DNA of 32,367 nucleotides from a virus. Shown here piece after piece: positions 1 to 32,367 of this stretch. Location: positions 1 to 32,367 of the IMG/VR virus record IMGVR_UViG_3300035099_000321. One strand, written 5' to 3'. The notes under the pieces were generated by a model, which saw nothing but the letters and a program-made list of their open reading frames with translations, was not told the origin of the DNA and did not search any database. Every line of letters starts with the position of its first letter. Position 1 is the stretch's first letter. The translations under genes were made by a program, and so were the position numbers.

Positions 1-58
1 TCGTATACTGCCTCCTCTACAATGGCTTGCGCTATGTCTGGATAGAGAGTCCAAAACT
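1..58. repeat. Terminal direct repeat (left copy), circular-assembly overlap
   Basis: Identical to 32310-32367. It lies inside the connector gene, so it is not an obvious biological terminus. The simplest reading is that the assembly is a closed circle written with a 58-bp overlap, as for a circularly permuted or circularised phage genome. A true short terminal repeat is possible but would not be expected within a gene. Confidence 0.9.
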
Positions 59-476
59 CCTTTCCTGCGTCTGGAGCGCCTAGCACCGCCATTCCGCCGG
101 AGTACTTGACTTTAAAAACGCGTTTTCCTTCCGCGTATCCTCCGTACAGAAAAATCTTACCGCGTGTCTCGTCTATCTCGTAGTATGAAGCATCTACTTT
201 CGTAGTCTCCCCAAACTCTCTGTTTCGGTCGTAATACAACGTGCATTCTTTTTCCAAATCAACTGGCCACGCTTTTAGAAATAAAGTGGAACTCGAATCC
301 ACTTTGTCTAGAAACTCCACGTACTCACCAAAAGCGATATTCCTTCCGGTTCTAGTCTGAAAATCGGCAGATACAGAGCGTATTAAAGACACAAGCAGTC
401 CGTCTTCTTTGCTCACTCCATCTGGCATTTTTAGCGCCTGTTTTACTGCTGTTAATTGTACTAGTTCTATCGCCAT
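1..476 (-). CDS. Head-tail connector (gp6-like), N-terminal part, crosses the circular join
   Basis: ATG at 476 begins MAIELVQLTAVKQAL and the frame stays open to base 1. Because bases 1-58 recur at the far end, the gene continues at 32309 and stops at 32174, giving a 203-aa protein. Gene position (after capsid, before gp10-like), length and the N-terminal helical start followed by a beta-rich middle fit the HK97 gp6-like connector family, which forms the ring between portal and tail. The family call is from pattern and context, since there is no catalytic motif. The stop overlaps the next start as TGATG, so translation is probably coupled. An alternative is another small head-completion protein at the same locus. 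Confidence 0.75.
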   Translation of the reverse strand, partial: MAIELVQLTAVKQALKMPDGVSKEDGLLVSLIRSVSADFQTRTGRNIAFGEYVEFLDKVDSSSTLFLKAWPVDLEKECTLYYDRNREFGETTKVDASYYEIDETRGKIFLYGGYAEGKRVFKVKYSGGMAVLGAPDAGKEFWTLYPDIAQAIVEEAVY

Positions 477-508
477 AGTCTCTCCTTTACGTATGCAACC
501 GTGGCGAT

Positions 509-538
509 ATTGCGGCGCCGCGGCCACGACGCCGCAAT
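509..538. other. Perfect 9-bp stem-loop after the decoration-protein gene
   Basis: ATTGCGGCG at 509-517 and CGCCGCAAT at 530-538 form a perfect stem around a 12-base loop. It sits between the stop of the decoration gene (555) and the connector start (476). No T-run follows on the transcribed side, so it is not a standard intrinsic terminator. It may be an mRNA-stabilising or processing hairpin that helps set capsid versus connector expression. Confidence 0.5.
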
Positions 539-554
539 AGACGCTACTTCTTTT

Positions 555-989
555 TCATGTCTGCACCGGCGCGTGATTGGGATTGGCCAGTACCGCTATC
601 GCTCCAACCGTGGCGCCGCTTGAACCGTTGGCTTGTGTGCATTTAGCGCGAACGTAACGCTTAGTACAAATGTACTCGCACGACACAATCTTGTCATCGT
701 CCGTGTCCTCCGTCCACGAAGGCGGGCTTCCGTTTAGGTTTTTGAGCGCAACCGTTGCCTCTACCTCGTCGCTCATGTCCGACTCATCCCCATGGTAAAT
801 CTTCCACGAATAGTCGCCGTCCGTAACCGTGCCCGTAAAGAAAATCCACAGTACGCGGTTGTATCCAAGAGTGTCTATAATTGTACCGACGCTCGTGGTG
901 TTACCATTAGTCAGCGTCAACAAGACCTTCGAGGACGGAGCAGCTTGTTTAGGCAACATGTCTTTGTACAGACTTCCTACTGTAAACAT
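555..989 (-). CDS. Probable capsid decoration/structural protein
   Basis: This 144-aa protein starts at 989 with a strong AAAGGAGA ribosome site and lies 12 bases after the capsid gene. It is beta-rich, with a pattern of small phage structural proteins encoded beside the capsid gene: an N-terminal VLWIFFTGTVTDGDYSWKI strand pair, an acidic middle, then KRYVRAKCTQ, a Gly-Ser-Thr turn and a closing NPNHAP. No catalytic motif is visible. From position and composition it probably decorates the capsid shell. I cannot exclude a head-fibre or other minor structural role. Confidence 0.6.
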   Translation of the reverse strand: MFTVGSLYKDMLPKQAAPSSKVLLTLTNGNTTSVGTIIDTLGYNRVLWIFFTGTVTDGDYSWKIYHGDESDMSDEVEATVALKNLNGSPPSWTEDTDDDKIVSCEYICTKRYVRAKCTQANGSSGATVGAIAVLANPNHAPVQT

Positions 990-1001
990 TGCTATCTCCT
1001 T

Positions 1002-2258
1002 TCAGGTAGCAGATATTTTGTATTTCGCGATAGCGTTAGCGTTCACGACTTTTCCGCCTATCCTCATCCTTGCAGAGAAGCGAACGGCGCCAGCCGCGTC
1101 GAGCGTGCTATCTGTTATCTTCTTGATGCCGATATTAACACGCAGTCCAATAAGACACGCCTTGTTAAAATCGCCATACACAATTGGAAAAGCGGAACCG
1201 GCCACGCTCGGCATGTCCGGGCAAACGGTGTACGGTTTGCCAAGAATTGTGTTAGGAAGCGCGCCAAAGCCGGGCTGCCATATGAAATCGCCGCTCACTG
1301 CATTTGTCAAAGAACGAATCTCGGCCAGCGTAGACAAGTTGAAAAGCAACCGGCCGTTGACGTTGTATTGCGGTTTGAGCGTCCCTTCGACAAGCGTAAT
1401 AAGAGAAGACGCTTTGATATGGCTAGCGTCGCCGCTTGCCACGCTCCCCACGCTGCTGTTTGTTAAAATGCCTTCAATCTGCAACGGGCCGGAACCGCTA
1501 ACGAACTCCGCCCCAACTTTCGCGTTGAAAGCGTCTGTTATCTCTTCTGAAATCTCCGCCTCGAGGTTAAAAGCGGAGTCTTCGAGGTCTTGCTCCGACG
1601 CGTCCAGATACGCGTATAATTCGGGAAGCGTGATTACTTCCAGACCGTACTTAAGGCCGGTTGTCTCTGACTTTGTCTCGGACTCACCGCGCCGCACGGC
1701 TGAAATCGTTCCGGTCTTTTTAGGGACGTGTATTTGCACGTTAGAGGTCGTTCGCACTCTGGCTAATGACATTGCCGGTGTAGTTTCGCGCATTTCTTTT
1801 ATAATCTCGTTCACGAAATCCGGCGGAGCTAGATACCCGCCTGTTTCTGGGTCGCCGATAGTAAGAGCTTTTTGTTCGGGAGTTAAGTCCTGGCCACGAA
1901 TAGCGCGCCACGTAGCCTCCTTACGTTCCTCGAATTTCGCGTCGCAGCACGCTCTGTAAAGATGCTCAAGTACAAAATCCTTGCGCTCGAAACCGTTCGC
2001 AGCGCCTCGACTCGACGGCCTGTTGAGTTTCGCTTCGACGTCCTTCATCTGTCCGGCAAGCGCGTCGCTAGCTTTAGTAGCCGCGGCTATCTTCTGCTCG
2101 TAATCGGCAAAGTCCTGTTCCATTTTAGCGAGTCTTTCTTTCAGCTCGGACGACGTGAGCTTCACTTCATCGTGTATTGTTTTTTTGTACTGCTCCCACA
2201 ATGCCCTTTGCCCTTCGAAAGCCTCGCTCAGTTTTTTTTCCCAGTCTTCCATTTGCAT
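1002..2258 (-). CDS. Major capsid protein, HK97 fold, with N-terminal delta/scaffold domain
   Basis: This 418-aa protein has two parts. Residues 1-105 or so are charged and helical (coiled-coil-like), resembling the HK97 delta domain that acts as an internal scaffold and is cut off by the prohead protease. The rest shows HK97-fold features: TIGDPETGGYLAPPDF, then LPELYAYLDASEQDLEDSA, the E-loop and A-domain region, and a GDFNKA segment near the C terminus. The start at 2258 (or in-frame ATG 2252, with better spacing to the AAGGAGA site) is chosen over a longer open frame that reaches 2348 without a ribosome site. The protease gene lies directly upstream in the same operon. Confidence 0.93.
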   Translation of the reverse strand: MQMEDWEKKLSEAFEGQRALWEQYKKTIHDEVKLTSSELKERLAKMEQDFADYEQKIAAATKASDALAGQMKDVEAKLNRPSSRGAANGFERKDFVLEHLYRACCDAKFEERKEATWRAIRGQDLTPEQKALTIGDPETGGYLAPPDFVNEIIKEMRETTPAMSLARVRTTSNVQIHVPKKTGTISAVRRGESETKSETTGLKYGLEVITLPELYAYLDASEQDLEDSAFNLEAEISEEITDAFNAKVGAEFVSGSGPLQIEGILTNSSVGSVASGDASHIKASSLITLVEGTLKPQYNVNGRLLFNLSTLAEIRSLTNAVSGDFIWQPGFGALPNTILGKPYTVCPDMPSVAGSAFPIVYGDFNKACLIGLRVNIGIKKITDSTLDAAGAVRFSARMRIGGKVVNANAIAKYKISAT

Positions 2259-2299
2259 ACTCTCCTTCTTCTTTTGTGTAATTAGCAAATTAAACGCTC

Positions 2300-2330
2300 G
2301 AAGAGAGAGGCGCGTCGCCTGTGTCTCTTC
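2300..2330. other. Interrupted stem-loop between protease and capsid genes
   Basis: GAAGAGA (2300-2306) pairs with TCTCTTC (2324-2330), and inside it AGGCG (2308-2312) pairs with CGCCT (2316-2320), with small bulges. It lies in the roughly 100-base gap between the protease stop and the capsid start. It has no U-tract on the minus-strand RNA, so an RNA processing or stability element is more likely than a terminator. Confidence 0.4.
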
Positions 2331-2362
2331 CGTTAGACCGTGTCGCACGACGCGAGAGGCCG

Positions 2363-3304
2363 CTACTTACTCCAAGGCGGCAACATGTCCATGCGCTTAT
2401 AGTAAGCCGCTACGGCAGCTTTAACGCCTGGAATGTCCGAGCTTGGAATATCTACACCGCCGCGTGCGCCTTGTAAAACGCCAGCAACGGCGAATATCGC
2501 CCTTGGCACTGCTTTCAACGTGCCGTCTATAATATCTCCTATCATGAGCTTATAAGAGCCAATGAGTTCTCTGTTCTCGGAGTCTACCCACAAGAAAGCG
2601 CGCGCGAACTTGCTCCAGTCTATGGACGTTTCGCTGTTCGACGCCCACGCTTTCACGCGCTTTTTCGCTTCGTCAATGTCCCACGGCGTACCAGCGTCTG
2701 CTAACGGGAGAGACGAATGAATAGCTGCTTTCAGTTGCACACGCAAATCGTACGAGTCGAACGGATTCGGCTGATATCTGCTTAACTTATCCATTTCTTC
2801 TGCTATCCATCGTGTAGACGCGTCAAGCACCTCAAAGAGTTTCTCTCCTATCAACGCGTCCGGATGCATAATCATGGAACTAGGCGCAACGGTAAACTCC
2901 CCGACAGCTACCTCGCGCAATATTCGGTATTTGCCCTCGTGTACAGGGTTTATCGCACGGTAAGAAAATGACATACCGTCTACTACGCCAGCGTCCATCA
3001 GAATTTTAGTTTCCTCTGCGGCTTGTATACCTTTTAACAGAAAACCGGGATTCAAATACAAGCCCTTGTTATTTTCTTCCAGTCCGGACGTCCCGCCTAT
3101 AATCATAGTTTTCTCGTGCATGAAAACTACGGGAAATCTGCCCTTGTGATGCTGAATAGTACGCGTAAACGCGCCAGGACGTACAATATCGTTTCCTCTG
3201 TCTGGAACGTCAAACACGCTAGCGTATCCCTTGAATAGCCAACGGTCTGATTCCTCTATCAGTTTGCTCTCCAGTTGAAACGGTACCGTCTTTATTTCCC
3301 ACAT
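2363..3304 (-). CDS. Prohead protease, peptidase S78 (HK97 gp4-like)
   Basis: This 313-aa protein carries the family order: FKGYASVFDVPDRGNDIVRPGAF near residues 24-46, FMHE with the likely catalytic His63, DGMSFSYR with the likely catalytic Ser112, and REVAVGEFTVAPSS with Glu136. It should mature the capsid by removing the delta domain of the neighbouring capsid protein. The start at 3304 has AGGAG seven bases upstream; a longer open frame to 3349 lies inside the preceding gene. It overlaps the Mu F-like gene by 13 bases. The C-terminal 170 residues are helical and charged beyond the minimal protease and could have a scaffolding role. Confidence 0.92.
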   Translation of the reverse strand: MWEIKTVPFQLESKLIEESDRWLFKGYASVFDVPDRGNDIVRPGAFTRTIQHHKGRFPVVFMHEKTMIIGGTSGLEENNKGLYLNPGFLLKGIQAAEETKILMDAGVVDGMSFSYRAINPVHEGKYRILREVAVGEFTVAPSSMIMHPDALIGEKLFEVLDASTRWIAEEMDKLSRYQPNPFDSYDLRVQLKAAIHSSLPLADAGTPWDIDEAKKRVKAWASNSETSIDWSKFARAFLWVDSENRELIGSYKLMIGDIIDGTLKAVPRAIFAVAGVLQGARGGVDIPSSDIPGVKAAVAAYYKRMDMLPPWSK

Positions 3305-4143
3305 TTTACGACTCCTTTTCCAACGGCGTATTGCAGACCGCAATGACAACCCGGATGCGCGCCAGGTTGTTTGTCTCCGCTTTGAAACGCTTCGTCTATT
3401 GGTATCGGCCCTTGCTCGGCGTTAGCGTCGCAAATGTCGCACACGTTCACGCTCTCTCCGCTCCTTACCACCCATTCCTTCGTCATATTTTGCGGAAGGT
3501 CGCCGTTATCAATCCGCGCTTTTATGTCGAGTTGCTGCGCGTCATTTACGCCGTTAATCAGTTCTGTTCGCGCTATTAGCTGCGCCCTGTAATTTATTTT
3601 TTCCCTGTACAAACGGTCTATCAACACATCCGCTTGTTCTGCTGGATAATTAGCACGTATGAAATCCGACTGTTTAGCAAACGCTCTGGTTTGTGGCTTG
3701 TTCAAGCCAATACATCTTTTTAAGTCGAATCGCAGCAACGTCCAAGACTCGTTGCCGCGTGTCTTCAAGACTTCCCCTATGACCTTCTTATTGACGTTGG
3801 CAAGCTCGACACCAATCCTAGCGGCTCGTTCTCTCAGCCATTTGTCATACAGCTTTTGACCGGCAAATTTTACCTGCCACATTTTCCCCTTCGAAATAAA
3901 CGGTACCGCCGCAGACATTACAGCATGTCTCCACATCCCAGACAACGTCCGGTCAGAGGCGAGGAACCATGTCTCGAACCGACCTCGCCATTCCTCGACA
4001 ACGCGCTCCGAAACGCTGCCGGATTTTATAATAGCATCGGTGTCGAGCGCACGGCGCTGTTGCTCGTATACCTTCAACACGGACGAGCTTAAAGGCCTCT
4101 CGTACCTAGCTGCTATCTTGGCATTTACATCTGCGGCGTTCAT
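3292..4143 (-). CDS. Minor head protein, Mu gpF / SPP1 gp7-like
   Basis: This 283-aa protein ends in the typical Mu F-like signature: ELINGVNDAQQLD, then CDICDANAEQGPIPIDEAF, then PGAHPGCHCGLQY, with Cys and His residues likely binding metal. Family members are minor head proteins found at the portal vertex in procapsids, sometimes linked to DNA ejection. It begins with ATG overlapping the portal stop (ATGA), so translation is coupled. It sits between portal and protease, a standard siphovirus order. Confidence 0.88.
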   Translation of the reverse strand: MNAADVNAKIAARYERPLSSSVLKVYEQQRRALDTDAIIKSGSVSERVVEEWRGRFETWFLASDRTLSGMWRHAVMSAAVPFISKGKMWQVKFAGQKLYDKWLRERAARIGVELANVNKKVIGEVLKTRGNESWTLLRFDLKRCIGLNKPQTRAFAKQSDFIRANYPAEQADVLIDRLYREKINYRAQLIARTELINGVNDAQQLDIKARIDNGDLPQNMTKEWVVRSGESVNVCDICDANAEQGPIPIDEAFQSGDKQPGAHPGCHCGLQYAVGKGVVKCGK

Positions 4144-5393
4144 ACTTCCTCTGTTCCTGCGTTTTCAGTGGTGAAACTAAGAGGCGTTACAGTCCTATCA
4201 ACCGTCAGGACATTGGCCAGCGGGTCGTTAACAGCAGGATATCCAAGCTCCGCTCTAGCCTCGTTACGTGTAATGATGCCTCTATCAACCTCTCCGGAAA
4301 CGCGCGCACTTATAGTTGCTCTATCCTCCTGCAGTTCTTTTATGCTCTCCCTTCTAACAAAAACGCGCTCGTTCTCGAACAGACCGGACATTTTCCAATT
4401 AGACATGTTGTCGGCCAGTAGTTCTACCAACGGAAGGACGGCGTCTGTATAAAGAGCGCGCTGTGCCGCCGTGTAGTTCTCATATTTTTTTTGAGCGCCT
4501 ATTAATTCGGGGGGCACGTTGTAGACGTTGGCTATTCGTACATCCGCTTTTTCTAATCCGGATAGCCAGTCCATGTCTTGGGGCGTCCAGCCGTACTGTT
4601 CGAGCTTGAGCCCGGGAACGCGGAAAATAGGTACCTTGCCAACGTTTTGTGGCCCGCTATATTCCTCGCGTAGCGACAGCTTTATATCGTCTACGTGTTC
4701 TTGTCTTAACGTACCTATAGTCTCTGCAGCGTCTTTATCCAAACCTATCCAATACGGCGGCTTCCCGCCGTTGCGCAAAAGAGACAAATTCCACAGCAAG
4801 CTGTCGTTTTCTATGTCAACCTCGCGTGCCGCCGCTTTCAACGGGGACATAGGTTGTAGCAAATCACGGGGATTCGGTAGCCATGTATACAAAACCTGTT
4901 CCGGTGGTATACGCTTTATCCCGCCCATCGAAGGCGTCCATACAAACTCCGAAACAATACCGTACGTCGCAGACCAAACTACTTCCACTTCACCGGCTGG
5001 CAACGGCCAAAGCTCCGCTATCTCGTTGTTAGCTAGCACGTTTGCCCAAATGTACGCTCTCCCGCCTAAAAGCAACGAGTTTGCCCAGTTGCGAAGGAAC
5101 ATAGCCCGGCCCATCAATGGGTTGGGCTTGTGCATACGCTGTATTAACGGGTGCATGGGCACGGCTTCGAATTTCCCGTCTTCTTTTTCAGCTCGAATAT
5201 CCAATAGCACCGTCGCCATTGCGGTAGCGATGACGTTGATACACTTGTAAACCGTCGCGCAGTGTTCGTATCCCTCGCGCGATAGCTGATTGTAATTTGT
5301 TACGCCCCACGAACTACCAACCCACGCGGACGGCGACGGGCCTGGGTCTACTCCCATTGTTTTTAGCAGCCATTTTAAAAACCTGTTCTTCAT
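4140..5393 (-). CDS. Portal protein, HK97 family
   Basis: This 417-aa portal forms the dodecameric ring for DNA entry and tail attachment. Recognisable segments are ATVYKCINVIATAMATV near residue 47, MHPLIQRMHKPNPLMGRAMF, LLGGRAYIWANV, VLYTWLPNPRDLLQPMSPLKA, and the C-terminal VYNVPPELIGAQKKYENYTAAQRALYTD stretch that is diagnostic for HK97-type portals. It starts two bases after the terminase stop and overlaps the Mu F-like start by four bases. Length is normal for the family. Confidence 0.95.
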   Translation of the reverse strand: MKNRFLKWLLKTMGVDPGPSPSAWVGSSWGVTNYNQLSREGYEHCATVYKCINVIATAMATVLLDIRAEKEDGKFEAVPMHPLIQRMHKPNPLMGRAMFLRNWANSLLLGGRAYIWANVLANNEIAELWPLPAGEVEVVWSATYGIVSEFVWTPSMGGIKRIPPEQVLYTWLPNPRDLLQPMSPLKAAAREVDIENDSLLWNLSLLRNGGKPPYWIGLDKDAAETIGTLRQEHVDDIKLSLREEYSGPQNVGKVPIFRVPGLKLEQYGWTPQDMDWLSGLEKADVRIANVYNVPPELIGAQKKYENYTAAQRALYTDAVLPLVELLADNMSNWKMSGLFENERVFVRRESIKELQEDRATISARVSGEVDRGIITRNEARAELGYPAVNDPLANVLTVDRTVTPLSFTTENAGTEEV

Positions 5394-5395
5394 CG

Positions 5396-6796
5396 CTACA
5401 TAACGTCGGCTATTTTGCTCCCGAACCTAGACATCCAACGTATCGCCTGAGTAAGCGCATCCACTTGGTCGTCATGAGCGGCCTTGGGAAAGTGTTTTAG
5501 TTCTGTTAACAGGTCGCGCAGCCAAGGCGCATGTTTGGGCAAATGTACACGTCCAGCTTCGATACGACCGGCCACGGCGGCAGCACGCTGCACTTTATCG
5601 TCCTGCGGCTCTATTGGTATTAACGGCAAATTCGTGGAGTCGCGCAGTTCGTAAACTACATCCTTGCCGCTGGCCTTCGCTTCGACTAAAACGGCGTCTC
5701 CGTTCCATTTATTGTGGAGCTCAATCATTGCCTTTCGTAGTTTCGGAAATCGCATCTGGCCGCGCACCTGGTCTACAAGATAGTAGTCTTTCCCAGTGTC
5801 GCCCCAAACCTGCCCAACAGAAAAATCCGCGCCTCTTTTTTCTTCGAACGCCGTGTCCCATGATTCGACTATACGTACAAACACCGGAAGCTCGTCCAAC
5901 ATAAAATCGAATACAAAGGACGCCACGTCGAGCACGGCGGCGCCAGCTGGCTGAGGGTCTTGCTGGTAAATACAATTAAACGCCTCTACGCCCATGTCCC
6001 TCTCAATGTCGTGTAAATACGCGGCGCTGTAGCGCTCCGGCCAAAGCGCTTGCCCCGGTTCGCGTTTGTCATACGGTCGCGCATCGTCCGTCTGCAACGC
6101 CGGTAGTTTAATCAAGCACCACTTGTCTTCGCTCTCTCGGAGCAGCCATCCGACGAGGTCGTCATAATGCCAACGCGTCATGACAATAACAATAGCGCCG
6201 TCCGGCGATAGACGCGTAAGCGCTACCTCCCTGAACCAGTCTTTCAAATTCTCTCGCCACATGGCGCTATCAGCCTGCCTCCTGTCTTTTATCGGGTCGT
6301 CCACGTTGAAGACACGGGCTCCAAGCCCTGTTATCCCACCGCCTACACCGGCACACGCGAACGTGTTGCCGTTAGTTAGCGCCCAATCGTGCGCTGCCGC
6401 GCCGTACGCCTTGTCAACCGACGTACCGAAGACATAGCGATAGACCGGATGTGTCGTGATATTGCGCGCCGCCCTGCCGAACGAACGCGCTAGGCTAGCG
6501 TTATACGACGAGGAAATAATGGAGCGAGGGTCGCCGTTGAAATCACGGACGCCTAAGAACCACGGCGGGAAAACTCTGGAACAAAGCCACGATTTGCCGT
6601 GTCGAGGCGGGACGTTGATGATAAGGCGATTAACCCCTCCTGTCGCTACGTTTCGCAATTCATCGCCTATTAGCCAATGGAACCACGCGGGTTTGTACCT
6701 ATCACTCAACGCCGCAGCTAGGCGCACCGGATGACGGCGGATACGCTCTGCGTACACCATCTCCGGCGTAACACAATCAAGCGCTTCTTCCGGCAT
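5396..6796 (-). CDS. terL: Terminase large subunit
   Basis: This 466-aa packaging motor has an N-terminal ATPase with Walker A PPRHGKS (63-69), Walker B VFNVDDP (162-168) and a coupling-type segment MTRWHYDDLVGWL. A C-terminal RNase-H-like nuclease follows, with acidic residues in VESWDTAFEE and HDDQVDALTQA. The start at 6796 (MPEEALD) is preferred to an ATG at 6877 because the longer version would lie deep inside terS. The chosen start overlaps terS by 20 bases. Whether packaging is headful or cos-type cannot be read from the sequence. Confidence 0.95.
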   Translation of the reverse strand: MPEEALDCVTPEMVYAERIRRHPVRLAAALSDRYKPAWFHWLIGDELRNVATGGVNRLIINVPPRHGKSWLCSRVFPPWFLGVRDFNGDPRSIISSSYNASLARSFGRAARNITTHPVYRYVFGTSVDKAYGAAAHDWALTNGNTFACAGVGGGITGLGARVFNVDDPIKDRRQADSAMWRENLKDWFREVALTRLSPDGAIVIVMTRWHYDDLVGWLLRESEDKWCLIKLPALQTDDARPYDKREPGQALWPERYSAAYLHDIERDMGVEAFNCIYQQDPQPAGAAVLDVASFVFDFMLDELPVFVRIVESWDTAFEEKRGADFSVGQVWGDTGKDYYLVDQVRGQMRFPKLRKAMIELHNKWNGDAVLVEAKASGKDVVYELRDSTNLPLIPIEPQDDKVQRAAAVAGRIEAGRVHLPKHAPWLRDLLTELKHFPKAAHDDQVDALTQAIRWMSRFGSKIADVM

Positions 6797-7196
6797 CTTG
6801 CAGCACCTTTTGTAGCTGTTCTTCAGTGAGACCGCTAAGCGCAGTCGAGCCGTCAGCCGCGCCGCCGTTGTCATCATCCTGACGCCGCGGCCCGTACCGT
6901 CTAGGCATTAGTTTTTCGAGTATCCACGACGCGGCGCGCCAGTCCCGCTTAACAAGAGCAGCCCTGCTAATAACAGACAAATAGCGATTTTCGCGCACCG
7001 CCTCCGCCTCGGCTATTTTAGCAGCGAAAACCGAATCCGTGCGCAACCGGCTATAATACGTGGACGTATTGATTCCAGATAACACACACGCCGTCCTGAC
7101 GTCGAGTCCAAGCGCAATACGCCCAGTTAAATCTCTGATTAGCTGCGTGTCTTGACTCCTCGGAATGCGCATTCTGCCGTTTTTACGAACCGCCAT
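6777..7196 (-). CDS. terS: Terminase small subunit (probable)
   Basis: This 139-aa protein lies directly before terL. It has a helix-turn-helix-like region (TACVLSGINTSTYYSRLRTD), then a helical segment ending RDWRAASWILEKLMPRRYGP, a combination common in small terminase subunits that recognise the phage packaging site. The C terminus (GLTEEQLQKVLQDAG) is a short helix likely to contact TerL. The start at 7196 has AGGAG six bases upstream and downstream of the G-rich leader at 7247-7270. It is the first gene of the structural block. Confidence 0.85.
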   Translation of the reverse strand: MAVRKNGRMRIPRSQDTQLIRDLTGRIALGLDVRTACVLSGINTSTYYSRLRTDSVFAAKIAEAEAVRENRYLSVISRAALVKRDWRAASWILEKLMPRRYGPRRQDDDNGGAADGSTALSGLTEEQLQKVLQDAGRSA

Positions 7197-7246
7197 ACAT
7201 AGCTCCTACTTATAAAGAGACATCATGGCGCGCCGTGTTCCCGCGT

Positions 7247-7270
7247 CCCCCGCCCCCGCACCCCCTCCCC
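7247..7270 (-). promoter_or_regulatory. Putative G-quadruplex element in the terS leader
   Basis: On the minus (mRNA-sense) strand four G-tracts follow each other as G4-A-G5-TGC-G5-C-G5, which fits the G-quadruplex consensus with 1-3-1 base loops. It is in the presumed 5' untranslated leader, about 50 bases before the terS start. The same tract and loop-length pattern recurs in the replication-operon leader at 20980-21002 with different loop bases. Folding is inferred from sequence only. Confidence 0.55.
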
Positions 7271-7376
7271 ATCCGGAAAAGGAGAATATGGGGTGTGAGA
7301 TATGAGATATGAGGACCTTAGGACCTCGGGACCTTAGGACCTTAGGTCCTTAGGTCCTTAGGGCCTTAGGACCTAA
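7260..7376. repeat. Operon-leader repeat, copy 1: conserved spacer plus 8 x 8-bp array
   Basis: Positions 7313-7376 are eight perfect-phase 8-bp units: GGACCTTA, GGACCTCG, GGACCTTA, GGACCTTA, GGTCCTTA, GGTCCTTA, GGGCCTTA, GGACCTAA. Before them is a spacer with CATCCGGAAAAGGAG and GGGGTGTGAGATATGAG, where ATATGAG is duplicated. The same module recurs at 20992-21077. The change from GGACC to GGTCC units makes the middle of this array foldable (GGACC...GGTCC). It lies in the gap upstream of terS. The rest of this gap (7197-7246 and 7377-7429) shows no gene or convincing promoter; the packaging site could also lie here. Confidence 0.85.
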
Positions 7377-7429
7377 TCTCCATTGTACCGGCGTACCTGC
7401 GCGCGCATAGGACATAGCGAGGCATGGCG

Positions 7430-8232
7430 TTATAATGTAATCATTTGAGCTAACCAGTATTTTATTCGAGCATTAGCGATTTCAATCCACCGAGCCTCGC
7501 GCTCAATGCCAATATATTCGAAACCCTCGATACCTGCGGCATCGCATTAGAGAAATTGGCTTGACCGTCGGATGCAGGTTTGCGACGTCGGCGGCGCCCG
7601 GTTTGAACTTGGAGGGATGGTTCGGGAAATCACCCAGCGTGCGGCGTTGCCCTGTTTCGCGCAATCCCGCCTCACGGAGTCCCGCCTCGCGTTCACTTCG
7701 ACACGCTTTTGCGCAATAAAAAAATCGCGACACGCCGCCGGTATCGCCTGTTCCGGTTTCGCGTTCACCGATTTGTTCATCGAGCATTGCCGCCACGGTT
7801 TCATCGAATATTACGTTTGCAGGCCAGTTTGAGCGCCGTGCCCCAGCCGTTCCAGAGCGTGGCGGCTCCCAATTTTTTGTCGATTGCTTTCGAAACGTCG
7901 AGGTTTTTCGGGAATCCTGTTCCATACAGCCACAACAGCATATCTCGAATTTCAAATCCAGCGTCTCGAATTCGCCCCATTATAAAATCCACTGTTCGCG
8001 TGCTGCTGAATGCTAATAAATGCGCGCCCGGTTTGAGGACTCGCAGGCATTCGCGCCATAGCTCGACCGGCGGGGAATCGGAGTCCCATGTTTGCTCCAT
8101 GAATTGAATTCCGTACGGTGGGTCTGTAACTATCGCGTCAATCGAGGCGTCTGGCAATTTGCGGAGTTGTTCGAGCGCGTCTCCGTGAATTATTCTATTA
8201 GTCAACATTTGCGCGACTGGTATAGTTTCCAT
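7430..8232 (-). pseudogene. DNA methyltransferase (beta-class, DPPY type), broken by two frame-shifting deletions
   Basis: Three pieces in three different frames make one methyltransferase. Piece 1 (8232 to about 7829) has IIHGDALEQLRKLPDASIDA and motif IV TDPPYG, ending GWGTALK. Piece 2 (about 7829 to 7542) has WPANVIFDE, GVSRFFYCAKA and HPTVKPISLMR. Piece 3 (about 7540 to 7430) has AAGIEGFEYIGIEREARWIEIANARI, ending at TAA. Intact relatives have roughly 50 residues between pieces 1 and 2, and the DPF-GSGT SAM-binding motif between pieces 2 and 3; both are missing here. The product should therefore be inactive. Start 8232 is uncertain; 8208 is possible. The 5' end overlaps the ERCC4 gene. 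Confidence 0.85.
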
Positions 8233-8678
8233 GCCTTGTGTAACAACATGAATGTAAAAATCTCCGCCAGTGCTCGGTTTCCGGCGAAAACGAACGGCAC
8301 GTTGAATAGCGTTTGCCATGCTGCTATTGTTCCTAACAGAGAGTGGGCATTTAGTCGGCTAAATTTCGGCCTCTTGATAAGCACGTCATGCATCGTCGCT
8401 TCTATCACAACGGCGCGTGTTTGCATTCGCGCGAGTTTGGCCATTTCATCCATGAAGCGCTCTCGGTTTTTAGTGGAAAACGTGGAATAGAGGTCGCACA
8501 AGGACTTGCGCTCAACGGCCGCGTTGCCGGTGTTACCGGCGTCTTCGAGGAATGAATAATCACCGACGTCCAAACGGCTTCTCAACGTGCTAAATTTCGG
8601 CGGTTTCGAGTAAAAACTGAGCACCGCTTGGAACGTAAAGGCGTTTTTTTCTCGGTCGTCGACTACGAGCGTTAGCAT
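8202..8678 (-). CDS. ERCC4-domain nuclease (XPF/Mus81-type)
   Basis: This 158-aa single-domain protein shows the ERCC4 active-site pattern: VVDDREKNAF at the N terminus, LDVGDYSF near residue 40, and AVERKSLCDLY near 57-64 (the GDx(n)ERKx3D signature). Family members cut branched or flapped DNA structures and, in phages, may help replication, recombination or packaging. The start at 8678 is the first codon consistent with the domain; its ribosome site is weak. An upstream GTG at 8741 would run through the operator-like palindrome and is unlikely. It is the first gene of the leftward arm. Confidence 0.85.
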   Translation of the reverse strand: MLTLVVDDREKNAFTFQAVLSFYSKPPKFSTLRSRLDVGDYSFLEDAGNTGNAAVERKSLCDLYSTFSTKNRERFMDEMAKLARMQTRAVVIEATMHDVLIKRPKFSRLNAHSLLGTIAAWQTLFNVPFVFAGNRALAEIFTFMLLHKAWKLYQSRKC

Positions 8679-8700
8679 TCGTGTTACTAAAAATAACGAT

Positions 8701-8740
8701 TGTTGCAAAGACGCCACACCACTGTTGCAGAAATGCAACA
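8701..8740. promoter_or_regulatory. Operator-like site: TGTTGCA half-sites and a 7-bp palindrome
   Basis: TGTTGCAGAAATGCAACA (8723-8740) is a perfect 7-bp inverted repeat with a GAAA centre, and a third TGTTGCA half-site lies exactly 22 bp upstream (8701-8707), about two helical turns. The site is in the divergent gap just before the ERCC4 gene, where a leftward promoter must lie, and next to the rightward promoters. It is probably a repressor or activator operator; as RNA it could also fold as a GAAA-loop hairpin. Confidence 0.55.
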
Positions 8741-8779
8741 CAAGAGGAAACCCGCGTCCTTAGCGGCCGAGAGGCCTCT

Positions 8780-8796
8780 TTGGCACGTTTCTTGCG
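8780..8796 (+). promoter_or_regulatory. Sigma-54-like promoter P1 (rightward)
   Basis: TTGGCACGTTTCTTGCG matches the RpoN consensus (TGGCACG-N4-TTGC), with the invariant GG (8782-8783) and GC (8794-8795) exactly ten bases apart. A start near 8807 would give a leader of about 195 bases before the first rightward gene. GGCCGAGAGGCC (8765-8776) is an adjacent inverted repeat. Confidence 0.6.
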
Positions 8797-8854
8797 CCCA
8801 ATTGGCCGTTTTGGCCGTTGCACGGACGCCACAGTCGAGTAACACGCTTTTTGT

Positions 8855-8870
8855 ACCGGCCGAGGCCGGT
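8855..8870. promoter_or_regulatory. 16-bp palindrome between the two sigma-54-like promoters
   Basis: ACCGGCCGAGGCCGGT is a perfect 7-bp inverted repeat with a GA centre. It lies about 60 bp upstream of promoter P2 and downstream of P1. It could be a binding site for the enhancer-binding protein that sigma-54 promoters require, or an RNA hairpin in the P1 transcript. Only the symmetry is seen directly. Confidence 0.45.
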
Positions 8871-8931
8871 CATGCCAGCTCTGCCGCGCCGGACGCGGGT
8901 TTTGTAAAAGACGCGCCTTTTCGCGCTCTCT

Positions 8932-8948
8932 TTGGCACGGGACTTGCT
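8932..8948 (+). promoter_or_regulatory. Sigma-54-like promoter P2 (rightward)
   Basis: TTGGCACGGGACTTGCT matches the RpoN consensus at every conserved base, with GG (8934-8935) and GC (8946-8947) ten bases apart. A start near 8959 would be 43 bases before the first rightward gene, an ordinary leader length. It shares CTCTTTGGCACG and CTTGC with P1, suggesting a duplicated promoter. No AAA+ activator is encoded by the phage, so a host activator would be needed. Confidence 0.7.
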
Positions 8949-9001
8949 ACCTATTTTTTATAAAATCTCGTGCGGAGCACGAACAAATCAGAAAGGAGAG
9001 A

Positions 9002-9373
9002 ATGAAGATGGCTACAAACAAAAAACAGACAACGAGAGAATACAACAGGTCTCCAAAACTAATCAAGGAGCGCCGCAAGGCATTAGGGGCTTGCTACACG
9101 TGTTGCGATAACCGCGACAGCGTAGATAATTTCGTTCTACATATGAACGAGGAGGCGGTGTTACGTCTCTATTATTATCTAACACACAAAACTACTGTTT
9201 CCGATTATGACGAAGAAACAAAGTGGTTGACAGACCAGATGCAGATTCACGCCAAAATAACAGCGCGCGAAATGGCGCAGTTCAGAGCCGACCTGTGCTT
9301 TACCATCGCTCAAGATACATCTTCACAACAGGGCAAACTCGAGAACTGGGAACCGGCTCCGTGGGACAGGTAA
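9002..9373 (+). CDS. Small hypothetical protein, first gene of the rightward operon
   Basis: This 123-aa protein has AAAGGAGAG just before ATG 9002; the in-frame ATG at 9008 (MATNKK) is slightly better spaced. It has a basic N terminus (KLIKERRKALG), a Cys cluster ACYTCCDN around residue 31 that could bind metal but is not a complete known finger, and an acidic/aromatic C terminus ending LENWEPAPWDR. I do not recognise the family. Its place right after the sigma-54-like promoters suggests an early or host-takeover function. Confidence 0.75.
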   Translation: MKMATNKKQTTREYNRSPKLIKERRKALGACYTCCDNRDSVDNFVLHMNEEAVLRLYYYLTHKTTVSDYDEETKWLTDQMQIHAKITAREMAQFRADLCFTIAQDTSSQQGKLENWEPAPWDR

Positions 9374-9388
9374 AAGAGGAGGACTACC

Positions 9389-9703
9389 ATGGCAATCAAA
9401 CGAAAAGATGACGTCGCGCGCTGGATATCCGAAAATATCAAAAGCCTGCCGCAGTTGATAAACGTCGTGAAAGCGGCTAACAAAATTACCGAGAGCAAGC
9501 AAACTCCGGCGCGATTCGAGAAAACGATGCGCCAGATTGAAGCGACCGCTAACAGACCGAGTTACGGCCTCGCTCGTATGACGCTCGGCCTCATACTCCG
9601 TCGCCTGTATAGACTGTCGAAAGAAAAAACATTCGCGTCGTTTATCAGCCGTTTAGAAATCGGAGAGGAAGATGGAAACAGGGATTCCGGAACGGATAGT
9701 TGA
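9389..9703 (+). CDS. Small hypothetical helical protein
   Basis: This 104-aa protein has a good AGAGGAGG ribosome site. It is basic, Arg/Lys-rich and almost entirely helical: ARWISENIKSLPQLINVVKAA, then ARFEKTMRQIEATA, then LARMTLGLILRRLYRLSKE. It has no Cys cluster, transmembrane segment or catalytic motif, and I do not recognise the family. Charge and helicity would suit a nucleic-acid-binding or regulatory role. Its 3' end overlaps the sigma-like gene by 32 bases. Confidence 0.7.
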   Translation: MAIKRKDDVARWISENIKSLPQLINVVKAANKITESKQTPARFEKTMRQIEATANRPSYGLARMTLGLILRRLYRLSKEKTFASFISRLEIGEEDGNRDSGTDS

Positions 9704-10271
9704 GCAGCTGATGCCTGGTATTATTGGCCAATCGTTTAAGCTGGCCTTCGACGAGCAGCAGGCCGAGGAATTCGTAGCAGAGGCGCTGCTAGCTATTAGT
9801 AAGGCATACACAAGATACTCACACAAGAGCGACGACGAATTGGTAAAGTTGCTTGGCCGGACGGCCACGAACCGTATGCTTGATTGCAAGCGGCATGCGG
9901 CTTTCGTTTCAAAACAACGTTTCATCGAAATCGATGAAAACATGGCTTACATGCCGCATACCTACGACGCGCTCCTAGACGTATGCGGCACGGTGAGCAA
10001 GATGCTCAACGCGTTGCCGTATGCAGCGCGTGTTGTCTTTTTAGAACGGTTGGAGCCAAGCCCCAAAACGCAATTGCTGTTAAACCGGCTTAAAGCGGAG
10101 AAAGAATGCCAACGCCAGCGCGGATTTTTCACAATGGGCAAGGTAACAATGAGCAACGGCGTTCTAGTCAAGGCGACCGGTCTCACCGCACGTCAAGTGG
10201 CTCAAGCTAACAAGGAAATAAGAGAAACCTACTCACGTTTGGTAAATGGAGGTAATAACGATGGACGTTAA
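9672..10271 (+). CDS. Sigma-70-family-like transcription factor
   Basis: This 199-aa protein resembles an ECF-type sigma factor. Residues 31-50 (AEEFVAEALLAISKAYTRYS) and the stretch LLGRTATNRMLDCKRHA match the region 2 pattern (EDLVQEVFLKLYRA...YRIARNRLIDYLRR). LNALPYAARVVFLERLE resembles the start of region 4, and GLTARQVAQANKEIRETYSRL resembles its DNA-binding helices, with an unusual insertion of about 35 residues between them. It may redirect host RNA polymerase to middle or late promoters. An alternative is a transcription regulator derived from a sigma factor that no longer acts as one. It is translationally overlapped on both sides. Confidence 0.6.
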   Translation: METGIPERIVEQLMPGIIGQSFKLAFDEQQAEEFVAEALLAISKAYTRYSHKSDDELVKLLGRTATNRMLDCKRHAAFVSKQRFIEIDENMAYMPHTYDALLDVCGTVSKMLNALPYAARVVFLERLEPSPKTQLLLNRLKAEKECQRQRGFFTMGKVTMSNGVLVKATGLTARQVAQANKEIRETYSRLVNGGNNDGR

Positions 10272-10518
10272 ATATATTGGCAATGATGATTGCAGGCGCA
10301 ACGAGGGCGGATTCGGCACACGGATATTCGAGGTTCAACGCAGTCCCAACAGCGAAAAACACATCGTGCGGATTTCAACAACGCTCGACGAGACGCCCCA
10401 AGGCGAGCGTTGCGACTGCCCGGGCTACAGATATCGCAGGAGGTGCAGTCATATTGATGCGGCGTTAAAATTCTGGTACAGCGCCGTCGACGCGGACGAT
10501 GATAACGACGACAACTAA
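10261..10518 (+). CDS. Small SWIM-type zinc-finger protein
   Basis: This 85-aa protein starts at ATG 10261 with GGAGG eight bases upstream; an earlier in-frame ATG at 10246 lacks that site. Cys51-x-Cys53 and Cys62-x-His64 (CDCPGYRYRRRCSHIDAAL) form a SWIM zinc finger, CxCxnCxH, a fold that binds DNA or proteins. The C terminus is a run of Asp/Asn (DADDDNDDN). It overlaps the sigma-like gene by 11 bases, so the two are co-translated and may act together. Confidence 0.75.
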   Translation: MDVKYIGNDDCRRNEGGFGTRIFEVQRSPNSEKHIVRISTTLDETPQGERCDCPGYRYRRRCSHIDAALKFWYSAVDADDDNDDN

Positions 10519-10530
10519 TCGCTAACCGCT

Positions 10531-10562
10531 ACCCTCCGACCAGCTCACATCCGGCGGAGGGT
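10531..10562 (+). terminator. Stem-loop after the SWIM gene, possible weak terminator
   Basis: ACCCTCCG (10531-10538) pairs perfectly with CGGAGGGT (10555-10562) around a 16-base loop and is followed by TTTC. The T-run is only three bases, so termination would be partial. It would cap the four-gene rightward transcript and reduce read-through into the last small gene. Confidence 0.45.
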
Positions 10563-10566
10563 TTCG

Positions 10567-10581
10567 GGCGGGTTGCCCGCC
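10567..10581 (+). other. Compact GC hairpin before the last rightward gene
   Basis: GGCGGG (10567-10572) pairs with CCCGCC (10576-10581) over a TTG loop. No T-run follows. Together with the larger stem-loop just upstream it makes a double hairpin in the leader of the 88-aa gene, which may stabilise or process the RNA. Confidence 0.4.
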
Positions 10582-10608
10582 TCAAAATGAAAAATGGAGG
10601 TAACGAAA

Positions 10609-10875
10609 ATGGAAAACAAAAAAATTAACTGGAAAAGTTTTACGTTAGCGGAATATAGCGATTCGGCCAATAAAATGATACCGTGGGAGTATTGCGACTG
10701 TCCCGACCGCTACGTGCAGTGCATGCGCGAATTAAAACGAACAGACTCAATGACGAGGGTATTTTTTTGGCCGGACGAGAACCGGGGCGAATCCGAGCAG
10801 GATGACGATTGGTCGGGTTTTGGCCCGCACAGCGCGAACGAAATCGATTGGTCAGATTTTCCGTACGGAGAATAA
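10609..10875 (+). CDS. Small acidic hypothetical protein, overlapping the primase gene end-on
   Basis: This 88-aa protein has an AATGGAGGTAA ribosome site nearly identical to that of the SWIM gene, which supports it being real although 166 bases run antisense to the primase 3' end. It has a CDCPDRYVQC segment (a partial echo of the SWIM protein's CDCP) and a strongly acidic, Trp-rich C terminus (DDDWSGFGP, EIDWSDFPYGE). I do not recognise the family. Acidic Trp-rich small proteins are common among host-takeover or DNA-mimic candidates, but nothing here shows that directly. Confidence 0.65.
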   Translation: MENKKINWKSFTLAEYSDSANKMIPWEYCDCPDRYVQCMRELKRTDSMTRVFFWPDENRGESEQDDDWSGFGPHSANEIDWSDFPYGE

Positions 10876-11759
10876 CGAATAGAACACTCGCGAAGCAATC
10901 TGGCTGCAGCTGCTCTTCCTAATGCGGACGGGTCTCTGGCCTCGTCCTTTGGCCAGTTGACTACGAAAACCCGTCCTCCGCTTTTAAACAGCTTTAAAGC
11001 CATGCGCTCGACAAGCGGGCCGATGTTAGGGTCTTTTGCTGGCGGGTCTAGCATGACCGTATAACTGCTAGGATTTTTTCTAGACAGCAGCTGCAGTTGC
11101 CGGTCAGAGAGCGTGTTGCCTAAGACCGGTATACCTATTCTACCGATACTTAGGTTTGTCAACGCAACAGCGTCAAAAGGCCCCTCAACTAGTACCACGT
11201 CCATTCCATTCTCTATCAAATCGTAAAACGGCACGACGCTCGTTTTGTCATACCAGCCGTCGCGCTTGGGCGGATTCAATGTCCTAGTTACAGTCCTAGC
11301 CTCGTTAAAAGAGCGCCCTTGAAAAAATACCAATTCCCCGTGCTGTTTGAACAGCCAACACACATAATAAGGCAATACATCCGAAACGCCTATTTCGTAC
11401 AGCGATACATCAACACCGCGCGTTTCCATGTATGCCATGGCGCGTCTGTACAAAATCCCGCCGTCAACGCCGCGCTCTAGCAGTCGCAACGTCCGGACGA
11501 ATGCGGTCTTCGATACGCCGTTGCGGCGCTCCTTGGCCTCATCCACTGCTCTCGGTACGACACGAGTATTGACGCCACCAAGGAAATCTAGTAATTGCCG
11601 CCTCGTCAAAGAGACGCCGCAACGCCAGCAATACGCGTTCCCTTCCGGAGCAACACCGAAATGTCGCCCCGTGTCCGAACAAAACGGACATTTGAAATTT
11701 TTCCATCCTCTAGCTGTAGGCGGGTCGCACCTGCCCAGCTTATCAATGAGAATCTGCAT
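10710..11759 (-). CDS. DNA primase (zinc-finger plus Toprim)
   Basis: This 349-aa DnaG-type primase has a four-Cys zinc site, Cys24/Cys27 (KCPFC) and Cys44/Cys47 (YCWRC), which recognises template. The Toprim domain includes VVLVEGPFDAVAL with Glu192, then VMLDPPAKD, where the usual DxD is reduced to one clear Asp. The conserved domain ends at PSALGRAAAARLLRE. From about residue 295 on the tail is Ser-rich and lies antisense to the 88-aa gene, so it looks like a late extension. The start at 11759 overlaps the helicase stop by 17 bases; its ribosome site is weak. It is the last gene of the replication operon. Confidence 0.88.
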   Translation of the reverse strand: MQILIDKLGRCDPPTARGWKNFKCPFCSDTGRHFGVAPEGNAYCWRCGVSLTRRQLLDFLGGVNTRVVPRAVDEAKERRNGVSKTAFVRTLRLLERGVDGGILYRRAMAYMETRGVDVSLYEIGVSDVLPYYVCWLFKQHGELVFFQGRSFNEARTVTRTLNPPKRDGWYDKTSVVPFYDLIENGMDVVLVEGPFDAVALTNLSIGRIGIPVLGNTLSDRQLQLLSRKNPSSYTVMLDPPAKDPNIGPLVERMALKLFKSGGRVFVVNWPKDEARDPSALGRAAAARLLRECSIRYSPYGKSDQSISFALCGPKPDQSSSCSDSPRFSSGQKNTLVIESVRFNSRMHCT

Positions 11760-13050
11760 CTCGTATTTGTGATACAGACCAGTCCGCCGTAACGGTTCCC
11801 ACGTCTCCGTCCATACCATCTCTGTACTTAACAATGCAAATGCGCATCGACTTATTGCGCTTTTCTCGAACAGACTGATTCAGTGTTACTACTAAATCAG
11901 CCGTCGCTATTTTGTTATAATCCTCGCGCACGTCCCATTTTTCTACAACCGTGTCGTCCTTGGATGACGGCGTGTTTGTTCTTTTTGCCGCCTCTCTGTT
12001 AGATTGAGTAGCCGACCAGACAGCAACGTCATGCTCGACGCCGATTGCACGCAGTCCGGAAAAAATAGACGATAACTCATGCCTGTACTCTTTGTATCTG
12101 GACATAGACGACATAAGGTCGCCATAATCTACTATAACGAGGTCTGGAATAAACCCATCGCGGTCGCGAAGCAAGCGCAAGTGCGCTGATAGCTTGTTCA
12201 CGTCCAGCGCGCCAGCTGAATACTGAAAAATGAAGAAACGCCCATCCTTCACGGCGCTTATGGCGTCTTGTATCCGTTGTATCGCCTCTCTTGGACGGCA
12301 CATTAGTTCGTGTTTTGTCATGCCAGAAAAACTCATGTCGAGTCGCCTCGATAACACGCGTTCTGATACTTCTAGTGTATAATAAGCGACCTTGTGTCCA
12401 CCAAGGAGCACGGCGTTTTTCCCGATGTTTAACAGAAAGTGTGTCTTCCCGACGCCGGTATCAGCCATGACAAAAGCGAATTCGCCGCGGTCTATTCCAC
12501 CATTCGTACGCTTGTCAATAAAAGAAATACCGGTAGGCACGCGACGTTCATTGCTCGCGCTGTTTCTGTAGCCAAGAACACGCTCGTTGATGTTATCAAA
12601 ATACTCCGTCTGTTTAGGACGCCCGTCGCCGACATGCGCAGCTCGAAGAAACAACTGCTCCGCTGCCTCGAATTCGCCTCTTTTCACCATTTCGCTCACA
12701 CTAAGTAATGAATCAAGCATAGCGCGCTTTTTGGCAAACGGGATAATACGCTCTTTTAAATAAGAGAATTCACGCGGCGGCGCTGAGTACAATTTACGAG
12801 CGTAGCCATCGTACTCGTCCGAGAGTTTGTTATCGGCCAACACCTGTAAAAACGCGTCTAGGGACAGGCAATCGTGATGCTTGTCAAAATACGATAACAG
12901 CAGTCCGGCCAGCTTCGCCTCGTCTGGGTTCTGAAAGAACGATGAATCCAAGCAATCGCGACACTCGTTTAGAAACCGGCTATCATGCGCAATTGCACGG
13001 AGCAAAAGCGTCTGAAATTCCGGTGTTAATTCGTTACCAATCAAGCTCAT
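11743..13050 (-). CDS. Replicative DNA helicase, DnaB-like
   Basis: This 435-aa protein has a DnaB-type N-terminal helical domain (1-110), a linker, and a RecA-fold ATPase. Linker and core begin VPTGISFIDKRTNGGIDRGE. Walker A is ADTGVGKT (196-203), Walker B is LVIVDYGDL, and a sensor-like VAVWSATQSNREA follows. It should form the hexamer that unwinds the fork with the adjacent primase. It overlaps the fusion nucleotide enzyme upstream (17 bases) and the primase downstream (17 bases). The C terminus is normal for phage DnaB proteins. Confidence 0.92.
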   Translation of the reverse strand: MSLIGNELTPEFQTLLLRAIAHDSRFLNECRDCLDSSFFQNPDEAKLAGLLLSYFDKHHDCLSLDAFLQVLADNKLSDEYDGYARKLYSAPPREFSYLKERIIPFAKKRAMLDSLLSVSEMVKRGEFEAAEQLFLRAAHVGDGRPKQTEYFDNINERVLGYRNSASNERRVPTGISFIDKRTNGGIDRGEFAFVMADTGVGKTHFLLNIGKNAVLLGGHKVAYYTLEVSERVLSRRLDMSFSGMTKHELMCRPREAIQRIQDAISAVKDGRFFIFQYSAGALDVNKLSAHLRLLRDRDGFIPDLVIVDYGDLMSSMSRYKEYRHELSSIFSGLRAIGVEHDVAVWSATQSNREAAKRTNTPSSKDDTVVEKWDVREDYNKIATADLVVTLNQSVREKRNKSMRICIVKYRDGMDGDVGTVTADWSVSQIRDADSH

Positions 13051-14587
13051 GGCGCCATTTTTCCACTACACGTAGTAGCACCGTTGCCAATTCCCTGCTC
13101 AAAACCCGCGGGTCTTCGAAACGCTGTATAGAATACACAGCAGAAGCGTGTTCCAGTGCCCAAACCGAGGGCTTGTCATCGGCGTAATGTACGACTGTAA
13201 CAGGCACGCGCGCTTGACGCGCTGCTTGAAATATCTCCGCGTGCGCGCCAGCGGAAAAAACGGGCAAGAAACTGAACACCATGTCGGACGCAAATATGTC
13301 CATTATGTCCTTTTGGATGTGCTTCTTCATGTTTGGATACGTGCCGTTCGGTGCACGCGGCCCGACGTCCTCTAATCGCCGAACTAGCGGATTGAGCAGC
13401 ATTATACCAGACAACATCGGCTCTTGTGCGAGGTTCGAACACCACGCGGATGCTATGTTATCCTCGAAGGAGCGCTGAATCGGGCCGGCCAAGTACACGA
13501 CCGGACGTACACAATGTCTTCGACGCAACATCTTATTAAAGAGTACGCCAGTTGCGCCCCTTTTCTGGTACGAGCCGCGCTTCTGGCGTTCGATGTTCTT
13601 ATTTCGTTTTTCCTCGTATTGTTCCCATAGAGTGTCCGCGTTCATACCAGCGGCCGACACGGCGGAGAGGAAAAAATGCAGTATATCCACCAATTCTTCT
13701 CTTACCTTTTCCATGTCCACCAAATCGCACGTCCACCACTCGTCCGGAAGTTCAGCCAGCGCCTCGTCTACCTCTTTGTGTAAAGCTCGAAGAAAGCGCC
13801 GTAGCCAAACTACGTGTGTGTCGTATGGACGCGCTACAGCGCCGTTCTTGTTTGCTTCCGCTACAAGCTGTTCCATCGTCAAAAGTCCCGGCTGTTTTGT
13901 CATAATCATGTCGGAGACTTCCGTGTGTAGTTGTATCAGACGTTTTAGAGTCCTAGATGCGCTTACATGATCGAAGCGGTCTGGAATTGTATCTAGAAAA
14001 CTTACACACTGCGATTCCGTGTTGTCTATGGAAAAAAACTCACAGCCCGTGTTAGCAATGGCCTCTATCGTAGTTAAGAGCTTTAACGGCTCCTGTTCAT
14101 TACGTTTCTCATCTAGCAGTCTTTTAGTTGTATCATCCTGCGCGCGCGCTGTTAGTCGTGTAATTCGTACATCGTCGGCGCACCGCACATAAACAAAAAC
14201 CGGAACGACACCGGCGCGTGCGCATGTTTCTGTACTCCATCGCACCTGGTCTACAGAACGAGGAAAACCGTCTACGAATAAAGCGGTAAATCCTCCTGCC
14301 TCATTTACAGCGTCCGCTACGATGTTTCTTACCATCTCCTCTGTTTCATACGGTGTTACCGAGTCGAAGCACTGCGCAAAGAATTGTTCACCTAACCGCG
14401 CGCGACACTGCACACCTGGAAAAACAGACATGTAATTAAAAAATCGCGCCGCCTTGGCTAGCGTAGTTTTGCCCGCGCCGGTGCGCCCTAACAAAAAGAA
14501 CACGGTCGGCTCCGGCCTATTGCAAATGCGACTTATAACAGCTTCCCAGGAAGAAAAATCTCCGTTGGAAATCTCACGGTTTTCCAT
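13034..14587 (-). CDS. Three-domain nucleotide enzyme: adenylate-kinase-like, MazG/dUTPase-like, deoxyribosyltransferase-like
   Basis: This 517-aa protein joins three enzyme folds. Residues 1-205 resemble a short adenylate kinase: P-loop GRTGAGKT (34-41), DGFPRS (106-111), and ARAQDDTTKRLLD in place of the LID and RxDD region. Residues 258-345 resemble the all-alpha NTP pyrophosphatases (MazG or dimeric dUTPase): HKEVDEA with Glu272/Glu275, REELVDILHFF with Glu298/Asp301, and EKRNKNIERQKRGSY. Residues 361-475 resemble nucleoside 2-deoxyribosyltransferases: VVYLAGPIQ, then SDMVFSFLPVFSAGAHAEIF. ATG 14587 has AGGAG eight bases upstream, inside the end of purZ. The Z-DNA context suggests dGTP to dGMP (middle) and dZMP kinase (first) roles, both inferred. 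Confidence 0.82.
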   Translation of the reverse strand: MENREISNGDFSSWEAVISRICNRPEPTVFFLLGRTGAGKTTLAKAARFFNYMSVFPGVQCRARLGEQFFAQCFDSVTPYETEEMVRNIVADAVNEAGGFTALFVDGFPRSVDQVRWSTETCARAGVVPVFVYVRCADDVRITRLTARAQDDTTKRLLDEKRNEQEPLKLLTTIEAIANTGCEFFSIDNTESQCVSFLDTIPDRFDHVSASRTLKRLIQLHTEVSDMIMTKQPGLLTMEQLVAEANKNGAVARPYDTHVVWLRRFLRALHKEVDEALAELPDEWWTCDLVDMEKVREELVDILHFFLSAVSAAGMNADTLWEQYEEKRNKNIERQKRGSYQKRGATGVLFNKMLRRRHCVRPVVYLAGPIQRSFEDNIASAWCSNLAQEPMLSGIMLLNPLVRRLEDVGPRAPNGTYPNMKKHIQKDIMDIFASDMVFSFLPVFSAGAHAEIFQAARQARVPVTVVHYADDKPSVWALEHASAVYSIQRFEDPRVLSRELATVLLRVVEKWRHELDW

Positions 14588-15723
14588 ATGTCATTCTCCT
14601 CAAGATTCACCATGCTCTTTAGCGTCGGACCGGTGCCTAGCAAACGAATTTTAACGGAGCTAAGCGGCTCGGACGCGCTTTGCCACAACATCGTGGAAAT
14701 CCTATCAACGAGCTGCTCAAGCCACGTTGTAACCGTTGCGGGGAGATTGTAAACATCATTGCAACCGCTAGCAGTGAAATCTATATAATCCACGTGATTA
14801 ATGCACAGATACGTCGGAGCGCAGTATCGAAGAAAGCGCAGAAATTGTGCGTCTGACCACGTGAAGACGCGGCGCGGCTTGTTTGTTACAGTAGTTTTCT
14901 CTACCAGAGGAGCAATGTCTTTTGGCCTAGCAGACGCGTTTGCTACGAGATTCCACGTTATCTCCTGCTGGTCGGGATAACAAGGGCCAGACCAGCCGTA
15001 CCTCGGCTCGTTGAACAAACCCTCGCCGCTCAAATTGCCTACACGTATTGGATACGTACGTAGAACACCGAAGACGCTACCAACGAGACAGGGCGGGCAG
15101 CCGAAGTCGGCTGCTATTGAAGACGTGGTAATATCACGAGACGTAGTAAACGGATACGAATGGCCATGATTCAATGACAAGTCAAAGCCTTGTGGACTCT
15201 CAGCCAAAACAGCGCCACCGCGTCTCAACACGTTATGAATCTCTCCGCACACGTCGCCGATAAAAGGCGAAAGCTCTGCTACATCCCTAGCTAAGCGGGC
15301 TTTGCGCAATACCTTTCTGGCCAAAGCGTATCCACCGCCCTGTTTGGTAGAACTTATGGCGTCCAAGCCCTGTTCGTCTTCGTGTCGTTTATCATCATCT
15401 TCGAGTATCGTGGCCTTCTCGTCTATAATCAAGCGCTTCTGCACGCCGTGTGTTTCGATTTCCTCTAACACGCGCTTCACGTCTAATACCGCCGTAGGGC
15501 CAATACCAAGCAACACGTCGTCGTTCAAGACGGATGACGGGAGCTGCTTTAACACGAACTTGTTACCGTCCGGATCGTAGTGTGTATGGCCAGCATTAGG
15601 AGCGAAATTGCATACCGCCATCGCCGGTGAATAATGATGGGCAAGGTAGGACGCCACCTTGCCCTTTCCCGTCGAACCCCATTGGCCGTCAATTATGATG
15701 TTTAGCTTCCCTCTCTGCAACAT
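14533..15723 (-). CDS. purZ: PurZ-like deoxy-2-aminoadenylosuccinate synthetase
   Basis: This 396-aa protein is an adenylosuccinate synthetase homologue with IIIDGQWGSTGKGKVASYLA (10-29) and APNAGHT (41-47). In PurA the loop is GDEGKGK and its Asp is catalytic; here it is GSTGKGK, with Ser17. As I recall, the Ser is typical of phage PurZ enzymes, which condense dGMP with aspartate so that host PurB can produce dZMP. AESPQGFDLSLNHGHSYPFTTSRD and the TYPIRVGN segment also match that family. It lies between SSB and the fusion enzyme in an overlapping operon. An ordinary PurA, or a PurZ0-like archaeal type, is less likely given the loop. Confidence 0.88.
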   Translation of the reverse strand: MLQRGKLNIIIDGQWGSTGKGKVASYLAHHYSPAMAVCNFAPNAGHTHYDPDGNKFVLKQLPSSVLNDDVLLGIGPTAVLDVKRVLEEIETHGVQKRLIIDEKATILEDDDKRHEDEQGLDAISSTKQGGGYALARKVLRKARLARDVAELSPFIGDVCGEIHNVLRRGGAVLAESPQGFDLSLNHGHSYPFTTSRDITTSSIAADFGCPPCLVGSVFGVLRTYPIRVGNLSGEGLFNEPRYGWSGPCYPDQQEITWNLVANASARPKDIAPLVEKTTVTNKPRRVFTWSDAQFLRFLRYCAPTYLCINHVDYIDFTASGCNDVYNLPATVTTWLEQLVDRISTMLWQSASEPLSSVKIRLLGTGPTLKSMVNLEENDIWKTVRFPTEIFLPGKLL

Positions 15724-15726
15724 GAC

Positions 15727-16590
15727 TCATCCTATCTTCAAGTTGCCAATTTCCTCTTCCCACTCCTCGCCGTTTACGTCTACCACCGCAATGTTACCCT
15801 CTGTAGACTTCACAACGCCTTTCAGTCGCTTCCCTTTCGGGTCTTCGATGGTAACCGTTTTTCCTACCATGTCTCCCGAATCCGTTTTTTCTTCGTCATC
15901 ATCCGCGCCGTGCGGTGGAAAATCCGGAACGTACCCGTCCATGCCGTACCCTGGCGACAGCTCTTCGAGCCCGTAAAGGTCTTTCACCCCGTCTAGCAGT
16001 TCTCTCGGCAGCTTAGCGCTGCGCCCACGGTCGCGTACCTTGACGCTGTACTGCTCGGAGGGCTGCTTGCTCGGTTCTCTTGTTATAATAAAATCCGTAC
16101 CGTTCACACCAAACGCGCTCTCCCCGCCGTCCTCGTCATCAAGCAGATGGTCAAGGATCGGCTCGAAGGCAGTCCTCGGTAAAGATGCTAGCTGTATTCC
16201 AGACTCTATGTCATTCATGTCCACTACGTTCAAATGGTGCATTCGCCGAGGCAACTGCATCTTACCGGCACGATGGTCGCTCTTGTGTTTGCTGTTCATA
16301 AGAGCCTTAGCGTCGGCACACGCGGCGCAGTCTCTTCCACCGCTACAATTTCCGTGGCCGTCCGGCCAGAAGTGCTTCGCTGCTTCACGGTCAATCTCCG
16401 TCGTTATAGTACCGACTTCCATGCCGTAAAACGGGCTGCTCTCGTCCTTGGATTCTTGTTTTGTTACCTCATGCTCGAACAAAAAGATGCGCCACACGTT
16501 CTTTCCGGGTTTGGCTCTTAGAACCCCGCCGCCGCCTTTTTGCTGCATACCCTCTTTTTTCCTTTTCATTCGTTCCTTGTCTATAGGCAT
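15727..16590 (-). CDS. Single-stranded DNA-binding protein, gp32-like (probable)
   Basis: This 287-aa protein has a basic N terminus, a Cys/His cluster of gp32 style (HFWPDGHGNCSGGRDCAACADAK, with Cys82, Cys88 and Cys91), and aromatic/basic beta segments (VWRIFLFEHEV). A long acidic stretch (DDDEEKTDSGD) follows, then a KOW-like C-terminal module (VGKTVTIEDPKGKRLKGVV) that is atypical for an SSB. It has a strong AAGGAGG ribosome site and is three bases from both neighbours. It should coat single strands at the fork. Confidence rests on composition and position between polymerase and helicase genes. Confidence 0.7.
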   Translation of the reverse strand: MPIDKERMKRKKEGMQQKGGGGVLRAKPGKNVWRIFLFEHEVTKQESKDESSPFYGMEVGTITTEIDREAAKHFWPDGHGNCSGGRDCAACADAKALMNSKHKSDHRAGKMQLPRRMHHLNVVDMNDIESGIQLASLPRTAFEPILDHLLDDEDGGESAFGVNGTDFIITREPSKQPSEQYSVKVRDRGRSAKLPRELLDGVKDLYGLEELSPGYGMDGYVPDFPPHGADDDEEKTDSGDMVGKTVTIEDPKGKRLKGVVKSTEGNIAVVDVNGEEWEEEIGNLKIG

Positions 16591-16593
16591 CGC

Positions 16594-16857
16594 CTACCTC
16601 CTTTTCTCTTCGTTTTGTTTAAATCTCGAAGCCACAAGGCTTGCCACACCGTCCACTTCTTTTAGTTCTTCGTTTATCTTGTTATCCACGTCCGTTTCTA
16701 GGCGAAGCATCGCCTGGCTTTTGCTCTCTCCGTCGAGCACGTCGTCCTCTAATCCGAACTCAAAGGAGTACGACTGAAACTGCCCGATTTTAAGAGTCAG
16801 TTTTTTTGTTACCCGCGCGCGCGGCGGGATTACTTGGGTTTTTCTCTTTATGGCCAT
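16594..16857 (-). CDS. Small hypothetical protein between SSB and polymerase
   Basis: This 87-aa protein starts at 16857 (MAIKRKTQ) with a purine-rich AAGGAGAGAGAG site; an earlier in-frame start at 16881 would overlap the polymerase stop. It is a basic N terminus followed by two beta-like strands (TLKIGQFQSYSFEFGLEDDV) and a charged helix (LETDVDNKINEELKEVDGV). No known motif is visible. Its place in the replication operon, three bases before SSB, suggests a replication accessory role, but function is unknown. Confidence 0.7.
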   Translation of the reverse strand: MAIKRKTQVIPPRARVTKKLTLKIGQFQSYSFEFGLEDDVLDGESKSQAMLRLETDVDNKINEELKEVDGVASLVASRFKQNEEKRR

Positions 16858-16874
16858 TGTTCTCTCTCTCTCCT

Positions 16875-19268
16875 TCACCATGTATCACTTATAGTAACGT
16901 CTACCCGAAGCTCTACGACGTACACCGGATAACGCTGCGGCAGTTTTTTTGTCATTGTGTCAACGAGCAACTCCGATACTCTTTTTACCTCGCTTGGATG
17001 CGCATCAACTATCAATGAGTCGTGCACTTGCGCAATCAAACAGCTCTTATAACCTCTGCGCACGAGCTCAGAGTCGACCTTTGTCATTGCCCAAGCCGTC
17101 ATATCCGCTGCAAACGACTGAATAGGGAAATTGCTAGCCTGTAACACCGCGGCCGTGTCTCCGCTTTTTGCCGCTGGTAAATGGCGCACTCGGCCTAGAC
17201 GGCTTCGTACAAAACCGTATTCTACAGCAAAATCGCGTTGCGCTTCTATATAACGAGACACCATTGGATAGGTTTTTCTATGACGCGCCAGTAGCGTTTT
17301 TGCGTACTTGATGTCGTCAGGTTTTTTTAAATGCCACGCCAGCTCTTTCGCTCCAATACCATACACAACGCCGAAACTAACTCTTTTCGCTTGACAACGC
17401 TGCTCGTCCGTGTAATTTTGACCGAAAATCTCCGCCGCTGTAACGCCGTGTACGTCGCCACCAGCTTTGAACACCTCTAACAACGCCGGTTCGAGGGACT
17501 CATTAGCAACTAGCATTAATTCGAGTTGCATATAATCCGCCGTTACAATGCTCCCGCCTTTGAACCTAGATACCAGCGCCTTTCTTATGTCGCTTGTTCG
17601 TTTCAACGCTTGCGCATTAAAATCGGTACAGTTCAGCCTTCCGGTAACTACATACCCTTGATGCCAATTACAACTAGTCGTACCGTCGTTTCGCAACTTT
17701 CTCATAATCTGGTCTATTACATCGAGGTCGTGCTGCATTGAACGCACGGCGGATATTTGTTTTAAAACCGGGTGTTTATCCTCTAGCGCTTCTATCACCT
17801 CTCGCCTCGTGCTAGGCGCGCCGTTTTTCGTGGTACGAAGCACGTCCAATTTCAAGACGTCGTAAAGCAGTGTACTAGTCTGCTTCGAGGACTGGAAATT
17901 GAAGACACCGTCCCGAACGCCGCATAACAGCAATGCTTCTTGTATCACGGGCTCTTTGTTCAAAGACTCCGTCGCCTCTTCGCAGCGCCGCTGAATATCG
18001 TGTCGCGTTTCGGCCATGCGCGCCCTATCTACCTTTATCCCGCGTTCCTCTATCCTCGCGAGCGTCCGCACGGCCGGTAGTGTTATTTCGTTATACAAAT
18101 CCAAGAGCTTTGAGTCTTCCTCCAACGTAGGACGCAGTGTATTTCGTATAAGACCGGTAGTAATAACGTCTCCGCTGCAATACGAGAAAAGCTCTTTATC
18201 TGGGGCGTCCGACGTTTTATTTCCGTCCGCGTCGCGCCACTGCTTCATCCAGTTGTCATACCCGCCGTACGGCGTGTACCTATGCGCCAATATCTCCAAG
18301 TTATGCAAACTCTCCTCATCTAATAGATGATGAAGCTGGTACGTGTCATCCACCAAGTTGGCTGGCTCAACCCCGAAATGAATGCGACTCCAAGCTGCCT
18401 CGAATTTAGCGTTGTGTGCTACCTTTGGAACCGGAGACCGCAGCCAGTCGGAAAACGCCCTTCTCACATCGTCTCTCACACCACCGGCAAAACTAATAAT
18501 AACAGCATCTAGCGAACCGGCCTCACACAAACCGACACACACCGGAACACCAAGCGTCGGCTCTAATTCGGTAGTTTCGAAATCAAATACCATAGGACGG
18601 CAACGCGCCGACGAGTGCTGCAGCAAAAACGCGCGTATCTCTCCACTAGTGTACAAGACCTTATAAGACATTGGCGTTACGGCGGATGCGGCCTTTTTGC
18701 CGCCTATAAACGACACCACCGATTGAAGATGCGCCGCAAAAACCCTACCATTGCTCTTTTGATGAAGAACAGCCGACGGATGGAGCATCGGTATGACCGG
18801 AATTTTCCGTAGCTTGGGCACGTGCTCTTGCATGCTGTACTCTCTGAGTACAATTCCGCCCCATTGCATGACGCTCTTTGCTCCCACGATTACGCTTGTG
18901 GCTGTTTTTCCTAGCGTAACTAACAACGCGGACGGTGGAAAGGCAAGGAGCTCTTGCACGACATTGGGAAAGCACGCTTCCACGTGATTTTTTCTGGGCT
19001 TGCGTATCTCGCCGTCGTCATCGTGAGGAAAACACCGTACAACGTTGGTAAGGCGAATCGCGTATCGGTCTAATCCGGTTTCTCTGAGTTTTTGTGTTAG
19101 CAACCTGCCAGCTGGGCCGACAAAACACTCTCCCCTTTTATCTTCTTCTGGGCCAGGAGCTTCCCCAATAAAAACTATTTCGGGCTCGTTACTTCCCCGC
19201 CCGTCTATACAAAAGGTACAGCATTTTTTGTACAGACCGCACTTCACGCAGTTTTTCGGGATAGCCAT
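16875..19268 (-). CDS. Family A DNA polymerase with N-terminal uracil-DNA glycosylase and 3'-5' exonuclease
   Basis: This 797-aa fusion begins with a family-4 UDG (1-190): Cys7, Cys10, Cys79 and Cys99 (4Fe-4S pattern), GEAPGPEED (35-43) and MLHPSAV (161-167). A DEDDy exonuclease follows: DFETT (229-233), HNAKFE (285-290) and YCSGD (363-367). The PolA core has GRLNCTDFNAQ, motif A DYMQLEL (Asp578), motif B RCQAKRVSFGVVYG (Lys628, Tyr636) and motif C QVHDSLIVD (His749, Asp750), where the usual HDE is HDS. It replicates the phage genome; in a Z-genome phage it would be the DpoZ-like polymerase. The exonuclease motif II Glu290, where Asp is usual, is worth note. The start at 19268 has a GAGGAAG site. 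Confidence 0.92.
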   Translation of the reverse strand: MAIPKNCVKCGLYKKCCTFCIDGRGSNEPEIVFIGEAPGPEEDKRGECFVGPAGRLLTQKLRETGLDRYAIRLTNVVRCFPHDDDGEIRKPRKNHVEACFPNVVQELLAFPPSALLVTLGKTATSVIVGAKSVMQWGGIVLREYSMQEHVPKLRKIPVIPMLHPSAVLHQKSNGRVFAAHLQSVVSFIGGKKAASAVTPMSYKVLYTSGEIRAFLLQHSSARCRPMVFDFETTELEPTLGVPVCVGLCEAGSLDAVIISFAGGVRDDVRRAFSDWLRSPVPKVAHNAKFEAAWSRIHFGVEPANLVDDTYQLHHLLDEESLHNLEILAHRYTPYGGYDNWMKQWRDADGNKTSDAPDKELFSYCSGDVITTGLIRNTLRPTLEEDSKLLDLYNEITLPAVRTLARIEERGIKVDRARMAETRHDIQRRCEEATESLNKEPVIQEALLLCGVRDGVFNFQSSKQTSTLLYDVLKLDVLRTTKNGAPSTRREVIEALEDKHPVLKQISAVRSMQHDLDVIDQIMRKLRNDGTTSCNWHQGYVVTGRLNCTDFNAQALKRTSDIRKALVSRFKGGSIVTADYMQLELMLVANESLEPALLEVFKAGGDVHGVTAAEIFGQNYTDEQRCQAKRVSFGVVYGIGAKELAWHLKKPDDIKYAKTLLARHRKTYPMVSRYIEAQRDFAVEYGFVRSRLGRVRHLPAAKSGDTAAVLQASNFPIQSFAADMTAWAMTKVDSELVRRGYKSCLIAQVHDSLIVDAHPSEVKRVSELLVDTMTKKLPQRYPVYVVELRVDVTISDTW

Positions 19269-19764
19269 TTTTTATTCTTCCTCTGACGGTACAAAGAATC
19301 TTGCTACCACGTATCCTGCTTATCCTGCATTTTGCAGCAGCGTCGTTGACGGGCTTCCGACTTCCTCGTAATACATAAATAACGTACCAATACAAGAAGC
19401 GAAGGTCGGCGCGCTTCATGCCAGCTGTAGCGCTGTAAAGCGACGTGAGTCGCTCCGCGTTCACTGATTCATCGTCAACGTCTTCCTCAACCCAGCTAAA
19501 GCTAGCCGTGCTTCTATACGAACGCTCCAATTGCCTGCGTCTTCTCTCCCTCTTAATCCACCGAAACGCCCGCCGCATCATTGACACAAAGATATAACCG
19601 TCGCTACCGCGTAAATGAAACTCTCGCTCCACGCCGAATAACAATAAATCAGAGAACAACTCATCCGCTAATTGCTTCGGCGCCGTCAAATTAGCAACAG
19701 TCCGCGCAATCGAAACTAATGTCGCTTCTCTCGTTTGCCTTTGCACATCGGCCAGAATCCGCAC
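19189..19764 (-). CDS. Hypothetical basic protein, possibly sigma-factor-like
   Basis: This protein is up to 191 aa; the start is uncertain, with GTG at 19764 or 19746 and no strong ribosome site. PKQLADELFSDLLLFGVERE and GYIFVSMMRRAFRWIKRERR resemble a sigma region 2 layout, and the C-terminal NDAAAKCRISRIRGSKILC resembles a helix-turn-helix. The resemblance is weak. It overlaps the polymerase by 80 bases and the Cas4-like gene by 49, so its place in this tight operon is secure even if the function is not. It could equally be an unrelated DNA-binding protein. Confidence 0.55.
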   Translation of the reverse strand: MRILADVQRQTREATLVSIARTVANLTAPKQLADELFSDLLLFGVEREFHLRGSDGYIFVSMMRRAFRWIKRERRRRQLERSYRSTASFSWVEEDVDDESVNAERLTSLYSATAGMKRADLRFLYWYVIYVLRGSRKPVNDAAAKCRISRIRGSKILCTVRGRIKNGYPEKLREVRSVQKMLYLLYRRAGK

Positions 19765-20486
19765 CTCTCAGGACTGCAAGTGTACACGATAGAAGCATCG
19801 CACATAGGAAAAGCGCCTCTGCTAATAGCATCCGCTACACTAGTTACTACCTGCTCTACAATAAAGAGCCTAGAAGCGTCAACTTTGCTAGGCACCCTGC
19901 CCACGGTTCGAGCAGACGAAGACGCGGATTTTAACAAAAAAACGAACGATACTTTTTCCTTTTTTTCGGCCAACGCGTACATGCCAAGCTGTAAATCAAC
20001 ATCGGCATCGCGCTGCGTTTTCGGTCTGCCTACTACCTTGTAATCAATAACAGAGTCTTCTTCGACGAGGTCTGGAAACATCTGCACCGGCACGCCGTTT
20101 ATATCAACACAAACCTCTTGCTCCGCCTTTACCGGCTTTATTTCCGGCGCCAGAAGTGTCATGTAGTTCTTGATGATATTCTCGCCGCGCGAAAGCACGG
20201 ACTTCTCATCCTCTCCTTCCCAATCGCCTATTTCCCGTTTGTTTTCAGAGAAAAGGTCTTTAAACACAGTCAACATGAACGAGGTCTCTAAATCCTGCTG
20301 CTTTTCTATCTTGTGTTGATTATTGATTTTAAGCACCTCGTGATGCGTTCCGCCTTCTACCAGCGCTAAAGGCGGCGCGACGCGGATATTCTCTACATAC
20401 GCGTAGTAGTAAGCGCGCGGACACCGTAAATACGAGGACACTTGCGTAGGAGACAAATGTCCTTTCGGTAACTCATAAATAGCCAT
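19716..20486 (-). CDS. Cas4-like PD-(D/E)XK nuclease with iron-sulphur cluster
   Basis: This 256-aa protein has LSPTQVSSYLRCPRAYYY (Cys22), GTHHEVL (His49), FPDL (Asp139), VIDYKV (Asp148, Lys150) and QLGMY (QxxxY). Three C-terminal cysteines, Cys237, Cys242 and Cys248 (CSPERCGFWPMC), complete a 4Fe-4S cluster with Cys22, as in Cas4/AddB-type RecB-family exonucleases. It likely processes DNA ends in phage recombination or replication. Similar nucleases are common in phage replication operons, and no CRISPR array is nearby. The start at 20486 has an AAGGGG site. Confidence 0.88.
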   Translation of the reverse strand: MAIYELPKGHLSPTQVSSYLRCPRAYYYAYVENIRVAPPLALVEGGTHHEVLKINNQHKIEKQQDLETSFMLTVFKDLFSENKREIGDWEGEDEKSVLSRGENIIKNYMTLLAPEIKPVKAEQEVCVDINGVPVQMFPDLVEEDSVIDYKVVGRPKTQRDADVDLQLGMYALAEKKEKVSFVFLLKSASSSARTVGRVPSKVDASRLFIVEQVVTSVADAISRGAFPMCDASIVYTCSPERCGFWPMCKGKREKRH

Positions 20487-20973
20487 TTCTTTCCCCTTTC
20501 TGCAATAGCCGTTGCGCCTCTCTGGCTTCGGCCTCGGATAATGAACGAAGGCATTCTTCGCTTACCAAACCGCCAGTTACTAATAACAAACGAGCATCTC
20601 TGTTACCGGCCTGTCGAAGTAACGCTTTTTGCTCCTCGACAGTCAAACCGGCATCGCATACCGGAACCCTGCTTTCATATCTCAAAAAGCGCTCTTCCGC
20701 TGCCTTGGTATGCAACGCCGCTAATGGCGGATACGGCATGTTGAACAGCTTGTAACACACATCCTCCGGTAAACACAAAAACTGCACGAGCAGGTACCGC
20801 TTGATTTCCACGATGTCCCTGCTGTTTAGAAAAGAGCATAGCGGCAACATCGCCTTGCGCTGAATTTTGCCGCAAATCCACTTTCTCAAACCTAGACGAG
20901 ACGCGACGAGAAGCTCGTACAACGCCACCGCGTCAAACAAACGATGCTCTATCAATGAGCTGAGCTGTAGCAT
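20473..20973 (-). CDS. Hypothetical protein under the G-rich leader, first gene of the replication operon
   Basis: This 166-aa protein is helical: LFDAVALYELLVASRLGLRKW, then DIVEIKRYLLVQFLCLPEDVCYKLF. Its C-terminal half looks like a separate charged module (GLTVEEQKALLRQAGNRD, LSEAEAREAQRLLQK). I do not recognise the family and see no catalytic motif or HD phosphohydrolase signature. Its start codon follows the G-tract element at 20980-21002 by six bases, and the Shine-Dalgarno GGAGG lies within that element, so its translation may be controlled. Confidence 0.7.
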   Translation of the reverse strand: MLQLSSLIEHRLFDAVALYELLVASRLGLRKWICGKIQRKAMLPLCSFLNSRDIVEIKRYLLVQFLCLPEDVCYKLFNMPYPPLAALHTKAAEERFLRYESRVPVCDAGLTVEEQKALLRQAGNRDARLLLVTGGLVSEECLRSLSEAEAREAQRLLQKGERNGYL

Positions 20974-20979
20974 CCGCTA

Positions 20980-21002
20980 CCCCTCCCCCATACCCCCTCC
21001 CC
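20980..21002 (-). promoter_or_regulatory. Putative G-quadruplex containing the ribosome site of the replication operon
   Basis: The mRNA-sense strand reads G4-A-G5-TAT-G5-A-G4, then TAGCGG and the ATG at 20973. Four G-tracts with 1-3-1 base loops satisfy the quadruplex rule, and the same pattern is in the terS leader (7247-7270). The only plausible Shine-Dalgarno (GGAGG) is formed by the third and fourth tracts, so folding would hide it from the ribosome. No T-run or alternative ribosome site is visible. Actual folding needs experimental proof. Confidence 0.6.
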
Positions 21003-21077
21003 ATCCGGAAAAGGAGGATACGGGGTGTGAGATATGAGGACCTTAGGACCTCGGGACCTTAGGACCTTAGGCCCTAA
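20992..21077. repeat. Operon-leader repeat, copy 2: conserved spacer plus 5 x 8-bp array
   Basis: Positions 21038-21077 are five in-phase 8-bp units: GGACCTTA, GGACCTCG, GGACCTTA, GGACCTTA, GGCCCTAA. The spacer (CATCCGGAAAAGGAG, GGGGTGTGAGATATGAG) matches copy 1 at 7260-7376 with few changes. Copy 1 has three more units. The copy lies between the 97-aa gene and the first replication gene and is the only non-coding module shared by the two operon starts. The remaining 20 bases to 21097 show nothing clear. Confidence 0.85.
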
Positions 21078-21097
21078 TTTCCCAATAGAAACGGCGC

Positions 21098-21391
21098 TTA
21101 TGTAACATCTAATACGAAATCGCATTGCTCTACTAGAATTGACTCGTTTATCAGATTAGCCCAATACGAAGACAACCGGCCCACTTTGGCATTTGAAAGA
21201 GCGCCTATTAGTGATATTTCCATTAAGCCCGCCTGTTTCATTTCGTCTGTAACTCGAATAACCTCGAATTTACACGCAGCCGCGTGTAAGAAGACAAATT
21301 TTCCGCGTCGCTTCGGGTCGGCGTGTATTATAACCTTATCCGGTCGCGCGCATAATACACGGTCTCCGACTTTAAAACTACTGGCTGTCAT
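21098..21391 (-). CDS. Small hypothetical protein, beta-rich
   Basis: This 97-aa protein starts at 21391 with AAGGG eight bases upstream. It opens FKVGDRVLCARPDKVI, an SH3/KOW-like beta-barrel start, with FVFLHAAACKFEVIRVTD and a C-terminal LVEQCDFVLDVT. No known family is certain. It overlaps the zinc-ribbon gene by 14 bases and is the last gene before the leader repeat, so its transcript may end there. A role in regulation or host interaction is only a guess. Confidence 0.65.
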   Translation of the reverse strand: MTASSFKVGDRVLCARPDKVIIHADPKRRGKFVFLHAAACKFEVIRVTDEMKQAGLMEISLIGALSNAKVGRLSSYWANLINESILVEQCDFVLDVT

Positions 21392-21677
21392 TTTTCTTGC
21401 CCTTAATAACAGGTTCCGTGTTTTTGATTGGAATTCTTGCGTTCCATACGACCGGTGTATCAGCTGCTCCGCAATGTCCGGTTATAGTTTTGAAGCGCTT
21501 TTGTACGTCGAGTAAAAATTCCTCTACACAAGAATTACACAACGTCCTCTTACCACGATAGCTAACGCGGCCCGGTTTGCCGCCCGGTAGTATTTGCTCA
21601 AGTGAGAACTGCAAGTTCTCGTAGACTTCTACTCCTTTTATCACTTCGTCATTTCCGCACCTTTCGCACCTTGACAT
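21378..21677 (-). CDS. Small zinc-ribbon-like protein
   Basis: This 99-aa protein has two CxxC pairs: CERCGN at residue 4 and LCNSCVEEFL about 45 residues later, the spacing expected of a zinc ribbon. It has a strong GGAAAGGAGAG ribosome site. The rest is basic and short, ending KNTEPVIKGKKNDSQ. Such proteins are often DNA- or RNA-binding regulators. It is co-transcribed with the 97-aa gene. The exact family is not recognised. Confidence 0.7.
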   Translation of the reverse strand: MSRCERCGNDEVIKGVEVYENLQFSLEQILPGGKPGRVSYRGKRTLCNSCVEEFLLDVQKRFKTITGHCGAADTPVVWNARIPIKNTEPVIKGKKNDSQ

Positions 21678-21725
21678 ACTTCTCTCCTTTCCCTCCGGTT
21701 TTAAATAAAATAACGGACGGCGTCC

Positions 21726-21741
21726 ACGTTATAAATAACGT
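21726..21741. promoter_or_regulatory. Perfect 16-bp palindrome, possible operator or promoter site
   Basis: ACGTTATAAATAACGT is a perfect 7-bp inverted repeat with an AA centre, in the short gap between the 103-aa gene and the zinc-ribbon gene. It lies 49 bases upstream of the zinc-ribbon start, followed by an A/T-rich stretch that could be a promoter. It looks like a dimeric operator. No related site was noticed elsewhere in the window. Confidence 0.45.
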
Positions 21742-21755
21742 ACGATATAAGAGTT

Positions 21756-22067
21756 CTAGTGTAGAATGAAGGGCAGCGCTTGGACTGCTAGTTCTATCGC
21801 CAGATTAATCCATTTGTTACCGGTTTTCACGTCCGGCAAACTGTTTCCAAGCTGCTTGACTATGATTTCCGCGGCCCTTTTTTTCTTAAGCTCTCCCTTC
21901 AGCGCGCTAATCAGAGCCTCTTTTTCTACAGACACAACAGCGTTGTATATTACGTCTTTGTTGTTCACGTAGAACTGCTTGAATTCCGGCGATAGATGCT
22001 CGCGCATAAGACGGTCGAATTTGTCATGCACGTTGCCCAAAAACGCTCTTAGTTTAGTTAAAAACAT
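21756..22067 (-). CDS. Small hypothetical protein downstream of endolysin
   Basis: This 103-aa protein starts at 22067 with AGGAGG six bases upstream; an earlier in-frame start at 22100 would overlap the endolysin. It is mainly helical, with LTKLRAFLGNVHDKFDRLMRE, then ALISALKGELKKKRAAEIIV and a hydrophobic C terminus (INLAIELAVQALPFILH) too short and polar to be a clear membrane span. Position after endolysin hints at a lysis-accessory role. I would not call it a holin. Confidence 0.65.
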   Translation of the reverse strand: MFLTKLRAFLGNVHDKFDRLMREHLSPEFKQFYVNNKDVIYNAVVSVEKEALISALKGELKKKRAAEIIVKQLGNSLPDVKTGNKWINLAIELAVQALPFILH

Positions 22068-22080
22068 GATTGTCCTCCTT

Positions 22081-22851
22081 TCAGCGTCCAAACAATACAC
22101 GCTCGAATTGCGAAACTTGCTCGTTCGATGAATACGGATTGACGAATCCTATTAAGTTGCGCTCTCCGATGCGACGTACAACCGAGGCCACGGCGTTTCC
22201 ATGATTGCCTTCTATTGTGTTAAACAGCACACCACCCGGCGACACCGAAAAAACGACGCCAGCGTGGCCAAGACGCGTCCAATTTCCGTTTCCGTCCTTA
22301 TGTTGCCACAACACGATGTTGCCAGGAACTAGCGCGCGTGGGTTCTTGCTGAATGCCGGATAAAATATGCCTTTGCGCTCCGCCCATTTCCAGAAAGTCC
22401 ACGTGGACGCTTCGGTGAAAGCAATCACTTTGGCTTGGTACAGCGCGTACGAGGCGAATTTCATACACCAAGCTACCTTGAACGGCGGGCCGTACAACCG
22501 TATCTCCGGCGAATCATTGCTTCCGTCTGGAACTTCGTGCACGTTCAATGCGCGCTGTTCGGCGCAGAAATGAAGGACACTTGCGCGCTGGGGTGTAAGT
22601 CCTTCCGGTACACGTAGTATTGTTCCTATTCTTTGAGCTGCTCCGCTTGGATGTTCCAGCGCCCACCATGTTTCCGGCCCGACTATTCCATCTGGCTTTA
22701 ATTCCTCTCCCTTGGCGTTGCGGTGTGTGTTTTGAAAATACAAAACGGCGCTCAATGTCTTATCAGAGAATGAACCTGTTACGTCTTCGGGTTTTAGAAA
22801 CCCTTGCTGTACGAGAATTTCTTGCAGTCGCTTAACATCCGGTTCGCTCAT
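22081..22851 (-). CDS. Endolysin: peptidoglycan-binding domain plus CHAP amidase/peptidase
   Basis: This 256-aa protein has an N-terminal PG_binding_1 repeat (residues 1-65: VKRLQEILVQQGFL, DGIVGPETWWAL). A CHAP domain follows, with catalytic Cys129 (AWCMKFASYAL), His196 (RLGHAGVVFS) and the downstream acidic/Asn stretch IEGNHGNAV. CHAP enzymes cut peptidoglycan amide bonds, so this releases progeny. The start at 22851 has AGGAG and overlaps the membrane protein gene by four bases (ATGA). There is no signal peptide, so a holin or similar partner is expected. Confidence 0.93.
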   Translation of the reverse strand: MSEPDVKRLQEILVQQGFLKPEDVTGSFSDKTLSAVLYFQNTHRNAKGEELKPDGIVGPETWWALEHPSGAAQRIGTILRVPEGLTPQRASVLHFCAEQRALNVHEVPDGSNDSPEIRLYGPPFKVAWCMKFASYALYQAKVIAFTEASTWTFWKWAERKGIFYPAFSKNPRALVPGNIVLWQHKDGNGNWTRLGHAGVVFSVSPGGVLFNTIEGNHGNAVASVVRRIGERNLIGFVNPYSSNEQVSQFERVLFGR

Positions 22852-23093
22852 TTCTGCTCTCCTCTCGCCTTGAAGCACGCTTCTCTTTTGTCTGTACAAT
22901 CTGCCTTGGACACGAAGTCGTTGGCGACTTTTACCTTGAAATTGAGTATTTCTTCTTTGGCGTCTACGATTTCTTCTATTTTAGCGTGCATAGTTTTTAC
23001 TTTGTCTTTTAACAGGAGATACACTATTACTACTAGTATTGAGTTTGCCCATACCGGGACATGGTTTGAGATTTTTTCTAGTAATTCTAACAT
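22848..23093 (-). CDS. Small membrane protein, holin or lysis-accessory candidate
   Basis: This 81-aa protein has one hydrophobic segment (about residues 13-28, VWANSILVVIVYLLL), then a charged coiled coil (KVKTMHAKIEEIVDAKEEI) and a Cys-containing tail (SKADCTDKREACFKARGE). It has a strong AAGGAGG ribosome site, lies just upstream of endolysin and overlaps it by ATGA. Single-span plus coiled-coil proteins are typical holin/antiholin or spanin-type factors. The exact class is uncertain. Confidence 0.75.
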   Translation of the reverse strand: MLELLEKISNHVPVWANSILVVIVYLLLKDKVKTMHAKIEEIVDAKEEILNFKVKVANDFVSKADCTDKREACFKARGEQK

Positions 23094-23115
23094 CGCTCCA
23101 CCCTCCTTGTTCGAG

Positions 23116-26100
23116 TTACACGTTTAGTATCCTGTTTTTGAAGTAGAATTCTTTTCCAGAGACGGTATACCAAGATGTAACGAAACGTCCTGGATTCCCG
23201 TCCGCGTAAACATCGGATGCCTTTCCCCATGTTTGCCATTTGTTAGTGTATTCCTTCAACACCAAAGAAAGGGCGAGGTCATAAACATTGCCGCCGATTA
23301 CGCTCCACGAAGCGCCGTCGTACCAACTGGCTACGCCGCTAGTTATTACATTGGCGTTTCTGTACCCGAATCCCCATGAATTGGTGTACCATTGTTGCTG
23401 TATACTGCCCACTAAGTCTCTGTCAGGGAAGTCTGTCCAATTGCCGCCAGAGTACCGGTGCGGTTGCCCAAGTGTATACGGGTTGCCCGACTGCGCGTAC
23501 AGTCGAATTAGAACATCGCTGCCTATGTTGCCATGAGCACCGAGATGAAAACCGATGCAGTACCTGTTACCTTGTACGAGATTTATAGCAGGAGAGATAT
23601 TAAAGGACATACTGAATGCAAACATCTGATTGGCTCGCCAGCCAATGTTACGTTCGCCAGATTGCTGCAGTTGTTCATCGGGCCTGCCATTAGACTTAGC
23701 GGTGTATAGTCTCGCGAACGCAGCGACAGTATCGCTGGAGTATGCAGCCGATGTTTCTATTACAAAACCTGAGATTGCTGACAACGGCCTGCTAGATGAC
23801 GCTATGAAATCCTGATAAACGCTCGTTACAACGCTGTCGAATACCAAGTCGACATATATGTCTTTGTTCGTACCAAAATTCGTGTAAAGGCAGTTAGTGT
23901 CTAGACTAAGCGCGCCCACGGCAATACAATAAACAACACCGGCGTCGAGCTTAGGTAGAGTAGGAAACGTGAATGTTACGCTTTTGTTCACCGGAAAGCC
24001 AGTTGTAGCCCCGTTGCTGGTAGCAAGCGCCGCGCCTGTTGGAAGACCGTTGCTATCGGCCATGTACAAATAAGCAGTTATATCCCTGCTGCCACCGGTT
24101 TGCCGTCCTACTTGGAGTGCAGCAGAGTAAAGATAGCCAGAACGTGCTAAAGAAAAGGACTGCGCTACCATGGGCTTGTTTTCAGATTCCGTAAAGCTGT
24201 ACGAACTGTTACCTTCGCAAAGAGCTTCCGTGCCAGTGGATTTTAGCGTACTGAGAACTATGCAGTATCGTTTTGTAGTAACAAGCGTAGGACGCGGCAC
24301 GGTGGAAAAGTTGAACTTGTACGTTTCTTCCCCTGTTCCTGTAACAGGTATGGCGTCGCTACTAGCTAAAATAGAACCGGTAGGAAGACCGTTGCTATCG
24401 GCCATGTACAAGTCTACTGTTAGCTGCGCTGTTACGCCCGTTTCAAGGTCGTATTTTAGTTTCAAGAAACAGTAGAAAAGTTGCCCGTTGTGTGTCAATT
24501 TGAAAGACTGCGATATTTTAACATCGGCAGGATTGCAGGCAATCCACGCGTCTCCCTCGAATGGCGCAAGGTCGTAATAATTGCCGACTTCCGGCGGCTG
24601 TATCCATTTTTTCAGTTTTACGACAAGCTCGTCGTCGCCAGCCGGTCTTAGCGTGCGCGTTATGTTGTAAACTGTAAATCGTTCATCGAGAAACAGCGAA
24701 GGAGCAACTAGTCTGATTACGTGCTCGAAGTTTATCGCATAGACGTCCGGGAACTTTTGCGTTATCTTGACGTCCATCATGGCGGCAGGGTCTTTGTAAA
24801 AATCAACAAGATGCTGCGCGATGAAGCCCGCGTATACGTTGTTATCGTCCGGCATAAGCTCGTTTTCGAAATTAAAGTCCTGCAGCCCGTATTTGGCTTG
24901 ACTCGAAGTGTCTTCTCTAGTTTCCCACGAAGAACCCCATTTCACGCTGACTCTGTTTTTTACATTCTGCAGCTCGTCTTCCGGTTGTACAATTTCTACA
25001 GCGTCGTCCGCTTCATTGTACGTGAAATCCGGCGTGTTATCCGAAAACCACTCATTTATACGGAACCGATAAACGCCGTCGCCATCAATGAAATGCATGT
25101 GTTGCCCAACAGAAACGGCGTCTTGCAGCGCTTCCATGGCATTTTTATTGTTCCATGTAACAGTTGCCAGTTCCGCAGCGTCGCCTTGAATGTCGTATTC
25201 ATTGTTTCCTAATCCAAGCTCTACCAATACCGCTTTTACTATTTCGCTGGCTGTTTTGTTCGCTTGTTCCTCTATAGACACTTGCGACTTCGAGAACGGA
25301 TAGAAACGGTCTACTAGTGTAATATGCACCAGCTTGTCTGTAAATCCTGGCAAGGCTCGGATATTACGTATAAAGCCCTTGAACTGCGGGTACCGTATAC
25401 CGTCGTACCATACCTCTACCGACATTTTGTTCCCGACTCTAAGTATTTCGTAAAAGTCGCTTTCGTCATTGTTTTTGTCATACAGACCGGACTTGTTATC
25501 AATCACAATATCGCACATGCCTTGTACCATATGTCCGTCTACGGTGTTTTTGCCGATGTTTATTGTAACAGACTCTACGTCGTTTGCTATATTAGCAGAC
25601 ATAAACGTGGTGTACGTTATATCGAACCGCACTGCCGCGCCGTAGCCGACATGTTGTATTTCATCATCATAATCAATAGTATAAACAGGCGATTCGTACT
25701 CAAACGGGATAGCGCCTTCTATGCCCCAGTAATTCTCCTCGTCGGCGTTTCCGGTGCGGTAAACAGCAAAGTAGTAAAACTCGTGTAGTGTTTTTAGTCT
25801 GATAAGCGAATTATCAAAAAGGAACTCTTGCTCGCCGACACCGTTACACGTGTTAGTACTAGTTATATACTCGTCGCCAGCGTAAATGCGCATTTCCACT
25901 GCATCTGTCGGGGAACCGGTTTTCCGTAAATGGATTTTAATAGACGAAATATGCCCGTCCCTAGGCATGACAAAGCCCTGTCCTATTGTTTTAAACGAAA
26001 CTGCTCCGCATCCGCCTATTAGGCCTTGCCCAAAATCAGCCCAAACTCCACCTACGTCTTGTAAAACGTGTTCTACAAGTTCGGTGTCATCGTGTAATAA

Positions 26101-26130
26101 GCGTACATCATAATGATTGGGCGCCGTCAT
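23116..26130 (-). CDS. Minor tail protein with C-terminal repeated beta-sandwich (adhesin-like) domains
   Basis: This 1004-aa protein follows the tape measure (ATGA overlap). The middle (about 190-520) has a baseplate/hub-like pattern (VESVTINIGKN, VGNKMSVEVWYDGIRYPQFKGFI, NKTASEIVKAVLVELGL). The C-terminal half repeats a domain with lYMADSNGLPTG near residues 573 and 687, and a diverged SNGRPDE copy near 806, each in a beta-sandwich of carbohydrate-binding style. Host-surface binding is therefore likely. The first two repeats share an identical 29-bp DNA segment, so one was duplicated recently. Confidence 0.85.
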   Translation of the reverse strand: MTAPNHYDVRLLHDDTELVEHVLQDVGGVWADFGQGLIGGCGAVSFKTIGQGFVMPRDGHISSIKIHLRKTGSPTDAVEMRIYAGDEYITSTNTCNGVGEQEFLFDNSLIRLKTLHEFYYFAVYRTGNADEENYWGIEGAIPFEYESPVYTIDYDDEIQHVGYGAAVRFDITYTTFMSANIANDVESVTINIGKNTVDGHMVQGMCDIVIDNKSGLYDKNNDESDFYEILRVGNKMSVEVWYDGIRYPQFKGFIRNIRALPGFTDKLVHITLVDRFYPFSKSQVSIEEQANKTASEIVKAVLVELGLGNNEYDIQGDAAELATVTWNNKNAMEALQDAVSVGQHMHFIDGDGVYRFRINEWFSDNTPDFTYNEADDAVEIVQPEDELQNVKNRVSVKWGSSWETREDTSSQAKYGLQDFNFENELMPDDNNVYAGFIAQHLVDFYKDPAAMMDVKITQKFPDVYAINFEHVIRLVAPSLFLDERFTVYNITRTLRPAGDDELVVKLKKWIQPPEVGNYYDLAPFEGDAWIACNPADVKISQSFKLTHNGQLFYCFLKLKYDLETGVTAQLTVDLYMADSNGLPTGSILASSDAIPVTGTGEETYKFNFSTVPRPTLVTTKRYCIVLSTLKSTGTEALCEGNSSYSFTESENKPMVAQSFSLARSGYLYSAALQVGRQTGGSRDITAYLYMADSNGLPTGAALATSNGATTGFPVNKSVTFTFPTLPKLDAGVVYCIAVGALSLDTNCLYTNFGTNKDIYVDLVFDSVVTSVYQDFIASSSRPLSAISGFVIETSAAYSSDTVAAFARLYTAKSNGRPDEQLQQSGERNIGWRANQMFAFSMSFNISPAINLVQGNRYCIGFHLGAHGNIGSDVLIRLYAQSGNPYTLGQPHRYSGGNWTDFPDRDLVGSIQQQWYTNSWGFGYRNANVITSGVASWYDGASWSVIGGNVYDLALSLVLKEYTNKWQTWGKASDVYADGNPGRFVTSWYTVSGKEFYFKNRILNV
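24041..24069. repeat. 29-bp direct repeat in the minor tail gene (copy 1)
   Basis: This segment is identical to 24383-24411. Both encode YMADSNGLP plus flanking bases, 342 bp (114 codons) apart. Identity at silent positions as well as protein level indicates recent domain duplication or recombination inside the adhesin-like C terminus. Confidence 0.85.
24383..24411. repeat. 29-bp direct repeat in the minor tail gene (copy 2)
   Basis: Identical to 24041-24069; see that copy. Repeats of this kind allow domain gain or loss by slippage, which would vary host-binding modules. Confidence 0.85.
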
Positions 26131-28259
26131 GCATATGCCCTCGATAATTCTTCATTCATTAGCCTGCCAAGTTCTCTAACGAATTCCCTAGCTTTCCATC
26201 GGTCTGATAACATCACGCCCTCGAAATGGTTTTCCATGTTTATTATGATATTAGGTTTTCCACTAGTACTACTCAATTTGTCAAGCGGGATGACCGCTTC
26301 TGCTCCTTTTTCACCGATAATAGCTGCAGTCGGTTTGGTAACAATGCCGCCGTGCTGCAACCCTATCCCTGTTCCGTAGGAGAGCCACGCCCATTGTGAA
26401 TACTGTTGTAGCAGGCTGTATTCGTGCGGCGTTAGCGATTTTCCTTGCTGGTATTTTAAGTACGCTCCATACGGCGTAGCGGCTCCTTCCGGTATTTGCA
26501 TCGTGTACGTTCCTGTCGCTCCGCTTGCTCTGCTGTTAAGGGTTTGGTACGCGTCCCGTTGTTCCTCGTAGTTCCCTATAATAGAGTCGGTCGCTGCGTC
26601 GGACGCCGCCGCTTGTTCATCGAAGGAGTCTATAGCAGCGGATGCTATATCATCGTACGTATAAACGCCGGTAGCGTCTAATTGCTGGTATTCAGACAAC
26701 ATGGTATCGTAGTCATTAAGCCATTGCTGCAACGCTTCCTCCGACGCGCGTTTTTCAGCGTCGGCAAGTTGCTGGTCTGCTTGCGCTTGTGTTATGCGCG
26801 CCTGTTGTTCTATGTTAGCGCGTTGCGTTTCTTGCTCTTTCACCGTGTCAGTGTATCTCTTTTCTTCTTCGGTGCGCTCTTGCTCTAGGTACAAAATCTG
26901 TTGTGTAGCGTCGTCCCATATTTGCACCGTTTCGCGGGCTGTTTTTTGTGTGTGTCCGGTAATCGCATCGGTTTTAGCCAGCATGCTATCTATAGCGCTG
27001 GCCAGCTTTTCCTCCCCGAAATAGTGCAGCGCTTCGCTGATAGTGGACATCAATTTTCCCACCATTGTGCCCACGGGGTTGAAAAGGAAGTTGACGGCCG
27101 TGTCGTATATTCTATTCGCATAGTCGCTTACCAGCGCCACTGCCCACACGGCGAACTCCTTGACGTTCAACTTGAAGTTCTCTACTTTAGTAGCGAACTT
27201 GCCAAACATTGCGTCAGACGCTATGCCGCACTTTGCCGCTGCTCCTTCCCAATTGGTAGCAAATAACAGCAATCCACCGGCTATCAGAGCCATTGTAACT
27301 AAAAATGAAGCGCTAAGTCCACTAATAGCTGCGCCGACAGCGCTTATAGCTGGAATAGCTGCGCTTATTCCCATTGCAGCAAGCGATACCGCAGTAAGCG
27401 CCGGAACAAGCGCTGAAGCCGCCTCGAACAAGCCGCTGTATTCTACCCGCTGCTTCTGTAGCCAGCCCTGCAACTCTTGTAACCGTGTTACGTGTTCTTT
27501 TTGTATGTTAGACAAGTCCTTTATTACATTTCCGGAACGTGCTACCTGCGCTGTTTGCTGCTCGAATTCAGCCGTGCTGATATTAAGCTGTTGTAGTAAC
27601 GCGCTCAAACTCCCGCCGGAAGCCTTTATAGCCTCGTCAAACATCCCTATGGCTTTTCTTCCGGAGATGCCTTTATCGTCTAGAATGCCCATCACGGCGG
27701 CCACCTGGTCAACAGACAACTTCATTGTGCTTAGTTCCGGAGCAGAACGACTGACAAAGGTCAGGAATTCGGAAAGCGTGATGTCCGTATTTTTCAGCAG
27801 GTAGCCTAGAGCGTTTACCGAATCGGATGAGTTTTTTGCTTTAATGCCCATCGAAGCTAGGCCGTCTGCTGCTTTTGCCAGGTCAATGGCGCTTTCCCCG
27901 CTGGCTTTCCCTACGTTTTTCCAGTAGTCAGCATATTGTTTTATCGCGTCGGAGCTTTTCAAGCCCTCTTGAGCCGCCTTAGTAAATAGCTGCATGTCGT
28001 TATCGAACGAATATCCAGCGTCGCGCGATGCCATAGTCAATTTTTTTATAGCATCCTCCGATAGGCCGCTTATGTACGCTACGCGCGCTATTTGCGCTCC
28101 TTCTCCTTCTGCGGAACGGCCTAGAACCTCTAATGCCGCAGCGGCTCCGGCCGCATATTTCCCGAATGAAGAAAGCTTGTCTGCTACCTTGTCAAAGACG
28201 GCGCTAGCCTCATCTTTGGCCAGAAGCAGCATTTCCAACACTCTATCGTCAGCCGCCAT
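26127..28259 (-). CDS. Tail tape measure protein
   Basis: This 710-aa protein has the expected features: N-terminal phage-tape-measure core (LEVLGRSAEGEGAQIARVAY, GLSEDAIKKLTMAS), a central hydrophobic region (283-335), a long charged coiled coil (about 450-530) and a C-terminal signature GGIVTKPTAAIIGEKGAEAVIPLDKL. It sets tail length. At roughly 1.5 angstrom per residue 710 residues would give about 105 nm, so a moderate-length siphovirus tail. GGGAGAG precedes the start at 28259. The end overlaps the minor tail gene by ATGA. Confidence 0.93.
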   Translation of the reverse strand: MAADDRVLEMLLLAKDEASAVFDKVADKLSSFGKYAAGAAAALEVLGRSAEGEGAQIARVAYISGLSEDAIKKLTMASRDAGYSFDNDMQLFTKAAQEGLKSSDAIKQYADYWKNVGKASGESAIDLAKAADGLASMGIKAKNSSDSVNALGYLLKNTDITLSEFLTFVSRSAPELSTMKLSVDQVAAVMGILDDKGISGRKAIGMFDEAIKASGGSLSALLQQLNISTAEFEQQTAQVARSGNVIKDLSNIQKEHVTRLQELQGWLQKQRVEYSGLFEAASALVPALTAVSLAAMGISAAIPAISAVGAAISGLSASFLVTMALIAGGLLLFATNWEGAAAKCGIASDAMFGKFATKVENFKLNVKEFAVWAVALVSDYANRIYDTAVNFLFNPVGTMVGKLMSTISEALHYFGEEKLASAIDSMLAKTDAITGHTQKTARETVQIWDDATQQILYLEQERTEEEKRYTDTVKEQETQRANIEQQARITQAQADQQLADAEKRASEEALQQWLNDYDTMLSEYQQLDATGVYTYDDIASAAIDSFDEQAAASDAATDSIIGNYEEQRDAYQTLNSRASGATGTYTMQIPEGAATPYGAYLKYQQGKSLTPHEYSLLQQYSQWAWLSYGTGIGLQHGGIVTKPTAAIIGEKGAEAVIPLDKLSSTSGKPNIIINMENHFEGVMLSDRWKAREFVRELGRLMNEELSRAYA

Positions 28260-28389
28260 TTTTGTTCTCTCCCATGATTCCTATCAAGCGCTCTAGCGCT
28301 ATTTGCTTTAAGAACTCTGCTTGTAGCGGAGTAGCGTCCTCAAGCACGTCAACCAGTTTTATATTCGACGTCGTTAAAAGCAGCGCCAT
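28249..28389 (-). CDS. Second tail-assembly-chaperone reading frame (possible frameshift product)
   Basis: This frame encodes MALLLTTSNIKLVDVLEDAT and a helical PLQAEFLKQIALERLIGIMGE, stopping at 28249, where it overlaps the tape measure start by 11 bases. From ATG 28389 it gives 46 aa. The frame is open upstream to 28470, so it can be joined to the first chaperone frame by a ribosomal shift in 28352-28470. This is the usual place for a gpG-gpGT type fusion. The shift needed is +1 or -2, not the common -1; a T-run in the 28450s is one candidate slip region. Confidence 0.55.
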   Translation of the reverse strand: MALLLTTSNIKLVDVLEDATPLQAEFLKQIALERLIGIMGENKNGG

Positions 28390-28837
28390 TTCCAAGCCGT
28401 CCGGCGTGTTTACGAAACCGTGCCACTTTAGCGGCAGTGTCCTCCAATCCAGAAAAACGCATGATTTCTTCTACCAGCTTGTCAAAATCTGCATCACTCA
28501 TTGTCAATGATTTTACCTCTGCTGTGCTCCATTTGTGTTCCATGTCTTTGCCGGTGCTTAATCCGCAAGCGGCTATAAACAACTTGTAGTCTAATGAATT
28601 GCGCACCGCCTTGTCTGCGTCGCCCTCTAGTTGCGGGTCTATCATCGTAGATGCTCTACCTCTAGTTTTAAAATCCCGAACTAAAATGGCTTCCGCTTCT
28701 GCTTTCTCTCCGATAGTAAGAGAGCGAATGTCTACCTTGCCGATAGAAAGCTCGACTGTACAAGTCAGACACTTGCCCTTTAGCAATTGCGCCTTTGTTA
28801 GCGTTGTCTCGTCGGAGATGTCTAATTCGATTCCCAT
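28349..28837 (-). CDS. Tail assembly chaperone (gpG-like)
   Basis: This 162-aa protein lies between tail tube and tape measure, as tail chaperones do. Features are VDIRSLTIGEKAEAEAILVRDF, DADKAVRNSLDYKLFIAACGL and SDADFDKLVEEIMRFSGL, typical of phage chaperones that coat the tape measure before tail polymerisation. The C terminus after SGL is probably the unshifted version of a frameshifted pair with the 28249-28470 frame. The start at 28837 has AAAGGA nine bases upstream. Confidence 0.8.
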   Translation of the reverse strand: MGIELDISDETTLTKAQLLKGKCLTCTVELSIGKVDIRSLTIGEKAEAEAILVRDFKTRGRASTMIDPQLEGDADKAVRNSLDYKLFIAACGLSTGKDMEHKWSTAEVKSLTMSDADFDKLVEEIMRFSGLEDTAAKVARFRKHAGRLGNGAAFNDVEYKTG

Positions 28838-28850
28838 GTTTGTGTTCCTT

Positions 28851-30326
28851 TCAGTAGTTATACACGGACGTACATACAGCCGACATCAGCGTTTCGCTTT
28901 CATTATCATAAAGCGCTTCCACTGTTAAGTCTTGCTTTATTTCGTCTTTACCAGATTGTTTGGTTTTTAAGGACTTTATTTCGGCGCGTGGAATGTCAAG
29001 AGTTACGGTTCCCAAAGCACTGCCATTGATAACGAACTGATATGCTTTTTCTTTCACATCGGACGACTCCGACGGGCCGCCGTCATTTCCCCAGAATTCA
29101 TTTAAAGCCGTGTCGTCTTCGAACTCAAGCGTCATGTCAGCGGATACCGAGAACTCGCCTGCTTTGTGATAACGAGCAAAACGGCTACCAAGAGTCATTT
29201 TCGGGACGGCGCCGGAGCTTATCGTCAACGTTAGTTTCTCAACGGTGGCGTCTTCCGCTGGCGTTGCGCCATAATCACTCTTTTTAACAACTATGTTGTT
29301 AAACTGCGCCGGATATCCTTGCGGGATACGAATGTCTGGAAGAGTGCGCACGACATCGGAACCGTCTACCTTGGCCAGCACGTCAATAGACACAATTATC
29401 CAATCATTGGACGCCGTTATCTTCATTGTTTTGATAGAACATCCGGTAAAGACATGCTCGAACGTGTCTTTTCCTAGTCTGAACGTAGCAGACAACATCT
29501 CCTTTTCATCGGATATCGTCAAGTTGTGTTGATACGTACCGTAAGTATAGTCAGCCGTGTATTCCGTCTCCGCGTCTACATTACGCAGAGTAAACGCGCC
29601 GGTGCTGTAATCCAATTTGCCGCTAACCGCTGTTTTGTAGGAGTAGTCTACTGAATAAGTAGTGGACGCTACTAATCCTGTTAGATTAAGAACCGCGCCG
29701 CCTTTCGCGTCGTAATCTACCGTGCCGGTTACGGTAGCGGGGCTTATGGGAACGATGTTACCATTAGCGTCATCCGTTGCCTTGTTTACGTTCGTTACTC
29801 TTATCACTACAGAGCCAGGAACTATGTCCGTGTGCGCTAACACCACCTCCTTAGTTGTCTGTCCTTCGGTAGTCGCAAACTCCTCTCCAGACACGTCTAT
29901 TTGCTGTATCAGCTTTCCAAAGCCGTCATCCGAAATGTCGCCTGCCATGCCGTGAATCGAAATGCTCCCTGGAATAACCGGAACGTTGGCAAGCGTGCCA
30001 GCTAGTGTAGTTTTCCCTGCGGCGGTTTCCCCAATGCCTTCCGGAGAGCTTACTGCTTTCGTGTTGTCTGTATCCGTTCTTCCGCCCATAATAAGCCACA
30101 GGAAATACCATAGGAGTGGAGCGTCTGCTACAAAATCCACGCTCCCGTCCGGATTGTACGCGCCTGGCCTATGTTCACGCGGGAACCGCGTCAACGAGCC
30201 TTTTTTTATCTTGCTTGGTGAGTCCGGCGTGTCAAGAGAGGCGCTTGCCTGGTCTACATAGAAAACAGGAGCAACCGCTGTTCCAAACTCGCTCTCTTTG
30301 CCTATACCAAAGTACCTTAGTCTCAT
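28851..30326 (-). CDS. Major tail tube protein, with inserted Ig-like domains
   Basis: This 491-aa protein should polymerise as the tail tube. The N terminus RYFGIGKESEFGTAVAPVFY, the segment SLTRFPREHRPGAYNPDGSVDF and the C-terminal LTISSGAVPKMTLGSRFARYH, ALGTVTLDIPRAEI are typical of tube proteins. The large middle (about 110-270) carries two Ig-like or fibronectin-like copies (TVTGTVDYD...TYSVDYSY; then TLRNVDAETEYTADYTY), giving a protein longer than most tubes. Such insertions usually decorate the tail surface and may aid weak attachment. The start has AAAGGAG eleven bases upstream. Confidence 0.85.
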   Translation of the reverse strand: MRLRYFGIGKESEFGTAVAPVFYVDQASASLDTPDSPSKIKKGSLTRFPREHRPGAYNPDGSVDFVADAPLLWYFLWLIMGGRTDTDNTKAVSSPEGIGETAAGKTTLAGTLANVPVIPGSISIHGMAGDISDDGFGKLIQQIDVSGEEFATTEGQTTKEVVLAHTDIVPGSVVIRVTNVNKATDDANGNIVPISPATVTGTVDYDAKGGAVLNLTGLVASTTYSVDYSYKTAVSGKLDYSTGAFTLRNVDAETEYTADYTYGTYQHNLTISDEKEMLSATFRLGKDTFEHVFTGCSIKTMKITASNDWIIVSIDVLAKVDGSDVVRTLPDIRIPQGYPAQFNNIVVKKSDYGATPAEDATVEKLTLTISSGAVPKMTLGSRFARYHKAGEFSVSADMTLEFEDDTALNEFWGNDGGPSESSDVKEKAYQFVINGSALGTVTLDIPRAEIKSLKTKQSGKDEIKQDLTVEALYDNESETLMSAVCTSVYNY

Positions 30327-30332
30327 TTTCTT

Positions 30333-30764
30333 TTACTCCTTTCTGTAATAAAACCTCGACTCGAAGGAAACAATCGAGCCAAACAATGTCTCCTTAGATG
30401 GCAACTCCTTTGTTCCGTCCGGCTGCCATCCTAGCCTAATGGTGTCTTTTACAAGTCCATTGAGTGTCGGATTGGCCAACACTAATTCGCTGGCTTGCAA
30501 GGCCAAACTGCGCGCCAGTCGCGCGTCTTGCCTTTTGTATGTTGGAGCAACAGCCATTATAGAAAAACGAAGACGCCATCCCTCGTTGCCGCTAAATGTC
30601 CTGTTGTCTACATCGCTCGTGTCCAAAAAGACTTGTAGATACGGCGGAGTCATACTTCCAGAAACGAGCTCGTATCCAATTACTATCCCGTTTACGGGCA
30701 TTGTGTCCGCTAATAACGTACCGAGCGCATCTTCTATAGCTACTATTTGTTCATCTAAGGGCAT
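30333..30764 (-). CDS. Tail completion / tail-terminator-like protein
   Basis: This 143-aa protein starts at ATG 30764 (MPLDEQIV), overlapping the previous gene by 14 bases; an earlier TTG at 30794 is unlikely. It has YLQVFLDTSDVDNR, LRFSIMAVAPTYKRQDARLA and VLANPTLNGLVKDTIRLGWQPDGTKEL, then VSFESRFYY, as in tail terminator-type proteins (lambda gpU-like). It probably caps the tail tube or joins tail and head. Role is by position and pattern. Confidence 0.72.
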   Translation of the reverse strand: MPLDEQIVAIEDALGTLLADTMPVNGIVIGYELVSGSMTPPYLQVFLDTSDVDNRTFSGNEGWRLRFSIMAVAPTYKRQDARLARSLALQASELVLANPTLNGLVKDTIRLGWQPDGTKELPSKETLFGSIVSFESRFYYRKE

Positions 30765-31740
30765 CTTCCCGTCTCTGTGCCGCTGGGTTGTCAAAGTTCA
30801 TCGTATAACCTATTTCAAGCTCTGCTTGTAATACGCCTTCTGTACGCGTTTTAGACACTGAAAATCGAAGCCTCTTAATAAAAACATAGCTGGCCAATCC
30901 GCCTAGCTGCTGGTCTGACGATATTGCTACCTGTAAATCGGCCGCCGCTTTGCCAAGCTCTCGGTCTAGTATATCTTCCGGAGACAACGCGCACCACACG
31001 TCTACAGCGACGCGTAACTTCTCTACCACAGCTGGATACACCCTGTATTCATCTTCCGCTTCCAGCGCCGACACACCTAACGCGGGATACGCGCTGAACT
31101 GCGGGCCGACTGCGCCGTAGCGCGTTACCTCGCAAAATTGCTTTATTTTGAAGCGCGCGTCCAAAACAGATATGTTGTCTATGTAGATGTTTCCTATAGG
31201 AATACCAACATCCCAGAATTCCTCTTTTACTCCTATTATCAGTCCTACTGAACAAATATCTTCTCTGTTTACTAACGGAATTTCTGGCTCCAACTCGTGC
31301 GCTTCAGTGAAATCGTCGTCAATACTCAGAGTCAACGTGTTGCTACCGTCGTCCAACGCGCTTGTGTCTTCTACACAATAATACAACACGGCCGCGCCGA
31401 CTTCACGTCCGTTTGCGCTATCTTGGAGGAAAACACCAAACCCGTTGAGAACGCTTTTGTCATGTACAAAAAACTCTAGCTTAATAGTCTTACCGGCACT
31501 GTTTAGGTTCAACGGCGCGTCCATGTCAAACCAGTATACGCCCGCGTTATTACCGGCGTCCAGATTATCATTGTCTATTCCAATACCAATACACACTCGG
31601 TCGAGAACCGGTGTCAAGGCATGCGCGGCGGCATTCCAACCGTCTACGTTGTCGCACGCAGTAATGCCTACACAATTCCCTATAGAACGAAAATCAAGCA
31701 ACAGCCGCTGTAATATCCGCTCTCGTATGGTGTCGCTCAT
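30751..31740 (-). CDS. Tail terminator-like protein with an inserted carbohydrate-binding-like domain
   Basis: In this 329-aa protein the N-terminal 20 residues (MSDTIRERILQRLLLDFRSI) and the C-terminal 120 (YPALGVSALEAEDEYRVYP, DLQVAISSDQQLGGLASYVF, IGYTMNFDNP) together resemble a tail terminator. Between them (about 22-200) is a beta-sandwich insert: GITACDNVDGWN, VYWFDMDAPLNLNSAGKTI, LEFFVHDKSVLNGFGVFLQD, GNIYIDNISVLDA, like a carbohydrate-binding jelly roll. This suggests a decorated terminator at the neck. ATGA overlap with the gp10-like gene supports the start at 31740. Confidence 0.75.
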   Translation of the reverse strand: MSDTIRERILQRLLLDFRSIGNCVGITACDNVDGWNAAAHALTPVLDRVCIGIGIDNDNLDAGNNAGVYWFDMDAPLNLNSAGKTIKLEFFVHDKSVLNGFGVFLQDSANGREVGAAVLYYCVEDTSALDDGSNTLTLSIDDDFTEAHELEPEIPLVNREDICSVGLIIGVKEEFWDVGIPIGNIYIDNISVLDARFKIKQFCEVTRYGAVGPQFSAYPALGVSALEAEDEYRVYPAVVEKLRVAVDVWCALSPEDILDRELGKAAADLQVAISSDQQLGGLASYVFIKRLRFSVSKTRTEGVLQAELEIGYTMNFDNPAAQRREDALR

Positions 31741-32174
31741 TTGAGCAATTCCTCTTTAGCAGCCATGCTTGCCGCCTCGAAAAACCTAACACGGAAATTC
31801 TTCCACTCGTTGCGCATGTTCATTCTGGCTTTTATTCCACGCGCTTTATCCCCGTATTCGTGTAAAGGAGCATAATCGGCCACCGAATTCAAAAACCAAA
31901 CAGCGGCTTGTACATTCTCTCTACTAACAATGACGTCATGCGCTAGCGAATCGTACAACACGCTCGATTGCCGCATCAACTCGTCCTCATACGGGCTAGG
32001 ATATTCGACTACCGGAGCGTTCAAGTGCCTATCCTGCATCAACGCTCGAAACTCGACGCAACATACGTTCCACTTGACCGAAATCTCTTTTTTTATACTA
32101 TCCGGAAGAGCTTTGATTCGAGTGGCCATTCGAGTCATTTTTTGATTGTTAGCGCTTAGTTGTACTCCGAGCAT
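31737..32174 (-). CDS. HK97 gp10-like minor tail/neck protein
   Basis: This 145-aa protein ends with NSVADYAPLHEYGDKARGIKARMNMR, a motif of HK97 gp10-like proteins that act at the head-tail junction. The start at 32174 (ATG) overlaps the connector stop as TGATG; a GTG three bases upstream at 32177 is possible but less likely. It is followed, with ATGA overlap, by the tail terminator gene, a normal neck order. Confidence 0.82.
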   Translation of the reverse strand: MLGVQLSANNQKMTRMATRIKALPDSIKKEISVKWNVCCVEFRALMQDRHLNAPVVEYPSPYEDELMRQSSVLYDSLAHDVIVSRENVQAAVWFLNSVADYAPLHEYGDKARGIKARMNMRNEWKNFRVRFFEAASMAAKEELLK

Positions 32175-32367
32175 CACAACACCAGCCTCGAAGCGCCCAA
32201 TACGGCCTTTTCGTACGTAATGAGCGTGTTCTTGGGTTTAAACAGAGAAATAGAACCGGCGCCAGCAAACGTTACGCTGGCTTGGCCTAAATTCGGCAAG
32301 CTCTTGTACTCGTATACTGCCTCCTCTACAATGGCTTGCGCTATGTCTGGATAGAGAGTCCAAAACT
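32174..32367 (-). CDS. Head-tail connector, C-terminal part (join of the circular genome)
   Basis: This is the remaining part of the connector whose start is at 476 in the left end. The frame across the join is continuous (residue order ...EEAVYEYKSLPNLGQASVT...), ending TGA at 32174. Residues encoded by 32310-32367 are the duplicate of bases 1-58. The C terminus SLFKPKNTLITYEKAVLGA is helical and typical of the end of these small ring proteins. Confidence 0.75.
   Translation of the reverse strand, partial: FWTLYPDIAQAIVEEAVYEYKSLPNLGQASVTFAGAGSISLFKPKNTLITYEKAVLGASRLVL
32310..32367. repeat. Terminal direct repeat (right copy), circular-assembly overlap
   Basis: Identical to bases 1-58; see that entry. 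Removing one copy gives 32,309 bp and restores a full connector gene. Confidence 0.9.

What the first reader, a model, noticed from the sequence alone, without database searches (positions are those of the whole stretch)
13034..14587. A three-domain nucleotide enzyme next to PurZ: kinase + MazG/dUTPase + deoxyribosyltransferase
Seen: one 517-aa ORF with a short adenylate-kinase-like P-loop domain, an all-alpha NTP-pyrophosphatase domain and a YLAGP-type deoxyribosyltransferase domain. Known: Z phages use separate MazZ (dGTP to dGMP) and host kinases. Inference: this polypeptide could supply dGMP for PurZ and phosphorylate dZMP, channelling Z synthesis in one protein. I know of no description of this exact fusion.
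Basis: partly seen in the sequence, partly recalled or inferred. Interest (0 to 1): 0.85.

Follow-up and report, generated by a model that had tools for sequence, protein, structure and literature searches.

The report
Three-in-one nucleotide enzyme beside PurZ
A virus of bacteria that probably swaps the DNA letter A for 2-aminoadenine (Z) carries one protein made of three linked enzymes (a kinase, a dNTP pyrophosphatase and a nucleotide N-glycosidase/deoxyribosyltransferase) directly behind the gene for the key Z-making enzyme, and many related viruses carry the same kinase at that spot, a part that the descriptions of Z phages we could read do not mention.

Summary
Window 13034-14587, MINUS strand, is one 517-aa ORF with three real domains: adenylate-kinase-like (27-195), all-alpha dUTPase/MazG-type pyrophosphohydrolase (205-345) and a DNPH1/NDT-type N-glycosidase (356-517), all with catalytic residues intact. 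It lies between purZ and dnaB; no DatZ or MazZ was detected in the 32 kb. Domains 1-2 are confident in AlphaFold. Domain 3 is nearly invisible to sequence profiles but folds well (pTM 0.83) and matches MilB/DNPH1. The kinase+pyrophosphatase fusion recurs behind purZ in seven other contigs; two more carry kinase, pyrophosphatase and NDT as adjacent genes in the same order. The triple fusion itself was seen only here. The nearest described protein is the DmtZ-DutZ fusion of PurZ0 phages (NAR 2026): two of the three activities, an unrelated dUTPase fold, reverse order. The kinase is the new element: it lies near purZ in 31 of 87 non-redundant loci, and the two open papers checked name no phage enzyme for dZMP phosphorylation. 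Likely function: dGTP/dATP/dUTP to dNMP, dAMP destruction or Z salvage, phosphorylation of dZMP. Substrates are untested, and the DmtZ residue important for dAMP (Asp12) is Gln here. New variant of a known kind.

The parts
13034..14587 (-). Triple-domain enzyme, 517 aa (kinase + all-alpha NTP pyrophosphohydrolase + NDT/DNPH1-type N-glycosidase)
   Evidence: ORF; domains by Pfam/PHROG/HMM/AF2
14003..14509 (-). Domain 1, residues 27-195: adenylate-kinase-like NMP kinase; P-loop GRTGAGKT 34-41, R62, DGFPRSVDQ 106-114 (R110, Q114), R144/R148
13553..13975 (-). Domain 2, residues 205-345: all-alpha dUTPase_2/MazG-type pyrophosphohydrolase; metal motif E272xxE275...E298xxD301
13037..13522 (-). Domain 3, residues 356-517: NDT-superfamily domain; triad Y365, D427, E451; P400; possible lid W476; Q371 at the DmtZ Asp12 position
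14596..14601 (-). Shine-Dalgarno-like GAGGAG, 8 nt before the ATG
   Evidence: sequence
14533..15723 (-). PurZ: DGQWGSTGKGK with Ser17 in place of the PurA catalytic Asp
11743..13050 (-). DnaB-type replicative helicase (next gene; same neighbour in related loci)
15727..16590 (-). ssDNA-binding-protein-like gene before purZ (context)
   Evidence: phrog_1192, 2.9e-7
16875..19268 (-). Family A DNA polymerase with N-terminal family-4 uracil-DNA glycosylase domain (context, candidate Z polymerase)

Best explanation
The protein is the nucleotide-pool enzyme of a Z (2-aminoadenine) phage, joining three steps around PurZ in one chain. The middle domain cuts dNTPs to dNMPs (expected dGTP to dGMP, feeding PurZ; dATP to dAMP, removing the competitor of dZTP; dUTP to dUMP). 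The C-terminal NDT/DNPH1-type domain acts on the dNMP produced, most likely splitting dAMP into adenine and deoxyribose 5-phosphate and possibly moving that sugar to free Z base to give dZMP, as DmtZ does. The N-terminal adenylate-kinase-like domain phosphorylates the product dZMP to dZDP. Shown: the three folds, intact catalytic residues, position behind purZ, recurrence of the kinase and of the kinase-pyrophosphatase fusion beside purZ, and same-order separate genes in two relatives. Inferred: all substrates, and any channelling.
For: Domains and residues. PurZ directly upstream with the Ser signature. No DatZ (HD), MazZ, DUF550, DUF5664 or trimeric Dut was detected in the window by our HMMs, so this protein is the only candidate seen for pool control; the record may be a fragment. 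Kinase within 6 kb of purZ in 31 of 87 non-redundant loci, 28 of them within 50 bp or overlapping; fused to the all-alpha pyrophosphatase in L012, L014, L017/L018, L019, L020, L145, L159, and in L027 fused to the unrelated trimeric dUTPase: kinase-dNTPase fusion with two unrelated folds. L013 and L021 carry purZ-kinase-pyrophosphatase-NDT-dnaB as separate genes in the same order. Bacillus phage vB_BpsS-140 has purZ, adk, dut and an NDT gene apart. Some bacterial chromosomes carry a P-loop kinase fused directly to a Ser-type PurZ. Biochemical precedent for dNTPase + NDT beside PurZ: PMC12884076. The residue corresponding to E. coli AK Gln92 (contacts N1/N6 of adenine; own knowledge) is invariant in the PurZ-linked kinases aligned, fitting a 6-aminopurine such as dZMP.
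Against: No enzyme test. The middle domain's best family is dUTPase_2, and similar domains occur near UDG-polymerases in contigs where no purZ was seen, so plain dUTPase duty is possible. DmtZ Asp12, whose mutation lost dAMP hydrolysis, is Gln371 here. A kinase accepting dAMP would undo dATP depletion, so it must discriminate for Z, which is not shown. The NDT domain is fused only in this contig and was not found in the other fusion loci examined. Whether this phage has Z-DNA is not shown; its polymerase scores far below the curated DpoZ cut-offs.
Confidence: 0.6

Rival explanations
1. House-cleaning module: the middle domain is an ordinary dUTPase that works with the UDG-polymerase fusion to keep uracil out of the DNA; the NDT domain destroys dUMP or damaged dNMPs (like DNPH1 on hmdUMP); the kinase recycles monophosphates. 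PurZ proximity reflects a shared operon.
For: Best family of the middle domain is dUTPase_2; UDG fused to the polymerase in the window and in 15 of 31 kinase loci; similar pyrophosphatase domains near UDG-PolA without purZ seen; human DNPH1 structures with hmdUMP among good fold matches.
Against: Kinase abuts purZ repeatedly across diverged PurZ lineages; DutZ-type enzymes of dUTPase ancestry beside PurZ0 are proven to act on dATP and dGTP as well as dUTP (PMC12884076); PurZ-linked middle domains mostly group apart from the others (modest support).
Confidence: 0.2
2. The kinase serves supply rather than dZMP: it phosphorylates dGMP, dCMP or dTMP (as T4 gp1 does) to keep canonical dNTPs flowing while the other two domains thin out dATP.
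For: Adenylate-kinase-fold enzymes include UMP/CMP kinases with similar structural scores; the kinase substrate cannot be read from sequence.
Against: Gln at the adenine-contact position is invariant in the aligned PurZ-linked kinases, whereas UMP/CMP kinases have Asn there (own knowledge); the linkage is to purZ, whose product becomes dZMP.
Confidence: 0.15
3. The three-domain ORF is an assembly chimera or a decayed gene.
For: Triple fusion seen once; no relative with the NDT domain attached found.
Against: Continuous frame with intact catalytic residues in each domain, ribosome-binding site, homogeneous G+C, correct flanking synteny, and same-order separate genes in L013/L021.
Confidence: 0.03

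Closest known systems
DmtZ-DutZ fusion of Arthrobacter phage Wayne (ALY10777.1) and separate DmtZ/DutZ of Gordonia phage Ghobes (PMC12884076)
   Same: NDT-superfamily domain and a dNTP pyrophosphatase of dUTPase ancestry joined or adjacent beside PurZ; catalytic Tyr and Glu and the water-excluding Pro conserved
   Different: Wayne has no kinase; order is NDT-Dut, here kinase-pyrophosphatase-NDT; Wayne's Dut is the trimeric dUTPase family, here the unrelated all-alpha family; DmtZ Asp12 is Gln371 and Asn77 is Asp427; PurZ here has GSTGKG, not the GSEAKG of Ghobes/Wayne PurZ0
MazZ / DUF550 of S-2L and SH-Ab 15497
   Same: all-alpha NTP pyrophosphohydrolase superfamily, beside PurZ, expected to make dGMP
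   Different: closest profile is dUTPase_2 not MazG; fused to kinase and NDT; no DatZ partner seen in this window
DNPH1/Rcl and MilB
   Same: fold (Z 14-15) and catalytic residues of the C-terminal domain; act on nucleotides not nucleosides
   Different: 15-19% identity; stand-alone enzymes outside Z metabolism
Adenylate kinase (short-lid type)
   Same: fold (Z 16), P-loop, NMP-site Arg, PR..Q motif
   Different: 18-20% identity; ISTGD segment replaced (FPGVQ); fused, purZ-linked; no match among 50,697 phage records with two PurZ-linked kinases as queries

Membership tests
Adenylate kinase fold / NMP kinase | P-loop GxxGxGK[ST] and NMP-site Arg plus PR...Q motif | tested here: met
   GRTGAGKT 34-41, R62, R110, Q114; fold Z 16.4
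Adenylate kinase fold / NMP kinase | Substrate AMP/dAMP/dZMP | not testable with these tools
   No assay; Gln114 compatible
All-alpha NTP pyrophosphohydrolase (dUTPase_2/MazG) | ExxE...ExxD metal motif on a helical core | tested here: met
   E272/E275/E298/D301; dUTPase_2 7.5e-8; helical, pLDDT mostly >90
MazZ (dGTP pyrophosphatase) | dGTP specificity | not testable with these tools
   Profile favours dUTPase_2 (7.5e-8) over MazG (0.22)
NDT superfamily / dNMP N-glycosidase | Rossmann-like fold with Tyr, Asp/Asn, Glu triad | tested here: met
   pTM 0.83; MilB Z 15.3, DNPH1 14.4; Y365, D427, E451
NDT superfamily (Pfam PF05014 model) | Match to the family model | tested here: not met
   No match; the separate NDT of L013 scores 4.8e-5
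DmtZ | Asp at position 12 (needed for dAMP activity in Ghobes DmtZ) | tested here: not met
   Q371 at the aligned position; not filed as DmtZ
DmtZ | dAMP hydrolysis and dAMP-to-Z transfer | not testable with these tools
   No assay
DutZ | Trimeric dUTPase fold (PF00692) | tested here: not met
   Middle domain is all-alpha
PurZ (neighbour gene) | Asp-to-Ser change of the PurA catalytic residue | tested here: met
   DGQWGSTGKGK
PurZ (NCBIfam NF038379 model) | Score above curated cut-off | tested here: not met
   225 bits against 300: a divergent PurZ lineage

The most novel reading that the evidence does not exclude
PurZ-linked kinases are dedicated phage dZMP kinases, filling the dZMP to dZDP step attributed so far to host enzymes, and this protein is a one-chain Z-nucleotide factory in a separate lineage of Z phages (kinase + dNTPase + UDG-fused polymerase, mostly without DatZ).
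Probability: 0.4. Interest if true: 0.75.

Novelty: new variant of a known kind. Interest (0 to 1): 0.62.

Why it matters
In the two open papers on Z-DNA biosynthesis checked here, phage enzymes make the precursor and clear dATP, but phosphorylation of dZMP is left to unspecific host enzymes. A kinase that sits on purZ again and again, and is found fused to two unrelated kinds of dNTPase, makes a phage-encoded dZMP kinase directly testable, and would help build Z-DNA in other hosts. The triple fusion also suggests how pool control may be physically coupled: one enzyme that both empties the dATP pool and fills the dZTP pool.

Tried and rejected
Single-protein scans of viral contigs with the full protein and with the polymerase found no relatives. 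Kinase-only alignments were too diverse for a scan, so how often this kinase occurs away from purZ in viral contigs was not measured; the loci came mostly from purZ searches, a bias. The first AF2 run left the C-terminal domain unresolved for lack of relatives; solved by adding DmtZ-type and split NDT genes. PF05014 search of the window: no match. I first saw kinase and DatZ as mutually exclusive (none of 74 with both); a larger set gave two loci with both (L167, L181) against 31 with kinase and 33 with DatZ, and a tree-based test shows that the pattern follows PurZ lineage and is not independently significant, so it is not used as evidence. Assembly chimera considered and judged unlikely. Membership in DmtZ, DutZ and MazZ considered and not claimed. 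The middle domain was not seen in the fold search list, which the kinase filled: its fold assignment rests on sequence profiles and predicted helices.

Full report
What is there. The stretch 13034-14587 holds one 517-aa open frame on the minus strand. It starts 55 bp inside the end of purZ (14533-15723), behind GAGGAG at 8 nt, and ends 17 bp inside dnaB (11743-13050). The order polymerase, small gene, SSB-like gene, purZ, this gene, dnaB, primase-like gene is largely the same in related viral contigs such as L012, L013, L014, L017 and L020.

Domain 1, residues about 27-195, is an adenylate-kinase-fold NMP kinase: Pfam AAA_18 6.4e-7 and ADK 2.9e-5, M. tuberculosis adenylate kinase 1.5e-5 by phmmer, AlphaFold pLDDT mostly above 90 and VIA Z 16.4 over 165 residues. 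The residues invariant across the 21 aligned PurZ-linked kinases are those of adenylate kinases: P-loop G39-K40, G58, R62, P109, R110, Q114, R148. Q114 falls on E. coli AK Gln92, which contacts N1 and N6 of adenine (own knowledge); Z keeps both. The ISTGD segment of true adenylate kinases is FPGVQ here.

Domain 2, residues about 205-345, is an all-alpha NTP pyrophosphohydrolase: dUTPase_2 7.5e-8, PHROG dUTPase 4.8e-11, helical with pLDDT above 90 for most of its length, metal motif E272, E275, E298, D301. PurZ-linked copies sit mostly apart from non-PurZ copies in a small tree, with modest support.

Domain 3, residues 356-517, is hard to see by sequence: no useful Pfam, NCBIfam, PHROG or PDB sequence match. 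An HMM of DmtZ relatives gives 15.9 bits; the best of 3000 shuffles gives 6.3. Folded with an alignment of DmtZ-type proteins and two separate NDT genes from related phages it reaches pLDDT 83 and pTM 0.83, and its best matches are MilB (Z 15.3), a 2-deoxyribosyltransferase (14.8) and DNPH1/Rcl (14.4). These are the same best relatives that PMC12884076 reports for the DmtZ part of phage Wayne. The triad Y365, D427, E451 and the water-excluding P400 are present; W476 may match the lid Trp124; the DmtZ residue Asp12 is Q371.

Relatives. PurZ searches of IMG/VR gave, with isolates, 94 PurZ representatives below 90% identity; 87 have 2 kb or more downstream. A kinase of this kind is within 6 kb of purZ in 31, and in 28 of those it abuts or overlaps. 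It is fused to the all-alpha pyrophosphatase in seven contigs (L012, L014, L017/L018, L019, L020, L145, L159; the match in L159 is weak) and to a trimeric dUTPase in L027. L013 and L021 carry kinase, pyrophosphatase and NDT as three adjacent genes between purZ and dnaB; the L013 NDT has its own Pfam support, 4.8e-5. The triple fusion was found only in the window. Bacillus phage vB_BpsS-140, an isolate, has purZ, adk, dut and an NDT gene apart. Two PurZ-linked kinases used as queries found nothing in 50,697 phage records.

Caution on statistics. Kinase and DatZ seldom occur together (2 loci, against 31 and 33), but presence follows PurZ lineages and an independent-pairs test has no power. The sample was drawn through purZ, so it cannot show how often the kinase lives without purZ.

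Function. PMC12884076 shows that in PurZ0 phages a dUTPase-derived enzyme (DutZ) turns dATP, dGTP and dUTP into monophosphates and DmtZ turns dAMP into adenine or moves its sugar-phosphate to Z, giving dZMP; the two are fused in Wayne. [quoted passage not shown] Domains 2 and 3 here parallel DutZ and DmtZ by convergence or distant kinship, with a different fold for the pyrophosphatase. No DatZ, MazZ, DUF550 or DUF5664 was detected elsewhere in the window, so this protein is the only candidate seen for the job; the record may be a fragment. A kinase in the same chain most simply serves dZMP, the product whose next step is phosphorylation. All substrates are inferred.

Verdict. Observation confirmed. 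New variant of a known kind; the purZ-linked kinase is the most interesting part.

Noticed in passing
L209:195-9735 (Rhizobium rhizogenes NBRC 13257); also L201, L203-L208, L212, L213 and viral contig L186: Proteins of about 530-560 aa joining an N-terminal P-loop kinase domain (Pfam-checked in L209, L212, L201, L205, L186) to a Ser-type PurZ (GQWGSEGKG), most in bacterial chromosomes. In L209 the neighbours are a SIR2_2 protein, an NDT (PF05014 2e-19), a divergent YfbR-like HD protein and DUF7002; L212 and L205 also have a DUF7002-like neighbour. It looks like a defence-island cassette (a neighbour matches PADLOC PDC-S06)..
   Followed up: partly
window 16875-19268 (-): Family A DNA polymerase with an N-terminal family-4 uracil-DNA glycosylase domain; the same fusion occurs in 15 of 31 kinase-bearing PurZ loci and in none of 33 DatZ loci. 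It is far below the curated DpoZ cut-offs and may be a separate Z-polymerase lineage.
   Followed up: partly
L027:9121-10125: The same kinase type fused to a trimeric dUTPase directly behind purZ: a separate kinase-dNTPase fusion.
   Followed up: partly
L003:2537-20536 and L005 (Bacillus phage vB_BpsS-140, MH884512): An isolated phage with purZ, adk, dut and an NDT-like gene (AZS49232.1, annotated hypothetical): a practical test organism for Z-DNA and for the kinase.
   Followed up: partly
window 7503-8319 (-): DNA methylase (N6_N4_Mtase 3.2e-7) that seems split over two overlapping frames, 7801-8319 and 7503-7955; frameshift, assembly error or decay. An adenine-type methylase would be odd in a Z genome.
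   Followed up: no
L013:9690-10542: Pyrophosphatase and NDT genes overlap by about 95 bp out of frame, a possible intermediate towards the fusion.
   Followed up: no

Follow-up and report, generated by a model that had tools for sequence, protein, structure and literature searches.

What an octamer array and its leader are doing at two distant places in one viral genome is the question raised by this locus. The window, the whole stretch of DNA analyzed here, is a virus record of 32,367 bases, which we take to represent a closed circle of 32,309 bases because the ends of the record have 58 identical bases in common and one open reading frame (ORF) crosses the join. On the minus strand, an ERCC4-type nuclease gene (8741) and a DNA methylase gene (8319-7430, frameshifted) are followed by those for terS (7196), TerL, the portal, and the capsid, after which minus-strand genes, including those for tail proteins and a lysin, cross the record ends and continue down to 21098. 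The structural operon of the closed map accordingly runs on the minus strand from terS at 7196 through the record ends to 21098 (~18 kb). The replication block (~10 kb, minus strand, 20973 to 10710) encodes an exonuclease, a family A DNA polymerase, an SSB-like protein, PurZ, a kinase/pyrophosphohydrolase fusion, a DnaB-type helicase, and a primase, and the sole plus-strand block lies at 9002-10875. An earlier note on this DNA placed the arrays at both major operon starts, which holds once the map is closed by the shared ends and the ORF through the join; its description of the two blocks as holding nearly all minus-strand genes also stands, except for the ERCC4-type nuclease and methylase genes (8741-7430), which lie 5′ of the terS copy. 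The features concerned, in the order of transcription at each site, are as follows.

7430..8319, minus strand: DNA adenine methylase gene 5′ of copy 1; its stop codon lies ~54 nt before array 1
7312..7375, minus strand: octamer array 1, eight units of AGGNCCTN (plus-strand letters; TAAGGNCC-type on the minus strand), 5′ of terS
7248..7306, minus strand: shared leader copy 1, CTCATATCTCACACCCC-ATAT-TCTCCTTTTCCGGATGGGGAGGGGG..., 92% identical to copy 2
7247..7270, minus strand: G-quadruplex motif copy 1, carried by the terS coding strand (GGGGAGGGGGTGCGGGGGCGGGGG); G4Hunter score, -3.0
6777..7196, minus strand: terS, which opens the packaging/structural operon (terminase small subunit; phrog_4102, 2.9e-15)
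21098..21391, minus strand: last gene 5′ of copy 2; its stop codon lies ~21 nt before array 2
21037..21076, minus strand: octamer array 2, five units, the first four the same as those of array 1
20980..21038, minus strand: shared leader copy 2, 59 nt, 92% identical to copy 1
20980..21002, minus strand: G-quadruplex motif copy 2, GGGGAGGGGGTATGGGGGAGGGG; G4Hunter score, -2.9
20473..20973, minus strand: gene that opens the replication block, encoding 166 amino acids and without a family match

The methylase gene is spread over three frames, and its two frameshifts represent either decay or assembly errors.

The two elements are near-identical, lie in the same orientation, and each span ~100 to 130 bases, with an octamer array followed by a leader that ends in a G-quadruplex motif; the similarity between the copies stops close to the fourth G tract, at most a few bases away. 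Two-unit AGGNCCTNAGGNCCT matches with up to two mismatches number 11 in the window, all of them inside the two arrays, against 0.5 expected from shuffles, and a 21-nt leader core, CTCCTTTTCCGGATGGGGAGG, is exact in both leaders and absent elsewhere in the window. These motif and core searches bear out the claim of the earlier note that the array and its conserved spacer occur in two places only. Its arrays of eight and five in-phase octamers are likewise present, with the phase moved by one base (7312-7375 and 21037-21076).

Array 1 reads AGGACCTT AGGACCTC GGGACCTT AGGACCTT AGGTCCTT AGGTCCTT AGGGCCTT AGGACCTA, and array 2 reads AGGACCTT AGGACCTC GGGACCTT AGGACCTT and then AGGCCCTA. The four identical opening units include an unusual TCGGG junction in both arrays, and the longer array differs from the shorter one by three extra units ahead of its last unit. 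In addition, a CTCATAT heptamer occurs twice at the terS copy (the second at 7307-7313) and once at the other copy, so that, as had been reported, both this heptamer (there given as ATATGAG) and the number of units differ between copies. Because the first four units are identical while the unit number and the CTCATAT count differ, we take it that one copy derives from the other, or both from a common source, with units later gained or lost. The related statement that the arrays are changing draws on the comparison of two copies within a single genome. The unit AGGNCCTN combines the odd dyads AGGNCCT and CCTNAGG, which overlap, and it reads near-identically on both strands. Across the 13 units, positions 2, 3, 5, 6, and 7 are invariant, and the variation falls at the dyad centers (positions 4 and 8), apart from one change at position 1. 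This pattern, which like that of the leader loops described below is statistically weak owing to the few substitutions, is suggestive of a dyad-binding protein or a hairpin.

The most unusual part of the element is the G-quadruplex motif adjoining the array, rather than the array itself. Each leader ends with a four-tetrad motif on the coding strand, with runs of 4 to 5 G and loops of 1-3-1 in both copies, and thus has the canonical form of four runs of at least 3 G separated by short loops on one strand. With runs of at least 3 G and loops of up to 12, these two are the only such motifs in the genome; shuffled genomes have 0.0 motifs with runs of at least 4 G and 0.25 with runs of at least 3 G. 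The next-ranked site in the genome by G4Hunter scores -1.4. ViennaRNA with G-quadruplex terms predicts -40.8 and -42.1 kcal/mol for the two copies versus -27.5 and -31.5 kcal/mol for the hairpins, the quadruplex being favored by 13.3 (copy 1) and 10.6 (copy 2) kcal/mol. The three differences between the copies in this region (GC to AT and C to A) all fall in loops and leave every G tract intact. The earlier note had overlooked these motifs, which are the strongest feature of the element.

The distance from the quadruplex to the start codon is 50 nt for terS and 6 nt for the gene at 20973, whose Shine-Dalgarno sequence may be provided by the last G tract of copy 2. We considered masking of the ribosome site by the quadruplex as a function common to both copies and rejected it, because terS has its own Shine-Dalgarno sequence, AGGAG, well downstream of the quadruplex, and only at the replication copy would one lie within a G tract. 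A shared function more likely involves the DNA itself or its transcription.

Copy 1 is directly 5′ of terS, and copy 2 lies exactly at the border that separates the last structural gene from the first gene for replication; the minus-strand run has about 13 nonoverlapping gene junctions, and the two that are occupied are the methylase/terS and late/replication borders. By our own estimate, with the borders judged by hand, random placement would yield this pair 1 time in 78. The element takes up nearly all of the 124-nt interval at copy 2, which means that a promoter must lie within the element or in the gene preceding it. Neither copy has a promoter-like or terminator-like site that stands out. 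One alternative suggested by the proximity of upstream stop codons (array 2 starts ~21 nt past one, and array 1 starts ~54 nt past that of the methylase) is that the element is a boundary that ends upstream transcription and insulates the next operon by means of the hairpin and quadruplex, with or without Rho. A 41-nt G-free, C-rich stretch in copy 1 would be in keeping with this proposal. However, the intrinsic terminator pattern, a G+C-rich hairpin directly ahead of a run of U, is seen at neither element, and we rejected the stretch as a Rho loading site, since a G interrupts it in copy 2; G-free runs of this length are not rare in shuffles. We regard such a boundary or terminator as quite unlikely.

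Another possibility for the two copies is a replication origin or packaging site, with an iteron-like array and priming through a quadruplex or R-loop, or with a TerS binding site next to terS. One copy indeed adjoins terS and the other adjoins the replication genes, and R-loops are formed by G-rich transcripts (PMC12137161). Nevertheless, a packaging site would not call for another copy ahead of the replication operon, at a distance of 13.7 kb; no AT-rich unwinding region is seen around either copy, and the cumulative GC skew has no turning point at either of them. We consider a role in replication initiation or packaging very improbable.

Elements of the put, nut, and SAS types were first noticed as shared leaders at phage operon starts, and put-type RNA suppresses termination via the zinc-binding domain of the RNA polymerase β′ subunit. 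A comparable cis-acting RNA could operate here if the hairpin of the nascent array, together with the structure or quadruplex of the leader, modified RNA polymerase for read-through of terminators. In phage HK022, the two early promoters are followed by two similar ~70-nt RNAs, putL and putR, each with two stem-loops (PMC9378689). They are the nearest phage precedent for twin leaders, as there too two similar elements with predicted RNA structure are found, one per operon start; put has neither a tandem array nor a G-quadruplex. The length of the two operons would suit an antiterminator, and both regions fold better than dinucleotide shuffles (z values of -3.2 and -3.1), as do the arrays alone (-4.8 and -3.2). 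Against this, the array forms a hairpin on either strand, and when the center letters of array 1 were permuted, the real order ranked only 17 (plus strand) and 19 (minus strand) of 168 for folding, with 67 to 78% of random-center arrays folding at least as well. As the center letters are not optimized for folding, the hairpin appears to follow from the unit itself, with no further selection seen. Compensatory changes, which we sought as proof of RNA hairpins, are seen in neither array nor leader, and an Rfam search returned no family match. An RNA acting in the manner of put is hence unlikely, albeit with some chance of being correct. The proposal of a shared regulatory leader made in the earlier note fits the position, the orientation, and the pattern of differences. 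RNA folding, a multimeric protein, or antitermination, the mechanisms it named, may each be involved, but the permutation of center letters did not specifically favor a role of the array as an RNA hairpin.

The remaining alternative is that of a neutral or host-type repeat, i.e., a simple array with a G-rich tail that was copied within the genome and is tolerated between operons. Three tandem copies of AGGNCCTN are found in 6 other viral contigs, and two control octamers matched to it in composition are found in 10 and 7 contigs; with scrambled controls equally common, we rejected the idea of the octamer being a motif shared across phages. Several unrelated viral contigs (L017, L018, L019, L020, L021, and L022) have long AGGNCCTN-type arrays, some of them beside a strong hairpin. 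A neutral origin would agree with the occurrence of octamer arrays in gene-poor intervals of unrelated phage contigs and with the equal frequency of control octamers. Such a repeat is harder to reconcile with exactly two copies in one orientation at two module borders and with the conservation of G tracts and dyad arms while loops and centers vary. Moreover, viral contigs contain no exact copy of the leader core, and searches of phage and plasmid records likewise returned nothing; its single match in the genome collection, inside an apparent methyltransferase gene of a Thermoplasmata MAG, looks like chance. We therefore consider a neutral repeat rather unlikely.

Taking these findings together, we tentatively propose that the elements are a duplicated promoter-proximal control module of the structural and replication operons, combining a protein-bound dyad array with a transcription-dependent G-quadruplex, although we would stop short of calling this reading probable. 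In transcription order, the module would comprise an array of 5 to 8 unspaced octamers, the conserved spacer, and the four-tetrad motif. The array, with its AGGNCCT and CCTNAGG dyads, would serve as an operator array, most likely bound cooperatively by a dimeric DNA-binding protein, and transcription would start near the element. The quadruplex motif is on the nontemplate strand, just 5′ of the first gene, so that on transcription through the leader, the G-rich RNA or the displaced strand might fold in the cell. The folded quadruplex could then act, in either direction, through R-loop-assisted reinitiation or altered elongation, and both operons would thereby answer one common signal. In a T7 polymerase system, R-loop formation followed by that of a G-quadruplex has been reported to raise transcription (PMC12137161). 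A narrower form of this proposal, in which the dyad octamer array controls the folding of the quadruplex on the nontemplate strand or in the RNA and so provides a common switch for the two operons, is doubtful but deserves mention. No ribbon-helix-helix protein was found among the small ORFs scanned, most of which have no assignable family.

Besides put, several known systems offer partial parallels to the elements. Phage T7 has short heptamer tandem arrays (CCTAAAG) near its terminal repeats, in two places of the genome; these flank the genome ends, whereas the arrays here are 13.7 kb apart at operon starts. The heptad arrays of the omega protein are situated in promoter regions, and the protein doubles as a repressor. 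For omega (ParB) of pSM19035, at least four contiguous heptads are required for full partition activity (PMC9499535). With its unspaced short repeats in multicopy arrays, this system is the nearest precedent for arrays bound by a multimer; it differs in its 7-bp unit, sequence, mixed orientations, and partition role and in having no G-quadruplex. In cluster K mycobacteriophages, the SAS motif is repeated just 5′ of start codons, with about half of the sites carrying an inverted-repeat extension (ESAS) (PMC3203893). Like the present element, it is a repeated start-site element whose role is not established, but it occurs in many copies at single genes rather than in two at operon starts and has neither an octamer array nor a G-quadruplex.

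A TerL search recovered 11 loci, the best of them 46 to 50% identical, and the array is absent from all; nor was a G-quadruplex motif found in the stretches of the TerL relatives (L003-L013). The earlier note had suggested looking for the array in related genomes and would have taken its absence with an unchanged operon layout as refutation; such an absence with a similar layout is seen only at 46 to 50% TerL identity, and these relatives are too distant to decide the matter. No close relative was found in the searched collections, and none by a DNA polymerase search. One TerL relative (L005) has four copies of GTTAAAATAAGTGCACTTTT, a 20-bp dyad-containing site, at 5438-5704, two per direction; they sit before terS between divergent gene blocks and nowhere else on the contig. 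Because different repeats thus occupy the same place, the comparison suggests that the pre-terS interval may be a control region in this group. Repeated DNA resembling protein sites before terS is not unique to this phage.

Other features of the genome are also of note. Two sigma-54-type promoter matches, TTGGCACG-N4-TTGC, lie on the plus strand at 8776-8803 and 8928-8955, with one and zero mismatches to TTGGCACGNNNNTTGCT, respectively, and the plus-strand block at 9002 begins ~55 bases after the second; in shuffles, 0.13 such sites occur at one mismatch and none at zero. Control of a phage gene block by sigma-54 would be out of the ordinary. Within that block, 9672-10271 (plus strand) encodes a 199-amino-acid protein with weak but repeated sigma-70/ECF matches (Pfam, 0.0038; NCBIfam, 0.0012), which may be a sigma factor of the phage itself; no phage relative of it was found. 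A 191-amino-acid basic protein (19189-19764, minus strand) resembles, by eye, a second diverged sigma factor and has no family match. The replication block includes a PurZ-like synthetase (14533-15723, minus strand; phrog_1211, 1.2e-60; NF038379, 1e-66 but under the cutoff), a kinase-MazG/dUTPase-like fusion (13034-14587) whose C-terminal part resembles deoxyribosyltransferases by eye, and a UDG-fused family A polymerase (16875-19268). From its gene content, the phage is a candidate for a 2-aminoadenine (Z) genome. With PurZ present, adenine in its DNA may be replaced by 2-aminoadenine, and such a replacement would influence the reading of the array by any protein.

In the open papers searched, we found no description of an array paired with a G-quadruplex at phage operon starts. 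The element joins a binding array of the multimer type to a very strong G-quadruplex motif and, if functional, would offer a compact natural system for testing the control of bacterial transcription by promoter-adjacent G-quadruplexes.
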